Source: Sinorhizobium mexicanum
GTDB taxonomy: Bacteria; Pseudomonadota; Alphaproteobacteria; Rhizobiales; Rhizobiaceae
Assembly: GCF_013488225.1 (NCBI RefSeq)
Contig: NZ_CP041241.1
Location: forward strand, 1,736,001-1,800,000
DNA length: 64,000 nt
Direction: 5' to 3'
The notes under the pieces are model-generated. The model was given only the letters and a program-made list of their open reading frames with translations, made no database searches and was not told the DNA's origin. Within the stretch, counting starts at the first letter, position 1. Each line of letters starts with the position of its first letter. A program made the position numbers and the translations under genes. Positions 1 through 64,000 of the stretch are shown one piece after another.

Positions 1-187
1 CCTCGTCGGCGGTGATGCCGAGCACGCCGAGCTCTCCCATCTCCCGCCAGAGGGGCGCGGGAAAGGCATTGCTCCGGTCCGTCTCTTCCGCAAGCGGCGC
101 GATCCGCTCGCTCGCAAACCGGCGAAGGCTGTCGCGCAACGCGTCGATGTCATCGCCAAGGGCGAAACTCAGTCCACCATGATACAT
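1..187 (-). CDS. Acyl-CoA dehydrogenase (isovaleryl-CoA dehydrogenase-like), N-terminal part
   Basis: Only the first 62 codons are inside the window; the gene runs off the left edge. The translation begins MYHGGLSFALGDDID and continues through a segment with IAPLAEE, FPAPLWREMGELG and LGITADE. This is the N-terminal helical domain of FAD-dependent acyl-CoA dehydrogenases and fits isovaleryl-CoA dehydrogenase best (leucine degradation, oxidation of isovaleryl-CoA to 3-methylcrotonyl-CoA). The ATG at 185-187 is preceded by a clear GGAGGAG ribosome site. The FAD-binding and catalytic Glu region is not visible, so the substrate assignment is inference from the N-terminus alone. Confidence 0.75.
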   Translation of the reverse strand, partial: MYHGGLSFALGDDIDALRDSLRRFASERIAPLAEETDRSNAFPAPLWREMGELGVLGITADE

Positions 188-277
188 GTCTTTTTCTCCT
201 CCGCATGTCCCCGGCAGCGATCTCCTCATCGCCGGCAGAAACAGGCCTCGCGGGCATCCTCCTCGATGCACGGTCGC

Positions 278-330
278 TGACAGCGCCGCGCGTCTATCCT
301 GACGCGCAAAGGTCGCATTAGTTCACCGCA
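278..330. repeat. Partial copy of a dispersed palindromic repeat in the 188-518 gap
   Basis: The stretch CAGCGCCGCGCGTCTAT followed by GACGCGCAAAGG matches the left half of the longer composite repeats at 46418-46522 and 56242-56346. Its GCGCGTC/GACGCGC arms can pair. The right half of the repeat (the ATGT...ACATGCAG part) is missing. Apart from this element, the 330-bp gap 188-518 holds the ribosome site of the leftward acyl-CoA dehydrogenase gene and no coding region I can support. Confidence 0.6.
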
Positions 331-518
331 TCGTAACGCCGCACGGCCCTTGTCGCGAACGATAACATCGCGCTTGGCTAATTTCCTTCCAAAGAGCCGG
401 GCGGCGCAGCACGATTTGGAAAGGGGAAGGCTCACATGCGGCAGATCGATGCTTCGCGCTTGGCGTGCCCTCGTTCAATCGGCAACCGCGATTCGAGACG
501 GTCGATGAGCGCGTGCGG

Positions 519-1061
519 CTACATCTTGCCGAGAGCGGCAAGCGCTTCATCGACGATTGCAGCCAGCGGTTGGTCGATATCGATCGCTACGGTGTTCGCC
601 TCGCCGGTCGGATCTTCCAACGTCGCGAGCTGGGTCTCTAACAACGACGGCGGCATGAAGTGGCCGGTGCGATGCTGCATCCGCTCCGCCAACACCGCCT
701 CGGTTCCATGGAGATAGACGAAAGCCAGTTCCTCCGGCGCGCTTTCACGCAGCTTCTGCCGATAGCTGAGTTTGAGCGCCGAGCAGGCAACGACGGCCGG
801 GCCGGAGCTTTCCGCGAGCTTCCGGCCGATCGCCGCCAGCCATGGCCAGCGGTCATCGTCCGTTAGTGGAACGCCGTCGGACATCTTCTTGATGTTCTCG
901 GGCGGATGCAGCGCGTCCCCCTCGATGAAGGGATAGCCATAGGCTTTTGCGATGCGCTCGCCCACAGACGATTTTCCGCTTCCCGACACGCCCATCACGA
1001 CGAGCGAGCCTGGAAATCGGTGCGCCGGCGCCGCGGGTCGGTGTTTCTTGTCGGTCATCAT
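519..1061 (-). CDS. gntK: Gluconokinase
   Basis: This protein would phosphorylate D-gluconate to 6-phosphogluconate with ATP in the cytoplasm, feeding the Entner-Doudoroff or pentose phosphate routes. The Walker A motif GVSGSGKS lies near residues 24-31. It is followed by the family signatures EGDALHPPENIKKMSDGVPL and DDDRWPWL, then ACSALKLSYR and a LEDP motif near the end. From the chosen start it has 180 aa, typical of the small GntK family. The frame stays open upstream, but that part has no family similarity. Two adjacent ATG codons (1059-1061 and 1056-1058) are both possible and the ribosome site (CAGG) is weak. The gene diverges from the Lrp gene. A different P-loop sugar kinase is unlikely given the HPPENIxKM signature. 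Confidence 0.9.
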   Translation of the reverse strand: MMTDKKHRPAAPAHRFPGSLVVMGVSGSGKSSVGERIAKAYGYPFIEGDALHPPENIKKMSDGVPLTDDDRWPWLAAIGRKLAESSGPAVVACSALKLSYRQKLRESAPEELAFVYLHGTEAVLAERMQHRTGHFMPPSLLETQLATLEDPTGEANTVAIDIDQPLAAIVDEALAALGKM

Positions 1062-1245
1062 CCTGAACCTGGCATCCTTGTCTGCGGGCAAGCGATTACG
1101 CTTCCGCTCATAGCTTCCGCGCTGTTGGTGGGCAAGCGCCATGGCCGGCCGCTGAAGCATCCGCTGACCGCTGGCTTTCTATTCGAAAGGGACGATGACA
1201 GAAAAAGCCGTTGAATTTTTATAAATCTCCACGTATTTTTCTGAA

Positions 1246-1698
1246 ATGGACGCTACAGACAGAAAAATCATTGGAATTCTTGCAGAGGATGCCCGAACGT
1301 CGTTGACCGACATCGGTGCGGCGGTCGACCTCTCGCCCTCCGCCGTCAACGAGCGCATCCGCCGGCTCGTTGCCGGTGGCACGATCCGCCGTTTTACGCT
1401 CGACGTGGATCATCGCGCCCTTGGCCTCGACGTTCTCGCCTTTGTCTGGATCGCCCTTTCGGCCGATGCCGATGAAACCGAATTCCGCGCGTTCATGGCG
1501 GCACACCCGGTTGTCGCCGAATGCCATCACGTCACTGGCGCATGGTCCTATTGCGTCAAGGTCCGCATGCCGACGCTCAGCGATATCGAGCCGTTTCTCT
1601 CCGAGCTGAAAGCACGGCGATACCTCGCCCGCAGCGAGACCGTCATCGCGCTTTCGACCGTTGCCGATAACCTCTTCACTGGACCGGAGGTCCGATAG
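1246..1698 (+). CDS. Lrp/AsnC family transcriptional regulator
   Basis: This 150-aa protein has the Lrp/AsnC layout: an N-terminal winged helix-turn-helix (residues 1-60, beginning DATDRKIIGILAEDAR and including LSPSAVNERIRRL) and a C-terminal ligand-binding RAM domain (about 65-145, with the VTGAWSYCVKV strand). The next gene, a LysE/RhtB-type exporter, starts only 2 bp after the stop. The pair is the classical arrangement of an amino-acid-sensing Lrp protein controlling an amino acid exporter, so the likely effector is an amino acid exported by its neighbour. That role is inference; which amino acid cannot be read from the sequence. The ATG is the first Met of the conserved domain. Confidence 0.9.
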   Translation: MDATDRKIIGILAEDARTSLTDIGAAVDLSPSAVNERIRRLVAGGTIRRFTLDVDHRALGLDVLAFVWIALSADADETEFRAFMAAHPVVAECHHVTGAWSYCVKVRMPTLSDIEPFLSELKARRYLARSETVIALSTVADNLFTGPEVR

Positions 1699-1700
1699 AC

Positions 1701-2324
1701 ATGTCCGTACTGCTTTTCGGAAAAGGCCTCCTGCTCGGCCTCGCCATTGCCGCCCCGGTCGGGCCGATCGGCGCGCTTTGCATCAGCCGTACGCTGACGC
1801 GCGGCTTTTGGGCCGGCGTCGCGGGCGGCCTTGGAACCGCGCTCGCCGACGCGGCCTACGCGATGCTCGCGGCGGTCGGCTTTGCGGCATTCGCTGCTGC
1901 GCTTTCCGCAATCGCGACACCGCTCGGCCTGGTGGGAGGCCTGTTCATGATATGGCTCGGCTGGCGCGGACTGGCGCCGAAACCGGTTGCTACGGCCGCC
2001 GAGATCGACGCGCGCGATCTCATTCATACGACGACCGCGACCTTCTTCCTGACGATCGCCAACCCCACGACGATCCTGTCCTTCGCCGCCATCTTCGCCG
2101 GGCTCGGGCTTTCGACGGTGGGCCAAGGGATAAAGGGCGCGATTGTCGTCTCGGGCGTCTTTCTCGGTTCGCTCGCCTGGTGGTTCTTCTTGAGCGGCGG
2201 CGTCGCGCTCGCCAAGAGACGGCTCCCGGATAGTTTCGCCGCTTGGGTGTCGCGCATTTCCGGGCTTCTGCTGATCGCATTCGGCATAACCGCGCTCGCA
2301 TCGAGCGCGACACGGTTTGTCTGA
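1701..2324 (+). CDS. LysE/RhtB family amino acid exporter
   Basis: This 207-aa inner-membrane protein has about six hydrophobic segments. Its N-terminus carries the LysE-superfamily signature (FGKGLLLGLAIAAPVGPIGALC). A TANPTTILSF-like stretch near residues 118-127 matches the conserved 'NP' motif of the family. Length is usual for RhtB/LysE members (about 200-210 aa). It exports amino acids or related metabolites; the substrate cannot be determined. It starts 2 bp downstream of the Lrp-type gene and is almost certainly co-transcribed with it. Confidence 0.88.
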   Translation: MSVLLFGKGLLLGLAIAAPVGPIGALCISRTLTRGFWAGVAGGLGTALADAAYAMLAAVGFAAFAAALSAIATPLGLVGGLFMIWLGWRGLAPKPVATAAEIDARDLIHTTTATFFLTIANPTTILSFAAIFAGLGLSTVGQGIKGAIVVSGVFLGSLAWWFFLSGGVALAKRRLPDSFAAWVSRISGLLLIAFGITALASSATRFV

Positions 2325-2472
2325 CGCCTTGTGCGCGACACAATAGAAACCCAAACACAATCACAAAATGTGTTTCAGTCCATGGATTCTGGCGCGTCCT
2401 GATTGCATCACACCATTTATTCGAGCAAACTTATATGGATGAGATCGAACCGTTCCGAGGAGAATCACTGCG

Positions 2473-2934
2473 ATGAATAAGAAGGATCCAAACCCGATTG
2501 ATACCTTCGTCGGTTCTCGCGTCAGAATGCGCAGGCTGATGGTGGGGCTGAGCCAGGAGAAGCTGGCCGATGGCCTGGGCATCACGTTCCAGCAGGTACA
2601 GAAGTACGAAAAGGGCACAAACCGCATCGGCGCGAGCCGTCTGCAGGCGATTGCGGATATTTTGGGTGTCCACCCGAGCTTCTTTTTCCAACGCGAAGAT
2701 GACAAGGCGTCAGGACGAGACAGTGCCGGCGACATGCATGAATCGAACGAGATTTCTTCCTTCGTCGCGTCGAAGGAAGGCATTGCGCTCAACAGGGCGT
2801 TCCTGAAGATTGCCGATCCGGTGTTGCGGAAGAAGATCATCTCGCTCGTTGCCGCCATGGCGCAGGCACCGGATACGGAGTCGTCGACGAGCGTCACCTC
2901 TGGAGCGCGTCGCACAGAGCCTCTGCACGGCTAG
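2473..2934 (+). CDS. XRE-family transcriptional regulator (PhrR/PraR-like)
   Basis: This 153-aa cytoplasmic DNA-binding protein has a Cro/CI helix-turn-helix at residues 12-70 (RVRMRRLMVGLSQEKLADGL, ITFQQVQKYEKG, NRI). The FVGSRVRMRR and KYEKGTNRIGASRL wording is that of the rhizobial PhrR/PraR-type regulators. The C-terminal half is low-complexity and polar and resembles no domain I recognise. An AGGAGAATC ribosome site precedes the ATG. The gene lies 39 bp upstream of the SARP-like/TPR gene on the same strand. It could be the first gene of the YcaO/TfuA run or an unrelated regulator; the sequence does not decide. Confidence 0.82.
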   Translation: MNKKDPNPIDTFVGSRVRMRRLMVGLSQEKLADGLGITFQQVQKYEKGTNRIGASRLQAIADILGVHPSFFFQREDDKASGRDSAGDMHESNEISSFVASKEGIALNRAFLKIADPVLRKKIISLVAAMAQAPDTESSTSVTSGARRTEPLHG

Positions 2935-2973
2935 ACTAGATACTAAATAGCCTTACCGTCAGCGAGGGGCCGC

Positions 2974-4842
2974 ATGACCTACAGGTTGCAGACTCTGGGA
3001 CGATTGCGCCTGCTTAACGAAGCGGGCCGCGAAGTCGCCTTCCCCGAGAAGGGTCTGCTCATACTGTGTCTTGCGATTGCCAACGGCCATCGCGAGCAAT
3101 CCCGGGCGGAAACTGCGAGGCTGCTCTGGGACGGAGTCGAGCCCAGTCAGGCCTATGTCAACCTGCGCAAGACAATTTCCCGCATCACCGCGCAGCAGAC
3201 GGAACTCGGGCGAACCTTTCTGACCTTTTCGCAGTCGTCGATCCTAGTCAATGCCGGCAGCTTGACGAGCGATCTGGATGCCGTGAACGATGAAGGCGGC
3301 GACACTTTGGCTCGCTTCTGCCGCATTGCCACTGTGCTGCGCGACGATTTCCTGAAGGATGCAAGATCGCACGGCAGGGCGCTCGATGCCTGGATCAACC
3401 GCCAGCGCGAGAGGCATATGTCGCTGCTCAGGGAAAGCCTGCTTGCCGCGGCGCCCGCCGCCGCGGGCAAACATCGCGAACTTCTCAAGTCGGCGGCAAT
3501 GCGACTGCTCGAACGCAGCCCGTCGGACGAGGAAGTCCGGGCGATCTTGAAGAGCGCGCTGGAATCGGAAGGGCGGCACCATGACGCGCAGGTCATCTTC
3601 GACAGCGTTAGCCTGTCAGTGCCTATCGCCAGCAACCAGCCCTCCGCGCCCGTCGAGGTCCTCGTCAGGGACGACCAACACCAGAGAAAGCCGCCGCGCC
3701 TCGTGCTGCTACCGCCAAACGCCGAGCGCGCAGATAGCGCCGCGGCGATCTTTGCAAGCTCGCTCATCGAGGACGTGACAATCGGCCTTTGCGCCCTTCG
3801 GTCGGTCAGTGTCATCGCGCCCTATACCGCGGCGCAGATCGGCCTTCAGGCCGACAAGGCCAACACCTACGAGCGGCACACCATCAGCTATATCCTCGAC
3901 ACGCGATTGACCGATGAGGGTGACCGCCAGAGCCTCTTTGCGCAACTGATCTTTTTTGCGAACGACGAAGTCATCTGGGCCGACCGGTTCAATCTCGTCG
4001 GCGATGGGCTGATGCGGTCGCGCAGAGGTATCGCGCACCAGATCGCCTCGGCGATCGCAAGCCAGGTCGAGCAGAACGAAGCCGCCCGGCACGCCTACGA
4101 GCGCAACGGCGAGTCCTATCGCAGCTATCTTCTCGGCCAGCGCTATCTCAAGCACCTCAACCTCCCCGAGATCCGCCGGGCGCGCAAGAGCTTCCGCGAA
4201 GCACTTGGCGGCCAGAGGGACTTCGCTCCAGCCATGAGCGGGCTCGCTCGGAGCTATTTCGTCGAATGGCTGCTGACGGCGCGCAACGATCGCGAGTTGT
4301 TGATGCTCGCCGAGAGCCATGCGCGCGAGGCCGTGGCCGCGGACGAAACGCTTGCTTCCGGGTACAGGGAGCTCGGCGTCGTCAAGCTCTACCTCCGCGA
4401 ATTCGACGAAAGCGTAGAGTTCCACGACCGGGCGGAAGAGCTCAGCCCGCACTATGCCAATGTCATCGCCAGCTACGCCGATACCCTCGTGCAGGCCTCA
4501 AGGCCCGGAGAGGGCCTGCAGAAAATCGAGGCGGCGATCGACCTCAACCCGATCGCTCCGGACGAATATTTCTGGACCGCCGCCGGTGCCAGTTACTCTC
4601 TTCGCCGCTACGAACAGGCTCTCGCCTACATCGACCGGATGCGGGATCGCACACCAGCCGACCGGCTGTCGGCCGCGAGTTGGGGCATGCTGGGCGACCG
4701 CAGAAAGGCACGCCAGTTCGTGCGCAAGACATTCGATGTCCATCCGGATTTCGATCTCGGCAGGTGGATGGCGATCGTGCCCTTCCGCGAGGAATGGCAG
4801 AAGGAACATTATCGCGAGGGTTTGAAGAAGGCGGGTTTTTGA
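2974..4842 (+). CDS. SARP-like/TolB-like/TPR transcriptional regulator
   Basis: This 622-aa protein appears to have three parts. The N-terminus (about 1-95) resembles the winged-helix domain of SARP/BTAD activators: LGRLRLLNEAGREV, EKGLLILCLAIANG, ETARLLWDG and AYVNLRKTISRI are the usual landmarks. It is followed by a helical BTAD-like region (about 100-205). The middle (about 235-370) resembles the TolB-like domain of rhizobial adenylate-cyclase/regulator proteins (RLVLLPPN, ASSLIEDVTIGL). The C-terminus (about 380-610) is made of tetratricopeptide-like helices. No signal peptide or membrane segment is seen. It lies 36 bp upstream of the 72-aa gene and shares its strand with YcaO and TfuA, so I infer it activates that cassette. 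No ligand can be proposed. Confidence 0.8.
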   Translation: MTYRLQTLGRLRLLNEAGREVAFPEKGLLILCLAIANGHREQSRAETARLLWDGVEPSQAYVNLRKTISRITAQQTELGRTFLTFSQSSILVNAGSLTSDLDAVNDEGGDTLARFCRIATVLRDDFLKDARSHGRALDAWINRQRERHMSLLRESLLAAAPAAAGKHRELLKSAAMRLLERSPSDEEVRAILKSALESEGRHHDAQVIFDSVSLSVPIASNQPSAPVEVLVRDDQHQRKPPRLVLLPPNAERADSAAAIFASSLIEDVTIGLCALRSVSVIAPYTAAQIGLQADKANTYERHTISYILDTRLTDEGDRQSLFAQLIFFANDEVIWADRFNLVGDGLMRSRRGIAHQIASAIASQVEQNEAARHAYERNGESYRSYLLGQRYLKHLNLPEIRRARKSFREALGGQRDFAPAMSGLARSYFVEWLLTARNDRELLMLAESHAREAVAADETLASGYRELGVVKLYLREFDESVEFHDRAEELSPHYANVIASYADTLVQASRPGEGLQKIEAAIDLNPIAPDEYFWTAAGASYSLRRYEQALAYIDRMRDRTPADRLSAASWGMLGDRRKARQFVRKTFDVHPDFDLGRWMAIVPFREEWQKEHYREGLKKAGF

Positions 4843-4878
4843 GGCGCAATTCCGCGCGAGAGCAAGAGGGGGTAATAG

Positions 4879-5097
4879 ATGGCTGAAGTTGTTGTTTTCG
4901 GCGTTGCCGGAGAGGATCATTTGTGGCTCGCGGATCTCAAGGCGGGGACCGTCACCAGGATCGACCCGCCCAAGCAGGGCGCGCTGGCGGACGCCGACGC
5001 ATTGCGTAAGGCCGGGTCCACGGTCGTCAAAACCGTCAATCTGGCAGCAGCGGCAAGTTCTGCCGACGCCGTTTTCGGAGGTTTCATGGACGGCTAG
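4879..5097 (+). CDS. 72-aa peptide, candidate YcaO/TfuA substrate
   Basis: This small ORF has a strong ribosome site (GAGGGGG, 7 nt before the ATG) and sits 36 bp after the regulator gene and 9 bp before YcaO, so it is part of the same run. The protein starts MAEVVVFGVAGEDHLWLADL, has a charged middle with GTVTRIDPP, and ends AAAASSADAVFGGFMDG. I recognise no family. Features fitting a RiPP precursor are its size, its position and a Gly/Ser-rich tail after a hydrophilic leader-like part. Features against are the absence of a double-Gly or Nif11-type leader signature and of Cys. It could instead be a small accessory protein. The precursor role is inference only. Confidence 0.6.
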   Translation: MAEVVVFGVAGEDHLWLADLKAGTVTRIDPPKQGALADADALRKAGSTVVKTVNLAAAASSADAVFGGFMDG

Positions 5098-5106
5098 CCG
5101 CCGGCC

Positions 5107-6354
5107 ATGCGCGACGGGCAGCGGGCCAAAGGGCTGTCGCCAACGCGTCTCTTCAAAGCCATGTCCGAGTCAATCCGCTATTCCGATCGGATCTGCGCCG
5201 CCGAAACAACCTTCGGCCGGATCGAGCCGCTTTTGCCGGAGTTCGGCATCACGCGGCTCGCGCGGCTGACCGGGCTGGATTGCATCGGCATACCGGTCTG
5301 GAATGCCGTGTCCCCGAATTCGACGTCGCTGGTTATCAATCAGGGCAAGGGTATAACCGACATCGACGCAAAGGTCTCGGCCGCCATGGAGGCGCTCGAG
5401 CGCGCCGTCGCATGCGCGCCGCGCGTACCGACGAGGGTTGCGCGCCGCGGGGATCTGTTGGCCGAAGGCGATCAGGCCCTGTCTCTGCCGGGGCTGATCG
5501 CCAGCGCGCGAGCCGATCTTGGCGACGACGAGCCGATCCGGTGGGTTCTCGGGCGCAACCTTGACGGAGGTGCGCCGACATGGGTTCCGCTGGAGGCCGC
5601 CCTGCTCGACAGGACGGTCGAGAACTGCCGGTTCTGGCAATCGTCCGATGGCCTCGCCTCCGGCAACACCGAGACGGAAGCGACGCTGCATGGGCTCTTG
5701 GAACGGATCGAACGGGACGCGGAGGTGCTGTGGCGCCTCACGCCGTTGGCAACGAGGCTTCGACGCTGCGTCGCACCGCAGGCGCTCGGCGATCCGGTGC
5801 TCGATGCGATGGCCGTGAGGTTTGCCGCAGCCGAACTCGAACTGCGCCTTTTCGACATCACCAGCGATGTCGGCATACCGAGCTTCACCGCGGTCGTGGC
5901 CGGGAAAGACATCCTCACGGCGAAGGCGCCGCTTTTCCACCATGTCACGGTCGGACACGGGGCACATCCGAATGCGGTCAGAGCGGCCATCCGCGCGGTG
6001 ACCGAAGCGGCCCAATCGAGGCTCACCTATATCAGCGGCGCGCGCGACGATGTCTATCCGGAGACCTTCGTTCGTCCTTTGCCGCAGCTGACGCAAAAAC
6101 TGTTCGAGGCTGTGCCGCAAGCGCCGACGCGCGTCGATGCCACCCCGACGGGGGGACCAGACGCGCTGTTGTCTTTCGTCCTGCAGCGGCTGCGGGAGGC
6201 TGGCATCGGGACCGTCATTTCCGTGCCCTTGCTCGGCGATGGCCTGCCCTTTGCGGTTGTGAAAGTGTTCGCGCCGGACCTGGAAAACCCGGACGGCGAG
6301 CGCAAGCGCCGCTTCGGCACACGGGCGCTTTCCTGGGCATTGGAGGTGGCATGA
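5107..6354 (+). CDS. YcaO-domain ATP-dependent peptide cyclodehydratase/thioamidase
   Basis: YcaO proteins use ATP to activate a peptide backbone amide, giving azolines or, with TfuA, thioamides. The 415-aa protein shows the family core: LLPEFGITRLARLTGLD (about 43-58), SAAMEALER (91-99) with the ATP/Mg-binding Ser/Glu pattern, and ETEATLHGLLERIERDA (189-205) carrying the canonical Glu and Arg-Asp residues. A later EAAQSR helix completes the site. The C-terminus ends SWALEVA and lacks the PxPxP tail of azoline-forming YcaOs, which agrees with a TfuA-partnered enzyme. Its stop overlaps the TfuA start (ATGA). No strong ribosome site precedes the chosen ATG; the Met at 5161 is an alternative. 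Confidence 0.9.
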   Translation: MRDGQRAKGLSPTRLFKAMSESIRYSDRICAAETTFGRIEPLLPEFGITRLARLTGLDCIGIPVWNAVSPNSTSLVINQGKGITDIDAKVSAAMEALERAVACAPRVPTRVARRGDLLAEGDQALSLPGLIASARADLGDDEPIRWVLGRNLDGGAPTWVPLEAALLDRTVENCRFWQSSDGLASGNTETEATLHGLLERIERDAEVLWRLTPLATRLRRCVAPQALGDPVLDAMAVRFAAAELELRLFDITSDVGIPSFTAVVAGKDILTAKAPLFHHVTVGHGAHPNAVRAAIRAVTEAAQSRLTYISGARDDVYPETFVRPLPQLTQKLFEAVPQAPTRVDATPTGGPDALLSFVLQRLREAGIGTVISVPLLGDGLPFAVVKVFAPDLENPDGERKRRFGTRALSWALEVA

Positions 6355-7070
6355 AGATCGTCTTCGTCGGTCCGACCGTCCCCGATGCGCGCGAACTCGC
6401 CGGTGCGGCTTTCGCGGTCGATCCACCGGCGATGCAGGGCGATATCCTGCGCGCCGCACGCGCCGGCGCGACGGTCATCGGTCTTGTCGACGGAAATTTC
6501 GAACATGTGGCGCCGGTCTGGCACAAGGAGATCCTGTTCGCTCTTTCGCAAGGCGTACGGGTCTTTGGCGCGGCGAGCATGGGTGCCTTGCGCGCCGCTG
6601 AATGTGCGCCCTTCGGAATGGTAGGGATCGGAGAAATATATCGCCAGTATGCCGCAGGCGAGCTCACGGACGACTCGGATGTGGCCCTGCTTCACGCTCC
6701 CGCCGAGCTCGGCTATGCGCCCCTGACGGTCCCGCTGGTAAATGTGCGCGCAACGCTCGCGCGCCTCAGGCAAGGCGGCTCGGTTACGGCTGCGGATGCG
6801 GCGCAGATCGAGGCGGCAGCCGGGCAGATATTCTACAAGCGGCGCACATGGGCTGCGATCATTGCCGGTGCAGAACTTCGGGCGGCTTGCGATCGCGCCG
6901 CCTTGGCCGCTAGGCTGCAGCAGGAGATGGTCGACCAGAAGCGCGCCGACGCCCTCGCGCTTTTCGACGCGGTACGGACTCAGCCGGCCGAACGGCGCGG
7001 CGAGAGACCCGGCTGGGCTTTCAAATCGACAAGTATGTGGAAGGTTTTGCTTAATCAACCTGAGACGTAG
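6351..7070 (+). CDS. tfuA: TfuA-like protein, YcaO partner
   Basis: This 239-aa protein begins MKIVFVGPTVPDARELA and contains the TfuA core VWHKEILFALSQGVRVFGAA, SMGALRAAE, GMVGIGEIYRQY and ELTDDSDVALLHAP, as in the protein from rhizobial trifolitoxin loci. TfuA proteins accompany YcaO in thioamide-forming systems, where they are thought to help deliver sulfur; this is family knowledge. The start overlaps the YcaO stop by 4 nt (ATGA), implying translational coupling. No transporter or immunity gene of the trifolitoxin cluster is present nearby, so this is not a complete trifolitoxin locus. Confidence 0.92.
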   Translation: MKIVFVGPTVPDARELAGAAFAVDPPAMQGDILRAARAGATVIGLVDGNFEHVAPVWHKEILFALSQGVRVFGAASMGALRAAECAPFGMVGIGEIYRQYAAGELTDDSDVALLHAPAELGYAPLTVPLVNVRATLARLRQGGSVTAADAAQIEAAAGQIFYKRRTWAAIIAGAELRAACDRAALAARLQQEMVDQKRADALALFDAVRTQPAERRGERPGWAFKSTSMWKVLLNQPET

Positions 7071-7192
7071 GATCGGTTGCATTTCCCATTCAGCGTGTGT
7101 CACGCTCGTGTCACGCCCACGGCGCCGAAGTCACGCTATATTCGCTGGCGAAAGCGGGTCGCAGTGACCCCCGAGTGGCACTGGGGAAAATC

Positions 7193-7429
7193 ATGCAGCA
7201 ATCCATCAAGCTACCTATCGACGTGGAAGACAAGGAGAAGGAACTTCTGGCCCTTGCCCGCCTCGTCAGCTACGCGCGAGACTCCGCCAAGACATTGAAC
7301 GTCGAAGGCGTGCAATATTGCCTGGAATTGGCCTTGGCCTCCCTGCTCCAGGAAGTCGAATACATCAGCGACAAGAACGTTCTTCCGACGGTCGATCTGA
7401 TGGCTCTGGGCAGCTTGGGCCGCTGCTAA
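7193..7429 (+). CDS. 78-aa conserved-looking small protein of unknown function
   Basis: The ATG at 7193 has a good ribosome site (TGGGGAAAATC). The 78-aa product is mostly amphipathic helix: an acidic start (KLPIDVEDKEKELLALARLV), a middle with EGVQYCLELALASLLQEVEY and a tail ending DLMALGSLGRC. I recognise no family. It follows TfuA by 122 bp on the same strand, so it could be the last gene of that run or have its own promoter. The final Cys and Gly-containing tail make it a second, weaker candidate for a modified peptide. The frame is open upstream but that part has no ribosome site and looks non-coding. Confidence 0.55.
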   Translation: MQQSIKLPIDVEDKEKELLALARLVSYARDSAKTLNVEGVQYCLELALASLLQEVEYISDKNVLPTVDLMALGSLGRC

Positions 7430-7499
7430 CCAACGCATGCTTGCCCGAGAGCAGGCAGCACTCAACGGCGGCATAGGGCGAAGCTACGCAGGTTCAGAG

Positions 7500-7595
7500 A
7501 GTTAGATCGTTCACTGTTTCAATGAAACAATGAAATGATCTTTAGAGGGGCGAGGAGCTGGAGCGGCTTCCACTGGGATCCGCTCCAGCTCCTCG
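7500..7595. repeat. Two adjacent palindromic elements
   Basis: The first element (about 7500-7545, GTTAGATCGTTCACTG then AATGAAATGATC) is a decayed copy of the perfect hairpin at 53943-53989. Immediately after it, CGAGGAGCTGGAGCGG (7551-7566) pairs with its exact complement at 7580-7595, a 16-bp stem with a 13-nt loop. The pair lies beyond the stop of the leftward HtrA gene and could end its transcript, although no T-run follows on that strand. Confidence 0.6.
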
Positions 7596-7622
7596 GACTC
7601 GTTGGCAATCGGCGCGGGCCGC

Positions 7623-8579
7623 TCACGATCGAGCGACCGGGACCAATGTCCTCTTTTCGAGCTTGCCCGCCACTGAAAAGATCAGGAATTCGGTCGCCTG
7701 ACCGATCCTCTCGCCGTCCATCAGCCTGACGACGTCGTCCACGCCGCCGACGGGCTTGCCGTCGATCGACAGGATATAATCGCCTTCCCGAAGACCGCCG
7801 CGCTCGGCCGGGCCCCCGGGTTCCAGCCTTCTCAACCGGACCGATGTGGTGCGGTCGGTTCCCGCCGCCAGGGCGATCCTGCGCGGCAGTTCGATGGTAT
7901 CGCCGGCGATGCCGATATAGGCCCGCCTGACGTGGCCGTATCTCAGGATCTCGGAAATCACGAAATTCGCCGTGTTCGAGGCGACCGCAAAGGCGATGCT
8001 CTGCGCGCCCTGGATCACGGCGGTGTTGACCCCGATCACTTCGCCGCCCGACGAGACCAGCGGCCCTCCCGAATTTCCGGGATTGAGGGCGGCATCCGTC
8101 TGGATCACGTCGTCCATCAGGCGTCCGTTCGCCGCCCGCATGGAGCGACCAAGCGCCGAGACGATTCCCGCCGTGACGGTCCACTCGAAGCCCAGCGGAT
8201 TGCCGATGGCGATGGCAATGTGGCCTCGCCGTAGCCGCTTCGAATCCGCCAGCCGCGCCCAGGCGCCGACGCCCGAGTTCGCTCGTATGAGTGCGATGTC
8301 GGTGTCGACGTCGCGACCAAGCACACGACCTTCCGTCACGAAGCCATCCGGTGTCGTGATGCGAACGGCCCTGGAATCCCCAACGACGTGATTGTTCGTC
8401 ACGACCAGCCCGTCGGAAGAAACGGCGAAGCCCGAGCCATGACCGGCCCTGCCGCCCACCCGCTCGATGCGGCTGACCGCCGGGCCGACCACGTCGACTG
8501 CGCCGGCAATTGCATGCGAATAGGCATCCGTCAGCGCGCCGTCGTCGACGGGCGCTATTTCCTTGTCGATGAAACCCAT
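7623..8579 (-). CDS. HtrA/DegP-type serine protease with PDZ domain, no signal peptide
   Basis: This 318-aa trypsin-like (S1C) protease has its catalytic triad visible: His64 in TNNHVVG, Asp94 in DTDIALI and Ser170 in NPGNSGGPL. A single PDZ domain follows (about 225-310, RLEPGGPAERGGLREGDYIL). The N-terminus (MGFIDKEIAPVDDG) is hydrophilic and has neither a Sec nor a Tat signal nor an anchor, unlike periplasmic DegP/DegQ/DegS, so it probably acts in the cytoplasm. It is transcribed towards the TfuA region and diverges from nasT. Substrates are unknown. A missed upstream signal-bearing start is unlikely because no such in-frame extension was found. Confidence 0.9.
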   Translation of the reverse strand: MGFIDKEIAPVDDGALTDAYSHAIAGAVDVVGPAVSRIERVGGRAGHGSGFAVSSDGLVVTNNHVVGDSRAVRITTPDGFVTEGRVLGRDVDTDIALIRANSGVGAWARLADSKRLRRGHIAIAIGNPLGFEWTVTAGIVSALGRSMRAANGRLMDDVIQTDAALNPGNSGGPLVSSGGEVIGVNTAVIQGAQSIAFAVASNTANFVISEILRYGHVRRAYIGIAGDTIELPRRIALAAGTDRTTSVRLRRLEPGGPAERGGLREGDYILSIDGKPVGGVDDVVRLMDGERIGQATEFLIFSVAGKLEKRTLVPVARS

Positions 8580-8804
8580 GATCTGATCCTCAAACGGCGG
8601 CGACTATCGCCGCCGAACCAACGGACCGAAACAATTTGGTACTGTTGTTCAAAATAGATGGAGGGGCCTGCAGACCGGTTCAAGCCTCGACTGATTCAGA
8701 GCCACTCCGCGCTCCAGTCGCCTCAAATTAATGCAATCAGCTAGTCCGCAAATTTTTTAGGCAAATATATTGCGAAATTTGCTGCACTGCATCATGATCG
8801 ACGC

Positions 8805-9398
8805 ATGACCCGCCGCGACCTGACCATTCTTGTGATTGACGAGAACGCCATCCGCGCCTCGATCATCGAGGAAGGCTTGCGCGATGCCGGCCACAACCGC
8901 GTGAGCATCGTGCACGATGTCCATGGTGTCGGACGGGTGATCGAACGGTTGCAACCGGATGTGATCGTCATTGATCTCGAAAATCCCAACCGCGATTTGC
9001 TGGAGAGCATGTTCCAGCTCTCTCGCTCGGTTAAGCGGCCGATCGCCATGTTCGTTGATCGGTCCGACAGCAGCATGATCGAGGCGGCGATCGATGCTGG
9101 CGTCTCGGCCTATGTCGTCGACGGACTGCGGCAGGAGCGCGTGAAACCGATCCTCGACATGGCGATCAGCCGTTTCAACGCCTTTTCGCGCATGGAGCGC
9201 GAACTGGCGGAGGCACGCAGCGAGCTTGCGGACCGCAAGGTGATCGACCGTGCCAAGGGCATCCTGATGAAGTCGCGCGGCATCGGCGAGGAAGAGGCCT
9301 ACAAGCTACTGCGCACGACCGCGATGAACCAGAACCGCAAGTTAGCCGAAATCGCACAAAGCCTGGTGCTGGCGGCGGGATTGCTGGAGGACCTGTAA
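8805..9398 (+). CDS. nasT: NasT nitrate/nitrite-responsive ANTAR antiterminator
   Basis: This 197-aa regulator has an N-terminal response-regulator-like receiver domain (about 1-120; Asp57 in VIVIDLENP sits at the phosphoacceptor position). A coiled linker and a C-terminal ANTAR RNA-binding domain follow (about 135-195, with DRAKGILMKSRGIGEEEAY and LRTTAMNQNRKLAEIAQ). In the known NasS-NasT systems NasS holds NasT inactive without nitrate; released NasT binds a two-hairpin leader and prevents termination. Such a leader is present ahead of nrtA (10781-10910). The stop is directly followed by the nasS start. Between this gene and the divergent protease, 8580-8804 contains an AT-rich stretch (8745-8775), probably its promoter. 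Confidence 0.93.
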   Translation: MTRRDLTILVIDENAIRASIIEEGLRDAGHNRVSIVHDVHGVGRVIERLQPDVIVIDLENPNRDLLESMFQLSRSVKRPIAMFVDRSDSSMIEAAIDAGVSAYVVDGLRQERVKPILDMAISRFNAFSRMERELAEARSELADRKVIDRAKGILMKSRGIGEEEAYKLLRTTAMNQNRKLAEIAQSLVLAAGLLEDL

Positions 9399-10619
9399 AT
9401 GGCTGCCACCGCCGACATCACTCTTGGCTTCCTGCCGCTCTTCGACAGCGCCGTGCTGGTCGCCGCCAGCGAAAAAGGCTTCATCACCGACGAGGGCCTG
9501 TCGGTGCAACTCGTCCGGGAAACCTCCTGGGCCAATATCCGCGATCGGATCGCCGTCGGCCATTTCCAGGCCGCCCACATGCTGGCTCCGATGCCGATCG
9601 CATCCAATCTCGGCCTCACGCCGCTGTCGCTGGACCTCGTGGCGCCCTTTGCGCTCGGACTTGGCGGCAACGCGGTGACGGTCTCGCGCGACCTTTGGGA
9701 ACGCATGGTCGCCGAAGATGCCGGCCCCGGCACCGACCCGAGCGCCAATGGCGCAGCGCTGAGGCGGGTCGTCGCACGCCGCCGCGACGCGGGCGCGCCG
9801 CCACTGCGTTTTGCCGTCGTCCACCCCTTCTCCGGCCACAACTACGAACTGCGCTATTGGCTCGCGGGCTGCGGCATCGATCCGGAAAGCCACGTGGAGA
9901 TTGTCGTGGTTCCCCCGCCGCTGATGGTCGATGCGCTTTCGGCTGGCGCCATCGACGGTTTCTGCGTCGGCGAACCGTGGAACAGCGTCGCGGTCGCAAG
10001 GCATGCCGGGCATATTGCTACTGCCAAGGCGTCGATCTGGCGGTTGAGCCCGGAAAAGGTGCTCGGCGTTTCGGCCCGGTTCGCCGCCGAAAACCGCCCC
10101 GCGCTGGACGCTCTGCTGCGTGCGCTCTACCGAAGTTCGATGTGGTGCGGCGAAAGCGCAAATCACGAAGAACTCGCGGCGCTGATGAGCAGCCCTGCCT
10201 ATCTCGACCTGCCACGCAAGATGCTGATGCCGATTCTTACCGGCCGGCTGATGCTCGGCGATGGCGCGACAGGCGACATTCCAGAGTTCTTTGTCCCGCA
10301 CGCCAAGGGTGCGACCTTTCCCTGGCAGAGCCACGCCCTCTGGTTCTACAGCCAGATGGTGCGGTGGGGACACACGCCGCATTCGGCCGCGCTTGCTGAG
10401 CGTGCACGCGACACCTACCGGCCCGACATCTACCGACAGGCGCTGAAGCCGATCGCCGCGCCGATGCCCGGCGCCAATATGAAGGTCGAAGGCGCCTTGA
10501 CCGTGGCGGCGCCGGTTGGCGCTTCGGAAAGAGGGCTCGTTCTGGGCCCCGACGGCTTTTTCGACGGCCGGATCTTCGACCCGGACCGGCTCGACGCCTA
10601 CCTGGCGAGCCAGCGCTGA
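9399..10619 (+). CDS. nasS: NasS nitrate sensor (NrtA-like periplasmic-binding fold, cytoplasmic)
   Basis: This 406-aa protein has the CmpA/NrtA nitrate/bicarbonate-binding fold: [47 protein letters not shown] and GFCVGEPWN are shared almost word for word with the transporter protein NrtA downstream. It lacks a signal peptide (starts MAATADITLGF), so it is cytoplasmic, as expected for NasS, which binds nitrate/nitrite and controls NasT. Its ATG directly abuts the nasT stop, so the two are translated as a unit. It ends 135 bp upstream of the sigma-54-type promoter of the nrt operon. Confidence 0.92.
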   Translation: MAATADITLGFLPLFDSAVLVAASEKGFITDEGLSVQLVRETSWANIRDRIAVGHFQAAHMLAPMPIASNLGLTPLSLDLVAPFALGLGGNAVTVSRDLWERMVAEDAGPGTDPSANGAALRRVVARRRDAGAPPLRFAVVHPFSGHNYELRYWLAGCGIDPESHVEIVVVPPPLMVDALSAGAIDGFCVGEPWNSVAVARHAGHIATAKASIWRLSPEKVLGVSARFAAENRPALDALLRALYRSSMWCGESANHEELAALMSSPAYLDLPRKMLMPILTGRLMLGDGATGDIPEFFVPHAKGATFPWQSHALWFYSQMVRWGHTPHSAALAERARDTYRPDIYRQALKPIAAPMPGANMKVEGALTVAAPVGASERGLVLGPDGFFDGRIFDPDRLDAYLASQR

Positions 10620-10753
10620 GTGCACCCGAGCGTTGCTCGATTATTGTGCACTGCGCAAAATTTATTCAAGCAACAGCTTAGTCGCCTCTCACCAGCGCAC
10701 TGCCCTTTGGGTTCATCACTGAAAAATCATGAGAATCCGCGCATCCTCCGAAC

Positions 10754-10769
10754 TGGCACGGTTCCTGCT
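10754..10769 (+). promoter_or_regulatory. Sigma-54 (RpoN) type -24/-12 promoter of the nrt-nir-nas operon
   Basis: The sequence TGGCACG-GTTC-CTGCT matches the RpoN consensus TGGCACG-N4-TTGCW with one mismatch and the required 10-nt spacing between GG and GC. It would start transcription near 10780, just before the two leader hairpins, which is what an Ntr-controlled nitrate operon needs. A partly symmetric TTGTGCA-C-TGCGCAA at 10644-10658, about 110 bp upstream, is a weak candidate for an NtrC site (spacing differs from the consensus). Confidence 0.75.
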
Positions 10770-10780
10770 TTGAGGAGAAC

Positions 10781-10910
10781 GTAGGGCCATTGATGGTCTG
10801 CTGGAAATAGTCGGCGTCCAATGAAGGGCGCAGAAGGCAAGGCTGCCAAACCGGGAACGCGCTCTGAACGAGGCAGAGCGTCGGACTGCGGTTTGGCAGC
10901 CTTTTTATTT
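10781..10910 (+). promoter_or_regulatory. NasT-responsive leader: two ANTAR-type hexaloop hairpins plus terminator
   Basis: Two short hairpins with six-base loops lie in the leader: GGCC-ATTGAT-GGTC (10785-10798) and GCGTCC-AATGAA-GGGCGC (10814-10831). Both loops have A at position 1 and G at position 4, the known signature of ANTAR-protein target RNA. Eight bases later the intrinsic terminator hairpin begins (10839). Its order (hairpin, hairpin, terminator) is that of characterised NasR/NasT/EutV leaders. I infer that NasT binding blocks termination when nitrate or nitrite is present. Confidence 0.8.
10839..10908 (+). terminator. Intrinsic terminator in the nrtA leader (attenuator)
   Basis: A perfect 15-bp stem is formed by AAGGCTGCCAAACCG (10839-10853) and its complement at 10889-10903, followed by TTTTTATTT. 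The loop carries a second small hairpin (CGCTCTG/CAGAGCG around AACGAGG). It lies upstream of nrtA and downstream of the RpoN-type promoter, so it would stop transcription before the operon unless antiterminated. Confidence 0.9.
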
Positions 10911-10967
10911 GCCCCGAACGTCGCAACCGCAGGCGAACCTCCCATCGCCGGCACACAGGAGAAAATC

Positions 10968-12365
10968 ATGCACACGCCTTCTACCGGAAAATTCGCGAAG
11001 TGTTCGCTCGCCGCCTTGGCTGCTGCACTCTATTTCGGCGTCGGCTCTTTCGCGTCCGCCGAAATGCTGGTGCCCGAGAAGGACGAACTCAAGCTCGGCT
11101 TCATAAAACTTACCGACATGGCGCCTCTGGCGATCGCCTACGAGAAAGGCTTCTTCGAGGAGGAAGGGCTGTTCGTCACGCTCGAACCGCAGGCCAACTG
11201 GAAGGTACTGCTCGATCGCGTGATAACCGGCGAACTGGATGGAGCGCACATGCTCGCCGGTCAGCCACTCGCCGCCACGATCGGCTTCGGCACCAAGGCG
11301 CATATCGTGACGCCCTTCTCCATGGACCTGAACGGCAACGGCATCACCGTCTCGAACGAGGTCTGGGCGATGATGAAGGAGAATATTCCGCTCGGCGACA
11401 ACGGCAAACCGGTCCACCCCATCAAGGCCGACGCCCTGAAGCCTGTCGTGGACGCGTTCAAGGCCGAGGGCAAGCCGTTCAATCTCGGCATGGTGTTTCC
11501 GGTTTCCACCCACAACTACGAGCTTCGCTATTGGCTCGCTGCCGGCGGCATCCATCCGGGGTTCTATTCGCCGGAAAACGTCACCGGACAGATCAGAGCG
11601 GACGCGCTCCTGTCCGTGACGCCGCCGCCGCAGATGCCCTCCACGCTCGAAGCCGGCACGATCGTCGGCTACAGCGTCGGCGAGCCCTGGAACCAGGCTG
11701 CGGTCTTCAAGGGTATCGGCGTTCCGGTCGTGACCGACTACGAAATCTGGAAGAATAATCCGGAAAAAGTCTTCGGTCTGACCAAGGAATTCACCGAGAA
11801 GTACCCGAACACAACGGTTGCGCTGACAAAGGCGCTCATCCGCGCTGCCAAATGGCTGGATGAGAACAACAACGCCAACAGGGCCGAGGCCGTCGAAATC
11901 CTGTCGCGCAGCGAATATGTCGGCGCCGACGCGGCCGTCATCGCAAACTCGATGACCGGCACCTTCGAATACGAGCGGGGCGACAAGCGCGACGTTCCCG
12001 ACTTCAACGTCTTCTTCCGCCACAACGCCACCTATCCGTTTTACTCCGATGCCATCTGGTACCTGACGCAGATGCGCCGCTGGGGTCAGATCGCCGAGCA
12101 CAAGGACGATGCCTGGTACGCGGAAACAGCAAAATCCGTCTATCTGCCTGACATCTACATGAAAGCGGCGGGGATGCTGGTCGAAGAGGGAAAGGCCGAA
12201 ACGGGGGACTTCCCCTTCGGTACCGACGGTTACAGGGCGCCGACCTCCGACTTCATCGACGGCGTCACTTTCGATGCCAAGGCGCCGAACGCCTACATCG
12301 ACGCGCTCAAGATCGGGCTCAAGAACGGACAGACGATTTCCGGATCGGACGTCGTCGGCGGCTGA
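10968..12365 (+). CDS. nrtA: Nitrate ABC transporter substrate-binding protein
   Basis: This 465-aa periplasmic protein has a Sec-type signal ([19 protein letters not shown], cut near FASA-EM). The mature part has the NrtA/CmpA fold: [78 protein letters not shown]. It delivers nitrate (possibly nitrite) to the permease NrtB. The start at 10968 follows an ACAGGAGAAAATC ribosome site; the open frame upstream of it lies over the terminator leader and is not coding. A hairpin (12373-12402) separates it from nrtB, which would help keep this gene more highly expressed. Confidence 0.93.
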
Positions 12366-12372
12366 ACGTCGG

Positions 12373-12402
12373 GCCGGCGGTGCGGAACCCGAAGCCGCCG
12401 GC
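12373..12402 (+). other. Intercistronic hairpin between nrtA and nrtB
   Basis: GCCGGCGG (12373-12380) pairs exactly with CCGCCGGC (12395-12402) across a 14-nt loop. There is no T-run, so it is more likely an RNA-stabilising or processing hairpin behind the abundant binding-protein gene than a full terminator. Confidence 0.5.
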
Positions 12403-12437
12403 TCCTCGACCACAATTCCAACAGATGAGACAAATCC

Positions 12438-13511
12438 ATGACTCAAGCGATCACCATGGCTGACCTGAAACGCGCGCGACGAGAGCGTCTGTTTCAGCGG
12501 ATCAATAAAGCCGCCGGCTGGCTCAATGTGCTTGGCCTCGGCTGGGTGACCCCGATCCTGCGCATGGCGGCTGGCGACAATGTCGCCGAACAGATGTCCG
12601 AGATTCGCAGGGTTTTGCTGGTGCCGCTCGCCGGCATCCTGTGCTTCCTCGCCCTCTGGGGCATTCTTGCCCCGAAGGTTCAAACCTCGCTTGGCGCCAT
12701 TCCCGGCCCGGCCGCCGTCTTCGGCCAGGCGAACGTGCTTCTGCAGGATCATTTCGCGGAACGGAGCAAGGCAACGGCTTTCTATGCCCGGCAGGACGAA
12801 CGCAACGCCAAGCTCGTTGCCGACGGCAAGGCCGATCAGGTGAAGCATCGCGTGTTCACCGGCAAGCCGACCTATATCGACCAGATCACGACATCGCTGA
12901 TGACGGTTGGACTCGGCTTCGTGATTGCGACGCTGGTCGCCGTGCCGCTCGGGATAGCCTCGGGTCTCTCCAAGACGATCAATGGCGCCATCAACCCGCT
13001 GATCCAGATCTTCAAGCCGGTCTCGCCGCTGGCCTGGCTGCCCATCGTCACCATGGTCGTCTCGGCACTTTACGCCGATCCGTCGAGCCTGCTGCCGAAG
13101 TCGCTGGTGATCTCGGCCGTTACCGTCACCCTCTGTTCGCTGTGGCCGATGCTGATCAATACGGCCCTCGGCGTCGCCTCGATCGACAAGGATCTGGTGA
13201 ATGTCGGCAAGGTCCTGCAGCTTTCGACAGCGACGACGATCCGCAAGCTGGTTCTGCCTTCCGCCCTTCCGTTGATCTTCACCGGGCTCAGGCTTTCGCT
13301 CGGCGTGGGCTGGATGGTGCTGATCGCGGCCGAGATGCTCGCGCAGAATCCCGGCCTCGGAAAGTTCGTCTGGGACGAGTTCCAGAACGGTTCCTCCGAC
13401 TCGCTCGCCCGCATCATGGTCGCGGTGCTCACGATCGGCATCATCGGCTTCGTTCTGGACCGGGTCATGTACGCCCTCCAGTCCGCCTTCACCTTCTCGT
13501 CGAACCGGTAG
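12438..13511 (+). CDS. nrtB: Nitrate ABC transporter permease
   Basis: This 357-aa inner-membrane protein is of the NrtB/SsuC/TauC class. After a charged N-terminal region (1-55) come a first hydrophobic segment (about 60-85), a cytoplasmic stretch, then five or so membrane segments. The permease EAA-type loop is VNVGKVLQLSTATTIRKLVLP with ALPLIFTGLRLSLGVGWMVLI. The protein is longer than the usual 270-300 aa because of the N-terminal extension, which is common in proteobacterial NrtB. It lies between nrtA and the ATPase gene, 9 bp from the latter. Confidence 0.92.
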   Translation: MTQAITMADLKRARRERLFQRINKAAGWLNVLGLGWVTPILRMAAGDNVAEQMSEIRRVLLVPLAGILCFLALWGILAPKVQTSLGAIPGPAAVFGQANVLLQDHFAERSKATAFYARQDERNAKLVADGKADQVKHRVFTGKPTYIDQITTSLMTVGLGFVIATLVAVPLGIASGLSKTINGAINPLIQIFKPVSPLAWLPIVTMVVSALYADPSSLLPKSLVISAVTVTLCSLWPMLINTALGVASIDKDLVNVGKVLQLSTATTIRKLVLPSALPLIFTGLRLSLGVGWMVLIAAEMLAQNPGLGKFVWDEFQNGSSDSLARIMVAVLTIGIIGFVLDRVMYALQSAFTFSSNR

Positions 13512-13520
13512 GAGGCGCGC

Positions 13521-15284
13521 GTGGCAATTCTTCAACTGAGCGATGTCTCGAAATCCTTCGGCGAGGGGAAGTCGCGCAACGACGTCCTGTCGGCCGTAAA
13601 CCTCAAGGTCGAGGAAGGCGAGTTCATTGCCATCGTCGGTTTTTCCGGCTCGGGAAAATCGACGCTGATTTCCCTCCTCGCCGGCCTGACGATGCCGGAT
13701 CGCGGCGCGGTGCTCTTTCGCGACAAGGAAGTGTCAGGTCCAGGACCGGAGCGCGGCGTCGTCTTCCAATCCTATTCGCTGATGCCCTGGCTCTCGGTCC
13801 GCGCCAATGTCGCGCTTGCCGTCGATGCAGTGCATTCCGGCAAGACCAAAGCCGAAAGGGCGAGCATCGTTCAGTACTATATCGAGATGGTCGGTCTCGC
13901 CCACGCGACGGAGCGCCGGCCTGCGGAGCTCTCGGGTGGCATGCGCCAGCGCGTCGCCGTGGCGAGGGCGCTGGCAATGCAGCCCGACGTGCTGCTGCTC
14001 GACGAGCCGCTCTCGGCACTCGACGCGCTCACCCGCTCGAAGCTGCAGGACGAGTTCGCCGAGATCTCGGCGAAGGAAAAGAAGACCATCATCCTCATCA
14101 CCAACGACGTCGACGAGGCGATCCTGCTTGCCGACAGGATCGTTCCATTGACGCCCGGTCCGAATGCTTCGCTCGGGCCGAGCTTCGAGGTGAACCTGCC
14201 GCGCCCGCGCGACCGGGCGGAAATGAACTCGAATGCCGAGTTCATCCGTCTTCGCGGCGCCGTCACCGAATATCTGATGGATCTGGGCGCCGAACGAACG
14301 ACGGCGGAAAGCGGCGCCGTCATCTTGCCCAACGTCGTGCCGATCACGCAGAAGCTTACCGCCGCCAAGCTGCCGGATGCCTATGCCCGAAAGGCGCGTT
14401 CCGCGATCGAGAAGAGCTACGTCGAGTTTTTCGAGGTCCGAAAGGTCTATCCGACGCCGAAAGGTCCGCTGACGGTGGTCGACGGCTTCAGCCTCAAAAT
14501 GAACAGGGGCGAATTCATCTCGATCATCGGCCATTCGGGATGCGGCAAGTCGACCGTCCTGTCGATGATGGCGGGCCTCAACCCGATCTCTTCCGGCGGC
14601 ATCATCCTCGACGGACGGGAAATTTCCGGCGCCGGCCCGGATCGCGCGGTGGTTTTCCAGGCGCCCTCCCTGCTTCCCTGGCTGACCGCCCGCGAAAACG
14701 TCGCGCTCGGCGTCGACCGGGTCTATCCCGACGCGACGCCGGCGGAGCGCCGCGACGTCGTCGAATATTACCTGCAGCGCGTCGGCCTCGGCGATGCGAT
14801 GCATCGGCTTGCCGCGGATCTGTCGAACGGCATGAAGCAGCGCGTCGGCATCGCCAGGGCTTTCGCGCTGTCGCCCAAGCTGCTCCTCCTCGACGAACCT
14901 TTCGGCATGCTCGACAGCCTCACGCGCTGGGAACTGCAGGAAGTGCTGATGGACGTGTGGAAGCGGACGCAGGTGACGGCGATCTGCGTCACGCACGACG
15001 TCGACGAGGCGATCCTGCTCGCGGATCGGGTGGTGATGATGTCGAACGGCCCGAACGCGCGGATCGGCAACATCATGGAGGTGAACCTGCCGCGGCCTCG
15101 CTCGCGCAAGGAACTCCTGTCGCATCCCGACTACTACGCCTACCGCGAGGAACTCCTGGACTTCCTCGAGGCCTACGAAGGCGGCGCCAGCCCCGCTCCC
15201 GAGCATCTCGAAGCGATCCGGGCGAAGCGCGCCGCCCGAACGATGTTGTCCGCCCAGACCCTCAAGAAACAAGCCGCGGAGTAA
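13521..15284 (+). CDS. Nitrate ABC transporter ATPase with two fused nucleotide-binding domains
   Basis: This 587-aa protein contains two complete ABC ATPase domains in tandem. Domain 1 (about 1-245) has Walker [10 protein letters not shown], signature [15 protein letters not shown] and Walker [13 protein letters not shown]. Domain 2 (about 300-545) has Walker [10 protein letters not shown], signature [15 protein letters not shown] and Walker [12 protein letters not shown]. Both contain the 'ENVALGV/ANVALAV' and '[26 protein letters not shown]' stretches of the nitrate/sulfonate class. Cyanobacteria split this function into NrtC and NrtD; here one polypeptide supplies both. The second signature has Asn instead of Gly (LSNGM), as in NrtD. 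Nine bp separate it from nrtB and 4 bp from nirB. Confidence 0.92.
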
Positions 15285-15288
15285 TGGA

Positions 15289-17739
15289 ATGACCGAGAAA
15301 CTGGTGATCGTTGGCAACGGCATGGCGCCGGGCCGCATGCTGGAAGAGCTCTTCGAGAAGGCGCCCGGGCGCTACGAAGTAACGATCTTCAACGCCGAGC
15401 CGCGCGTCAATTACGACCGCATCATGCTCTCGCCGGTACTATCCGGCGAGAAGGAATACGAGGAGATTATCATCCACGGCGACGGATGGTACATCAAGCA
15501 CGGCATCACCCTTTACAAGGGCCACAAGATCATCGCGATCGACCGCAATGCCAAGACGGTCACCTCCGACCATGGTGTGACGGAAAGCTACGACAAGCTG
15601 GTGATCGCCACCGGTTCCGTGCCCTTCATCATCCCCGTACCAGGGAAGGATCTGCGCGGCGTCATCACCTACCGCGATCTCGACGACGTGCAGGCGATGC
15701 TGCTTGCGGCGCAGTCCCGTGAAAAGGCTGTCGTCATCGGCGGCGGTCTGCTCGGCCTGGAAGCAGCTGCCGGCCTAAAGGCGCGCGGCATGGATGTCAC
15801 CGTGCTGCACGTCATGCCGACACTGATGGAGCGCCAGCTCGACCCGGCCGCCGGTTACCTCTTGCAGAAGGCAGTCGAGGAGCGCGGCATCAAGGTCATC
15901 ACCAAGGCAAACACCAAACGGGTCGTCGGCGAGGAGAAGGTAGAGGGCATCGAGCTTGACGATGGCCGCATCATCCCCGCGACGCTGGTGGTGATGGCGG
16001 TCGGCATCAGGCCGAATGCCGGCCTCGCCAAGGAGGCGGGGCTCGCCGTCAACCGTGGTATCGTCGTTGACGCCGGTATGCAGACCTCTGACGGAGACAT
16101 CATGGCGCTCGGCGAATGCGCCGAAGTCGACGGCATGGTCTACGGCCTGGTGGCGCCGCTCTACGAGATGGCGCGGGTCGCCGCGCGCCACCTTGCCGGT
16201 GATCGTAGCGCCGCCTTCGTCCATTCCGATACGCCGACAAAACTGAAGGTGACCGGCATCAACCTCTATTCAGTCGGCGATTTCGCCGATGGCGACGGCC
16301 GCGAGGAGATCGTGCTGCGCGATGCCACCGCCGGCATCTACAAGCGGCTGGTGCTCAAGGACAACCGCATCATCGGCACGGTGCTCTACGGTGAAACCGG
16401 GGATGGCGCCTGGTTCAACGATCTGTTGAAGCGCGGCACCGACATTACCGAAATGCGCGACACCCTGATTTTCGGCCAAGCCTATCAGGGAGGGTCCCCG
16501 CTGGACCCTATGGCGGCCGTTGCAGCCTTGCCGGATGATGCGGAGATCTGCGGCTGCAACGGCGTCTGCAAGGGCAAGATCGTCTCGACGATCACCGGAA
16601 AAGGCCTGACGTCGCTCGACGACGTGCGTGCCCACACCAAGGCTTCGGCCTCCTGCGGTTCGTGCACCGGGCTGGTCGAGCAGCTGATGTCGCTCACCCT
16701 CGGCGACGCTTACAATCCGGCCGCCGTGCAGCCGATGTGCGGCTGCACGGATCTCGGCCATGACGACGTGCGCCGCCTCATCAAGGCGAAGAAGCTGAAG
16801 ACCATCCCCGCCGTCATGCAGGAGCTGGAGTGGAAGACCTCCTGCGGCTGCGCGAAATGCCGGCCGGCGCTCAATTATTACCTCGTCTGCGATTGGCCGG
16901 ACGAATATGCCGACGACTACCAGTCGCGCTTCATCAACGAACGCGTCCACGCCAACATCCAGAAGGACGGCACCTATTCGGTGGTGCCGCGCATGTGGGG
17001 CGGGGTGACCAATTCGAAGGAATTGCGGGCCATCGCTGACGTCGTCGACAAGTTCGACGTCCCGCTCGTCAAGGTCACCGGCGGCCAGCGCATCGACCTG
17101 CTCGGCATCGAGAAGGAAGACCTGCCCGCTGTCTGGGCCGACCTCGGCAAGGCTGGCTTCGTCTCGGGCCAGGCCTATGCCAAGGGCTTGAGGACCGTGA
17201 AGACCTGCGTTGGCTCCGATTGGTGCCGCTTCGGTACGCAGGATTCGACCGGGCTCGGCATCCGCATCGAGAAGTTCATGTGGGGCTCGTGGACTCCCGC
17301 CAAGTTGAAGATGGCCGTTTCCGGCTGTCCACGCAATTGCGCCGAAGCGACCTGCAAGGACGTCGGCGTCATCTGCGTCGATTCCGGCTACGAGATCCAT
17401 TTCGCCGGCGCGGCAGGACTCGACATCAAGGGCACCGAGGTCCTCGCCCTCGTCAGGACCGAGGACGAGGCGCTGGAGCACATCGTTGCCCTGACGCAGA
17501 TGTATCGCGAGCAGGCCCGCTACCTCGAACGCATCTACAAATGGGCAAATCGCATCGGCCTCGACGAGATCCGCCGCCAGATCATGGACGATGCGGAGAA
17601 GCGCCAGGCCTATTTCGACCGCTTCGTGTTCAGCCAGAAATTCGCCCAGGTCGATCCCTGGTCGGAGCGTGTCTCCGGAAAGGATAAGCACGAGTTTCGG
17701 CCGATGGCGACGGTCGGCTTCAATCAGGCAGCGGAGTGA
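15289..17739 (+). CDS. nirB: Assimilatory nitrite reductase [NAD(P)H], large subunit
   Basis: This 816-aa cytoplasmic flavo-iron-sulfur-siroheme enzyme reduces nitrite to ammonium with six electrons. Its order is: an N-terminal FAD/NAD(P)H-binding oxidoreductase (1-400, GNGMAPGRMLEEL, VIGGGLLGLEAAAGLKARGMDVTVLH); two BFD-like [2Fe-2S] segments (CGCNGVCKGK with CGSCTG, then CGCTD with CGCAKCRP); and the C-terminal siroheme/[4Fe-4S] half with TCVGSDWCRFGTQDS and SGCPRNCAEATCKD supplying the four cluster Cys. Length matches NirB. The small subunit NirD follows 5 bp later, and siroheme would come from the CysG gene at the end of the operon. Confidence 0.96.
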   Translation: MTEKLVIVGNGMAPGRMLEELFEKAPGRYEVTIFNAEPRVNYDRIMLSPVLSGEKEYEEIIIHGDGWYIKHGITLYKGHKIIAIDRNAKTVTSDHGVTESYDKLVIATGSVPFIIPVPGKDLRGVITYRDLDDVQAMLLAAQSREKAVVIGGGLLGLEAAAGLKARGMDVTVLHVMPTLMERQLDPAAGYLLQKAVEERGIKVITKANTKRVVGEEKVEGIELDDGRIIPATLVVMAVGIRPNAGLAKEAGLAVNRGIVVDAGMQTSDGDIMALGECAEVDGMVYGLVAPLYEMARVAARHLAGDRSAAFVHSDTPTKLKVTGINLYSVGDFADGDGREEIVLRDATAGIYKRLVLKDNRIIGTVLYGETGDGAWFNDLLKRGTDITEMRDTLIFGQAYQGGSPLDPMAAVAALPDDAEICGCNGVCKGKIVSTITGKGLTSLDDVRAHTKASASCGSCTGLVEQLMSLTLGDAYNPAAVQPMCGCTDLGHDDVRRLIKAKKLKTIPAVMQELEWKTSCGCAKCRPALNYYLVCDWPDEYADDYQSRFINERVHANIQKDGTYSVVPRMWGGVTNSKELRAIADVVDKFDVPLVKVTGGQRIDLLGIEKEDLPAVWADLGKAGFVSGQAYAKGLRTVKTCVGSDWCRFGTQDSTGLGIRIEKFMWGSWTPAKLKMAVSGCPRNCAEATCKDVGVICVDSGYEIHFAGAAGLDIKGTEVLALVRTEDEALEHIVALTQMYREQARYLERIYKWANRIGLDEIRRQIMDDAEKRQAYFDRFVFSQKFAQVDPWSERVSGKDKHEFRPMATVGFNQAAE

Positions 17740-17743
17740 GGTG

Positions 17744-18082
17744 ATGGAGATGAACTGGATCGCAATCGGCAATGTTTCCGATATCCCTCTGCGCGGCGCG
17801 CGCTGCGTGCGGACGCCGCAGGGCAAGATCGCCGTCTTCCGGACTGCGGAGAACGACGTCTTCGCGATAGAGGATCACTGCCCCCACAAGGGCGGGCCGC
17901 TCTCGCAGGGCATCGTCCACGGCACTGCCGTGACCTGCCCGCTGCACAACTGGGTGATCTCGCTCGAAACCGGCAAGGCACTCGGCGCCGACGAGGGCGA
18001 GGTCCGCACGATCCCGGTGAAGAACGACAACGGTGCGCTCTTCATTGCGCTCGAGAGCCTGGCACTGGCAGCGGCGGAATAG
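17744..18082 (+). CDS. nirD: Nitrite reductase small subunit (Rieske-type)
   Basis: This 112-aa protein contains the two Rieske-like half-sites DHCPHKGGPLSQG (about residue 40) and TCPLHNWVISL (about 60), spaced as in NirD proteins that keep the Cys/His ligands. It associates with NirB in the cytoplasm. Translation probably begins at the ATG at 17744, right after the nirB stop and with a GGAGTGAGG ribosome site; an ATG two codons later is an alternative. The next gene begins 2 bp after its stop. Confidence 0.94.
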   Translation: MEMNWIAIGNVSDIPLRGARCVRTPQGKIAVFRTAENDVFAIEDHCPHKGGPLSQGIVHGTAVTCPLHNWVISLETGKALGADEGEVRTIPVKNDNGALFIALESLALAAAE

Positions 18083-18084
18083 GC

Positions 18085-20742
18085 ATGGCTTGCGAGGTCA
18101 AAACCACCTGCCCCTATTGCGGCGTCGGCTGCGGCGTCATCGGCCGCATGGACGATGATGGAGCCGTCAGCGTCAAGGGGGATCCAGAGCACCCGGCCAA
18201 TTTCGGCCGGCTCTGCTCCAAGGGCTCGGCGCTTGCCGAAACCCTCGATCTCGACGGCCGCCTGCTCCATCCGGAGATCGGCGGCCGCCGCGCCGGCTGG
18301 GACGAAGCGCTCAATCTCGTCGCCAGCCGCTTCGCGGAAACCATTGCCGTGCATGGCCCGGATTCGATCGCCTTCTATGTCTCCGGCCAATTGCTGACGG
18401 AGGACTATTACGTCGCCAACAAGCTGATGAAGGGTTTTATCGGTTCGGCGAACATCGACACGAACTCACGCCTGTGCATGTCGTCCTCGGTTGCCGGTCA
18501 CCGCCGCGCCTTCGGGTCCGACACGGTTCCGGGTGCCTATGAAGACCTCGAGCTTGCCGATCTCGTCGTGCTAACCGGCTCCAATCTCGCCTGGTGCCAC
18601 CCGGTGCTTTACCAGCGCCTTGCTGCCGCCAAGGCGAACCGCCCCGCGATGAAGGTTGTCGTCATCGATCCACGCCGCACGATGACCGCCGACATCGCCG
18701 ACATGCATCTGGCGCTCGCGCCGGACAGCGACGTCGCGCTTTTCAACGGCCTGTTTGCCCATCTGGCGGCGAGCGGCGCCATCGATCAAAACTATATCTC
18801 GGCGCACACAAAGGGCTTCGCCGAGGCGTTTGCGGCCGCTTCCGCGCTTGATCTCCCGGAACTCTCGGCCCTGACAGGACTGTCGCAGACGCAATTGCTC
18901 GATTTCTTCCGCCTGTTCGAGACGACCGAAAAGGTCGTCACCTGTTACAGCCAGGGCGTCAACCAGTCGGCTTCCGGTACCGACAAGGTCAACGCCATCA
19001 TCAACTGCCATCTCGCGACCGGGCGGATCGGCCGGCCGGGCATGGGCCCCTTCTCGCTGACAGGCCAGCCCAACGCCATGGGCGGACGCGAGGTCGGCGG
19101 GCTCGCCAACATGCTCGCGGCCCATCTCGATATCGAAAAATCCGTGCACCGTGATCTCGTCCAGCGCTTTTGGGGCGCGCCCGCGGTCGCGAGCAAACCG
19201 GGCCTCAAGGCGGTAGACATGTTCCGCGCCGTCGCCGACGGGCGGATCAAGGCGCTCTGGATCATGGCGACCAACCCGGTTGTCTCTATGCCCGATGCGG
19301 ACACGGTAGAGGCCGCGATCAAGACCTGTCCCTTCGTCGTCGTCTCCGACATCCTTCGCGAGACCGATACCGTCCGCCATGCCCACGTGCTGCTGCCCTC
19401 GCTCGGCTGGGGCGAGAAAGACGGCACCGTCACCAATTCCGAGCGGCGCATCTCCCGCCAGCGCGCCTTCCTCGCTGCTCCCGGCGAGGCGCGCGCCGAC
19501 TGGTGGCAACTGGCTGAGGTCGGCCGTCGCATGGGCTTTTCGCAAGGCTTCGACCATGCTTCCGCTGCCGAGGTCTTCGCCGAACACTCCGCCCTTTCCG
19601 GCTTCGAAAACGATGGCCGCCGCGATTTCGACATCGGCGCTCACGCAGCAATTGACAAGGCGGCTTATGACGATCTGAAGCCCTTCCAGTGGCCGCAGCC
19701 TAAAGGCACGCAGCCCCGGGAGAGGCGGTTTTTCGCCGAGGGTGGGTTCTATCATGCGGGCGGACGCGCCAGTTTCGTCGCCGTCGATGCCTCTGTCCCC
19801 AAGCCGGCAAACGATGCCTATCCCTGCACGCTCAACACCGGGCGGGTGCGCGACCATTGGCACACGATGACCAGGACCGGGAAGAGCGCCCGGCTCTCCG
19901 CCCATATCGCCGAACCGTTCGCCGAAATTCATCCGCGTGATGCCGAGAAGCTTGCCGTCGCGGACGCCGATCTGGTGAAAATCGAGAGCCCATACGGACA
20001 AACAGTTGTCCGCGCGCTCCTCACCGAGCGCCAGGCGGAGGGAAGCCTGTTCGTACCAATGCACTGGAACGACCAGTTCGCCTCGAAGGGTCGTATCGAC
20101 GCGCTGGTGCCGCCGATCACGGACCCCGTTTCCGGGCAACCGGCGTCGAAGAACGTGGCCGTCAGGGCTGCCCGCTTCGACGCCCGGGCCTATGGTTTCG
20201 CAGTCTCCGCCGAAAAACCCCAGGGCATCGATGCTGCCTACTGGGCGATGGCCAAGGCCGAGGGCGGCTGGCGCCTGGAGCTTGCCTTCGCCGGGCCACA
20301 AGCGGACTGGATCGGCTGGTGTCGCGAGGCCTTTTCGATCCCGGCCGGAATCGAACCGATCGGCTACACCGATCGCCGGTCCAGCGAGCTCCGCCTCGCC
20401 TTTTTCGACGGCGACCGGCTGCTTGCCGCCCTGTTCCTCGCATCCCGCCCCGTGGCGGTCGCCCGCAACTGGGCGGTCTCGCAGCTTCGTGCCTCGCATA
20501 AAGACCTCGGCACGCGCTTCGCTGTGGCGGCAGGTCGCCCCGACGCCGGCAGAGAAGACCCGGGCGCCACCGTCTGCTCCTGCTTCAGCGTCGGGCTCAA
20601 TCAGATCACGGCCGCCATCCGGGACGGCTGTCACAGTGTCCAGGCGATCGGCGAAAGACTTAGCGCCGGCACCAATTGCGGCTCCTGCCGCGCAGAGATC
20701 AGGGGGATCATCGATGGATGCCTTGCCGCTGCCGCTGAATGA
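18085..20742 (+). CDS. nasA: Assimilatory nitrate reductase catalytic subunit (Mo-bisMGD)
   Basis: This 885-aa molybdoenzyme reduces nitrate to nitrite in the cytoplasm (the S. meliloti counterpart is often named narB). The N-terminus has the [4Fe-4S] motif CPYCGVGCGV plus the later LCSKG Cys. The molybdopterin domains follow with DTNSRLCMSSSVAGHRRAFG, NLAWCHPVLYQR, GRPGMGPFSLTGQPNAMGGREVGG and a C-terminal molydopterin-binding part (LNTGRVRDHWHTMTRTGK). An extra C-terminal BFD-like [2Fe-2S] domain (about 830-880, CSCFSVG and GTNCGSCRAEI) is typical of the ferredoxin-independent NasA class. Its 3' end overlaps the siroheme synthase gene by 29 bp. Confidence 0.95.
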   Translation: MACEVKTTCPYCGVGCGVIGRMDDDGAVSVKGDPEHPANFGRLCSKGSALAETLDLDGRLLHPEIGGRRAGWDEALNLVASRFAETIAVHGPDSIAFYVSGQLLTEDYYVANKLMKGFIGSANIDTNSRLCMSSSVAGHRRAFGSDTVPGAYEDLELADLVVLTGSNLAWCHPVLYQRLAAAKANRPAMKVVVIDPRRTMTADIADMHLALAPDSDVALFNGLFAHLAASGAIDQNYISAHTKGFAEAFAAASALDLPELSALTGLSQTQLLDFFRLFETTEKVVTCYSQGVNQSASGTDKVNAIINCHLATGRIGRPGMGPFSLTGQPNAMGGREVGGLANMLAAHLDIEKSVHRDLVQRFWGAPAVASKPGLKAVDMFRAVADGRIKALWIMATNPVVSMPDADTVEAAIKTCPFVVVSDILRETDTVRHAHVLLPSLGWGEKDGTVTNSERRISRQRAFLAAPGEARADWWQLAEVGRRMGFSQGFDHASAAEVFAEHSALSGFENDGRRDFDIGAHAAIDKAAYDDLKPFQWPQPKGTQPRERRFFAEGGFYHAGGRASFVAVDASVPKPANDAYPCTLNTGRVRDHWHTMTRTGKSARLSAHIAEPFAEIHPRDAEKLAVADADLVKIESPYGQTVVRALLTERQAEGSLFVPMHWNDQFASKGRIDALVPPITDPVSGQPASKNVAVRAARFDARAYGFAVSAEKPQGIDAAYWAMAKAEGGWRLELAFAGPQADWIGWCREAFSIPAGIEPIGYTDRRSSELRLAFFDGDRLLAALFLASRPVAVARNWAVSQLRASHKDLGTRFAVAAGRPDAGREDPGATVCSCFSVGLNQITAAIRDGCHSVQAIGERLSAGTNCGSCRAEIRGIIDGCLAAAAE

Positions 20743-21913
20743 CCGGCCCGCAAGGCCATCGCCGCAACGCGTCGCTCCGCTTGCCAGCTTGCCGCTGTTC
20801 TGGACCTTGAAGAACAAGCGCGTCGTGGTCGCCGGCGGCAGCGACGCCGCCGCCTGGAAGGCCGAATTGCTGGCGGCTTGCGGCGCGGAGGTTCATGTTC
20901 ACGCGCCCCGCGCCGAGCTGAGCGACGTCTTTCTCGCTCTCATGAAACGCGGCGCCGCCCACGACAACGGCCGCCTCGTCCATCACGACGAGATCTGGCA
21001 CCCCGGCGTCTTTTTCGGGGCCGCGCTTGCGATCGCCGACTGCGACGACGACGCGGAAGCGGAGGGCTTCTCCAATGCGGCACGTGCCGCCGGCGTTCCC
21101 GTCAATGTCATCGACAAGCCGGCCTTCAGCCAGCTCCAATTCGGCTCCATCGTCAATCGCTCGCCGATCGTCGTATCGATCTCGACCGACGGCGCGGCGC
21201 CGATCCTGGCGCAAGCGATCCGCCGTCGGATCGAGGCCCTGCTGCCGCCGGCAATCAAGGGTTGGGCAGCGATCGCGCAGGCGATCCGCGAAAGGGTCAA
21301 CGCGCGGCTCAATCCCGGCGCGGCGCGCCGCACCTTCTGGGAGCGGTTCGTCGATCGCGCCTTTCTGGAGACACCGGGGGAGGGTGTCGAGACGCGGCTG
21401 ATGGAGGAGCTGGATTGCCTTTCCGCGACCCGCGCCGCCATCGGCCGCGTCTCGATCGTCGGCGCGGGCCCGGGCGATGCCGAACTTCTGACGCTGAGGG
21501 CTATTCGTGCCTTGCAGGCGGCCGACGTCATTTTCTTCGACGAACCGATCTCGAACGACGTGCTCGAACTTTCCCGCCGCGAAGCGAAACGCCAGTTCGT
21601 CGGTCCGCCGGACGGCCTCGCCGCCGATGGCGCCGGCAGTATCCACGATGCCGTGGTTGAGCTGGTCCTGGCGGGTAAGCGCGTAGTGCGCCTCAAATCC
21701 GGTGACCCCACCCACTCGGTCGCGATGCGCAGGGAAATCCAACGACTGGAAAGCGAAGGCATTCCCGTCGAGATGGTGCCGGGGGTGCAGGCCGAACGCT
21801 ATCGCCCTGAAACCGAGGGGCTGGCCAAAGTCGACGGGCTCGCCAATGTCCATATTGCGGCCGGCCTGACCGTTGCAGCCGCGACACGGGCCGCGCACAT
21901 CGCCAATCGTTGA
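20714..21913 (+). CDS. cysG: Siroheme synthase-like protein with truncated methyltransferase domain
   Basis: This 399-aa protein starts inside the end of nasA (29-bp overlap). The N-terminal half (about 1-215) is a precorrin-2 dehydrogenase/ferrochelatase domain (LPLFWTLKNKRVVVAGGSDAAAWKAELL, NVIDKPAFSQLQFG, ADGAAPILAQAIRRRIE written here in part). The C-terminal half starts as a normal SUMT domain (VSIVGAGPGDAELLTLRAIRAL), but the KGGDPFVFGRG motif is degenerate (KSGDPTHSVA). The domain stops soon after MVPGVQAERY, whereas full CysG has 450-480 aa. The S-adenosylmethionine methyltransferase step may therefore be lost and supplied by another gene. Position at the end of the nitrite reductase operon fits siroheme supply. 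Confidence 0.85.
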   Translation: MDALPLPLNDRPARPSPQRVAPLASLPLFWTLKNKRVVVAGGSDAAAWKAELLAACGAEVHVHAPRAELSDVFLALMKRGAAHDNGRLVHHDEIWHPGVFFGAALAIADCDDDAEAEGFSNAARAAGVPVNVIDKPAFSQLQFGSIVNRSPIVVSISTDGAAPILAQAIRRRIEALLPPAIKGWAAIAQAIRERVNARLNPGAARRTFWERFVDRAFLETPGEGVETRLMEELDCLSATRAAIGRVSIVGAGPGDAELLTLRAIRALQAADVIFFDEPISNDVLELSRREAKRQFVGPPDGLAADGAGSIHDAVVELVLAGKRVVRLKSGDPTHSVAMRREIQRLESEGIPVEMVPGVQAERYRPETEGLAKVDGLANVHIAAGLTVAAATRAAHIANR

Positions 21914-21916
21914 AGG

Positions 21917-22381
21917 TCATTCGGGCGACAACGAGGCTTCGAGGCGATCGAGAAATGGCCGTTGGGACACGTTTATCTTCTCCCGCGCGTCCGGCAGGCT
22001 GAACCATCCGGCACGATCGACCTCCGGAAAAGCCTGTGTCTTGCCGCTGTGCGGCGGCCATTCCATCTCGAACAGATTGCTGCGGATCTTGCTGATGTCG
22101 AGGTCGCTCTCGCTGGCATAGGCGGTGACCAGCTTGCCGCTTTTCTGACGAAGCTCGCCCAGAGACGCGACGGCGCCATTCACTGCAATGCCGGTCTCCT
22201 CAAGGAACTCGCGTCGCGCCGCCGCTTCGGGCTGCTCGTCGGGGCCATATTCGCCCTTTGGAATGGACCAGGCGCCAAGGTCCCTGTTGCTCCAGAAGGG
22301 ACCGCCAGGGTGAACGAGCAAGACGAAGAGTGCCTCGTTGTCGTATTTGTAGAGCAGGATGCCTGCGCTTCTTTTCGGCAT
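21917..22381 (-). CDS. Nudix hydrolase
   Basis: This 154-aa protein starts MPKRSAGILLYKYDNE and has an intact Nudix box at residues 43-65 (GEYGPDEQPEAAARREFLEE, then TGI), the Mg-binding site for cleaving nucleoside-diphosphate-linked compounds. The surrounding HPGGPFW, GAWSIPKGE and FPEVDRAGWFSLPDAREKI resemble the NTP pyrophosphohydrolase/diadenosine-type subgroup common in rhizobia. The substrate cannot be told from sequence. It converges with cysG (3 bp between stops) and belongs to no obvious operon. Confidence 0.9.
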   Translation of the reverse strand: MPKRSAGILLYKYDNEALFVLLVHPGGPFWSNRDLGAWSIPKGEYGPDEQPEAAARREFLEETGIAVNGAVASLGELRQKSGKLVTAYASESDLDISKIRSNLFEMEWPPHSGKTQAFPEVDRAGWFSLPDAREKINVSQRPFLDRLEASLSPE

Positions 22382-22517
22382 TTGCGATCTTTCCGGGGTC
22401 GATGGCGTATAGGCGCATTCCGATGCAACGGCAGCAGACTATCCCGTGGCTAGTCTGAGAGGATATCATTGCCGGGCCGCATTTCGAACCGAGCGAGCTA
22501 CAAGGAGACTGGAGCCG

Positions 22518-23498
22518 ATGCGCGCGATGGTCCTTGAGAGGATCGGGGAACCGTTGAAAGCGGTGGATCTGCCGCTCCCGGAGCCGCTTGCCGGCGAGAT
22601 CCGGCTGCGCGTCGAGGCCTGCGCCGTCTGCCGCACCGATCTGCACGTGGTCGACGGCGACCTGCCGCGGCCGAAGCTGCCGCTTGTTCCGGGGCACGAG
22701 ATCGTCGGCATCATCGAAGCGGTCGGGCGCGGCGTCGATCCGCGCATTGGTCGGCGCGTCGGGGTTCCGTGGCTCGGCCATACCTGCCAGCATTGCTTCT
22801 ATTGCCGGTCGGGCGCCGAAAACCTTTGCGACGATCCGCTGTTCACCGGTTATACCCGCGACGGCGGCTTTGCCACCGATGTCATCGCGGATGCGGACTA
22901 TGCTTTCGATCTCGATCCCGACGGTGATCCGGTCGCGCTTGCGCCCCTTCTCTGCGCGGGGCTCATCGGCTGGCGCTCGCTGAAGCGGACCGGCGATGGC
23001 AGAAAGATCGGGATCTACGGCTTCGGCGCAGCCGCGCATATCATCGCCCAGATCTGCGTCTGGCAGGGCCGGCAGGTCTGCGCCTTCACCCGACCGGGCG
23101 ATAAGGCGGCACAGCGCTTCGCCCTCGATCTCGGTGCGCATTGGGCCGGCGGTTCGGACGAGCCGCCGCCGGAGCCGCTCGACGCTGCGATCATCTTCGC
23201 GCCGGTCGGAAACCTCGTTCCGTCTGCTCTGAAAGCAGTGCGCAAGGGCGGTCGCGTGGTCTGCGGCGGCATCCACATGAGCGATATTCCCGCCATGCCC
23301 TACGCTGTACTTTGGGGTGAACGCGAGCTGGTTTCCGTCGCCAACCTCACCCGCCGGGATGGCCGCGAGTTTTTCGCAATCGCTGCGGAAGCAGGCGTCA
23401 AGACGCACACCCTTGTCTATCCCCTTGATGAAGCCAACCGTGCCCTTGCCGACCTTCGCGCCGGGAGGCTCAGCGGAGCGGCCGTCCTCGTTCCTTAG
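22518..23498 (+). CDS. Zinc-dependent alcohol dehydrogenase (AdhP/AdhA-like)
   Basis: This 326-aa medium-chain dehydrogenase shows the catalytic Zn ligands (Cys in ACAVCRTDLHVV, His-Glu in PGHEIVGIIE, later Cys) and the structural Zn cluster CQHCFYCRSGAENLC. The cofactor fold IGIYGFGAAAHIIAQI carries a variant GxGxxG. The first Met of the domain (22518) has a GGAGACTGGAGCCG upstream; the frame stays open further upstream without similarity. It resembles the rhizobial 'zinc-binding alcohol dehydrogenase family' enzymes acting on primary alcohols; the true substrate is unknown. Both flanking genes point away or converge, so it is probably monocistronic. Confidence 0.88.
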   Translation: MRAMVLERIGEPLKAVDLPLPEPLAGEIRLRVEACAVCRTDLHVVDGDLPRPKLPLVPGHEIVGIIEAVGRGVDPRIGRRVGVPWLGHTCQHCFYCRSGAENLCDDPLFTGYTRDGGFATDVIADADYAFDLDPDGDPVALAPLLCAGLIGWRSLKRTGDGRKIGIYGFGAAAHIIAQICVWQGRQVCAFTRPGDKAAQRFALDLGAHWAGGSDEPPPEPLDAAIIFAPVGNLVPSALKAVRKGGRVVCGGIHMSDIPAMPYAVLWGERELVSVANLTRRDGREFFAIAAEAGVKTHTLVYPLDEANRALADLRAGRLSGAAVLVP

Positions 23499-23621
23499 CT
23501 AGAGCAGGATCCGATCAGATTGCAACGCATCGGAAAGCATTGGGGGGTGCCGTCCCGAGCAGCTCGGAGATGCGGCCCGCACCATTCTCACGACGTCCAA
23601 CGAGATCGGATTTCGCTGTAG

Positions 23622-24326
23622 TTACGTGGACGCAGAGCCACCTTCCGGCGATTTCAGGTAGCTGATGACTGCATCGGCAATCATCGTGCGGTGCCGTTCG
23701 ATCGTCGCCTCTTCCGAGAGATCACGGCGGAAGATCGTGCCGAAGGTGTAGCGGTTCGAGACGCGGAAGAAGCAGAAGGCGCTGATCAGCATGTGGACGT
23801 CAATCGGATCGGCCTCGCGGCGAAAGGTGCCGTCGGCGAGACCGCGCGTGATGATGGCCTCTATCATCTGGATGACCGAGACATTGAGCTCGCGGATCGC
23901 TTCCGACCGCAGCATGTGCGCCGCGTGGTGAATGTTCTCGATGCTGACCAGGCGAACGAAATCCGGGTTGGTTTCGTCGTGATCGAAGGTGGTCTCGATC
24001 AAAGTTCGGAGCGCCTTTTCCGGCGGCAGGTTGGCGAGTTCGAGATCGGCCTCGAGCGTGCGGATCCTGCGGTAGGAGCGCTCGAGCACGGCGAGATAGA
24101 GCCCTTCCTTGCTGCCGAAGTAGTAGTAGATCATCCGCTTCGAGGTGCGCGTGCGCTCGGCAATCGCATCCACCCGCGCGCCGGCCAGCCCGTGCGTCGA
24201 AAATTCTTCCGTCGCTACCGCAAGGATATCCTCCTGCGTTCTCTGCGGGTCGTTCTTTCTGCCGTTCCCCTGCCGCTCCGCCATTTCCGCACTGCTTCCC
24301 GGCCCGACAGGCCATTGAATCATCAT
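23622..24326 (-). CDS. TetR-family regulator of the TRAP/shikimate-catabolism operon
   Basis: This 234-aa regulator has an N-terminal TetR helix-turn-helix (RTQEDILAVATEEFSTHGLA, RVDAIAERTRTSKRMIYYYF, GSKEGLYLAVLE) and a C-terminal domain (TetR_C-type, with SAFCFFRVSNRYTFGTIF near the end) found in regulators of aromatic or quinate catabolism. The start was placed at the double Met (24324-24326) because an AGGAAA ribosome site lies 8 nt upstream. It diverges from the TRAP transporter operon; the shared gap has a candidate operator near 24514-24521. A ligand such as shikimate, quinate or protocatechuate is inference from the neighbours. Confidence 0.88.
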   Translation of the reverse strand: MMIQWPVGPGSSAEMAERQGNGRKNDPQRTQEDILAVATEEFSTHGLAGARVDAIAERTRTSKRMIYYYFGSKEGLYLAVLERSYRRIRTLEADLELANLPPEKALRTLIETTFDHDETNPDFVRLVSIENIHHAAHMLRSEAIRELNVSVIQMIEAIITRGLADGTFRREADPIDVHMLISAFCFFRVSNRYTFGTIFRRDLSEEATIERHRTMIADAVISYLKSPEGGSAST

Positions 24327-24503
24327 GCCTATTTCCTGCGGTTTCCACGCGCCTCGATGAATGCCCGAAACGCCTCGTCTCGCGATCCGAGACTGCCTGC
24401 CTGGTCGAAAATCATCTGCCGATTTTCGACCCGAAGCTGTGCCCCGCAAGAGCAATGCCTCAAGTCATATTCACGTTATCATCCTCTTTCAATAGCACGC
24501 CGC

Positions 24504-24536
24504 TTGACATTCGAACTAGTTAGTACATTTTATAAA
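24504..24536 (+). promoter_or_regulatory. Candidate promoter and TetR operator for the TRAP/shikimate operon
   Basis: A perfect -35 box TTGACA (24504-24509) is followed by an AT-rich -10 region (TTTTATAA, 24528-24535). The 8-bp palindrome AACTAGTT (24514-24521) sits between them, inside GAACTAGTTAGTAC, which looks like the ACTAGT-type sites of many TetR repressors. A repressor bound here would block the promoter. Confidence 0.5.
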
Positions 24537-24667
24537 TCCACTGCCGAACCGCGCTGAGGAGCGCGGCCGGCCGCCGGCGAACGGCCGCGCGTTGGAAGGA
24601 GGAGGCCTGCCACTGACGCGTCCTCGCGACGTGCCGCCGGTATGCCCTATCGCTTTGGGAGGAGCGA

Positions 24668-25231
24668 ATGGCCCGCATCATCGATTTCTATTTCTTCGCG
24701 CTGAAGGTGACGATCGCGCTGCTGCTCGCCGGCATGGTCGTGCTTGTCTTCGGCAACGTCGTCCTGCGCTACGCCTTCAACCAGGGGATCACGGTTTCCG
24801 AGGAGCTGTCGCGGATGTTCTTCGTCTGGCTCACCTTTCTCGGCGCCGTCGTTGCCATGCGTGAGCATGGTCATCTTGGCGTCGACTCCCTCATCAAGCG
24901 CTTGCCGCCGTTTGCCGCAAAGGCGGCCGTGCTTTGCGGCCATGCGCTGATGCTCTATGCCACTTGGCTGGTGATCAGCGGCAGCTGGACGCAGACGCTG
25001 ATCAACCTCCATGTCGGCGCGCCGGCGACCGGCATCCCAATGGCCGTCTTCTATGGCGCCGGTCTCGCCTTCGGCATCCCTGCCTTCCTGATCCTCCTTT
25101 CCGACGCCTTCGCGATCGCGACCGGCCGCATCGACGTGACGACGGCCGATCTCGTGCGCGAGAGCGAGGATGAGGCAGCCCTCGGCGAGCTGCCCGAGCC
25201 CGTGCTCGGCCAGCTCTCGCCGAAGCATTGA
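24668..25231 (+). CDS. TRAP transporter small permease (DctQ family)
   Basis: This 187-aa membrane protein has four predicted transmembrane segments and the DctQ pattern: an N-terminal segment with LLLAGMVVLVFGNVVLRYAF, then GITVSEELSRMFFVWLTFLG with the conserved E(E)LSR, and AVAMREHGHLGVDSL. It pairs with the large permease (DctM) in secondary, sodium-driven uptake with a periplasmic binding protein. The DctM gene begins 10 bp after the stop. The rest of the operon concerns shikimate-type compounds, so these are likely substrates (inference). Confidence 0.92.
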   Translation: MARIIDFYFFALKVTIALLLAGMVVLVFGNVVLRYAFNQGITVSEELSRMFFVWLTFLGAVVAMREHGHLGVDSLIKRLPPFAAKAAVLCGHALMLYATWLVISGSWTQTLINLHVGAPATGIPMAVFYGAGLAFGIPAFLILLSDAFAIATGRIDVTTADLVRESEDEAALGELPEPVLGQLSPKH

Positions 25232-25241
25232 GGAGGCGGCG

Positions 25242-26522
25242 ATGACGGTCACCATCTTTCTTGGCGCGCTTCTCGGACCCATGGCACTCGGCGTACCGAT
25301 CGCCTTCGCCCTCATCCTGAGCGGCGTGGCGCTGATGCTCTACCTCGGGCTGTTCGACGCCCAGATCGTCGCCCAGAACGTCCTGAACGGCGCCGACAGC
25401 TTCCCGCTGATGGCGGTTCCCTTCTTCCTGCTCGCCGGCGAGGTCATGAACACCGGCGGCCTTTCCCGCCGCATCGTCGCGCTGGCAATGGCGATGGTCG
25501 GCCATATCCGCGGCGGCCTCGGCTTCGTCGCGATCTTCGCGGCCTGCATCCTTTCGAGCCTTTCGGGCTCGGCGGTCGCGGATGCGGCGGCGCTTGGCGC
25601 CCTCCTCCTGCCGATGATGCTGAAAAGCGGCCATGATCCGGCGCGCGCCGGCGGGCTGCTGGCGTCCGCCTCGATCATCGGGCCGATCATCCCGCCGTCG
25701 ATCGGCTTCATCCTTTACGGCGTGGTCGGCGGCGTGTCGATCACCAAGCTCTTCCTTGCCGGCATCTTCCCCGGGCTGATGATCGCCGCCGCGCTCTGCG
25801 TCACGTGGCTCATCGTTGCGCGCAAGGAGCAGTTCGAACTGCCGCCGAAAGAGAGCGGCGCCGTGCGCCTCAAGGCCTTCGTCGACAGTTTCTGGGCGCT
25901 CATGCTGCCGGTGATCATTATCGTCGGGCTGAAGTTCGGCGTCTTCACGCCGACGGAAGCGGGGGTGGTGGCGGCCGTCTACTCACTCTTCGTCTCGATG
26001 GTGATCTATCGCGAACTGCCGCCGTCGCAACTCTTCCACGTCTTCGTCGCGGCAGCGAAAATCACCGCCGTCGTCATGTTCCTGGTCGCCTGCGCGGCGG
26101 TCTCGGCCTGGTTGATCACCGTCGCCGACGTGCCCGGCGCGCTTGCCGCGCTCGTCGAGCCGCTCATGGACAACCAGACGGCGCTCCTCGTCGCCATCAT
26201 GGTTCTGATCGTCGTCGTCGGCACCGCCATGGACATGACGCCCACTATCCTGGTGATGACGCCGGTGCTCATGCCGATCATCAAGCAGGCCGGCATCGAC
26301 CCGGTCTATTTCGGTGTGCTCTTCATCATCAACAATTCGATCGGCCTCATCACTCCACCTGTCGGCACGGTCCTGAACGTCATCTGCGGCGTCTCGAAGC
26401 TGTCGATGGAAGACCTGATGAAGGGCGTCATGCCGTTCATGATCGCCGAACTGATCGTCCTTTTCCTGCTCGTCCTGTTTCCTCAACTGGTGACCGTCCC
26501 GGTCGCCTGGTTCGGGCACTGA
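25242..26522 (+). CDS. TRAP transporter large permease (DctM family)
   Basis: This 426-aa protein has 11-12 hydrophobic segments and DctM landmarks: GVPIAFALILSGVALML, FPLMAVPFFLLAGEVMNTGG, SGSAVADAAALGALLLPMM, SASIIGPIIPPSIGFILYG and NNSIGLITPPVGTVLNV. It forms the translocation unit with the DctQ protein encoded just upstream. The ATG at 25242 follows a GGAGGCGGCG ribosome site, and length is normal for the family. The binding-protein gene starts 64 bp downstream. Confidence 0.94.
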   Translation: MTVTIFLGALLGPMALGVPIAFALILSGVALMLYLGLFDAQIVAQNVLNGADSFPLMAVPFFLLAGEVMNTGGLSRRIVALAMAMVGHIRGGLGFVAIFAACILSSLSGSAVADAAALGALLLPMMLKSGHDPARAGGLLASASIIGPIIPPSIGFILYGVVGGVSITKLFLAGIFPGLMIAAALCVTWLIVARKEQFELPPKESGAVRLKAFVDSFWALMLPVIIIVGLKFGVFTPTEAGVVAAVYSLFVSMVIYRELPPSQLFHVFVAAAKITAVVMFLVACAAVSAWLITVADVPGALAALVEPLMDNQTALLVAIMVLIVVVGTAMDMTPTILVMTPVLMPIIKQAGIDPVYFGVLFIINNSIGLITPPVGTVLNVICGVSKLSMEDLMKGVMPFMIAELIVLFLLVLFPQLVTVPVAWFGH

Positions 26523-26586
26523 CGGGCTGGCTCTACTCATTGTCAACAAGGCCGGCCTGAACACCGGCCCAACCCGGGAGGAAAAC

Positions 26587-27603
26587 ATGTTGAACAGAAT
26601 GACGAAACTGGCACTGGGTCTGGCCCTGCCCCTGGCGCTGCTGGCGAGCGGACCGGCAGAGGCCGAGATCCGCGACCAGACGATCAAATTTGCCTCGGCG
26701 AACAACAAGGGCCACCCGCAGGTGACCGGCATGGAGAAGTTCGCCGAACTCGTCAACGAGAAGAGCGGCGGCAAGATCAATGTGAAGCTCTTCCCCGGCG
26801 GCACGCTCGGCGGCGACGTCCAGACCGTCTCGGCGCTGCAGGGCGGTGTGATCGAGATGACGGTGCTTAATGCCGGCATTCTCGCAAGCAACGCCAAGGA
26901 GTTCGGCGCCGTCGACCTGCCCTTCCTGTTCAACAGCGGCGAGGAGGCCGACAAGGTCATGGACGGGCCGTTTGGCACGGGCCTTATGGAGCGCCTGTCC
27001 GACACCGGCCTCGTCGGCCTCGCCTATTGGGAGCTCGGCTTCCGCAATCTCACCAACAACCGCCATCCGGTAACCAAGCTCGAGGACATCAAGGGGCTGA
27101 AGATCCGCACGATCCAGTCGCCGATCCCGGTCGAGCTCTTCAACTCCCTCGGCGCCAACGCCGTGCCGCTCCCCTACACAGAGCTCTACACCGCGCTCGA
27201 AACGGGAACCGTCGACGGTCAGGAAAACCCGGCCGCCAACATCCTCAATGCGAAGTTTTACGAGGTGCAGAAATACATGACGCTGACCCGCCACCAGTAC
27301 AACCCGCAGATCGTGCTGATCTCGAAGAAGTTCTGGGACGGCCTCAATGACGAGGAGAAGGCTGTCCTGAAGCAGGCGGCGGTCGAAGCACGCGACTTCC
27401 AGCGCAAGGTCTCGCGCGAGCAGGATGCCGGCGCACTCGAGGAAATCCGCAAGACCGGCATGGAGGTCAGCGAACTCAGCCCCGAGGAAACGCAGCGCCT
27501 GCGCGACGCCGTCAAGCCGATGATCGACAAGTTCAGTGCCGACATCGGCCAGGAGACGGTGCAGGCCCTCTTCAAGGAAATCGGCGCCGTGCGCGGCCAG
27601 TAA
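26587..27603 (+). CDS. TRAP transporter solute-binding protein (DctP family)
   Basis: This 338-aa periplasmic protein has a Sec signal (MTKLALGLALPLALLAS, cut near AEA). The mature part is a DctP fold: IKFASANNKGHPQVTGMEKF, INVKLFPGGTLGGD, GFRNLTNNRHPV, the conserved Arg in GLKIRTIQSPI, and ALETGTVDGQENPAANI. The conserved Arg binds a carboxylate in the family, so a carboxylic acid ligand such as quinate or shikimate is plausible. A GGGAGGAAAAC ribosome site precedes the start. A GC-rich hairpin follows the stop. Confidence 0.94.
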   Translation: MLNRMTKLALGLALPLALLASGPAEAEIRDQTIKFASANNKGHPQVTGMEKFAELVNEKSGGKINVKLFPGGTLGGDVQTVSALQGGVIEMTVLNAGILASNAKEFGAVDLPFLFNSGEEADKVMDGPFGTGLMERLSDTGLVGLAYWELGFRNLTNNRHPVTKLEDIKGLKIRTIQSPIPVELFNSLGANAVPLPYTELYTALETGTVDGQENPAANILNAKFYEVQKYMTLTRHQYNPQIVLISKKFWDGLNDEEKAVLKQAAVEARDFQRKVSREQDAGALEEIRKTGMEVSELSPEETQRLRDAVKPMIDKFSADIGQETVQALFKEIGAVRGQ

Positions 27604-27615
27604 CGGGAGAAAGCC

Positions 27616-27647
27616 GCCGGCCCGTCTGATGCAGAAGGCGGGCCGGC
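27616..27647 (+). other. Hairpin after the TRAP binding-protein gene
   Basis: GCCGGCCCG (27616-27624) pairs perfectly with CGGGCCGGC (27639-27647) across a 14-nt loop. No T-run follows, so it may be a partial terminator or an RNA-stabilising element that limits expression of the downstream catabolic genes relative to the binding protein. Confidence 0.5.
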
Positions 27648-27699
27648 TTCATGAGCGCCGCAACGTTGTCGGCGCGGAAAACACATGGAACGGGAAACC

Positions 27700-28560
27700 A
27701 TGACCGATACGCTCGTAAGATCCTTGAAGGCCGGCTTGATCGGCTCCGGCATCCAGGCCTCGCTGACACCGGCGATGCACATGGCGGAGGGCGTGGCGCA
27801 GGGGCTCCGCTACGAATACGAGCTGATCGATCTCAATGCGCTCGGCGCAACGGAAGATGACTTGCCGCGTCTCATCGCCGATGCCGAGCGGCGCGGCCTT
27901 GCTGGACTCAACATCACCCATCCCTGCAAACAGGCAATCATTTCCTTTCTCGATGAGCTCGCCCCCGACGCCCGGCGGCTCGGCGCGGTCAATACCGTCG
28001 TGCTCAAGGGCGGCCGGCGCTACGGCCACAATACAGACTGGTGGGGTTTCGCCGAAGGCTTCCGGCGCGGCCTGCCGGATGCGGACCTCGGCGCGGCCGT
28101 GCAGCTCGGCGCCGGCGGCGCGGGCGTGGCGACGGCCTACGCCGCCCTTTCGCTCGGCTTGCGGCGGCTTACCGTCTTCGACCGCGAGGCGGAGCGCGCG
28201 CAATCGCTTGCCGAGATGCTTTCGCCCATCTTTCCCAAGGCCGACATTGTGGCCGGCACGGATCTTGCCACCGCGATGCGGGACGCATCGGGTCTTATCC
28301 ACGCCACTCCGACCGGGATGACGAAATATCCGGGGCTGCCACTCGACCCTGAGCTCCTCGACGAACGGCACTGGGTCGCCGAGATCGTCTACTTCCCGCT
28401 GGAAACGGCGCTCCTGAAGGAGGCGCGTCGGCGCGGCTGCCGCACGCTCGACGGCGGCGGCATGGCCGTGTTCCAGGCAGTCGGCGCCTTTCGCCTGTTC
28501 ACTGGGCTCGAGCCGGATGCGGCACGGATGCTCATGCATTTTAGGTCGATGACTGGATGA
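27700..28560 (+). CDS. Shikimate/quinate dehydrogenase (AroE/YdiB family)
   Basis: This 286-aa NAD(P)-dependent enzyme interconverts shikimate and 3-dehydroshikimate, or quinate and 3-dehydroquinate. Family residues are visible: the substrate loop SLTPAMH, catalytic Lys77 in NITHPCKQ, Asp in HNTDWWGF, a nucleotide-binding GAGGAGVATAYA and DGGGMAVFQAVGAF at the end. In this operon (TRAP uptake upstream, 3-dehydroshikimate dehydratase downstream) a catabolic role is more likely than biosynthesis. The ATG at 27700 has a CGGGAAACC ribosome site; the in-frame ATG at 27685 is an alternative. Biosynthetic aroE would usually lie elsewhere in the genome. Confidence 0.92.
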   Translation: MTDTLVRSLKAGLIGSGIQASLTPAMHMAEGVAQGLRYEYELIDLNALGATEDDLPRLIADAERRGLAGLNITHPCKQAIISFLDELAPDARRLGAVNTVVLKGGRRYGHNTDWWGFAEGFRRGLPDADLGAAVQLGAGGAGVATAYAALSLGLRRLTVFDREAERAQSLAEMLSPIFPKADIVAGTDLATAMRDASGLIHATPTGMTKYPGLPLDPELLDERHWVAEIVYFPLETALLKEARRRGCRTLDGGGMAVFQAVGAFRLFTGLEPDAARMLMHFRSMTG

Positions 28561-28584
28561 CGATCTCATGGCTCAGCATGGCGG

Positions 28585-28762
28585 CACCCCCCTCTGCCCT
28601 GCCGGGCATCTCCCCCACAAGGGGGGAGATCAGGGATGCACCGACGGCACCACTGCCACCTCCCGCAGCGAGGCCGGCACGGTCGATGATAGAAAACGGG
28701 GAGCCCGCTGCTTGCCGATCTCCCCCCTTGTGGGGGAGATGCCCGGCAGGGCAGAGGGGGGT
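28585..28762. repeat. Inverted pair of RIME-like intergenic palindromes
   Basis: Two copies of the same ~45-bp element face each other: 28587-28632 (starts CCCCCTCTGCCCTGCC, then GGGCATCTCCCCCACAAGG) and 28717-28762 (the reverse complement). About 84 bp separate them. Each has internal pairing between GCCCTGCC/GGGC and CTCCCCC/GGGGGAG. This is the wording of the rhizobial intergenic mosaic elements (RIME); a related pair is at 61353-61637. The 255-bp gap 28561-28815 otherwise holds only the ribosome site of the next gene. Confidence 0.75.
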
Positions 28763-28815
28763 ACCAACACACGCAGTCCTGATTTTGGCCAACGCAATCT
28801 AGAAGCGAGGACAGG

Positions 28816-30708
28816 ATGATGAAGACCTCGATAGCCACCGTTTCTCTGAGCGGCGATCTCAAGGACAAGCTGCAGGCGATCGCCAAAGCCGGCTTCGACG
28901 GTGTGGAAATCTTCGAGAACGATTTCCTTGCCTTCGACGAAAGCCCGCGGGAAGTGGGTCGCATGGCGCGCGACTTCGGCCTCGATATCACCCTGTTCCA
29001 GCCGTTCCGGGATTTCGAGGGCATGCCGGAACCGCTTCGCACGCGAACCTTCGACCGTGCCGAACGCAAGTTCGACGTGATGCAGGAGCTTCGCACGGAT
29101 CTCGTGCTCGTCTGCTCTAACGTTTCGCCGGCGGCCCAAGGGGGCCTCGACCGTGCGGCGGCCGATTTCCGCGAGCTCGGCGAGCGGGCGGCGAAGCGGA
29201 ACCTCAGGGTCGGTTATGAGGCGCTGGCCTGGGGCCGCCACATCAACGATCATCGCGACGCCTGGGAGATCGTCCGGCGTGCCGATCACCCCAATGTCGG
29301 CCTCATCCTCGACAGTTTCCACACGCTTTCCCGCAAGATCGAAGTCAATTCGATCCGGTCGATCCCGAAGGAAAAAATCTTCATCATCCAGCTCGCAGAT
29401 GCGCCGCTTATCAACATGGACCTGCTCTACTGGAGCCGGCATTTCCGCAACATGCCCGGCGAAGGTGATCTTCCGGTCATCGACTTCATGCGCGCCGTCG
29501 CCGCGACCGGCTATGACGGCTATCTGTCGCTGGAAATTTTCAACGACCAGTTCCGCGGCGGCAATGCCGGGGCCATCGCGGTCGACGGCCGCCGCTCGCT
29601 GATCTATCTCGGCGACCAGGTCAAGCGCGCCGAACCGGACACAGCCTTGTCGGTACCTGCGATGCCGGCGCCTGCGGAGGTCAAGGGCGTCGCCTTCATC
29701 GAATTCGCCGCCGAGGAGGAACAGGCGGCCGAACTGGAGGTACTGGTCAGAACGCTCGGCTTCGAGAAGACGGCGAAGCACAAGAGCAAACGCGTCGCGC
29801 TTTATCGCCAGGGCGCAATCAATCTGGTCATCAATACGGAGCGCGAGGGGTTCGCCAACGCCTCCTACCTGGTCCACGGTACGTCGGCCTACGCCTTCGG
29901 GCTGATGGTCGGTGACGCCGCGGCGACGGTCGAGCGCGCAAAGGCGCTCGGCGCTGAACCCTTCGCACAGGCCGTCGGCCCCGGTGAGCTCTCGGTGCCG
30001 GCGATCCGTGGCGTTGGCGGCGGCATCATCTATTTCCTCGATGAAAAGTCCGAGCTCGCGCGCATCTGGGAGATCGAATTCGAGCCGGTGGCGGATGACC
30101 GATCAACGATGCCGGCCGGCCTGACCTCCGTCGACCACGTGGCCCAAACCGTCAGATATGAGGAAATGCTGACCTGGCTTCTCTTCTATGGCTCGTTGCT
30201 CGACGTGCATAAGACGCCGATGGTGGACATCATCGACCCGGCCGGACTGGTGCGCAGCCAGGTGGTGGAGAATGACGCAGGTTCCTTGCGTGTCACGCTG
30301 AACGGCGCCGAAAACCGCAACACGCTCGCCGGACACTTCATCGCCGAGACCTTCGGCTCCGGCGTCCAGCATCTCGCCTTTGCCACGGGCGATATCTTCG
30401 CTGCCGCCGAGGCCTTGCGGGCAAACGGCTTTCACGCGCTACCGATCTCGCCGAATTACTATGACGACATCGAAGCCCGCTTCGCCCTCGAGCCGGACCT
30501 GATCGAGCGCTTGAAGGAGGCCAATATTCTCTACGACCGCGACGAGCACGGGGAGTACTTCCAGCTCTACAGCCCGACCTATGGCGAGGGTTTCTTCTTC
30601 GAGATCGTGGAGCGACGCGGTTATCGTGGCTACGGCGCCGCCAATGCCATCTTCCGCATCGCCGCGCTCAAGAAACAGTTGCGGCCGGCGGGTCTGCCGA
30701 GAGATTAG
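28816..30708 (+). CDS. quiC: 3-dehydroshikimate dehydratase fused to HPPD-like domain
   Basis: This 630-aa protein joins a TIM-barrel 3-dehydroshikimate dehydratase (about 1-270) to a two-part vicinal-oxygen-chelate domain resembling 4-hydroxyphenylpyruvate dioxygenase (about 290-620). The dehydratase metal ligands appear as Glu135 (GYEALAWG), Asp166 (LILDSFHT), Gln192 (IIQLADAP) and Glu240 (LSLEIFND). The rear part keeps HPPD-like metal positions (VDHVAQTV, GVQHLAFAT, GFFFEIVER). Such QuiC-type fusions convert 3-dehydroshikimate to protocatechuate; the activity of the rear domain is less clear. It ends the quinate/shikimate operon. An AGGACAGG ribosome site precedes the start; the next ATG (28819) is also possible. 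Confidence 0.92.
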   Translation: MMKTSIATVSLSGDLKDKLQAIAKAGFDGVEIFENDFLAFDESPREVGRMARDFGLDITLFQPFRDFEGMPEPLRTRTFDRAERKFDVMQELRTDLVLVCSNVSPAAQGGLDRAAADFRELGERAAKRNLRVGYEALAWGRHINDHRDAWEIVRRADHPNVGLILDSFHTLSRKIEVNSIRSIPKEKIFIIQLADAPLINMDLLYWSRHFRNMPGEGDLPVIDFMRAVAATGYDGYLSLEIFNDQFRGGNAGAIAVDGRRSLIYLGDQVKRAEPDTALSVPAMPAPAEVKGVAFIEFAAEEEQAAELEVLVRTLGFEKTAKHKSKRVALYRQGAINLVINTEREGFANASYLVHGTSAYAFGLMVGDAAATVERAKALGAEPFAQAVGPGELSVPAIRGVGGGIIYFLDEKSELARIWEIEFEPVADDRSTMPAGLTSVDHVAQTVRYEEMLTWLLFYGSLLDVHKTPMVDIIDPAGLVRSQVVENDAGSLRVTLNGAENRNTLAGHFIAETFGSGVQHLAFATGDIFAAAEALRANGFHALPISPNYYDDIEARFALEPDLIERLKEANILYDRDEHGEYFQLYSPTYGEGFFFEIVERRGYRGYGAANAIFRIAALKKQLRPAGLPRD

Positions 30709-30728
30709 GACCAGAGCAGCGTACTGCT

Positions 30729-31502
30729 TTACTGCGAAGAACCGCCCGCCTTGGCCGCAAGGATGTTCGCCAGATCCATCGGGAACGGAAAGATGATCGT
30801 TGAGCTCTTTTCGGCGGCGATCACGTTCAGAGTGCTGAGATAGCGCAATTGCATGGCCTGCGGCTGCCGGGCGAGAATTTCCGCCGCTTCGAGCAGTTTC
30901 GCCGCCGCCTGGTGTTCGCCCTCGGCGTTGATGACCTTGGCCCGCCGTTCGCGTTCTGCTTCCGCCTGGCGTGCGATTGCCCGTATCATCGATTCATTGA
31001 TGTCGACATGCTTGATCTCGACGGTCGCGACCTTGATGCCCCAGGCGTCCGTCTGGACGTCCAGTATCTTCTGGATATCGTCGTTGAGCTTGTCGCGCTC
31101 GGCCAGCATCTCGTCGAGGTCGTGCTTGCCGAGCACGGAGCGCAGCGTCGTCTGGGCGAGCTGGCTCGTCGCCGCCATGAAGTCCTCGACCTGGATCGTC
31201 GATTTTTCCGCGTCGATCACGCGGAAATAAATGACCGCGCTGACGCGGACCGAAACGTTGTCATGGGAGATGACATCCTGGCTCGGCACATCGAGCACCC
31301 GCGTCCTCAGATCAACCCTCACCATCTGCTGGACATAGGGAACGAGCAGGATCAGCCCCGGCCCCTTCACCCCGGTGAACCGGCCCAGTGTGAAGATGAC
31401 GCCGCGTTCGTATTCGCGCAGGATCCTGATCGCGTAGGCAATGACGATGAGCAGTACCACAAGCGCCGCGATGAACGGGGCGAGACTTCCGACTATGTCC
31501 AT
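30729..31502 (-). CDS. Slipin (stomatin/prohibitin-like SPFH protein)
   Basis: This 257-aa protein has an N-terminal membrane anchor ([17 protein letters not shown]) followed by an SPFH domain ([53 protein letters not shown]) and a coiled, Ala/Glu-rich tail ([19 protein letters not shown]). It is the partner of the NfeD-like protease, whose stop-proximal gene lies 32 bp upstream on the same strand; slipin/NfeD pairs are a widespread conserved operon implicated in membrane quality control. Length is typical. Confidence 0.93.
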
Positions 31503-31534
31503 GACCTTCTCCCTGCCGCTTTCCTGAAATCGCC

Positions 31535-32902
31535 CTAGGTTTGCGCCGCGCTGCGCGCGACTTTCAGCGTCAATCCGTTGCGGTCTATGACCGTCACGTC
31601 TTCCCCGACTGCGAGCGACTCGCCGCTGACCGCCTTCCAGCGTTCGCCGCGGGCGATGACGTAGCCCGTGCCGCCCGTCCAGCTATCGACGGTGCCGGAA
31701 ATGCCGATCATCTGCTCCCCACCGGTGACAACCTTGTGCCGGCGCGAGATGTAGGCAAGCCGGGCAACGAGAGCGCTGAAGGCGAGGCTTGCGATGGCGA
31801 CGCCGCCGAGGACCGGCCAGGAGACCTGCAGGCCCGGTACGTCCGTGTCGAACAGTATGGCGGCGCCCAGCACCAGCGCGACCCCGCCGCCGAGCCCAAG
31901 CGCCCCGAACGACGGCGCATGGGCCTCGGCCACCAGCAGCCCCACGCCAAGGATGATCAGTCCGATGCCGGCATAACTCACCGGCAGCACCGCGAGTGCG
32001 TAGAGCCCGAGCAGAAGGCTTATGCCGCCGATCGTGCCGGGCAGCACCGTTCCGGGTGTCAGAAATTCGAAGATCAATCCATAGATGCCGACGATCATCA
32101 GAAGCAGGGCGACATTCGGATCGGTGATCACGGACAGGAGGCGGGTTCGCCAATCGGGCAGAGCCTCCTCGACGGCGAGCCCCGCCGTGTCGAGGCGGAT
32201 GTCCGCCTGGCCGACACGAACCGTGCGGCCATGCGCCTGCTTCAGCAGGTCCTCGATGTTGACGGCGGTGAAATCAACGACCTTCTCGCGGACGGCTGCC
32301 GTCGACGAGAGGCTTGCAGCCTCGCGCACGGCGCGCTCACCCCAATCGGCGTTGCGGTTGCGCAGTTCGGCGAGCCCGCGGATATAAGCGACCGCATCGT
32401 TGATCATCTTCGCTTCACCAGCATTGGCCGGCTGCTTTGCGCCACTCTGCTTGTGAGCCTCGCCCGGACCGCCCTTGTCGCCCTCGTCGCCGCCGCCGAA
32501 CAGACCGCCGCCGATTGCGATCGGTGTCGCGGCACCCAGATTGGTACCCGGGGCCATCGCCGCGACATGGCTGGCGTAGAGAATATAGGTACCGGCGCTC
32601 GCCGCCCTCGCTCCGCTCGGCGCCACGAAACTGGCAACCGGCACGGACGAATCGAGAATGGCGCGGATGATGTCGCGCATCGACGTGTCGAGCCCGCCGG
32701 GCGTGTCCATCTGCAATATGACGAGGGAGACGCCACGCGCATCAGCCCGTTCAAGGCCGCGCGTCACATATTCCGCAGTCGCCGGGCTGATCGCGCCGTT
32801 CACATGCAAGACCATCGCCAGGCGCTCGGCGCCGGATGCCGACGGGGCAGGAAACGCGAACGCCGGTATCAATACCATGAGCAGGATCAGGATTCGGGAC
32901 AT
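31535..32902 (-). CDS. NfeD-family membrane serine protease (ClpP-like + NfeD)
   Basis: This 455-aa protein has a signal peptide ([21 protein letters not shown]), a ClpP-like protease domain (about 30-235) and then four membrane segments and a C-terminal OB-fold NfeD domain (about 370-455). In the protease part, [31 protein letters not shown] with the catalytic Ser, and [16 protein letters not shown] with the likely catalytic Lys match the archaeal STOPP/1510-N enzyme that cleaves stomatin homologs. It is encoded just upstream of the slipin gene. The Met at 32902 starts the signal peptide and has a GCGGA site; the open frame further upstream is not similar to anything. Confidence 0.92.
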
Positions 32903-33131
32903 TCGCCGCCACAACCTCTGAGTTCCTTCGGACCGCGATGATTTTTTTGCGCCGAAGCGATCCAAATGCTTAAATTTGATCGCCCTCTAATATAGGCCAG
33001 AACTGCCGAAAGGGTAAGGCGTTCCGCAACCTGCCGTGGAAGTCGCGCCGCAGCGTTCGCCCGATGCCGCTGGCTCACAGCGGCGGCCGCGCAGGCGTCC
33101 GATCGCCTCCGGCCGTCGCCAAAGCGTCGTC

Positions 33132-34898
33132 TCAGGAGCCGCTCGACAAGCGTATGCCCGCCTTGCGCAAGCCGGCTTCGATCAGCCCTACCAGCTCGGG
33201 AGAGAAATGCTGCGCCCACATCTGCCGGCGCAACACGGGCTCGAACCTTTCGACGTGGCTGCGCAATTCCTCCGTGGCATTGGTTGCCTCCTCCTGAAGG
33301 CCCAGTTGCCCCGCGGCCGCGATCCTCAGAATGCTGACCGTAATATCCGACGGGCTCGCCAGCTGGCGCGCCCGCCGCAACGCCTCGCCGTAGTTGCCAT
33401 TTCTGTAGTCTTCCAATGCCAGCGTCAGCACAGCGGCCCGCTGGACATATTCGTTGTTCTGCCCGGCAGAGCGCGCAAGCTTCACACCTTCCTGCCATCG
33501 CCCGCTGACGAACAACAGATAACCGAGCCGGGCGAGGACGGAGTCGTCCAGCGGGTTCAGCGACGCGGCGCGTCGGCCGGAAAGAAATGCGGCCTCGGTT
33601 TCGCCGGCGGCAAAGCGCGCCATCATCTGCGCCGCATAGCTCTGACTGGACTGCGGCGCGAGTGCCGTTGCTCTGTCGGCGAGCTTCAGCGCCCTCTCGG
33701 TGGCGACCGAGGAATTGCCCATCGCCCCCGCAACGAGAACCGTCGCAAGGCTTGCCAAGACCTCGGCATCGTTTTCCTGGTAGGTCAACGACCGCTCGAG
33801 GCAACTGTGTGCGGCAACTATGCTTTCGCTGTCGGCGCGCGCGAGCGCAATATCGGCGAGAAGCACGCAGCCATAGCCAAGGGAAGGATTTGCGAGCTGG
33901 CGTGCGGCTTCGAGGCTGGTGACTATCCCCTGATCGCCGGCAAGCGCGCGGGCGAGTTTGGTGACGAGATCCCGTTGTTCCCGGGACGTATTCCTGTTTC
34001 CGCTCACGGCTTCCGCGACGCCTGACCTCAGCGTTTCGTTGGTCCGCATGTCGATGACCTGCCAGGAGAAACCCTCGTGACCGGCCGCGTCGCCATGCGT
34101 CACCGAAAGCCTGTAGGCATTGCTCTTCGGCTGCAGCGGATGCACGGTCGAAATGTCTCCCGTGACCGCTGCCGTATCCACATCCGTCCGCCGCGGCTGC
34201 GTGAACGTCCTGACCGTGGAGAATTGCGACAGCGCATGCACGAGCGACTCTTCAAGCCGGTACACAGCCGGTGCAGCCGTGGGCTCTCCCCGAACATCGA
34301 CGATGATCGTCGGTTTCACGGAAAGCGCAGGCGGCCAGCCGAAATGGCCCGTGGCAATGCCATAGAGCGCGGCGACAGCCGTGACCATGAGGCCGGCGCA
34401 GGCGGCGAAGAGGCCCAGGCGGACGATCCGCGATGGTTGCGCGGGCGTCTCTTGCGCTTCATTCTGCGTCCCGGACTCGAACGGCTGCACACCCTTTAGT
34501 TGAACAGGCTCCCGCGCATCCGAAAGTGCTATGAACTGCGGTCTGTAGTTGCCTCGCGGAAGCTCGATCCTGAGCGGCGCCTGTTGCCCCACGGTTTCAT
34601 AATATCGAGCCAACGCCGCGCGCAGGCGGGAGACCTCGACGCGAACGATCGGGTCGACATTCGGATCGAAGGAACTGGGCCGGCCGAAGACATCAACCGC
34701 GATGGAATAGGCCTTCACCGTCGCCGAGCGCCCCGCGAGGAACTCGTCGACCAGGTATTTCAGAAGCTTCCTGTGGCGCTCCGTCGCGTGAAAGCGAGCG
34801 TCGTCCAGCAGTCGTTCAGTCTCGACACGCACGTCGCTCTCGGCAACCATGCACTGCGCGACGTGTTCGCTGTCTTCTCCGGCGCCCATCGCTCTCAT
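33132..34898 (-). CDS. Membrane-anchored winged-helix/TPR regulator
   Basis: The N-terminal ~110 residues (RLLDDARFHATERHRKLLKY, SIAVDVFGRPSSFDPNVDPI, RVEVSRLRAALARYYE, IELPRGNYRP) form the DNA-binding-type domain seen in CadC-like rhizobial regulators. One membrane segment follows (about 150-172, LGLFAACAGLMVTAVAALYG) and then a periplasmic part with TPR-like helices (about 330-590). So it probably senses something outside the membrane and acts on DNA inside. It is upstream of the FGE/Bat/sulfatase genes that share a 21-bp motif and is my best candidate regulator of them (inference). The start is unclear: ATG at 34898 or 34889 lack a strong ribosome site, and a TTG lies at 34913. A degenerate form of the motif (ACCGTTACTACC, 34950-34961) lies upstream. 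Confidence 0.75.
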   Translation of the reverse strand: MRAMGAGEDSEHVAQCMVAESDVRVETERLLDDARFHATERHRKLLKYLVDEFLAGRSATVKAYSIAVDVFGRPSSFDPNVDPIVRVEVSRLRAALARYYETVGQQAPLRIELPRGNYRPQFIALSDAREPVQLKGVQPFESGTQNEAQETPAQPSRIVRLGLFAACAGLMVTAVAALYGIATGHFGWPPALSVKPTIIVDVRGEPTAAPAVYRLEESLVHALSQFSTVRTFTQPRRTDVDTAAVTGDISTVHPLQPKSNAYRLSVTHGDAAGHEGFSWQVIDMRTNETLRSGVAEAVSGNRNTSREQRDLVTKLARALAGDQGIVTSLEAARQLANPSLGYGCVLLADIALARADSESIVAAHSCLERSLTYQENDAEVLASLATVLVAGAMGNSSVATERALKLADRATALAPQSSQSYAAQMMARFAAGETEAAFLSGRRAASLNPLDDSVLARLGYLLFVSGRWQEGVKLARSAGQNNEYVQRAAVLTLALEDYRNGNYGEALRRARQLASPSDITVSILRIAAAGQLGLQEEATNATEELRSHVERFEPVLRRQMWAQHFSPELVGLIEAGLRKAGIRLSSGS

Positions 34899-35076
34899 CC
34901 GGTTGTTTGGCAAACGGCAAGGGAGTGCAATTGCGGAAAGAACATTAGACCGTTACTACCAGAACGGGAAGCGGATTCTTGATAAAGATCAGGACGTATC
35001 GCGATCACATCATCTTGAATAGCCGATGATCACTGGGTGCGGGGAAGCTGACTTCCAGCCGTGAGGGCATCGTGTT

Positions 35077-35352
35077 TCAGGACCCGGGCATGTCCTGATC
35101 TTCATTGAAGAGACAGATCGCGATGACCTCCTCTTCTATTTCACGGCAGATCAGCTCGTATTCCGTAAGGACGGCTCTGTCCTGCAATTGGCTGCTGCGC
35201 TGTCTGTCGAGCATCGAGGTCGCTTCGTCATAGGCCTCGAAAAGACTTTGAAGCGACGGATCCCTTGCGCTCAGCAACTGAAGCTTGCCCCGGAGCGCGG
35301 GCAACTTCAGCATCAGCTTCAGCAATCCTCGCTGCCTGTGTTCGCCGGACAT
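35077..35352 (-). CDS. Small helical protein of unknown function
   Basis: The 91-aa product (MPMSGEHRQRGLLKLML... ends FNEDQDMPGS) is mostly charged helix with the stretch DRQRSSQLQDRAVLTEYELI and an acidic tail (REIEEEVIAICLFNEDQD). I recognise no family. The start was put at the second Met of MPM (GGTGG ribosome site); an ORF remains open upstream to 35595 but its translation is Cys/Arg/Pro-rich and looks non-coding. A copy of the shared 21-bp motif lies 190 bp upstream at 35545-35565, farther than in the other cases, so the true start could be nearer. Gap 35353-35682 (330 bp) otherwise shows nothing. Confidence 0.5.
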   Translation of the reverse strand: MSGEHRQRGLLKLMLKLPALRGKLQLLSARDPSLQSLFEAYDEATSMLDRQRSSQLQDRAVLTEYELICREIEEEVIAICLFNEDQDMPGS

Positions 35353-35544
35353 TGGCATCCACCAATCTGCGCTGCGTTTGGGTCGTCCTGAGCCATTTCC
35401 CTGGCATACGCTGCATGGCGGTCTGGCGAGTGCAGCGCACCGCACCGGTTGCCAGAAGGCCGTGTGGATCGAGGGACGCCGACACACCACCATTGCCAAA
35501 TGTTTCCCTGAGACAAATGATGGCCGATGCAACGGTCCGCATGG

Positions 35545-35565
35545 AAGTACGTAACGGTAACACGG
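35545..35565 (-). promoter_or_regulatory. Shared 21-bp motif, copy D (upstream of the small-protein gene)
   Basis: Read on the minus strand the segment contains GTTACCGTTACGTACTT, matching the other three copies at 37823, 37890 and 44616. The core is GTWAC-N-GTTAC followed by GTACTT. It is oriented like the other copies relative to the leftward gene ending at 35077. Confidence 0.65.
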
Positions 35566-35682
35566 ATACGAACTGTTCTGGCCAGGACGCCTCACGCGGC
35601 GGGCTCAGCCGATCGCCGCCACCCGCAATACACGCATCGTCGAAATGGAACCCGATCGGGATTGGAAAGGCGCGCAGCCCTG

Positions 35683-36744
35683 CTATTTCTCGAAGGCGTA
35701 TATGCGGTTCCAGTCGGCTTTCATGTCGACCAGTTGCCAGCCGCGCTCAGGAGCCTCGGTCAAGGCCTTGTCCAGCTTGCCGATATGCGACTGGCGGTCA
35801 TAGGCCCATTCGCGCTCGCCGTCGGTGTGATGCACGATGAGGCCGAAGCGGGCTCCGGGGCCCGACGTCACCCAGCGAAGCATTTCGTAGTCACCGTCGG
35901 AATTACCGGCGACGAAGATCGGACGGCGGCCGATGAACTTGTTGATCCCGACAGGCTTGCCCGGACCGTCGTCGATGAAGTCGACCGTCGGTTCACGCAT
36001 CAAGACCGGTGTGTCGCCTTCAAGCTGGTATCTGGTGGTGATGCTGCTGCCGATCACCTGCTCGGGCGGAATCCCGTACATCTCCTCTGTCATCGGCCGC
36101 ATGAACTCGATGCCGCCGCCGGAAACGATATAGGTCCGGAACCCGTTCGCCCTGAGGTAATCGAGAAGCTCCCGCATCGGCAGAAAAGTGATCTCGTTGT
36201 ACGGCCGGTCGAACCGCGGGTGCCTTGCCGTCGCAAACCAGTCCGTGACGATCTTGTTGAACGCCTCCGTCGTCATGCCCGCATGGGTGGCCATGCCGAG
36301 TTCAACAATGCCCTTCTCGCCCGAGGCGGCCACGCCGGCCATGTCGCCCTTCAACAGCGATGCGAAGGGCTCCTTGTCCTTCCATTCCGGGTGCTCCGGC
36401 GCGAGCGCCTTGACGCGATCGTTGATGAACAACGCCTGGAAGTAGTTGGGCTGCTCCGTCCAGAGCGTGCCGTCATTGTCGAAGACGGCGATGCGGTCAG
36501 GCACGGCGACATAATCGCGCCCGCCCTCCGTCGTTACGCGCGTGACGAAATCGACGATCGCCGACTTCGCGTCGCCGTCGTTCCACGAGGGCAGGTCGGC
36601 TGACTGTGCATCCGCCGCGAACGCCGCCGGCATGGCAAGGACCAGCGCCAGCAGTGCGAAGAAGGTCGCGAGAAGCGGTGCCCCGCGATCACCGATGCGG
36701 ACAGTTGCAACAGCCGACATTCCCGCTCTGGCATCTGCGACCAT
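35683..36744 (-). CDS. Secreted HAD-superfamily phosphatase-like protein
   Basis: This 353-aa protein has an N-terminal signal or anchor (about 23-44, LLATFFALLALVLAMPAAFA) and then a HAD hydrolase: motif I FDNDGTLW (Asp89 and Asp91), the NGFRTYIVSGG motif II and GNSDGDYEML with the acidic motif. Phosphoserine phosphatase-like proteins (SerB/HAD class IB) have the same order. It would be periplasmic. A GAGGAGGGACC ribosome site precedes the start. It follows the FGE gene by 33 bp on the same strand and is probably co-transcribed, so it may act on the same pathway as the sulfatase. Confidence 0.88.
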   Translation of the reverse strand: MVADARAGMSAVATVRIGDRGAPLLATFFALLALVLAMPAAFAADAQSADLPSWNDGDAKSAIVDFVTRVTTEGGRDYVAVPDRIAVFDNDGTLWTEQPNYFQALFINDRVKALAPEHPEWKDKEPFASLLKGDMAGVAASGEKGIVELGMATHAGMTTEAFNKIVTDWFATARHPRFDRPYNEITFLPMRELLDYLRANGFRTYIVSGGGIEFMRPMTEEMYGIPPEQVIGSSITTRYQLEGDTPVLMREPTVDFIDDGPGKPVGINKFIGRRPIFVAGNSDGDYEMLRWVTSGPGARFGLIVHHTDGEREWAYDRQSHIGKLDKALTEAPERGWQLVDMKADWNRIYAFEK

Positions 36745-36777
36745 GATGGTCCCTCCTCGAGTGGACGTTCCGGGGCG

Positions 36778-37749
36778 TTATGGCCGTCGGACGCAACGGA
36801 AGCCGATATGGGTCGTCGCCGAGTTCTCTTCCTGTGCATGGCGCGCCGCCGGCCGGTAGCGCCGGCAATAGTTGGGCGCACAGAGATGCGATCCGCCCTT
36901 GACCACCCGCCTGGCGATACGGATCTGCGGTTGCGTCGGGTCGAAGCTTTCTTCGGCGCTGCCTCCGCGCGGATTGGCGGGAATGCAGCAGGCCCTTTGC
37001 GCCGGTGCCGGATGAGCAGATGACCAGTAGTCATTCGTCCATTCCCAGACGTTGCCGATCATGTCGTAAAGCCCGTAGCCGTTCGGCGGAAAGCTGCCGA
37101 CCGGCGACGTTCGCTCGAAGCCATCAGGCTTGAGATTTTCGATCGGAAACACGCCGTGCCAGGTGTTGGCCATGAACCGGCCGTCCGGAACAAGTTCATC
37201 ACCCCAGGCGAATTCCGCGCTTTCGAGGCCGCCCTTGGCGGCGAACTCCCATTCGGCCTCGGTCGGCAGATCCTTGCCCGCCCAGGCCGCATAGGCCTTG
37301 GCGTCGGCATAGGCGATCTGGAGGACCGGGTGGTCGAGCTTTCCGCGCAGATTGCTCAGGCCCCCATAGGGCCGGCGCCAGTTCGCGCCGAACTTGAAAT
37401 TCCACCATTGCGCGGGGTCACGGCTTGTTATCCGCTTTGGCGGATCGAAAACGACCGATCCGGCTTTCATCATATGCGCCGGTGCGCCCGGATAGTCCTT
37501 TGGATCGGACGGGCTTTCGGCGAGCGTCACATAGCCGGTCGCCGCGACGAACTCCGCGAACTGCCGGTTGGTAACCGGCGCGACGTCGATCCAGAACCCG
37601 TCCACTTTCGCTGGATGCGCGGGCGCTTCCTCAGGATAGTGACGGTCCGATCCCATGACGAAGGTACCGCCTTCGATCCAGACCTGTTCGCGGGCGGAGA
37701 TCGCCATCGGCGATTCATCGCCCGCCGATCGATCGAGCGGAATGTTCAT
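36778..37749 (-). CDS. Formylglycine-generating enzyme (sulfatase-modifying factor)
   Basis: FGE oxidises the Cys of CxPxR/CxAxR sequences in sulfatases to formylglycine. The 323-aa protein has the family landmarks EGGTFVMGSDRHYPEE, PAHPAKVDGFWIDVAPVTNRQFAEFV, LPTEAEWEFAAKGG, GYGLYDMIGNVWEWTND and VVKGGSHLCAPNYCRRYRPAAR near the end. The two catalytic Cys of the aerobic enzymes are present (Cys290 and Cys295, LCxxxxC). A sulfatase with a CTAGR site is encoded at 44732-46375 within the same motif-linked set. A GAGGTGACAC ribosome site precedes the ATG. No signal peptide is seen. Confidence 0.93.
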   Translation of the reverse strand: MNIPLDRSAGDESPMAISAREQVWIEGGTFVMGSDRHYPEEAPAHPAKVDGFWIDVAPVTNRQFAEFVAATGYVTLAESPSDPKDYPGAPAHMMKAGSVVFDPPKRITSRDPAQWWNFKFGANWRRPYGGLSNLRGKLDHPVLQIAYADAKAYAAWAGKDLPTEAEWEFAAKGGLESAEFAWGDELVPDGRFMANTWHGVFPIENLKPDGFERTSPVGSFPPNGYGLYDMIGNVWEWTNDYWSSAHPAPAQRACCIPANPRGGSAEESFDPTQPQIRIARRVVKGGSHLCAPNYCRRYRPAARHAQEENSATTHIGFRCVRRP

Positions 37750-37822
37750 GTGTCACCTCATCGACCTTGCGGTAGATAATCCGATCTCGCCAACCTACTC
37801 TAGGCGCGATCGCCGGCGCTCC

Positions 37823-37843
37823 AAGTACTTTACGGTTACGAAG
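37823..37843 (-). promoter_or_regulatory. Shared 21-bp motif, copy C (upstream of the FGE gene)
   Basis: Read on the minus strand this is CTTCGTAACCGTAAAGTACT with a final T; it differs from copy A at two positions. It sits 73 bp upstream of the FGE start and in the same orientation relative to its gene as the other copies. Copy B lies 47 bp away for the divergent MoxR operon. Confidence 0.75.
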
Positions 37844-37889
37844 GTCACGAGCGACTGAGCAAACGCCCAAAATTGAACCTTCCCCCGGC

Positions 37890-37910
37890 CTTCGTTACTG
37901 TTACGTTCTT
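37890..37910 (+). promoter_or_regulatory. Shared 21-bp motif, copy B (upstream of the MoxR operon)
   Basis: CTTCGTTACTGTTACGTTCT with a final T, 78 bp upstream of the moxR start. Together with copy C it is one of two divergent sites in the 37750-37988 intergenic region, which suggests coordinated control of the FGE/HAD unit and the MoxR/Bat unit. Confidence 0.75.
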
Positions 37911-37988
37911 CCGATCCGTTCCCGGCTCGCTAAGCTCTATGATAATGAAAGCAAAACCGGTCGCAATTGGACGAAGGGGCATAGTCTG

Positions 37989-38960
37989 ATGGGTGCGCGC
38001 GACGATATCGAGCAGCTCGGCAAGCGGATCGGCGCGGCGATCGTCGGCCAGCAGGGCATGATCGAACGCCTGCTGCTCGGCCTCATCAGCAACGGCCACC
38101 TGCTCGTCGAAGGACTGCCGGGTCTTGCCAAGACACGCGCCATCAAGAGCATGGCCAAGAACCTCGACGCGAGGCTGTCGCGCATCCAGTTCACACCCGA
38201 CCTTTTGCCGGCCGACATCACCGGCTCCGAAATCTATTTCACCGAAGGCGGGAAAGGCGAGTTCCGCTTCCAGGAGGGGCCGGTCTTCGCCAACCTGGTG
38301 CTTGCCGACGAGGTGAATCGCGCGCCGGCGAAGGTGCAGTCGGCGCTGCTCGAGGCGATGGAGGAGCGTCAGGTCACCGTCGGCGGCAAGAGCCACGGCC
38401 TTCCCGATCTCTTCCTGGTGATGGCGACCCAGAACCCGATCGAGCAGGAGGGGACCTATCCCCTCCCCGAAGCGCAACTCGACCGCTTTCTGATGCATGT
38501 GCAGGTCGACTATCCGGACGCGAAGTCGGAAGCCGACATCATGCGGCTCGTGCGTTCCGAGGAGACCCCGACGAGGGCCAACGGCCACGCGACTGAGAAG
38601 CTGGCACAGGACGCCGTCTTCGCCGCCCGCGAAGAGATTTCCGCCGTCACCGTGTCGGGGGCGATCGAAAACTACATCGTCGCCCTGGTGATGGCGACGC
38701 GCTATCCGGACAAGCTCGACAACGAGCTTGGCAAATGGATCCAGGTCGGCGTCAGCCCGCGCGGCGTCATCGGCCTCGACAAGGTGTCACGCGCGCATGC
38801 CTGGCTGAAGGGACGCGACTTCGTTACGCCGGACGATGTGCAGGCCACCGTCCACGACGTCTTCCGGCACCGCCTCGTGCTTTCCTACGAGGCGCATGCC
38901 GGCGGCATTTCCGCCAACCAGGTCATCGACAGGATCGTTGAGCAGGTGGCGGTGGCCTAG
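37989..38960 (+). CDS. MoxR-family AAA ATPase
   Basis: This 323-aa ATPase has the MoxR Walker A variant EGLPGLAKTR (about residues 41-50), Walker B LVLADEVNRAP (about 105-115), sensor 1 MATQNPIEQEGTYPLPEAQLDRF and a C-terminal lid. MoxR proteins act as chaperones for VWA-domain partners; five such Bat-type genes follow immediately in the same direction. It is the first gene of that operon and has copy B of the shared motif upstream. Confidence 0.93.
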   Translation: MGARDDIEQLGKRIGAAIVGQQGMIERLLLGLISNGHLLVEGLPGLAKTRAIKSMAKNLDARLSRIQFTPDLLPADITGSEIYFTEGGKGEFRFQEGPVFANLVLADEVNRAPAKVQSALLEAMEERQVTVGGKSHGLPDLFLVMATQNPIEQEGTYPLPEAQLDRFLMHVQVDYPDAKSEADIMRLVRSEETPTRANGHATEKLAQDAVFAAREEISAVTVSGAIENYIVALVMATRYPDKLDNELGKWIQVGVSPRGVIGLDKVSRAHAWLKGRDFVTPDDVQATVHDVFRHRLVLSYEAHAGGISANQVIDRIVEQVAVA

Positions 38961-39066
38961 CGCATCGGCCCGAAAATCGGAATCGATTTTCGGAAAGCTC
39001 GATGCGTAGATTCAAAGACTTACAGCGTCCTTTGTGCGTCCTGATGGACGCACGGCGCTGTAGACC
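38960..39066. repeat. Composite dispersed repeat (same type as 61404-61490, inverted)
   Basis: Two parts are visible: GCGCATCGGCCCGAAAATCG with its partner CGATTTTCGG...GATGCG (38961-39006), and AGATTCAAAGACTTACAGCG followed by TCCTTTGTGCGTCC and GGACGCACGGCGCTGTAG. The order GAAAATCG-CGATTTTC / CAAAGAC / CAGCG occurs in the reverse direction at 61404-61490. It lies between moxR and the DUF58 gene, so the operon is transcribed through it. Confidence 0.65.
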
Positions 39067-39140
39067 GGGATGAGGAAAAGTGTGTGCGGTTTTCGGCGCA
39101 TCCCGCTCTGACTTAACGTGATCCAGGATGGAGACTTGCG

Positions 39141-40136
39141 ATGGGCATATCCATACCGGCCTTTGCCCGATCGAAAGGCATCACGCGGACGCGCAGCGAA
39201 GCGGGTTCGGGCGTCTATACCTCTGTCGAAGAACTCATCGGACTGGAAGCGACAGCCTGCGATCTGGCGTTCCTGCGCAAGGCACCTGTCCGCCGCCTGC
39301 TCGCCGGGCGCCATGAATCGCGCATGCGCGGGCGCGGTCTCTCTTTCGAGGAGTTGCGCGACTATCTGCCCGGCGACGACATCCGCATGATCGACTGGCG
39401 TGTGACGGCGCGCACCGGCAGGCCAGCCGTCCGTGTCTACGACGAGGAGAAAGACCGGCCGGCGCTGATCGTCGTAGACCAGCGAATGAACATGTTTTTC
39501 GGCAGTCGCCGCGCGATGAAATCCGTGGCGGCGGCACAGACCGCGGCGCTTTGCGCCTGGCGCGTCATGGCGCTCGGCGACCGCGTCGGTGGCTTCGTGT
39601 TCGGCGACGAAGCGGTCGACGAGGTCCGCCCGCATCGGAGCCGCGAGACTGTCATCCGCTTTGCGAACGCGATCGCCAGGCACAACACGTCGCTTCACGC
39701 TGCGTCCGAAACTGCCCGGGGAGCGGACCAGCTCGATCTCGTGCTTTCGACCGTCGCCGCCATTGCCAAGCACGATCACCTTATCATCGTGATCAGCGAC
39801 TTCGACGGCTATGGCCTCGACACGCGCGAGACGCTGCTCAATCTGTCGATGCACAACGATGTCGTCGTCATTCTGATCTACGATCCGTTCCTGCTCGAAC
39901 TGCCGCGCCAGGGAGACCTCGTCGTCAGCGGGGGCGCGCTTCAGGCAGAGCTGCAGCTCGGGCGCGGAAACGTGCGCGAAGCGATCGACAGCTTCGCCCG
40001 CAAGCGCGGTCGGGCGCTCCGCGCCTGGCAGCGGGAAATGGGCCTGCCGATGCTGCCGCTCTCGGCCGCCGAGGAAGTCGCGCCGCAGCTCCGCCGTCTT
40101 CTGGGCCAGCTCGGGTGGCGGCAAAGGAGGCGGTAG
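39141..40136 (+). CDS. DUF58-domain protein (Bat operon)
   Basis: This 331-aa cytosolic protein contains the DUF58 signature GRHESRMRGRGLSFEELRDYLPGDDIRMIDWRVTARTG (written here in part: RGLSFEELRDYLPGDDIR, then MIDWRVTARTG) and a VWA-like fold after it (LIVVDQRMNMFFG, IVISDFDGYG). Such proteins always travel with MoxR and VWA genes and are thought to be MoxR clients. It is separated from moxR by a 180-bp gap holding a repeat and from the next gene by 2 bp. Confidence 0.9.
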   Translation: MGISIPAFARSKGITRTRSEAGSGVYTSVEELIGLEATACDLAFLRKAPVRRLLAGRHESRMRGRGLSFEELRDYLPGDDIRMIDWRVTARTGRPAVRVYDEEKDRPALIVVDQRMNMFFGSRRAMKSVAAAQTAALCAWRVMALGDRVGGFVFGDEAVDEVRPHRSRETVIRFANAIARHNTSLHAASETARGADQLDLVLSTVAAIAKHDHLIIVISDFDGYGLDTRETLLNLSMHNDVVVILIYDPFLLELPRQGDLVVSGGALQAELQLGRGNVREAIDSFARKRGRALRAWQREMGLPMLPLSAAEEVAPQLRRLLGQLGWRQRRR

Positions 40137-40138
40137 CG

Positions 40139-40669
40139 ATGGAACCGGCCGCCCCCGCTACAACCGATCCTGCCCTGGCAGCAACGTTGCGGGACTTGGC
40201 GGATGTCGCGCTGCCGGCGCCGGTCTCGATGCTGCCGCAGACATGGGGTTGGGCGGTGCTTGGCGCCATCATTCTCGCGGCTGTCGCCGCGGCGTTATGG
40301 CTGTGGCTGCGCCGTCGCGCCACCAATCGCTATCGCCGCGAGGCGCTTTCCGAGCTTGCCGGGATCGAACAGTATCTTGCTGACCCAGCGACGCGCGGCA
40401 TGGCGCTTGCCCAGCTGCCTCCGCTTTTGAAACGCGTGGCGCTCGCCGCCTGGCCGCGCGAAACCGTCGCGGATCTGAATGGACCGCTCTGGGTCGGTTT
40501 TCTCGCGGCGCGCTCGGGCGGAGCGCGCCTTTCGCCCGAATTCACCCGATTCTTCGAGGAGGCGGAGTATCGCGGCGAGGACGCGTTGGGGCTGACCGAT
40601 GAGAAGAGGGCGAGAGCCTACGCGGCCGCGGCCCGGCAATGGATCGAGGGCCACGATGTACGTGCTTGA
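40139..40669 (+). CDS. DUF4381-domain membrane protein (Bat operon)
   Basis: This 176-aa protein begins MEPAAPATTDPALAATLRDL and has one transmembrane segment (about residues 40-58, WAVLGAIILAAVAAALWLWL) followed by a cytoplasmic DUF4381-like part (RREALSELAGIEQYL, PPLLKRVALAAWPRE, LWVGFLAARSGG). Members always lie between DUF58 and VWA genes of Bat operons. A GGAGGCGGTAGC ribosome site precedes the ATG and the stop overlaps the next gene by 14 bp. Confidence 0.85.
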   Translation: MEPAAPATTDPALAATLRDLADVALPAPVSMLPQTWGWAVLGAIILAAVAAALWLWLRRRATNRYRREALSELAGIEQYLADPATRGMALAQLPPLLKRVALAAWPRETVADLNGPLWVGFLAARSGGARLSPEFTRFFEEAEYRGEDALGLTDEKRARAYAAAARQWIEGHDVRA

Positions 40670-41660
40670 CCATCCCTGGCTGCTTTTTCTTCTAGCGCTG
40701 CCGTTCCTCGTCTGGTGGCTTCTCCCGCCCTATCGTGAGCACACGCCGGCCGTCCGCATCCCCTTTTTCAAGGATATCACCGATGCGGCTGGTGTCGGCG
40801 CGACGGAAGGTTCGGTGGTGCCGCGATCCAATCTCGGGCAGAAGCTTATCGCACCGGTTTGCTGGGGGTTGATCGTGCTGGCGCTGGCACGCCCGCAATT
40901 CATCGAACCGCCGATCGAGAAGACCGAGCCGCAGCGCGATCTGATGCTTGCCATCGACCTCTCCCAGTCGATGGACACGCGCGATTTCCGCGATCCCGAC
41001 GGAAACCTTGAGGCCCGTGTCGATGCGGTTCACAAGGTGGTCGCCGACTTCATCGGCCGCAGGCCGAGCGATCGCCTTGGCCTCATCGCCTTTGGCGATG
41101 CCCCCTATCCGCTCGTGCCCTTCACGCTCGATCATCAGACAGTAAGGGCGATACTCGCCGATTCGCTGCCCGGGATGGCCGGCCCCCGCACGGCGCTCGG
41201 CGACGCCATCGGCCTCGCCATCAAGATGTTCGACCGGAGCGAAGCGCCCGACAAGGTTCTCATCCTCTTGACCGATGGCAACGACACCGCCAGCAAGATG
41301 CCGCCGGACAAGGCGGCCGACATCGCCGGCGAGCGCCGCATCACCATCCATGCGGTCGGAATCGGCGATCCCAATGCGGAGGGAGAGCAGAAGCTAGACA
41401 CCGGCGTGCTCCAGCAAATCGCGACGAAGACGGGCGGCCACTACTTCTTCGGACAGGATCAGGTCGGGCTCGAAACCATATACGGGCTGCTGGACCAACT
41501 GACGCCGGCAAACCAGAAGACGCTTTCCTGGCGGCCGCGCATCGAACTGTTCTACTATCCGCTGGGCGCGTCACTCCTCATCGTCGTCGCCTATCACGCC
41601 ATCATGTGGCTGCTTTCGTCGAGAGGTGCAACGCGCCGGGAAAGCGAGGTCGGCAGATGA
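40656..41660 (+). CDS. VWA-domain protein (BatA-like)
   Basis: This 334-aa membrane protein starts with a hydrophobic segment (MYVLDHPWLLFLLALPFLVW), has a second one after residue 60, and carries a von Willebrand A domain (about 88-290) with the metal-ion site DLSQSMDTRDF and TDGNDTA. A last hydrophobic segment (ASLLIVVAYHAIMWLL) ends the protein. This is BatA of Bacteroides-type aerotolerance operons and many proteobacteria; a periplasmic protein-interaction role is assumed. It overlaps both neighbours (14 bp, 4 bp). Confidence 0.92.
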   Translation: MYVLDHPWLLFLLALPFLVWWLLPPYREHTPAVRIPFFKDITDAAGVGATEGSVVPRSNLGQKLIAPVCWGLIVLALARPQFIEPPIEKTEPQRDLMLAIDLSQSMDTRDFRDPDGNLEARVDAVHKVVADFIGRRPSDRLGLIAFGDAPYPLVPFTLDHQTVRAILADSLPGMAGPRTALGDAIGLAIKMFDRSEAPDKVLILLTDGNDTASKMPPDKAADIAGERRITIHAVGIGDPNAEGEQKLDTGVLQQIATKTGGHYFFGQDQVGLETIYGLLDQLTPANQKTLSWRPRIELFYYPLGASLLIVVAYHAIMWLLSSRGATRRESEVGR

Positions 41661-43225
41661 TCGCGGACTTCCATTTCCTCAGACCCTGGTGGCTTCTCGC
41701 CCTGCTTGCGGCGCCGCTCCTCGTCCGGCTGATCGGCCGCCGCACCGATATCCGCTCGCGCTGGGAAGGCATGATTGCGCCGCACCTGCTCGGCCACCTG
41801 TTGATCGACCGCGGCGGCTCGCATCGCTTTCGCCCCGTACACCTGACCGCCGCGCTGATCGCCGTTGCAGCAATTGCGGCGGCCGGCCCGACCTGGGAGC
41901 GCGAACGCCCGCCTTTCCTCGAGGATACCGCGCCGCTTGCCATCGCCATCGATCTTACCGCAACGATGAACGCGACGGATGTGTCGCCGACCCGGCTTGA
42001 ACGCGCCAAGCTGAAAGTGCGGGACATTCTCGACCTCAGAAAGGGCGCGCGCACGGCGCTCTTCGCCTATGCGGGTTCGGCTCACATGGTGCTGCCTTTG
42101 ACCGACGACGCCGCGCTTGTCAGAACCTACCTTGCTGCGCTTTCCCCAGGCATCATGCCCGTTGACGGCAAGGATACGGCGAAGGCGCTTCAAGCCGTCG
42201 AAGTCGGCCTCGCCAACGAAGCCGTTCCGGGCACCATCCTCTTTTTGACCGACGGCGTTGAACGCAAGGCGTTTCCCGCTTTCGAGCAATACAAGGGCCG
42301 CAACGATCTGATGGTGCTCGGGATCGGCACGGCGGAAGGCGGGCCGGTCAAGATCGCCGACGGCGGCTACCTCACCGATGCGTCCGGCGCGCGCGTCCAC
42401 GCGCGCCTCGATATCGATGCACTCAAGGCGCTGCAGAACGGCTCGAAAGCCCAGGTTGCGACGGTAACGCTCGACGACAGCGATGTCCGCTGGATCGCCC
42501 GGCGCATTCAGTCTGCCTTCGCACAGAAAGTGGTGGAAGGACACACCCGCTGGCGCGACGCCGGCTGGTGGCTGACGATCCCGATCGCCCTTTTCGCAGC
42601 GCTCTGGTTCCGGCGCGGCTGGACGGTACGCTGGGCCGGCTTCCTGCTCGTCGCAGGCATGGCGCTTGCCGGCGGCAAGGCGGAAGCCGCCGACTTCAGC
42701 GACCTGTGGTTCACGCGGGACCAACAGGGCCGCCGCGCCTTCGAACGCGGAGACTTCCAGGATGCTGCTGCGCACTTCGCCGATCCTGCTTGGCGCGGCA
42801 TCGCGCTCTATCGCGCCGGGCGCTTCCAGGATGCGATCGACGCCTTTGCGCAGGAGGACACGGCCGAAAGCTATTACAATCAGGGCAATGCGCTGATGCA
42901 TCTCGACAAGCCGAAAGAGGCTGTCGTTGCCTATGGGCAGGCCCTGAAGCTGCGCCCCGATTGGCCGGAGGCTAAGGCAAATCTGGCACTCGCCGAAAAG
43001 CGGAACAAGGCAAAGGAGAAGCAGGAAGAGGAGGAGCAGCAGGAACAGGGCGCTGACCTTCCTCCCGATCAGGTCCAGATCGACGAAAAGGGCGAGAAAG
43101 GCAAGGAAGGCACCGTTCAGGCTGGAGAGCAGACCGCTGACATGTGGATGCGCAACATCCAGGTGTCGCCAGCCGATCTGCTTGCTCGAAAGTTCGCGAT
43201 CGAGGCCAGGGAGGACGTGCCATGA
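41657..43225 (+). CDS. VWA/TPR protein (BatB/BatC-like fusion)
   Basis: This 522-aa protein unites what are often two genes: an N-terminal membrane segment and VWA domain (about 1-300; DLTATMNATDVSP takes the place of the metal-site DxSxS and has Thr instead of one Ser, TDGVERK later), further membrane segments (about 298-345), a TPR region (about 365-450, AESYYNQGNALMHLDKPKEA) and a charged Glu/Gln-rich tail (EKQEEEEQQEQ). The start overlaps the previous stop (ATGA), as does its stop with the next start. It probably interacts with the other Bat proteins. Confidence 0.9.
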   Translation: MIADFHFLRPWWLLALLAAPLLVRLIGRRTDIRSRWEGMIAPHLLGHLLIDRGGSHRFRPVHLTAALIAVAAIAAAGPTWERERPPFLEDTAPLAIAIDLTATMNATDVSPTRLERAKLKVRDILDLRKGARTALFAYAGSAHMVLPLTDDAALVRTYLAALSPGIMPVDGKDTAKALQAVEVGLANEAVPGTILFLTDGVERKAFPAFEQYKGRNDLMVLGIGTAEGGPVKIADGGYLTDASGARVHARLDIDALKALQNGSKAQVATVTLDDSDVRWIARRIQSAFAQKVVEGHTRWRDAGWWLTIPIALFAALWFRRGWTVRWAGFLLVAGMALAGGKAEAADFSDLWFTRDQQGRRAFERGDFQDAAAHFADPAWRGIALYRAGRFQDAIDAFAQEDTAESYYNQGNALMHLDKPKEAVVAYGQALKLRPDWPEAKANLALAEKRNKAKEKQEEEEQQEQGADLPPDQVQIDEKGEKGKEGTVQAGEQTADMWMRNIQVSPADLLARKFAIEAREDVP

Positions 43226-44571
43226 TCCGGCCGGTGACAGGCTTCTTCGCTTTAGCGCTCGTCCTGCTCGCCTACTGGCTGGTGCCCGCGAGTCTTGCCT
43301 CCGCCGCCGATCCCTTCGCCCGCGCGACGCTTGCGACGAAAGGTACGCTCTATACCGGCCAGGAAGTTCATATCGACGTCGATGTCTTCGTTCCGAACTA
43401 CTTCATGACCCCGCCGCGATTTCCCCTGTTCGATCTTTCCGGCGCCGTGGTTACGATCCCTGACGGAAGCGGCGTAAACCTCAACGAAACCGTGAACGGC
43501 GAGAGCGTTTCGGGCATCCGCAAGAGCTATGTCGTGACGCCTCAGACCGCCGGCGACTACACCTTGCCGCCGGCCGAAATTCCCTTCGGTTATGCCGCCG
43601 TGCCAGGCCGGCTCACCGAAGGCAAGGTCACGCTCCCGCCGCTCAAGTTTACCGTCGAGGCCGCGCCTGGCACCGCCGAAGGAGGGGCCGGCGTGACCGC
43701 CGTGAAGGTCACGGTCGACCAGGCGCTCGACCGTGATGCGAGCGGCCTGCATGCGGGCGATGCGCTGGTGAGAACGATCACCGTCCGCGCCGAGGGGCTC
43801 GATGCCATGATGATTCCGGAACCGAACTTCGGATCGCCGGCGGGCGCTCGGGTCTATGTCCAGGACCCGGCGCTTTCGGAGGAACGAACGCCCCGGGGCG
43901 AGCCCGTGGCCGGTGTTCGCAAGGACGCCGCAACCTATGTCTTCGCGCAAGCCGGATCCTATCGGCTCCCGGCGATCGACATCGAGTGGTTCGATCCTCA
44001 GACGAGAAACATCGAGCAGGCGGAAGCGCCGATGGTCGCGGTGACCGTCGCCGCCGCGCCGCCGGTCGACACGGGGCTTGGCCCGCCGGCACCGGTGCCG
44101 CAGAAGCCCCCGTTCGATTGGCGCTTGTGGGCAGGCGTCGGCGCCGCGGCGGTTGTTGCCGCCGCAATCATCTGGCTCGCCGCGCGCCTGCTCAGCCGCG
44201 CGGAGTCCTGGGGCGAGGCCTGGCATCGCCGCCGGCTCGACTCGGAACCGGAATATTTCCGCCACATCGAACAGACTTGCCGGGACCACGATCTCACACG
44301 CCTCAGCCAAACGCTCGACGCCTGGTCACGAAAGTCCGGCAACATCCCGCTTTCACGCTGGCTCGACCGCTTCGCGGATGCGGCGACGCAGCGCCTCTTC
44401 GCCGAACACCAAAGGGCACTCTACGGCAAGCCGTCCGGCGATCGGACGAGGATTGATTTCGGGGCGCTGCGAAGCGGGCTGAGGACCGCCCGCCGGAACT
44501 GGTTGCGCTCCGGCCCGAGCGCGACCGTTAGACCCGCGGCGCTGCCTCCGCTGAACCCGGACTTCGCCTGA
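43222..44571 (+). CDS. BatD-like protein (oxygen tolerance domain)
   Basis: This 449-aa protein has a signal peptide (FFALALVLLAYWLVPASLA), several Ig-like repeats in the periplasmic part (about 30-300; IDVDVFVPNYFMTPPRFPL, DYTLPPAEIPFG, AGSYRLPAIDIEWFDP) and one membrane segment (about 318-340, VGAAAVVAAAIIWLAARL) before a cytoplasmic tail. This is the BatD ('oxygen tolerance') layout. It ends the MoxR/Bat operon. The next gene, the sulfatase, begins 160 bp later with its own motif copy, so it may be separately transcribed. Confidence 0.88.
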   Translation: MIRPVTGFFALALVLLAYWLVPASLASAADPFARATLATKGTLYTGQEVHIDVDVFVPNYFMTPPRFPLFDLSGAVVTIPDGSGVNLNETVNGESVSGIRKSYVVTPQTAGDYTLPPAEIPFGYAAVPGRLTEGKVTLPPLKFTVEAAPGTAEGGAGVTAVKVTVDQALDRDASGLHAGDALVRTITVRAEGLDAMMIPEPNFGSPAGARVYVQDPALSEERTPRGEPVAGVRKDAATYVFAQAGSYRLPAIDIEWFDPQTRNIEQAEAPMVAVTVAAAPPVDTGLGPPAPVPQKPPFDWRLWAGVGAAAVVAAAIIWLAARLLSRAESWGEAWHRRRLDSEPEYFRHIEQTCRDHDLTRLSQTLDAWSRKSGNIPLSRWLDRFADAATQRLFAEHQRALYGKPSGDRTRIDFGALRSGLRTARRNWLRSGPSATVRPAALPPLNPDFA

Positions 44572-44615
44572 CCCGAAAACCCTCGCCATTGCAGAGCTAG
44601 ACACGTCGTGACGGT

Positions 44616-44636
44616 CTTCGTAACCGTTACGTACTT
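44616..44636 (+). promoter_or_regulatory. Shared 21-bp motif, copy A (upstream of the sulfatase gene)
   Basis: CTTCGTAACCGTTACGTACT with a final T, 95 bp upstream of the sulfatase start. The core GTAAC-C-GTTAC is a palindrome with an odd centre. It is the most symmetric of four copies and has the same orientation to its gene. Confidence 0.75.
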
Positions 44637-44731
44637 ACCGCCGCAGGCGTTCGCGCGCACATTTCCCCGGCCAATACTGAAACTGCGTTTGTCCTTCGGG
44701 CGAACCACGTTGGTCTCAGGGGAGACACGTA

Positions 44732-46375
44732 ATGACAATCAATTTGAAGACTATGCGCAGCCTGCTGGCCGCTCCCGCAGCCACGGCACTAAAGCCGAAA
44801 GCGCTCGCGCTTGCCGGGACGGTGCTGGCGTCGACGATTTCGATGTCGGTGGCCCCCGCCCTCGCGCAGGACGCCGCGAAGCCAAATATTCTCGTCATCT
44901 TCGGCGACGACATCGGTCAGACGAACATCAGCGCCTACTCGTTCGGCGTCACGGGTTACAAGACACCGAACATCGACCGCATCGCCAGGGAAGGCATGAT
45001 GTTCACGGATTACTACGCGGAGAACAGCTGCACGGCCGGGCGCTCGACCTTCATTACCGGTCAGACGGTGCTCAGGACCGGCATGTCGAAGGTCGGCGTG
45101 CCGGGCGCACCCGTCGGCATCCAGGACCGCGACATCACCATTGCCCAGGCGCTCAAACCGCTGGGTTATGCGACCGGTCAGTTCGGCAAGAACCATCTGG
45201 GCGACCAGGACCGCTTCCTGCCGACCGCCCATGGCTTCGACGAGTTCTTCGGCAACCTCTACCACCTCAACGCCGAGGAGGAGCCAGAGAGGCCCTATTG
45301 GCCGAAGGACGATCCGACCTTCCTTAAAAGCTATTCGCCACGCGGCGTCCTGCATTCTTTCGCCGACGGCAAAGTCCAGGACACCGGTGCACTCAACACG
45401 AAGCGCATGGAAACCATCGACGATGAGACGACGTCCGCCGCGATGGAGTACATCAAGAAGCAGGTGCAGGAGAAAAAGCCCTTCTTCACCTGGATGAACA
45501 CGACGCGCATGCACCTCTTCACCCATGTGCGGCCGGAATATCAGGGCCAGAGCGGCATGCCGGGCAACGACTATGCCGACGGCATGATCGAGCATGACAA
45601 CGATGTCGGCAAGCTCCTGAACCTGCTTGACGAATTGAAGATCGCCGACAACACGATCGTGGTCTACACGACCGACAACGGCCCCAACCAGTTCTCCTGG
45701 CCGGATGCGGCGACGACGCCCTTCCGCAGCGAGAAAGATTCCAACTGGGAAGGCGCCTTCCGCGTGCCGGCGATGATCCGTTGGCCGGGCAAGATCAAGC
45801 CGGGCACCATCAGCAACGAGATGTTCTCGGGTCTCGACTGGTTCCCGACGCTGCTTGCCGCTGCCGGGGACACCTCCATCAAGGAGCGGCTGTTGAAGGG
45901 CGCTGACGTCGGCGGCAAAACCTTCAAGGTCCATCTCGACGGCTACAACCAACTCCCTTATCTGCTCGGTGAACAGCCAAAGAGCGCCCGCGGCGAGTTC
46001 TTCTACTTCAACGACGACGCCAAGCTTGTGGGCATGCGCTGGGATAACTGGAAGGCCGTGTTCTGCGAAATGCAAAAGCCCGGCGGCTTCGATGTTTGGC
46101 AGGAGCCGTTCACGTGCCTGCGCGTTCCAAAGATCTTCAACCTGCGCATGGATCCCTACGAGCGTGCCGACATCGTTTCGGATCAGTACAATGATTGGCG
46201 GACGAAAAATGCCTATCTCTTTGCCGACGCAACCATCAAGGCCGCTACCTTCCTCGAAACTTTCGTCGAGTATCCGCCGAGCCAGCGACCGGCCAGTTTC
46301 TCGATCGACCAGGTGGAGGCAGATGTTCACAAGAAGATCGATGAGATCATGAGCAAGGCACAGCCGGCTCAATAA
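44732..46375 (+). CDS. Secreted type I sulfatase (arylsulfatase family)
   Basis: This 547-aa hydrolase removes sulfate from an organic sulfate ester. It has an extended signal (residues 1-45, ending APALAQ). Metal-binding Asp59/Asp60 lie in IFGDDIGQTN, and the active-site Cys100 lies in SCTAGRST (CxAxR, the FGE recognition form of CxPxR). Other landmarks are TGQFGKNHLG, HDNDVGKLL, VYTTDNGPNQ and MRWDNWKAVF. The FGE at 36778-37749 would activate it. Substrate is not evident. The sequence is closer to general arylsulfatases than to choline sulfatase. A GGGGAGACACGT site precedes the ATG. Confidence 0.92.
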   Translation: MTINLKTMRSLLAAPAATALKPKALALAGTVLASTISMSVAPALAQDAAKPNILVIFGDDIGQTNISAYSFGVTGYKTPNIDRIAREGMMFTDYYAENSCTAGRSTFITGQTVLRTGMSKVGVPGAPVGIQDRDITIAQALKPLGYATGQFGKNHLGDQDRFLPTAHGFDEFFGNLYHLNAEEEPERPYWPKDDPTFLKSYSPRGVLHSFADGKVQDTGALNTKRMETIDDETTSAAMEYIKKQVQEKKPFFTWMNTTRMHLFTHVRPEYQGQSGMPGNDYADGMIEHDNDVGKLLNLLDELKIADNTIVVYTTDNGPNQFSWPDAATTPFRSEKDSNWEGAFRVPAMIRWPGKIKPGTISNEMFSGLDWFPTLLAAAGDTSIKERLLKGADVGGKTFKVHLDGYNQLPYLLGEQPKSARGEFFYFNDDAKLVGMRWDNWKAVFCEMQKPGGFDVWQEPFTCLRVPKIFNLRMDPYERADIVSDQYNDWRTKNAYLFADATIKAATFLETFVEYPPSQRPASFSIDQVEADVHKKIDEIMSKAQPAQ

Positions 46376-46417
46376 TCGAAGAGTACCGGCGCGCCGAACC
46401 ATACGGGGCGCCGTCAC

Positions 46418-46522
46418 TACAGCGCCGCGCGTCTATTCAGACGCGCGAAAGGATGCGGTAGCACTTCTTTGAATTGCGGCATGTCTTTATCCTTAAAACG
46501 GATACGACTTAAGGAAACATGC
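46418..46522. repeat. Composite dispersed palindromic repeat
   Basis: Contains TACAGCGCCGCGCGTC/GACGCGC and a second palindrome ATGTCTTTATCCTTAAAACG with TTAAGGAAACATGCAG. The full form also occurs at 56242-56346 and a half at 278-330. It fills most of the 174-bp gap between the sulfatase and the next gene. An open frame runs into it from the next gene but is not part of that protein. Confidence 0.75.
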
Positions 46523-46549
46523 AGGAGTTCACGAACGGCCGGAGCGACG

Positions 46550-49096
46550 ATGAAGAACATCCCCGCCGCGCAGGCGATCGATGCCACGACCCGGAAGCGA
46601 GAGGACGGCATTCGGGAGCGGGCACGCATGCAGGCTACGATCGTCGCCGGCTTGATGCTTTTTCTTTCCGGCGCCGCTGCTCTGATCTTCCAGGTGCTGT
46701 GGATCAAGGAGCTTTCGCTCGTCACCGGCATCGACGTCTATGCCGTCAGCACCGGTGTCAGCGCCTTCTTCCTCGGCCTGGCGCTCGGCAGCTTCCTCAT
46801 CGGTCGACTCGGCGACCGCGTAGCGCGGCCGCTCATCCTCTATGCGTTGCTCGAAGCGGGCGTGGCGCTTCTCGGGCTTGTGGTTACCTTCGCCCTTGCG
46901 CGTGTCGCACCTCTTTTCGTCTTCCTCGAAGATCGAAGCGCTCCCGTCGCCTGGCTGCTGCTGACGCTGCTCGTGGCGGCACCCGCGATGCTGATGGGCG
47001 GAACGCTGCCGGTGCTGCTGCGCGTGCTTGAGCCCGCCCGGGATGGCGTCGGCTCGAAGGGCGGTCGGCTTTATGCAGCCAATACGCTCGGGGCCATCGC
47101 AGGCTGTCTGGCGGTATCATTCCTTCTTGTTCCGGCCTTGGGTATCCGGGGCACCGCGGTGGCCGCAGCCAGTCTCAGCCTGTTCGCATCCGCGATCGCG
47201 CTCGTCAGCGGACGATTGTTCGGCGCGCCCGAGCGGTCCGCCGTCGGGGCCGCCAAATCCACTGGAGGCGGGTCTCGCCTGGCTCTTGTGCTTTATGGGG
47301 TGGCGGGCGGCATCGCTCTCGGTTATGAGGTTGCCTGGTCGCAGGCGATCGTGCAGTTCATCTCCACCCGCAGCTTCGCCTTTTCGGTCGTGCTCGCGAC
47401 CTATCTCGCAGGCCTCGCCCTCGGCTCCGCTCTTTTCGCAAGCCGCACCGACCGGCTCACCGATCCGTGGGCCACCTTCGCTCTCCTGATCACCTCGGCC
47501 GGTGTTGTCGCACTCGCGGAACTTGCCGTTCTCGGCCCCTGGCTCGTTGTCTGGCAGGCGGCGCCGGAAGGGGCGGTCGCAGGCCTGACGGGCAGTATCT
47601 TCGCCGGCATGTGCGCCCGCTTCCTGGTCGCTGCCGTCACGATCATATTCGTGCCGACCCTGCTGCTTGGAGCCGCCTTTCCCGTCGCCCTGCGGCTTGC
47701 GGTCGACCCGGCGCATGTCGGGCGCGACACGGGCCGAGTGATCGCCGTCAACACGCTCGGCGGCATCGTCGGCACCATCGGAACCGGTTTCCTGCTGATC
47801 CCCAATCTTGGTATCATCCGCAGCTTCTCGGTCCTGGCACTCCTCGCGGCGGCAATCGGCGTCGTGGCCATCTGGCGCGGACGCCCGCCTGCAGCGGTGG
47901 GCCCGCGCGCAGCGGCCGTCGCGCTCGGCGCGATCGCGCTCATCACAGCCGCTACCGTGCCGTCGGACCGGCTGGCGACGCTGCTGACGACCGCGCGGGG
48001 CTCGATCGTCTCCTATGAGGAAGGCCTCGGCGCCACCATCGCGGTAATCGAACAGGGGCAGCCGGAAAAGCGGTTCCGCCGCCTCTACATCCAGGGCGTT
48101 TCCAACACCGGCGACGCCATGCCGTCGCTCCGTTACATGCGGCTGCAGGCACTCCTCCCCTTGATCATCCACCAGGGCGAACCGAAGTCGGCGCTCGTCA
48201 TCGGCCTCGGCACCGGGATCACTGCCGGATCGCTGCTTTCCTACCCGGGCCTGGAACGGCGTGTGGCCGCCGAACTCCTGCCCTCGGTGGTGCGCGCCGC
48301 GAGCCTCTTCACGGGCAACAACGATGCGGCAAACGACAGCCGGCTGGACATCCGCCTGCGCGATGGCCGGCGCGAACTCTTGAGCAGTCAGGAATCCTAC
48401 GATCTCATCACGCTCGAGCCGCCGCCACCTTCGGCCGCCGGCGTCGTCAATCTCTACTCCTCGGATTTCTACCGGCTGGCGCGGGCGCGCCTCGCGTCAA
48501 ATGGCATCGTTGCACAATGGCTGCCGCTGGCGACGCAGAATGATGAGGATACGCGCGCGCTGGTGCGCAGCTTCCTCGACGCCTTTCCGCATGCTTCGCT
48601 CTGGTCGACCGAACTTCACGAGATGCTGCTTGTGGGTACGGTCGAACCCCAGAAGCTCGACGCGGCACGAATCTCTGCGCGCATGGAGCAACCCCCAGTC
48701 GCTGCTGCACTACGCGAAGTCGGTATTGCGGGACCGGCCGATCTCCTTGCCACCTGGATAACCGACCGCGCGGGCCTCGAGCGCTATGCGGCGACCGCCC
48801 TGCCGGTGACAGATGACCGGCCACGGATCGAATATGCCGCCTGGGTCCGCCCGGACGAATTGCAACGCACGCTTCCCGCACTCATCGAACTCAGAACCGC
48901 GCCGCCCGTTCTCGGCGCCGATTCGTCACTCGCCGAAGCGATCATGGAATCGCAAAACCGCTTGCTGCTTTTTTATCAGGCGTCGCTCAACGCCTATTCC
49001 GGCTATCGCGCGGAGTGGGCACGCGACATGGAACTGTTGCTGCGCGTCGACCCGAACAACCCGTACTACCTTTGGTTCGTCGCAGGGTCGAGGTAA
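46550..49096 (+). CDS. Fused multi-spanning membrane/spermidine synthase-like protein
   Basis: This ~848-aa protein has about 12-14 transmembrane segments (about 30-500; FLSGAAALIFQVLWIKELSLV, GALLVTF-like segments, LLGAAFPVALRL) followed by a C-terminal methyltransferase-like polyamine synthase fold (about 500-800: ALVIGLGTGITAGSLLS, DGRRELLSSQESYDLITLEP, VVNLYSSDFYRLARARL). Such fused proteins are common, but an aminopropyltransferase function has rarely been shown, so the call is by fold only. The ATG at 46550 has a GGAGCGACG site; 46628 is an alternative. The gene follows a repeat and points the same way as the sulfatase, without a clear link. Confidence 0.85.
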   Translation: MKNIPAAQAIDATTRKREDGIRERARMQATIVAGLMLFLSGAAALIFQVLWIKELSLVTGIDVYAVSTGVSAFFLGLALGSFLIGRLGDRVARPLILYALLEAGVALLGLVVTFALARVAPLFVFLEDRSAPVAWLLLTLLVAAPAMLMGGTLPVLLRVLEPARDGVGSKGGRLYAANTLGAIAGCLAVSFLLVPALGIRGTAVAAASLSLFASAIALVSGRLFGAPERSAVGAAKSTGGGSRLALVLYGVAGGIALGYEVAWSQAIVQFISTRSFAFSVVLATYLAGLALGSALFASRTDRLTDPWATFALLITSAGVVALAELAVLGPWLVVWQAAPEGAVAGLTGSIFAGMCARFLVAAVTIIFVPTLLLGAAFPVALRLAVDPAHVGRDTGRVIAVNTLGGIVGTIGTGFLLIPNLGIIRSFSVLALLAAAIGVVAIWRGRPPAAVGPRAAAVALGAIALITAATVPSDRLATLLTTARGSIVSYEEGLGATIAVIEQGQPEKRFRRLYIQGVSNTGDAMPSLRYMRLQALLPLIIHQGEPKSALVIGLGTGITAGSLLSYPGLERRVAAELLPSVVRAASLFTGNNDAANDSRLDIRLRDGRRELLSSQESYDLITLEPPPPSAAGVVNLYSSDFYRLARARLASNGIVAQWLPLATQNDEDTRALVRSFLDAFPHASLWSTELHEMLLVGTVEPQKLDAARISARMEQPPVAAALREVGIAGPADLLATWITDRAGLERYAATALPVTDDRPRIEYAAWVRPDELQRTLPALIELRTAPPVLGADSSLAEAIMESQNRLLLFYQASLNAYSGYRAEWARDMELLLRVDPNNPYYLWFVAGSR

Positions 49097-49239
49097 CGAG
49101 TCTCCTGGACAGTCTGGCACAGTCCCTTTCCGGCATGCTCTCCTCTAAAGCAGCCCTGAAACGACGTCGATTGACGTGGTCGGGGCGCTCTCATACGCTG
49201 ATCGTGCGGTTCTGCTACATCTCTTCTCGGGAGGAGACC

Positions 49240-50412
49240 ATGAAGGGGAACGCCATCGCCGTCATCGGTGCCGGCATGATCGGTGCCGCGCACGCATTCG
49301 GCTACCGAACGAACCTGCCGCGTTTCAAGGACCGCATCGCCGGCCTTCGGCTTGCTACGGCCTGCGATGGCAACGAGGCGCTCGCCGGCCGCCTCGCCGC
49401 GACCTGGGGCTTCGAGAAGACGGCAACCGACCTCAACGCGGTTATTGCCGATCCCGAAATCGGCATCGTCAGTGTCTGCCTGCCGAATGCGCTGCATGCG
49501 GAGGTGACGCTCGCGGCGATTGCCGCGGGAAAGCACGTTCTCTGCGAGAAGCCGCTCGCCCTCAATGCCGAGGAGGCGTTGCGCATCCATCGCGCCGCGA
49601 TCGCGTCGCCGGCCGTCTCCGCAACGGTCTTCAACTACCGGCGCATTCCGGCCGTTGCGGCGATACGAGACATCATCGCGGCCGGGGGAATCGGCGATCT
49701 CGTCAACCTTCTCGTCCAGTACGAAAGCGAATATGCCGCCGATCCCGACCTGCCGCACAGCTGGCGGTACGAGAAGAGCCGCGCCGGTGCCGGTGCCTTG
49801 CTCGACGTCGGGACTCATGCCATCGACACGGCCCGCTTTCTCTGTGGAGAAGTCTCCGAGATCGCCGGCGCCATCGGCACGATTTCCGTCAAGGAGCGCT
49901 TTCTGCCGGCAGCCGCCGGCATCGGCCACGACAAGGTTGCCCTCAGCCGCGAAAGCAGAGCCGTCGACAACGACGATGTGATGTCCGCCCTGCTTCGGTT
50001 CGACAACGGCTGCCAGGGCATGTTTCTTGCCAGCCGGGTGGCGGTCGGCGCGGGCAATACGCTTTCCTTTTCGGTCACCGGCACGAGGGGTGCCCTGCGT
50101 TACAATTCCCGCACGCCGGCCCATTACGAAATCGCGCGCTTCGACGGCAGCGGACAATCGCCCTTTGCGCTGGTCGCGAATAATCCCGCCCTTCCCTATG
50201 CGGAATTGCTGCCCGTTCCCCATGACGGCGTGGCGATCGGCTATGCGGAGGTATTCGGGTTCATGATCCACGAATTTCTCGAAGCGATCGCCGCAAACCG
50301 TCCCATGCAGAACGGATCGACGCTCGACGGCCTGCGCGCCGCGCAGATCCTCGACGCCATCCAATTCGCCGCGAATTCCGGCACGCCGGCGAAGGTTTCG
50401 CACGCCGATTGA
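49240..50412 (+). CDS. Gfo/Idh/MocA family oxidoreductase
   Basis: This 390-aa NAD(P)-dependent enzyme has an N-terminal Rossmann fold (AVIGAGMIGAAHAFGYR), the family EKP motif (HVLCEKPLALNAEEA) and the C-terminal alpha/beta substrate domain (ESEYAADPDLPHSWRY, GALLDVGTHAIDTARFLCGE). Members oxidise sugars, inositols or amino-sugars. It starts after a strong CGGGAGGAGACC site, is followed 27 bp later by a sugar isomerase-like gene, and the pair probably acts in one sugar or polyol pathway. The substrate is unknown. Confidence 0.92.
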   Translation: MKGNAIAVIGAGMIGAAHAFGYRTNLPRFKDRIAGLRLATACDGNEALAGRLAATWGFEKTATDLNAVIADPEIGIVSVCLPNALHAEVTLAAIAAGKHVLCEKPLALNAEEALRIHRAAIASPAVSATVFNYRRIPAVAAIRDIIAAGGIGDLVNLLVQYESEYAADPDLPHSWRYEKSRAGAGALLDVGTHAIDTARFLCGEVSEIAGAIGTISVKERFLPAAAGIGHDKVALSRESRAVDNDDVMSALLRFDNGCQGMFLASRVAVGAGNTLSFSVTGTRGALRYNSRTPAHYEIARFDGSGQSPFALVANNPALPYAELLPVPHDGVAIGYAEVFGFMIHEFLEAIAANRPMQNGSTLDGLRAAQILDAIQFAANSGTPAKVSHAD

Positions 50413-50439
50413 CGGCGATCGCGTCGGCGGGAGGAACAG

Positions 50440-51378
50440 ATGAAAATCGGCCTGAACACCGACGGCTTCGCTGCGCTTTCGCTGGAAGCATGCCTGGACC
50501 GCGCCGTGGAACTCGGGTTCGCCTGTGTCGAATACGGTCTCGGCGGCTGGTCGAGCGCGCCGCATGTCGACATTGCCGAATTGCTTGCGAATGCCACGGC
50601 CCGCGACCGGCTTCTCGGCATGCTGCGCGACCGCAATCTCGAAATCTCCGCGCTCAACTGTTCCGGGAACCAGTTGCATCCGGGCGAGAGCGGGGCGAAA
50701 GACATGAAGCTCGTCTATGACGCGCTGGATCTCGCGCCGCTGCTCGGAGTCCGGCGCATCGTCATGATGTCCGGACTGCCAGAGGGCGGGCCCGGTGACG
50801 CCTGTCCGAACTGGATCACCTCGTCCTGGCCGCCGGAAGCGATGGCGATGCTCGAATGGCAGTGGTCCGAGCGCGTCATTCCCTTCTGGAAGGATTTTGC
50901 GGCAGCGGCGGAGAGGAAGGGGCTCCGCCTGTGCGTCGAGCTGCATGGCCGGCAGGCCGTCTACAATGTCGAGAGCTTCTTTCGGTTGCGCGACGCCGTC
51001 GGCCCGGCCGTCGGCGTCAATTTCGATCCGAGCCACCTGATCTGGATGGGCGGCGATCCGGTTTCGGCGATCCGCGCACTCGACGACTGCATCTACCATG
51101 TCCACGGCAAGGACACGCGCATCGAGCCGCGGGCCCGCATCGACGGCCTGCTCGATCCGAAGCACGTGGTGCCAGCTCACGGCCGGTCGTGGAATTTCGC
51201 CTCGCTCGGCCACGGCACGCCGGTCCGGGGCTGGCTGGAGATCCTTACGGCGCTGCGGGAAGTCGGCTATGATGACGTGATTAGCATCGAGAACGAAGAC
51301 TACGCCCTCGATGCCGACAAGGCCGTCGCCACCTCCGCGGCGACGCTGCGCTTCTGCATCGAGCAGCTAGGTGGCTGA
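50440..51378 (+). CDS. Sugar phosphate isomerase/epimerase-like TIM-barrel protein
   Basis: This 312-aa protein has the xylose-isomerase-like TIM barrel: NTDGFAALSLEACLDRAVEL, LEISALNCSGNQLHPG, LCVELHGRQAVYNVES with a metal-binding Glu, VNFDPSHLIWMGGDP with Asp/His, YHVHGKDTRIEP and DVISIENEDYALD with a final Glu. These are the metal ligands of the IolE/IolI-type family. The neighbour is a Gfo/Idh/MocA dehydrogenase, a pairing typical of inositol- or sugar-degradation clusters. The exact reaction is unknown. A GGGAGGAACAG site precedes the start. Confidence 0.9.
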   Translation: MKIGLNTDGFAALSLEACLDRAVELGFACVEYGLGGWSSAPHVDIAELLANATARDRLLGMLRDRNLEISALNCSGNQLHPGESGAKDMKLVYDALDLAPLLGVRRIVMMSGLPEGGPGDACPNWITSSWPPEAMAMLEWQWSERVIPFWKDFAAAAERKGLRLCVELHGRQAVYNVESFFRLRDAVGPAVGVNFDPSHLIWMGGDPVSAIRALDDCIYHVHGKDTRIEPRARIDGLLDPKHVVPAHGRSWNFASLGHGTPVRGWLEILTALREVGYDDVISIENEDYALDADKAVATSAATLRFCIEQLGG

Positions 51379-51395
51379 CGCCATCCGATCGCGCT

Positions 51396-52850
51396 TCAAT
51401 TCTTCCAGAAGACCGGCGTCAGAATGACGAGCAGGGTCAACACCTCAAGACGCCCGAGCAACATCATCAGCGAGAGCAGGTAAAGCGCCGGATCCGACAG
51501 CGTTGAAAAATTGCCCGCCGGCCCGATGATCGGCCCCAACCCCGCTCCGACATTGGCAAGCGCCGTGGCCACGGCCGATGCCGCTGTCACCATGTCATAG
51601 CCCAAGGCTCCCATCACCAGGCTGCCGGCAGCCCATATCACCATGAAGGTCGAGAAGAAGAGGAAGACGGCGCGCTGCAGGTCCGCGTCGACGACCGTCG
51701 TGCCATAACGCACCGAGTATACCGCGTTCGGATACAGGAGCCCGTAAAGGCCGGCTCGGATGGATTTGAAGATGATGATGAAGCGATAGGCCTTCATGCC
51801 GCCGGCGGTCGAGCCGGAACAGCCGCCCATGAACGTGGCGGCGAAGGCCAGCGCCACGATGAACTCTCCCCACAGCATGTAATCGTCGCTGGCAAAGCCG
51901 GTCGTCGACAGGATCGACGAGACCGTGAAGAACGAATGCGCGAGCGCAGCGTACATGTCGGTGCCGTTGACCAGCCGCTGATAGAGGGTCGCGGCAATGG
52001 CGAAGGCAGATAAATAGGACAGGAAGACGATGATCTGGGGGTCCCTGAGCGTGTCCAGCCGGCCTCGGACGACAAGGACAATCATGATCGAAAACGGCAG
52101 GCTGCTGATCGTCATGAAGAAGGATGCTGCCCACAACAGCGGCAGGCTGTTGTAATGGCCGAAGGATGCGTCATGGGTGGAAAAACCGCCGGTCGCGATC
52201 GTCGACATGGCATGATTGATCGCGTCGAAGCGGTTCATGCCGAGCGCGCCGTAGGTGACGGCGCAGACGAGCGTAAAAAGCACGTAGACGAAGACGAAGG
52301 CACGGGTAAAGGTGACGATGCGCGCAAACGGCTTGTCGGTCGTGTCGGAGGATTCCATCTTGAAGAAGGACATGCCGCCGACCCTGAGATAAGGCATTAC
52401 GAAGAGGCCGAGCGCGACGATCCCGATCCCGCCCAGCCAATGCAACAGCGAGCGCCAGACGAGAATGCCCGGCGGCGCGTTGTCGAGGCCAACGATGACG
52501 GTCGACCCGGTGGTCGTGATTGCCGAAACCCCCTCGAACAGCGCCTCGGCGAAATCGAGATCGAGCGAGGAAAGCCAGAACGGCACCGTTCCGACCAGCG
52601 AAGCCACGAACCACAGCAGATTGACGAGAAGAAAACCCATCTTCCTGTTGAACGGCGGAGGCCCGGCGCGGGTGGCGGCAACCGTCAACAGACACAGGCC
52701 GCCCGTCAGAAAGGCCGAGACGGCGAACACCTTCCAGTCCGGATGGCCATAGACGAGATCCACAAATGCGGGAATGAGCATCGCGATCGACAGATAGAGG
52801 CCGGCCAGCGCGGCGATATTGATGGCGGACCGGTAAATCGTTGCATTCAA
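51396..52850 (-). CDS. trkH: Potassium uptake protein TrkH
   Basis: This 484-aa inner-membrane protein is of the Trk/Ktr family with about ten transmembrane segments and repeated pore loops: EGVSAITTTGSTVI, NHAMSTIATGGFSTHD, SSILSTTGFASDDY and ATALANVGAGLGPI each contain the Gly-bearing selectivity positions. It forms the K+ channel with TrkA, which is not in this window. The start was taken at a TTG codon (52850, LNATIYRS) because a GGGAACGAA site precedes it and the length then fits TrkH. The ATG at 52964 would add a 38-residue Arg-rich, non-conserved extension. Confidence 0.92.
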   Translation of the reverse strand: MNATIYRSAINIAALAGLYLSIAMLIPAFVDLVYGHPDWKVFAVSAFLTGGLCLLTVAATRAGPPPFNRKMGFLLVNLLWFVASLVGTVPFWLSSLDLDFAEALFEGVSAITTTGSTVIVGLDNAPPGILVWRSLLHWLGGIGIVALGLFVMPYLRVGGMSFFKMESSDTTDKPFARIVTFTRAFVFVYVLFTLVCAVTYGALGMNRFDAINHAMSTIATGGFSTHDASFGHYNSLPLLWAASFFMTISSLPFSIMIVLVVRGRLDTLRDPQIIVFLSYLSAFAIAATLYQRLVNGTDMYAALAHSFFTVSSILSTTGFASDDYMLWGEFIVALAFAATFMGGCSGSTAGGMKAYRFIIIFKSIRAGLYGLLYPNAVYSVRYGTTVVDADLQRAVFLFFSTFMVIWAAGSLVMGALGYDMVTAASAVATALANVGAGLGPIIGPAGNFSTLSDPALYLLSLMMLLGRLEVLTLLVILTPVFWKN

Positions 52851-53044
52851 CGGTTCGTTCCCTTCGCGCTGCCGGCGGCCGGCGCGTCGATTCTCTCTCC
52901 GACAATCGGAATACCCGCTGGCTCCGCCGCAGGCAATGACTGCAGCCGGCCGCGCTTGCCCCATGCTTTCGGCATCAAGGCAGCGATCAAACGCTCAGGG
53001 GGTGAGGAAAATTGTGCGCGGTCTTCCGCTTGCATCCTGGTCTA

Positions 53045-53882
53045 GGGTTAAAACTCAATCAGCCTATTGATGGCGTTTGATTTCCATGATTCTATTCCGA
53101 AATGACGGAGGTGAGGCATGGGAAGCGAATTCTGGCTAAGTGATCAGCAATGGTCCGTGATCGAACCGCTGCTGCCGAAGAACCGGCCCGGTGCGCGCCG
53201 GGTCGATGACCGCCGCGTCATCAGCGGCATTGTCCATGTGTTGCGTGTCGGCTGCCGTTGGCAGGATTGCCCGGCCGTCTATGGCCCGCCAACCACGATT
53301 TACAACCGCTTTCATCGCTGGGCCGGCCGCGGCCTGTGGCAGAAGCTGTTTTCGGCCCTGGTCGCGGCCAGTCCATGCGATATGCAGATGATCGACAGTA
53401 CCACCGCGAAGGTCCATCGCTCCGCCGCTGGTGGAAAAGGGGGGCGCAGACGCAGGCGATTGGTCGCTCCCGCGGCGGCCGGACGACGAAAATCCACGCC
53501 GTCGTAGACGGGCGCGGCCGGCCGCTCGGCCTGCAGATCTCGCCGGGGCAGATGGGCGATGTGCGCGCCGCCGTGCCGTTACTCCAGCACCTGCCACCCG
53601 CCTATTTCCTCGCCGCCGACACCGCTTACGACAGCGATGCCCTGCGCCAGTATCTGACCGCACGCGGCACCATTCCGGTCATTCCCAACAACCCGACCAG
53701 AAAGCGCCGCCATCCCTTCGATGCAACGGCCTATCGCCAGCGCAACGTCATCGAGCGGATGTTCTGCCGTCTCAAGGATTGGCGGCGGATCGCCACCCGC
53801 TACGACAAGCTCGCCACAAACTTCCAGGCTGCCGTCCACATCGCCGCTATCATCATCTGGTGGACCAATTGAGTCTGGAGCC
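53045..53882 (+). mobile_element. IS5-family (IS427-group) insertion sequence
   Basis: The ~838-bp element contains a two-frame transposase. Its imperfect terminal repeats are GGGTTAAAACTCAATCAG (53045-53062) and, as complement at the right end, GGCTCCAGACTCAATTGG (53865-53882), 12-13 of 18 matching. A TA duplication at each side (CTA/TAG) fits IS427-type target choice. The flanking DNA (GTGAGGAAAATTGTGCGCGG on the left and AGAGCAATTCCAGGAAAAG on the right) is dispersed-repeat sequence, so it landed in a repeat between trkH and the FAD gene. Confidence 0.85.
53118..53872 (+). CDS. IS5-family transposase (two ORFs joined by -1 frameshift)
   Basis: The first frame (53118-53507) encodes the N-terminal part up to IDSTTAKVHRSAAGGKGG with the first catalytic Asp. 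The second frame (ends 53872) continues IGRSRGGRTTKIHAVVDGRG, DTAYDS with the second Asp, and NVIERMFCRLKDWR with the Glu. The frames overlap around a slippery AAAAGGGGGG at about 53433, and a -1 shift joins them, as expected for IS427-type elements. The combined ~250-aa DDE transposase looks complete, so the IS may be active. No other copy is in the window. Confidence 0.85.
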
Positions 53883-53883
53883 T

Positions 53884-53989
53884 AGAGCAATTCCAGGAAA
53901 AGTGTGTAACGGTTTTCCGTCCGGAATTGCGTAGTTTCAAAGAGTTAGATCATTTCACTGTTTCAATGAATCAGTGAAATGATCTAACT
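53884..53989. repeat. Dispersed repeat and perfect 18-bp hairpin beside the IS
   Basis: GCAATTCC (53887-) and GGAATTGC (-53931) flank AGGAAAAGTGTGTAACGG, forming one palindrome. A second, AGTTAGATCATTTCACTG (53943-53960), pairs exactly with 53972-53989 over an 11-nt loop. The right arm overlaps the stop codon (53984-53986) of the leftward FAD gene and could act as its terminator. Decayed relatives are at 7500-7545 and 56153-56195. Confidence 0.7.
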
Positions 53990-55456
53990 TGTCGACGCAG
54001 CCCGCGATGCCTCTAATCCGTCGTCTCGCGAAGGAGCGGCCTTCGCGGCTCCCTGCCCGCGAGCAAGTGCGGCCACCTGTTCCGCCACGAAGATGGCGTG
54101 GTCGTTGACCTGTGGCAGCCCCATCAGTTCCCCGAAGGTGCCGCGGGCGAGCGGTCCGGCGATGAAAAGCGTCTCCATCTCCCGGCCCTCACTGTCGAGC
54201 GCCCGGCTTGTCTCGCTGCATGCAACGCCAAGCCCGACGGCATCCGGCTGCAGGTAGCCGTCGGCTGAAAGCGTTTCGAGCCAGGGCTGGCTCTTCAAGA
54301 CGGATTTGTGTGCCGGCCCCGTCGTGATCACAACGGCATCGACACTCCAGTGCTCGATCCCGGCTCCGTGGCGCCGCCGGAACGTCGCGGCGATCTCGTC
54401 GCCGTTTCTCTCGAGCCGATCGATCCGGCCCGCCAGAATGCGGATGCCGCCCGACTGCAGTCCTGCTCTGACGATAGCATCGATCTGCGGCGCGATGCGA
54501 AAGCGATGAACGTCCCAGAAGGGGCGCAGATGGCGTATCAGCCGCCGCCGTTCCGTGAGTGGCAGGCCGCGCCAGATCTCTCCGCCTTGGCTGCGCAGTG
54601 CATCGAAGACCGCATGCCACGAAAAGCCGTCAGCCTCGGCGTCGGCAACAGCCCGCCGTACGCGCACCAGCAGGTCTGTCGCCGTTCGCGATGGCGCCCC
54701 AGTGAAGTCTCCATAGGGCTCCTGGGCTTGGGCCGCGTGCCCGGCCGAGCGGAGGCCGCGCCGGGAAAAGGCGGTGATCGGCCCGGTCCGCCCGGTGGTG
54801 CGCAAGGAAGCGATGACATCCGCCGCCGTGAGGCCGGTACCGATGATCAGGACGTGGTCGTCAGGGCGGATGGCCGCCAGAGCCCCAGGCGCCGTGGTAT
54901 CCGCCACATAGCGTGGGTGCCCCTGCAACACGCTGTCGATGCCCGCCGGTGCCGCAGGGGCGGGATGGGTGGTTGCGATCACCAGTATGTCGGCGCGAAG
55001 CGTGGTGCCGGCGTCACCCCGGATTTCCCAATCTCCACCACGCCGCTCAACGCTGATAACCCTCTGCCGGTGGTGGACGATGCGGCCGTTGCCGAGGTGC
55101 GGCGCCACGGCATCCGCGACATAGCGGCCGAAAAGGCCGCGGCGCGGATAGAGATAGCCGTCCGCCGCCTGTGCATCCCTGTCGTCGCGCGGCTCGCCGC
55201 GAAGCTCCATCCAGCGGATGAAATGGTCGGCGTCGTCCGGATCGAGACTCATGCGCCCGGCCGGCACATTGACGCGATGCGCCGGATCATCTGTGTCATA
55301 AGCAAGACCGCAACCGAGACGTTCGCGCGGCTCGAAGACGGCGATCTGCCATCCTTCCATGCTCTTGTCGCGTGCGAGAGTTGCCGCGACGACCGCTCCG
55401 GTAAAACCGCCGCCAATCACACCGACCGTGGGGCACCCCCCGCTTACGAAAGTCAC
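53984..55456 (-). CDS. FAD/NAD(P)-binding oxidoreductase
   Basis: This 490-aa protein has an N-terminal dinucleotide fold (VGVIGGGFTGAVVAATLA) and a second one (HVLIIGTGLTAADVIASL), with GCGLAYDTDDPAHRVNVPAG and RPFWDVHRFRIAP as in the FAD/NAD(P)-binding (HcaD-related, NAD_binding_9) family. Such proteins sit near sulfonate ABC operons in rhizobia, as here; the substrate is unknown. The start is a GTG at 55456 with a GGAGGGACGCGAG site. It overlaps the preceding small ORF by GTGA. The stop lies in a repeat hairpin. Confidence 0.82.
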   Translation of the reverse strand: MTFVSGGCPTVGVIGGGFTGAVVAATLARDKSMEGWQIAVFEPRERLGCGLAYDTDDPAHRVNVPAGRMSLDPDDADHFIRWMELRGEPRDDRDAQAADGYLYPRRGLFGRYVADAVAPHLGNGRIVHHRQRVISVERRGGDWEIRGDAGTTLRADILVIATTHPAPAAPAGIDSVLQGHPRYVADTTAPGALAAIRPDDHVLIIGTGLTAADVIASLRTTGRTGPITAFSRRGLRSAGHAAQAQEPYGDFTGAPSRTATDLLVRVRRAVADAEADGFSWHAVFDALRSQGGEIWRGLPLTERRRLIRHLRPFWDVHRFRIAPQIDAIVRAGLQSGGIRILAGRIDRLERNGDEIAATFRRRHGAGIEHWSVDAVVITTGPAHKSVLKSQPWLETLSADGYLQPDAVGLGVACSETSRALDSEGREMETLFIAGPLARGTFGELMGLPQVNDHAIFVAEQVAALARGQGAAKAAPSRDDGLEASRAASTS

Positions 55457-55683
55457 CTCGCGTCCCTCCGCTTCGGCAAGGGCACCCCGGCGATCTTCTT
55501 CGCCACGCCCTCGGGAGGCTCTCCCCATGCCAGGTATTTGTCAATGCTGCGCCGCCACCTGCTGCCCGACCGTCGGACGAACCGCCGAAATAGAGCGGCG
55601 GATGCCAGTTCCACCGAGTTTGACGAAGGGCTTTGCACGTCCTCAGGCGCCCGTCGCCAGCACCTTTCCGGTTGGCCTGCCAT
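55453..55683 (-). CDS. Small 76-aa ORF coupled to the FAD gene
   Basis: The frame ends in the TGA that overlaps the GTG start of the FAD gene (GTGA), a strong sign of translational coupling. A Met at 55681-55683 has an AGGGTGG site upstream. The 76-aa product is basic and ends KYLAWGEPPEGVAKKIAGV plus PLPKRRDAR. I recognise no family. It may be a small partner or merely an untranslated spacer; codon use cannot decide it by eye. Confidence 0.4.
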   Translation of the reverse strand: MAGQPERCWRRAPEDVQSPSSNSVELASAALFRRFVRRSGSRWRRSIDKYLAWGEPPEGVAKKIAGVPLPKRRDAR

Positions 55684-55834
55684 CGTGGCCACCCTGCCGC
55701 TTGGAAAAGCTGAAAAAACAATCGGTAAGACTGCTTGCAGGTGTGCAGGACCGCTTGCCATCGAAGATGATTTGAGGGAACATTTTAGAGCTGGCCCTTG
55801 AGGCCTGGGCGATCTCCGGCGAAAGGAGAATACC

Positions 55835-55999
55835 ATGCCTCTTAAGTTTCTGATTGCAGCGATAGCGCTCTTGGCACTTTCTGGATGTGCAAGCACCGGT
55901 ACAGGTGACGTCAACACGACCTATGCTCAATGGCAGGGCGCCTATCCCGAGCCTGAATTTGCCGCGAGCGAGACGGGTAGCATTCGAATCCCCTACTAG
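55835..55999 (+). CDS. Small lipoprotein (54 aa)
   Basis: The ORF has an excellent ribosome site (AAAGGAGAATACC) and encodes MPLKFLIAAIALLALSGCAS followed by a short hydrophilic tail ending SIRIPY. LALSGC is a lipobox, so the mature protein would be only about 37 aa with a lipidated Cys18. No family was recognised; similar tiny lipoproteins (entericidin-sized) are common in rhizobia. It diverges from the small ORF at 55453-55683. The function is unknown. Confidence 0.75.
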   Translation: MPLKFLIAAIALLALSGCASTGTGDVNTTYAQWQGAYPEPEFAASETGSIRIPY

Positions 56000-56152
56000 G
56001 CCGTATTCATCGCCCTCACATCCGTCATGGGGCGCTCGGTCTCGTGACGGATCACCGACTTCCACATTCATGAACACACAGCCCGCGAGGGTCGATGACG
56101 TCTTGAACGTCGAATCGGCTTCGGCATTCCGTCCCAGATAGCGCCGCTTCAA

Positions 56153-56346
56153 AGAGTTAGAGCGTTTCACAATTCCAACGGACTGTGAAACGCTCCTGGT
56201 ATGGACGTCCCCATGCCCTGTGGAAGGGGCCGCATAAGACTACAGCGCCGCGCGTCTTATCAGACGCGCAAAGGACGCTGCAGCACTTTGAATTGCCGCA
56301 TGTTTTTATCCTTAGATCGGCTATGATTTAACGAAACATGCAGTAG
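56153..56346. repeat. Hairpin plus full composite dispersed repeat
   Basis: GAGCGTTTCACA (56160-56171) pairs with TGTGAAACGCTC (56184-56195). The full composite repeat follows (56242-56346), with TACAGCGCCGCGCGTC/GACGCGC and ATGTTTTTATCC...AACGAAACATGCAG. The 352-bp gap 56000-56351 between the lipoprotein and the ABC ATPase holds these elements and nothing that looks coding. Confidence 0.75.
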
Positions 56347-56351
56347 CCCGC

Positions 56352-57122
56352 TCAGTGTAGCCCGAACTCGCGGAGCAGATCCTTGCGGTACCGGACAAAA
56401 CCCGGCTCGCTGCGATCACGTGGCCGGGCGAGATCGATCTCGATGATCTTCGGGTTGCTGTCCTTGCTCTTCGGAAGAACCAGGACGCGATCTGCGAGGT
56501 AGACCGCTTCCTCAAGATCGTGGGTGACGAGAACCATCGTCACGTTCTCATCCCGCCATATTCGCTCCAGCTCCTCCTGCATCGTCAGCTTGGTCATCGC
56601 ATCGAGCGCGCCAAATGGCTCGTCAAGCAGCAGGATCTCCGGCCGGACCGTCAGCGCTCGCGCGATACCGACCCTTTGCGCCATCCCGCCCGAGAGCTGC
56701 TTGGGATAGGCATCCGCAAATTCGGCCAGTCCCACCAGGGAGATGTAATGGCGCGCGCGCTCCGTGGCGTGACGCGCATGGCCACCCCTGACCTCCAGCC
56801 CGAACGCGACGTTCTCGAGAACCGTCTGCCAGGGAAGCAGGCGTGGCTCCTGGAAGATGACGGCGCGTTCGCTGCCAACGCCCGCGATCGGCTTGTTGTC
56901 GATCAGCACCTTGCCGGCGTCCGCGGCCTCGACGCCCGCCAGGATGCGCAGCAATGTGGTCTTGCCCGATCCGCTGGCCCCGACGATTGCGAGGCATTCG
57001 CCCGAGCGGATATCCAGGTTGACGTTCCTGAGAACCCTGAGCGAACGTCCACCGATCTGGAAGGATTTCGAGAGATCGCGCAGCGCGATCTCCCCTTTTT
57101 TCAAAGTCTGGACATCTCCCAT
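56352..57122 (-). CDS. Sulfonate-type ABC transporter ATPase
   Basis: This 256-aa protein is an ABC ATPase of the SsuB/TauB class: Walker A GASGSGKTT (about 49-57), QEPRLLPWQTVLENVAFGL, signature [15 protein letters not shown], Walker [13 protein letters not shown] and THDLEEAVYLADR. It follows the binding-protein gene by 9 bp on the same strand and would energise uptake of an alkanesulfonate or related organosulfur compound. The start uses ATG 57122 after a GGAGATG-like site. Confidence 0.92.
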   Translation of the reverse strand: MGDVQTLKKGEIALRDLSKSFQIGGRSLRVLRNVNLDIRSGECLAIVGASGSGKTTLLRILAGVEAADAGKVLIDNKPIAGVGSERAVIFQEPRLLPWQTVLENVAFGLEVRGGHARHATERARHYISLVGLAEFADAYPKQLSGGMAQRVGIARALTVRPEILLLDEPFGALDAMTKLTMQEELERIWRDENVTMVLVTHDLEEAVYLADRVLVLPKSKDSNPKIIEIDLARPRDRSEPGFVRYRKDLLREFGLH

Positions 57123-57131
57123 GGCTGGACC

Positions 57132-58121
57132 TCAGTTTGCCGCAGCGCTGGCGGTGGTCTGGAGCAGAAGATCGGACGCCTTGTACTTGCCCTGGGGCAG
57201 GCTGCCCTCGCGCTCGAGAACGCCAATCCAGAAATCGAGATCTCGTTCGGTCGCACGCGCGCCCGGCCGCAACCCGAAGCCGGTCCAGTGCTTGGCGAGT
57301 GCGCCATTCTCACCGCGTTTTTCAAGAATTTTTGCAAGCAGCGCCCGGGCTTCTTCCGGATTCTCTCTCGACCAGTCGGCCGCACGTGCAGACTGGTCGA
57401 CAAAGCTCCTGGCCGCTTCCGGGTGTTCTTCGACAAAGTCGCGACGAAGAACGGCGAAGCCACCGGCAATCTCGCCAAGGACGTCAGTATCGTCGAAGAT
57501 TGCGCGTACGCCGCCATTGTCGACGATCTGGCCGTTGAACGTTGCCTGCCAGTATCCGACCGCAGCGATGTCCACCTGCTTCGAGCGTAGCGTCTGCTCC
57601 AGTTGCGGTCCCGGCACGGCGACGAGGTTGGCGGCATTCTGCGGCAAGCCCTTGCTGTGCAGCGCTTCCCGTACCGCGTAGTCGAGGTGGGCGCCGAGCG
57701 TGTTCACCGCAATGGTCTTGCCGGCGATATCCTCGATGGATCTGATCGGGCTGTCTTCGAGCACGTAGAAGATGCTCTTGACCTGTTCGTTGATGCCGTT
57801 GGTCGGATAGGCGGCGACAAAATCATTGCCGCTGGCGATCGAGTTGATGACGGCCGCGGTCGCCGCGGAGCCTATGTCGACGCTGCCGGATGCGAGCCCG
57901 AAGAGCGACTCCGGACCGCCGCTCGCATAGCCGACGTTCTCGAGCTTGATGCCCGTGCCGTCGAAGTAGCCAAGTTCGGCTGCGAGCTCGTGCGCCGATA
58001 TGCTGCCATGGCTGGCAAGGTAGCGCAAGGTCACTTGGTCGGGCGACTGCGCCGTCGCAGATCCGGAGAGACCGATGGCAAACAGGGTGCCAAGCCCGAG
58101 AGAGCGAATGGAGATGGTCAT
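57132..58121 (-). CDS. Sulfonate-type ABC transporter substrate-binding protein
   Basis: This 329-aa periplasmic protein starts MTISIRSLGLGTLFAIGLSG with a Sec signal (SATAQS cut region). The mature part has the SsuA/TauA fold: VTLRYLASHGSISAHELAAE, LENVGYASGGPESLFGLASGSVDIG, VNTLGAHLDYAVREAL and the C-terminal LPQGKYKASDLL. The frame is open upstream of 58121, but the signal peptide and the AGGAAAGACG site fix this start. It lies between the permease and ATPase genes, and the ligand is presumably an organosulfur compound. Confidence 0.92.
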   Translation of the reverse strand: MTISIRSLGLGTLFAIGLSGSATAQSPDQVTLRYLASHGSISAHELAAELGYFDGTGIKLENVGYASGGPESLFGLASGSVDIGSAATAAVINSIASGNDFVAAYPTNGINEQVKSIFYVLEDSPIRSIEDIAGKTIAVNTLGAHLDYAVREALHSKGLPQNAANLVAVPGPQLEQTLRSKQVDIAAVGYWQATFNGQIVDNGGVRAIFDDTDVLGEIAGGFAVLRRDFVEEHPEAARSFVDQSARAADWSRENPEEARALLAKILEKRGENGALAKHWTGFGLRPGARATERDLDFWIGVLEREGSLPQGKYKASDLLLQTTASAAAN

Positions 58122-58164
58122 TTGTTCGTCTTTCCTGGTTGGAGAGTTTATGTCGAGCACTCCG

Positions 58165-59010
58165 CTAGATCGAAACATCACTCCAGCGGCAGAGGCGGCG
58201 CTGCGCGAAGACAAGCGCGTAGTTGGCGATGAGCCCGAGCCCGGCGAGGATGAAGATCGCCGCGAACATCAGCGGTATCTGGAAGTTGTACTGAGCGTTC
58301 ATGACCTGGAAGCCGACGCCCTTGTTGGCGCCGATCATCTCTGAGGCGATCAGCAACAGCAGCGCGGTGGTGGCGCTCAGCCGCAGGCCGACGAAGATGG
58401 CGGGAATGGCTCCGGGCAGGACGACCCGCCGGAAGACGGTCGGACGGGACGCTCCGTAGACACGCGCCATTTCGATCAGCTTCGAATCGACTTCCTTGAC
58501 CCCGCTGATCGTGTTCAAGAGCAGCGGGAACAATGTCGCCCAGAAGATCACGAAAACCTTGGATGCCTCGCCGAGCCCGAGCAGCAGGATGAACACCGGA
58601 TAAAGCGCCAGCGCCGATGTCTGCCTGAAGAGCTGAAGGATCGGATCGAGCGCCTGTTCGATCGGGCGCACCTGCCCCATGAACAGGCCGAGCGGTATCG
58701 CCACCGCGACGGCAGCAACGAATGCCAGGCCGGATCGTTGAAGGCTGATGGCGATATCGTCGAGCAGGGCTCCGCCGAAGACGCCTCTCCACATGGCAGA
58801 AAGGATCGCGTCGATCGGCGGGAAAACGGCCGGATTGATCCAACCGCTGCTGCTGGCGGCTTGCCAGAAGACGAGAAAGGCAGCCAGAAGTCCGTAGCGC
58901 GACAGCCAGTTTCGAAGTTTTACGCTGGCCCGCTGGAGATATTCTTCCGCTTTGACGCCACCGGCGCCGCGGTTGGCGAGGATTGATCTGTCGACGTCCT
59001 GCAAGCTCAT
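58165..59010 (-). CDS. Sulfonate-type ABC transporter permease
   Basis: This 281-aa inner-membrane protein has six hydrophobic segments in the SsuC/TauC pattern. After a short N-terminal tail come YGLLAAFLVFWQAASSSGW, GLAFVAAVAVAIPLGLFMG, the EAA-type loop ARVYGASRPTVFRRVVLPGA with IPAIFVGLRLSATTALLLLI, and the last membrane part FAAIFILAGLGLIANY. It is the middle gene of the minus-strand operon: 43 bp before the binding protein and 22 bp after the monooxygenase. Confidence 0.93.
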   Translation of the reverse strand: MSLQDVDRSILANRGAGGVKAEEYLQRASVKLRNWLSRYGLLAAFLVFWQAASSSGWINPAVFPPIDAILSAMWRGVFGGALLDDIAISLQRSGLAFVAAVAVAIPLGLFMGQVRPIEQALDPILQLFRQTSALALYPVFILLLGLGEASKVFVIFWATLFPLLLNTISGVKEVDSKLIEMARVYGASRPTVFRRVVLPGAIPAIFVGLRLSATTALLLLIASEMIGANKGVGFQVMNAQYNFQIPLMFAAIFILAGLGLIANYALVFAQRRLCRWSDVSI

Positions 59011-59032
59011 CTGCCTGCCCTCCTTTGGCGTT

Positions 59033-60382
59033 TTATTCCGCGGCCTGAACGGCTCCGCGCGATTGCGTCCATGGATTCTCCGGTCTGGGGAGGCCGAGGT
59101 TTTCGCGAAGCGTGCGGCCCTCGTATGCGGTCCGGAACAGCCCCCGGCGCTGCAGTTCGGGGATCACCAGGTCGACAAAGTCGTCAAGCGCCCCGGGAAG
59201 CCACGGCGGCAGGATGTTGAACCCGTCCGCCGCTTCGTTGCGGAACCATTCCTCGAGTTGGTCGGCGACCTGCTCGGCGCTGCCGACGACGGTGTAGTGA
59301 CCTCTCGCCGTCGCGATCCACTGGTAGAGCTGCCGGATCGTGAAGCCGTGCTCGTCGGCAATCTTGCGGATCAGCGCCTGGCGGCTCTTCATGCCTTCGG
59401 TCTCCTGGCTGACGGGCAGCGGACCGTCGAGCGGATATCCCGTCAGGTCGAGCGTTCCGCCGGTCAACCCATTGAGCAGGGCGACGCCGTCCTCTGGAAC
59501 GATGAGCTCGTTCAGCCGCTCGTACTTGCTGCGCGCCTCTTCCTCCGTGCGGCCGACGAAGGGTGCGACCCCTGGCATGATCAGCACGTACTCGGGGTTG
59601 CGTCCTGCGCGTCGGACACGCGCCTTGATGTCCCGGTAGAACTCCTGGGCGGAAGTGAGATTCTGATGGGCGGTGAAGATCACTTCCGCCGTCGCAGCCG
59701 CGAGCCCGCGTCCGTCTTCGGATTGTCCCGCCTGGACGACGACGGGGTGTCCTTGTATCGGGCGAGGTGCGTTGAGCGGCCCCTTCACCGAGAAATGCTT
59801 GCCCCTGTGATTGATATCGTGGACACGTCCGGCGTCGAAGAAGCGGCCGGTCGCCTTGTCACGGATGAAGGCGTCGTCCTCCCAGCTGTCCCAGAGGGCT
59901 TTCACCGTTTCGACATGCTCATGGGCGCGCTCATAGCGCTCGGCATGGGTCGGTTGCGTTTCCCTGTTGAAGTTGCGAGCCGTCTCATCACCCGCCGAAG
60001 TCACCACGTTCCACCCCGCCCGGCCGTTGGAGAGAAGGTCGAGAGACGCGAATTTGCGGGCGAGCGTATAGGGCTCCTCGTAGGTTGTCGACGCGGTCGC
60101 GATGAAGCCGAGATGCGTCGTGAACGGTGCGAGTGCGGCAAACAGCGTGACCGGCTCGAACCCCGCAATCTTGGCGTTCCCGCCTTCACGCCCCCCGAGC
60201 CCGACGGAGAGATTGTCCGCTAGAAAATAGGCGTCGAACAGGCCACGTTCGGTCGTCTGCGCGAGCTTCTTGTGGAACTCGAAACTTGTCGCCCCGTCAG
60301 CCGGAGCCTCCGGGTGTCTCCAGGCGGCGATATGCTGGCCGCCGCCGGGCAGAAAGGCGCCGAGTTTGATCTTTCTGGTCAT
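59033..60382 (-). CDS. FMN-dependent monooxygenase (NtaA/SnaA/DszA family)
   Basis: This 449-aa flavin-dependent (LLM) monooxygenase uses FMNH2 supplied by a reductase; such a reductase is encoded 78 bp upstream. Family landmarks are GAFLPGGGQHIAAWRHPEA, LFDAYFLADNL, FEPVTLFAALAPFTTHLGF, NGRAGWNVVTSAGDETARNF, GHPVVVQAGQSEDGRGLAA and EVIFTAHQ. Members act on dibenzothiophene sulfone, nitrilotriacetate or sulfur-containing compounds; with the sulfonate ABC operon a desulfurisation role is inferred. Start and length are normal. Confidence 0.92.
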   Translation of the reverse strand: MTRKIKLGAFLPGGGQHIAAWRHPEAPADGATSFEFHKKLAQTTERGLFDAYFLADNLSVGLGGREGGNAKIAGFEPVTLFAALAPFTTHLGFIATASTTYEEPYTLARKFASLDLLSNGRAGWNVVTSAGDETARNFNRETQPTHAERYERAHEHVETVKALWDSWEDDAFIRDKATGRFFDAGRVHDINHRGKHFSVKGPLNAPRPIQGHPVVVQAGQSEDGRGLAAATAEVIFTAHQNLTSAQEFYRDIKARVRRAGRNPEYVLIMPGVAPFVGRTEEEARSKYERLNELIVPEDGVALLNGLTGGTLDLTGYPLDGPLPVSQETEGMKSRQALIRKIADEHGFTIRQLYQWIATARGHYTVVGSAEQVADQLEEWFRNEAADGFNILPPWLPGALDDFVDLVIPELQRRGLFRTAYEGRTLRENLGLPRPENPWTQSRGAVQAAE

Positions 60383-60460
60383 TGAGCCCTCCGAGGGTTT
60401 TCAGCCGATCGGCCATGAATGGCGTTTTGATTCACGATGTCCTGTGTCCAGCGCGGCGCG

Positions 60461-61018
60461 CTAAGCGGCGATGCTCCGCCGGTCGGAGCGTCCCAGCACG
60501 CGCGTTGTTTCGTCGACCGCCAGCCCGACCCGCGCATGGATCGCTTCCGAGATCAGGGCGCCCTCCTCGAAATCCTTGTCCGACGCGTAGATTGCCGTCG
60601 GCATTGCCAGTGCTTCAAAGAAGCCGAACAGCGGGCGCAGCTGGTGCTCGACGATCAGCGAATGACGCTCGCCGCCGCCGGTTGCCGCAAGGATGACCGG
60701 CTTGCCGCGTAGCGACGAGGGATCGAAGAGGTCGAAGCAGTGCTTGAACAGTCCGGTATAGCTGCCTTTGAACGTCGGAGAGCCAACGACCAGCACGTCG
60801 GCCGTGATCGCCTGGTTGACGATGTATCGCGCTTCCGGAGCGAGATCGTCCAACCGCCTTGCATGTGGCAGAGAATGGCCGAAGTCTTCTATGTCGAATG
60901 TCTGTGCCGAGGCTCCGACACTCAGCGCAAGCCGATGAACGATATGATCTACGAAAGTCCTTGTTTTGGACGGGCGCGTAATGTTTCCCGAGATTCCGAC
61001 CACTCTTTTATCCGGCAT
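60461..61018 (-). CDS. NADPH-dependent FMN reductase (SsuE/MsuE family)
   Basis: This 185-aa flavodoxin-fold reductase provides FMNH2 to the neighbouring monooxygenase. GISGNITRPSKTRTF (the phosphate loop), ADVLVVGSPTFKGSYTGLFKHCFDL, and ILAATGGGERHSLIVEHQLRPLFGFF match MsuE/SsuE. It is the first gene of the operon, so the 61019-61683 gap carries the operon promoter together with several repeats. The start (61018) is the first Met. Confidence 0.92.
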   Translation of the reverse strand: MPDKRVVGISGNITRPSKTRTFVDHIVHRLALSVGASAQTFDIEDFGHSLPHARRLDDLAPEARYIVNQAITADVLVVGSPTFKGSYTGLFKHCFDLFDPSSLRGKPVILAATGGGERHSLIVEHQLRPLFGFFEALAMPTAIYASDKDFEEGALISEAIHARVGLAVDETTRVLGRSDRRSIAA

Positions 61019-61352
61019 CGTAGACCTCCGTCGAAGCCGTTTCAGATGTCATCGTCTAAATCTATAATTTTTGTGAATTATAGCAACGGAGTTCTATTCC
61101 GCGTCGCCAGAGGGGAAGAGTTTGCCATGATACGGCGCCTGTTTGCGGCCATCTTGGCGGCAGGTGAGCCGCGGACTTTTCGCGGAACACGCGGGAGTCC
61201 GCCGTGTGCCCAGGTAAAGCGGCACTGCATGCGCTAAAACCGCTGCGCCGTTTCAAGAACTGGAAGGCCTCGACTTGCGCAAGACATGATCCGAGGGAAT
61301 CGCAGTCGGGGGACCACGGATGACAGAGTTGCCCCTGAGCTGCCAGGGCAGC

Positions 61353-61637
61353 ACCCCCCTCTGCCCTGCCGGGCATCTCCCCCACAAGGGGAATGGCAAG
61401 CGGGCCGCACAAAGGACGCTGTAGGTCTTTGAATCTGCGCATCGTGCTTTCCGAAAATCGATTGCGATTTTCGGGCCGATGCGCTCACGACTGTCTGCGG
61501 GGGCGTTCAATGCCCCTGTGCAGGTGGCATTGAATTGGGTCACATCGGCATTTGCGATTTCGCTGTCGGCCAGGGGGCCTTGCTTCTGGCCAATCTCCCC
61601 CCTTGTGGGGGAGATGCCCGGCAGGGCAGAGGGGGGT
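61353..61637. repeat. Nested repeats: RIME-like inverted pair around a composite repeat
   Basis: A RIME-like copy at 61353-61392 is cut after CCCACAAGGGG. A composite repeat of the type at 38960-39066 lies at 61404-61490 (CACAAAGGACGCTGTAGG, then CGAAAATCGATTGCGATTTTCGG) in reverse direction. An intact RIME-like copy on the opposite strand lies at 61592-61637. The whole fills most of the 665-bp gap 61019-61683, which otherwise has no gene I can support. Confidence 0.7.
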
Positions 61638-61683
61638 GTCACACCCACTCTCCAATTCTCGCGGCCACATGATCCGGCCCGGT

Positions 61684-62388
61684 CTAGACTGAGCGCGTGA
61701 GGCCGCCGTCGACGCGGATGTTCTGTCCGGTGATATAGGCCGCGCCCTCGGAGGCAAGGAACGCAACGGTCGCGGCAATCTCCGCGCTCGTTCCGTAGCG
61801 CTTCATGGGCACGCTGTCGCGACGCTCCTCGGTCGCAGGCAGGCTGTCGATCCAGCCGGGCAGAACGTTGTTCATCCGGATATTCTCACCCGCATAGGTG
61901 TCCGCGAAAATCTTGGTGTAGGCGGCGAGCCCGGCACGGAACACCGCTGACGTCGGGAACATGGCGCTCGGTTCGAACGCCCATGCGGTGGAAATATTGA
62001 TGATCGCTCCGGACTTCTGCTTCTGCATCACCGGCATGACGAGGCGGGTCGGCCGGATTACGTTCAGAAGATACGTGTCCATCCCGCGGTGCCAGTCTTC
62101 GTCGGTGATTTCGAGGACCGGAGCGCGCGGGCCATGACCGGCGCTGTTGACCAGCACGTCGATGCGGCCCCACGTGCTAAAAGCGAGGTCGACAAGCCGT
62201 TTCAGGTCCTCATTCGACTGGTTCGAGCCCGTGACCCCCAGCCCGCCGAGCTCCTTTGCCAGCGCTTCGCCCTTCCCCGAGGAAGAAAGGATGGCAACCT
62301 TGTAGCCATCGGCCGCGAGCCTGCGTGCCGCCTCCGCTCCCATGCCGCTCCCACCTGCCGTAACCAGCGCGACCTTTTCTGTAGCCAT
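61684..62388 (-). CDS. Short-chain dehydrogenase (SDR) lacking the usual Tyr/Lys pair
   Basis: This 234-aa protein has the SDR nucleotide fold (VALVTAGGSGMGAEAARRLAA), the NSAG motif (VLVNSAGHGPRAP) and a C-terminal GQNIRVDGG. Where SDRs have YxxxK it has SAVFR (from MFPTSAVFRAGLAAYTK), so the catalytic Tyr and Lys are Ser and Arg. The ISTA Ser is present. This may alter or remove dehydrogenase activity. The ATG at 62388 follows AGGAAA; five codons earlier another ATG exists. Two more SDR genes lie upstream on the same strand. Confidence 0.85.
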   Translation of the reverse strand: MATEKVALVTAGGSGMGAEAARRLAADGYKVAILSSSGKGEALAKELGGLGVTGSNQSNEDLKRLVDLAFSTWGRIDVLVNSAGHGPRAPVLEITDEDWHRGMDTYLLNVIRPTRLVMPVMQKQKSGAIINISTAWAFEPSAMFPTSAVFRAGLAAYTKIFADTYAGENIRMNNVLPGWIDSLPATEERRDSVPMKRYGTSAEIAATVAFLASEGAAYITGQNIRVDGGLTRSV

Positions 62389-62502
62389 GTCATTTCCTTT
62401 CATGAAGTTCGTTCAAGAGTCCCGCGAATTTTGACATAAACGCTGCGCGGCAACTAAATAGAAATACACGCACGAGCCTGTAGGAAAACTGTTGGATGGC
62501 TG

Positions 62503-62560
62503 ATGGAAAGAGCCCGGGACAAGTTCCCGCCGCTCAACGCGCTCAGGATGTTCGAAAGCC
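62503..62560 (+). pseudogene. Remnant of a LysR-family (GcvA-type) regulator N-terminus
   Basis: A short frame starting at ATG 62503 reads MERARDKFPPLNALRMFES, where PPLNALRxFE is the typical start of GcvA-type LysR regulators. The similarity ends after about 19 codons and the rest (RAHQARSHHDEG...) has no helix-turn-helix, so only the 5' end of the gene remains. It lies between two SDR genes, on the opposite strand, in a 290-bp gap (62389-62678) that otherwise shows nothing. A regulator for the SDR genes may have been lost here. Confidence 0.5.
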
Positions 62561-62678
62561 GGGCGCATCAAGCCAGAAGTCATCATGATGAAGGGGCGGG
62601 TTCTCCCGGCCTCCCGCCTGCGGTAGCGTCGGACGGAATCCGTCAGCCTGCATCATCCAGAGCGCTCGCACCGCAGCG

Positions 62679-63434
62679 TTACGCCACCGCCTGAGCACCG
62701 GTAATCTCGACCAGGCTGCCGCACATGAAGGCGGCCTCATCCGAGGCGAGGAACGCGACGAGGGCGGCCACTTCCTCGGGTTTTCCGATGCGCCCAAATG
62801 GCACCAGCTCGTCGAGATCCGCGATCGTGCGACCCGAGCGCTTCACGCCCGCCTCCAGCATGGGCGTATGGATCTCGCCGGGGCAGACAGCATTCACGCG
62901 GACTTTCTGGGGGGCGTAGTCGCGCGCAAGATTCTGCGTGAAGGCGGCAACTGCAGCCTTGGTCGTATTGTAGGCAATGTGGTTCGGAGCGGGATGAAGA
63001 CCCCATTGCGATGCGGTGTTGACGATCGCGCCGCCGCCCGCCTCGATCATGTGCGGCAACGCGGCACGGCAGAGGTGGAACATGGAGTCGAGGTTGACGG
63101 CGAAGCTCACCTGCCACTCGTCGTCGGTCAACGACAGCAGATTGCCCCGTCGATTGACGCCGGCATTGTTGACGAGGACGTCGATACGCCGACGAAGGGC
63201 GAAGGCCTCGGAAACAAGCCGAAAGCAGGCCTCCTTCTGCGAAATGTCAGCGGCGATCGCGACGGCCGAACCGCCGGCGGCCTCGATTTCGGACGCCACT
63301 ATGTTGGCCGCCTCACCATTTCCGTCGGAAACGACGACAAGCGCGCCCTCGTCCGCCAGCCGCCGCGATATGGCGGAACCAATACCGCCGCCGCCGCCCG
63401 TCACAACTGCAACCTTGCCGTCGAATCTCTTCAT
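62679..63434 (-). CDS. Short-chain dehydrogenase/reductase
   Basis: This 251-aa SDR has the cofactor motif TGGGGGIGSAISRRL, NNAG (LVNNAGVNRRGNL), the catalytic Ser and YxxxK (NTASQWGL and YNTTKAAVAAF) and the CPGEIHTPM strand. It is an ordinary active-looking SDR, close to sugar-alcohol or 3-oxoacyl-ACP reductase-type members. Substrate unknown. It starts 15 bp after the end of the next SDR gene on the same strand, so the two are probably one operon. Confidence 0.92.
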   Translation of the reverse strand: MKRFDGKVAVVTGGGGGIGSAISRRLADEGALVVVSDGNGEAANIVASEIEAAGGSAVAIAADISQKEACFRLVSEAFALRRRIDVLVNNAGVNRRGNLLSLTDDEWQVSFAVNLDSMFHLCRAALPHMIEAGGGAIVNTASQWGLHPAPNHIAYNTTKAAVAAFTQNLARDYAPQKVRVNAVCPGEIHTPMLEAGVKRSGRTIADLDELVPFGRIGKPEEVAALVAFLASDEAAFMCGSLVEITGAQAVA

Positions 63435-63449
63435 GATCCCTCCTCTGGT

Positions 63450-64000
63450 TTATCGAATGTAGCTGCCGCCATTCACGTCGAGCGTCGCGCCGTTCAGCGA
63501 GCGCTGCGACGGACGCAATGCGAAGGCGACGAGTTCGGCGATTTCCGAAGGTTGGGCCATCTCGCCGAGCGGAATGTCGGCGACGGCGGCCTGCTTGCCG
63601 AATTTCTCAACGAAGTTGTCTGCCATGTCCGTCTGAACCCAGCCTGGGGCAATCGCGATCGCCACGACGCCGTCGCCGGCGAAGCTGCGCGCGATGGACT
63701 TCGTAAGATTGATGAGCGCCGCCTTGGTTGCTCCGTAGGGCAAGGCATCGGCGGCGTAACCACGCTGCCCGGCGCGGCTCGCCATGTTGATGACGCGGCC
63801 GCCGCCGTGCGCCTTGAAATGCCTAATCGCCTCCTTGCAAAGGTCGGCCGCCGCAAAGAAATTCACCTGGAACTCCTTCTTCCACGCATCGACCCAGGCT
63901 TGCGGATCCGCATCGATCGTGACCTCTGTGCGGATGCCGGCGTTATTGACCACCGCGTGGATCCGCCCCGCCAGCGTCTCGGCCTGCCGCCAGAGCTGGA
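63450..64000 (-). CDS. Short-chain dehydrogenase/reductase, partial (right edge)
   Basis: The gene continues past the window edge; the N-terminal cofactor motif is outside. Visible are RIHAVVNNAGIRTEV, the catalytic NMASRAGQRGYAADALPYGATKAA with YxxxK, IAPGWVQTDMADN and a C-terminal LDVNGGSYIR. It is the upstream member of the two-gene minus-strand SDR pair (15-bp gap to the next). The substrate is unknown. Confidence 0.9.
   Translation of the reverse strand, partial: QLWRQAETLAGRIHAVVNNAGIRTEVTIDADPQAWVDAWKKEFQVNFFAAADLCKEAIRHFKAHGGGRVINMASRAGQRGYAADALPYGATKAALINLTKSIARSFAGDGVVAIAIAPGWVQTDMADNFVEKFGKQAAVADIPLGEMAQPSEIAELVAFALRPSQRSLNGATLDVNGGSYIR

Follow-up and report, generated by a model that had tools for sequence, protein, structure and literature searches.

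A YcaO–TfuA cassette of Sinorhizobium mexicanum, probably for a thioamidated ribosomal peptide with a repeatable core

Results

Six genes and one upstream element make up the cassette

We analyzed a 64,000-nucleotide window of Sinorhizobium mexicanum (contig NZ_CP041241.1, positions 1,736,001 to 1,800,000). In this window, genes for an XRE-family regulator, a SARP-like/TolB-like/TPR regulator, a 72-aa peptide, a YcaO protein and a TfuA protein follow one another at distances of 39, 36 and 9 bp, the last two genes overlapping by 4 bp, exactly as an earlier sequence-only reading of this DNA had described (Table 1). That reading also listed a last open reading frame at 7097–7429; we found that conservation begins at 7193, which gives a 78-aa protein. 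This 78-aa gene is the sixth member of the cassette: it lies 3′ in 41 of 52 peptide loci, is present also in loci without TfuA, and has a dN/dS of 0.02–0.16. The Pfam scan assigned neither the 72-aa nor the 78-aa protein to a family, and sigma-70 promoter and terminator scans of 2280–7620 gave nothing above chance.

Table 1. Features of the cassette; positions are those of the window.
Feature	Position	Strand	Basis
Putative operator/promoter element TTGCAT-N11-TTCRAGCA, conserved	2403..2427	+	45 nt 5′ of XRE start
XRE-family DNA-binding regulator, 153 aa	2473..2934	+	PF01381 (HTH_3), E 2.2e-14
SARP-like winged helix + BTAD-like + TolB-like + TPR regulator, 622 aa	2974..4842	+	AfsR profile match, TPR matches, structure model
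Predicted 72-aa precursor peptide	4879..5097	+	Leader-like ~1–47, core region ~50–72; family conservation
Codon of invariant Gly68, candidate thioamide site in core GGFMD	5080..5082	+	Gly in 121/121
YcaO, 415 aa	5107..6354	+	PF02624, E 2.6e-60
TfuA, 239 aa, predicted sulfur-releasing partner	6351..7070	+	PF07812, E 6.4e-46
78-aa small protein, conserved cassette member	7193..7429	+	Conservation, dN/dS

YcaO and TfuA resemble thioamide-forming enzymes

The PF02624 and PF07812 genes are direct neighbors, as in TfuA–YcaO clusters for thioamidated RiPPs, and their assignment as a thioamide-type pair held up. The nearest NCBIfam models are the YcaO and TfuA of McrA-glycine thioamidation, but both matches are below the curated cut-offs (TIGR03266, 192.2 bits for YcaO as compared to 365; NF033432, 174.4 bits for TfuA as compared to 235.2) and equivalog status is not reached. 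The nearest solved structures are MJ1094 for YcaO (6pe3, E 1.2e-30) and the TfuA-domain protein 6xp8 for TfuA (E 1.5e-26, with a conserved ASMGALRA stretch). Because many relatives align only from about residue 25 of YcaO, translation may instead begin at 5161.

The YcaO ends in RFGTRALSWALEVA and, as had been noted, has no PxPxP tail, and in the Pfam scan of 1246–8579, which covered nine proteins, neither an FMN dehydrogenase nor a cyclodehydratase partner was seen. In both respects, the locus differs from an azoline-forming (LAP/TOMM, trifolitoxin-type) cluster. The claim that dehydrogenase and transporter genes are missing nearby is correct for the cassette genes themselves, but a LysE-type exporter gene lies upstream at 1701–2324 and is the nearest transporter; it adjoins the cassette in the nearest relatives only. 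None of the six cassette genes encodes a protease or an exporter.

The 72-aa gene has the features of a precursor gene with a repeatable core

The family of the 72-aa peptide counts at least 321 proteins in the database, which share an N-terminal part and a C-terminal motif with the consensus SGGFMD. Among 121 homologues, 88, 19 and 11 have one, two and three copies of the core motif, respectively, and 3 have none by pattern; the position of Gly68 is glycine in every one of the 121. The peptide encoded here has a single GGFMD core, relatives have up to three, and there are longer tandem arrays of the core in Rhizobium giardinii L016 (4 units, counted by eye), R. rhizogenes L079 (3) and Phyllobacterium L043 (4). 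TfuA–YcaO thioamidated RiPP clusters contain a linked precursor with leader and core, and the conserved N-terminal part, the core in 1–3 copies and the long tandem variants fit this pattern.

When we compared the 72-aa frame with seven close relatives, dN/dS was 0.08–0.13 in all seven, which is below the values for YcaO (0.16–0.21, n = 6) and TfuA (0.14–0.23, n = 6) and similar to those for the TPR gene (0.07–0.15, n = 5). Judged by this low dN/dS and by its retention across genera and in all 33 genomes of the genus, the frame is a real gene. The core is conserved like the leader (mean entropy 1.39 and 1.25 bits, respectively); it is less variable than many RiPP cores, which counts against a precursor. 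The structure model of the peptide is poor (pLDDT 62). Taken together, the sequence patterns suggest that the doubt over the 72-aa gene being a precursor is largely settled. By analogy to thioglycine-type YcaO/TfuA systems, Gly68 is the candidate thioamide site.

The peptide, the TPR regulator and YcaO mostly stay together in related genomes

The sequence-only reading had made its proposal depend on whether relatives keep both the 72-aa gene and the SARP/TPR regulator gene next to YcaO/TfuA, and we found that they do. The arrangement is not peculiar to one rhizobium: among 297 genomes sampled from the family, 49 have the peptide, which is retained in several genera, and so do 33 of 33 of the genus, all of which also have a cassette-type YcaO. 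At 52 peptide loci, the TPR gene immediately precedes the peptide gene in 51, YcaO comes after it in 48, TfuA is present in 44 and all six genes are found in 36. These counts lean upward, because the profile used to find the loci was itself derived from cassette peptides. Within the genus, the peptide is directly beside a strong YcaO in 30 of 33 genomes (exceptions G001, G024 and G025). Four loci have the TPR and peptide genes without YcaO, and each of these genomes has a cassette-type YcaO elsewhere. Conversely, peptide and TPR matches are both lacking at 5 of the 45 named YcaO loci (L021, L026, L033, L047 and L042, the upstream side of L042 being outside the contig).

The cassette is often split, and the two parts share an upstream element

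In 22 of the 33 genus genomes, TPR–peptide–YcaO and TfuA are found apart. Among the 19 split genomes for which a TfuA locus was fetched, 15 have an XRE gene ahead of the orphan TfuA, which places an XRE–TfuA pair at a separate site in at least 15 split genomes; the XRE proteins with orphan TfuA match at 79–88% identity. A 25-bp element, TTGCAT-N11-TTCRAGCA, stands 5′ of both separated parts, and the N11 spacing is found in 42 of 42 matching regions out of 53 upstream regions. The S. mexicanum genome has the exact element once and one further match with N12 elsewhere. Across the 33 genus genomes there are 41 matches, and all 40 fetched sites, from 31 further genomes, are directly upstream of an XRE gene. 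Exactly two copies are found in 9 of the 22 split genomes. Within the family, the element is confined to the Sinorhizobium/Ensifer/Shinella part, where 8 of the 52 peptide loci match it at 13–14 of 14 positions; the TPR halves of S. meliloti-like genomes lack it. These patterns point to a private putative operator common to both parts, with the XRE protein as a probable autoregulator.

The SARP/TPR regulator may be a partner of the peptide

The N-terminus of the 622-aa regulator matches the profile of AfsR (8hvr, E 2.2e-4, profile positions 19–230), and there are TPR matches too. Its AlphaFold2 model is confident (pLDDT 83.9) and the secondary structure fits a SARP-like winged helix followed by a BTAD-like part, while the Pfam scan gave no match to the SARP/BTAD family. 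A SARP-like N-terminus is supported by this profile match and model; the domain names between the winged helix and the TPR part are a reading of the structure model. The central TolB-like domain is of the sort found in CadC-type regulators. Among the matches listed, regulator homologues annotated SARP or BTAD are common on Rhizobium plasmids, and in four records (NZ_CP088107, CP140839, NZ_CP021028 and NZ_CP042825) about 1.5 kb separates the regulator match from the TfuA match.

The TPR profile, at E 1e-20, matches in 59 of 289 genomes of the class. A small ORF and YcaO stand behind the TPR gene in only 2 of 11 of these wider loci examined (L225 and L226, flanks of at most 1.5 kb); the wider TPR family is therefore general, and we rejected the idea that it is specific to the cassette.

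At the 45 of 52 peptide loci having all four genes, we found that peptide distances track those of the TPR protein more than those of YcaO (partial correlation 0.39 as compared to 0.11). With equal column numbers, the values are 0.40 and 0.23, with the TPR value ahead in 89 of 100 and a permutation p of 0.001. When the DNA-binding part of the TPR protein is used alone, the order is reversed (0.28 as compared to 0.33 for YcaO), and the co-variation is for this reason only suggestive. RRNPP receptors of Gram-positive bacteria, such as Rap, PlcR and NprR, are TPR proteins that bind a cognate peptide encoded beside them. The SARP/TPR protein has a TPR fold in the model and its gene is paired with the peptide gene; it may plausibly sense the peptide.

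Discussion

The reading we prefer, with a probability of roughly 0.7, is that the locus is a minimal, self-regulated cassette for a thioamidated ribosomal peptide, in which the 72-aa gene encodes the precursor and the core is repeatable. Residues 1 to about 47 would be the recognition part and the C-terminal part the core, which may later be cleaved off. YcaO would use ATP and activate a backbone amide of the core, and TfuA would supply sulfide (a role taken from the part of PMC13063428 covered here) to give a thioamide, for which Gly68 is the most likely site. The one private operator 5′ of XRE would be the target of the XRE protein and perhaps also of the SARP/TPR protein; the latter would be a pathway-specific regulator and the dedicated partner, possibly the sensor, of the peptide.

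As to what the product does, a bolder reading, which we consider less likely than not, is intracellular or pheromone-like signalling in Gram-negative bacteria, in which a thioamidated core with an invariant thioglycine would be sensed by the TPR domain of the adjacent SARP-like activator; peptide and receptor would then be the heritable unit, and YcaO/TfuA may serve from elsewhere. If so, this could explain why trifolitoxin producers need a distant tfuA-type locus for bacteriocin production.

It is also possible, if doubtful, that the peptide is exported and kills a narrow range of bacteria, as a bacteriocin of the ecological kind of trifolitoxin and phazolicin, and that the SARP/TPR protein is only a biosynthetic activator. 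A gene named tfuA is reportedly involved in trifolitoxin production, and the trifolitoxin producer T24 has a related SARP/TPR–YcaO–TfuA set on plasmid pRA_T24_1 (29, 38 and 43% identity). A TfuA match in T24 lies inside a 641-codon open frame, which may fit the original TfuA, reportedly of about 642 aa. However, the T24 set is on a plasmid and the tfx cluster on the chromosome. A LysE-type exporter gene does lie upstream of XRE, but it is kept in the nearest relatives only, and neither a transporter nor an immunity gene is found among the six genes of the cassette. Rhizobia do make YcaO-type antirhizobial peptides (PMC9670871, in the part covered); in contrast to strain-variable bacteriocins, the present peptide is found in all 33 genus genomes and its core is strongly conserved.

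We think it unlikely that the peptide stays uncleaved, serving as a small housekeeping protein that, like McrA, would receive its thioamide in place, on the C-terminal tail, before binding a partner, for instance the TPR protein. The kinship of YcaO/TfuA with the protein-modifying McrA enzymes, the lack of a protease in the cassette and the very low dN/dS of the 72-aa gene would all fit such a protein, and uL16 shows that YcaO can modify proteins in Pseudomonadota (PMC13063428, in the part covered). Nevertheless, core repeats of variable copy number are typical of precursors, and the predicted structure has no confident fold. That the 72-aa protein is an accessory, for instance a recognition element, while YcaO–TfuA modify another protein is very improbable: RRE-containing RiPP protein chains head the weak Foldseek list of the peptide model (5why and 5v1u, E 0.2–0.4), but a profile comparison with PqqD-type proteins, itself a weak test, gave a probability of 0.1, and the C-terminal repeats would be left without explanation.

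If the preferred reading, a cassette for a thioamidated peptide, is correct, rhizobia, including all 33 genus genomes searched, carry a gene for a conserved thioamidated peptide without a previous report that we found; a very small gene set would make it, under a private operator able to link two distant sites. It would also provide a definite substrate and residue for thioamidation tests in Gram-negative bacteria, and make the effect on trifolitoxin of a gene outside its cluster directly testable.

YcaO–TfuA clusters of Rhizobium, Agrobacterium and Sinorhizobium have already been catalogued by genome mining, with more than 500 Rhizobium clusters in TfuA-related gene cluster families, and relatives of this locus are very probably among them (PMC8120280). 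The parts of that paper covered mention neither the precursor family nor the SARP/TPR link, and neither the split cassette nor the operator. None of the literature titles and abstract openings listed describes such a locus, and the one paper in which both TfuA and SARP occur means something different by SARP. In the literature examined, as far as its text was covered, precursor family, split cassette and private operator are not described.

Among characterized systems, the nearest enzymes by profile and structure sequence are those of McrA-glycine thioamidation, but the pair in this cassette probably acts on a small peptide encoded beside it. The regulator is like AfsR-type SARPs in profile over the winged-helix and BTAD-like part and in its C-terminal TPR; it differs in its central TolB-like domain, its alphaproteobacterial host and its tie to one peptide family. 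The likeness to RRNPP receptors is that of a common TPR fold only, with a YcaO-linked peptide here. The thiovarsolin (var) cluster and actinobacterial TfuA–YcaO RiPPs likewise have YcaO and TfuA beside a precursor with variable core repeats (1–5 there) and no dedicated protease, so that thiovarsolin is the proven precedent, by analogy, for such a combination (PMC6511847, in the parts covered). In contrast to the cassette here, thiovarsolin has a heme oxygenase, an ATP-grasp protein, an amidinotransferase and a transporter (PMC6511847, same parts); the rhizobial cassette, for its part, differs in its precursor family, its XRE and SARP/TPR regulators, its Gram-negative host and the placement of its parts, which in some genomes are at two sites.

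The cassette and its peptide in related genomes

An ORF check of the window bore out the coordinates and spacings that the sequence-only reading gave for the five named genes, and inspection of the YcaO C-terminus found no PxPxP tail, as that reading had claimed. A Pfam scan placed YcaO and TfuA in their families beyond doubt; for both, the closest curated models are the proteins of McrA-glycine thioamidation, with scores below cut-off, and the closest solved structures are MJ1094 (6pe3) for YcaO and the TfuA-domain protein 6xp8 for TfuA. The 78-aa gene starting at 7193 is a sixth member of the cassette. The window (C4:1736001-1800000 of a four-contig, 7.14-Mb genome) has Sinorhizobium/Ensifer as its nearest named relatives. 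Lrp-type regulator and LysE-type exporter genes lie upstream of the cassette, an adjacency kept in the nearest relatives only. A PDZ protease gene adjoins it in close relatives only (L003-L009 among 45 named loci), and directly behind it lie an ANTAR regulator and genes that by eye form a nitrate-type uptake set.

YcaO matches led to the 45 named loci; a peptide match occurs in 38 of them and a TPR match in 39. Neither was found in L021, L026, L033, L042 or L047 (the upstream side of L042 lies outside its contig); L016 has the peptide without the TPR gene, and L043 and L045 have the TPR gene with small ORFs that look divergent by eye. Across the family, the peptide occurs in 49 of 297 sampled genomes (18 of 109 genera). 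The 54 peptide matches gave 52 loci with surroundings; of the two matches left over, one is the window's own and the other a second peptide within one of the 52. We found the TPR gene directly upstream of the peptide in 51 of these; it is also present in the last, L188, where the peptide ORF call is too long. The counts for the other genes are 42 for XRE, 48 for YcaO (downstream), 44 for TfuA and 41 for the 78-aa gene, and 36 loci have all six. Four loci (L161, L176, L182, L194) carry the TPR gene and peptide but neither YcaO nor TfuA; each of the four genomes has a cassette-type YcaO elsewhere. In these cases the regulator-peptide pair is thus the minimal stable unit. The expectation that the 72-aa and SARP/TPR genes recur beside YcaO in related genomes held: the peptide is present in all 33 genomes of the genus and beside the strong YcaO in 30. 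A plasmid of Sinorhizobium sp. B11 (p1) carries XRE, SARP/TPR and 78-aa-type genes with no annotated precursor, YcaO or TfuA.

Positions of features in the window and in related loci
Feature	Position	Remark
TTGCAT-N11-TTCRAGCA element	2403-2427	upstream of XRE
Trypsin-like protease with PDZ domain	7623-8579 (minus)	by eye without signal peptide
ANTAR regulator, then NrtA-like, permease and ATPase genes	8805-15284	the latter three by eye
Regulator, winged-helix and helical BTAD-like part	residues 1-213	predicted structure; names are our reading
Regulator, flexible linker		predicted structure; between BTAD-like and TolB-like parts
Regulator, alpha/beta TolB-like part	residues about 241-376	predicted structure; name is our reading
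Regulator, TPR superhelix	residues about 379-620	predicted structure; name is our reading
Sinorhizobium sp. B11 p1 set	L077 5986-8771	
Tandem precursor genes	L168 5978-6585; L043 7231-7958	two at each locus
Off-cassette peptide genes	G003:C49:273653; G013:C34:415854; G018:C1:3354201	window-type genomes
T24 plasmid pRA_T24_1 set	L117 5485-10050	
Second YcaO-TfuA pair, own genome	C1 about 2857100-2862200	L119 7132-12225

A conserved core in the 72-aa peptide

A single-sequence search with the 72-aa peptide found 2 proteins, but a profile built from 13 relatives raised this to 321. We analyzed the core, a C-terminal motif (consensus SGGFMD), in 121 peptides (the best 120 of the 321 profile matches and one from the single-sequence search). 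Gly68 is invariant (121/121) and Asp71 is present in 110; 88 peptides have one core copy, 19 two and 11 three, and the motif is absent, by the pattern used, in 3. Repeated cores are exemplified by SGGFMDVSGGFMDASGGFMDN and GGYMDADGGYMDTDGGYMDK. Longer tandem cores behind a retained N-terminal part occur in Rhizobium giardinii L016 (four units by eye), R. rhizogenes L079 (three) and Phyllobacterium L043 (four, of RAFSFDGRSD type). The 72-aa gene has a dN/dS of 0.08-0.13; values for YcaO and TfuA are higher. Tandem precursor genes of this family occur at L168 and L043, and three window-type genomes have extra family members away from the cassette.

The SARP/TPR regulator

The 622-aa regulator has a good predicted structure (pLDDT 83.9, pTM 0.53). 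A profile of 17 relatives matched AfsR at profile positions 19-230 (E 2.2e-4) and also many TPR proteins. Structure comparison is chiefly a test of the TPR part. The SARP-like label is therefore reasonable, though no curated family settles it.

Two parts of the cassette and a shared putative operator

Each of the 33 genus genomes has one strong YcaO, either of window type (84-100% identity, 11 genomes) or of a second type (56-59%, 22 genomes), never both. The peptide adjoins a further YcaO copy (53-54%) rather than the strong one in G001 and G024, and in G025 it lies about 2.5 kb from TfuA, not directly beside the strong YcaO. In second-type genomes the TPR-peptide-YcaO part usually has no adjacent TfuA, with the exception of G021 (L200), where TfuA is about 3 kb away. 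TfuA loci were fetched from 19 of these split genomes; in 15, XRE (79-88% identical) stands just before TfuA (63-68%) with no YcaO in 1.5-kb flanks, the exceptions being G001, G011, G024 and G025. In six assemblies of 3-4 contigs (G002, G012, G015, G016, G028, G031) the two parts are on different contigs; G010, G021, G022 and G025 have both on a single contig. On S. meliloti pSymB, XRE and the orphan TfuA adjoin genes for an ANTAR regulator and CmpA/NrtA. Since the window ORF at 8805 is 73% identical to the pSymB ANTAR gene and the ORF at 9399 is NrtA-like by eye, the cassette site corresponds to the pSymB orphan-TfuA site. In the simplest history, TfuA stayed at the ancestral site, and TPR-peptide-YcaO either moved away from it or was replaced.

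Of 56 upstream regions chosen, 3 have no XRE; we searched the other 53 for TTGCAT-N11-TTCRAGCA, allowing spacers of 6-16, and found the element in 42, with a spacer of 11 in every one (shuffled sequences, 0.01%): 7/8 window-type, 14/16 XRE-TfuA, 5/7 second-type XRE-TPR and 16/22 other regions. Exact copies of the element number 41 in the genus, spread over 32 of the 33 genomes (reversed pattern, 5), and nine split genomes have exactly two. Of these sites 40 were fetched, the remaining one being the window's; all 40 have XRE directly downstream, followed by TPR in 21, by TfuA in 14 and alone in 5. Two observations speak against this being general: G009 has no exact element, and S. meliloti-like TPR loci lack both XRE and element (3/3 examined). 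Among upstream regions of the family's peptide loci, it was not found outside the Sinorhizobium/Ensifer/Shinella group. The recognition helix has diverged in second-type XRE but not in XRE of the TfuA half, which may therefore serve both sites.

Proposed mechanism

We consider it probable (roughly 0.7) that the 72-aa peptide is a precursor that is thioamidated. XRE, possibly with the SARP/TPR protein, would control the cassette via the putative operator; YcaO would activate a core amide with ATP and TfuA would supply sulfide, giving a thioamide, probably at Gly68 of every core copy. General peptidases could release the core, a route that PMC6511847 considers plausible for thiovarsolins. That the TPR regulator senses the peptide is plausible but less likely than not. 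Presence throughout the genus and strong conservation of the core favour, without proving, a role in physiology or signalling over one as an arms-race toxin.

Comparison with known clusters

A tfuA gene is reportedly linked to trifolitoxin production, by a paper's title. Plasmid pRA_T24_1 of the trifolitoxin producer R. anhuiense T24 carries a related SARP/TPR-YcaO-TfuA set; no TfuA match was found on the strain's 371-kb and 767-kb plasmids. In the pRA_T24_1 set, a 47-aa ORF is the only one found between regulator and YcaO, and TfuA sits inside a 641-codon open frame. Elsewhere in the window's own genome, a 1031-aa regulator, cyclase/ATPase-like by eye, stands before another YcaO-TfuA pair (34% and 43% identical); T24 (L118) and L047 share this order, and in both the next protein has an HExxH-like stretch. 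The parts of the PMC8120280 main text covered here describe neither this precursor nor its link to SARP/TPR, and neither the split cassette nor the operator. The TfuA cluster class itself is already known in silico, since the global mining reported there counted >500 TfuA clusters in Rhizobium.
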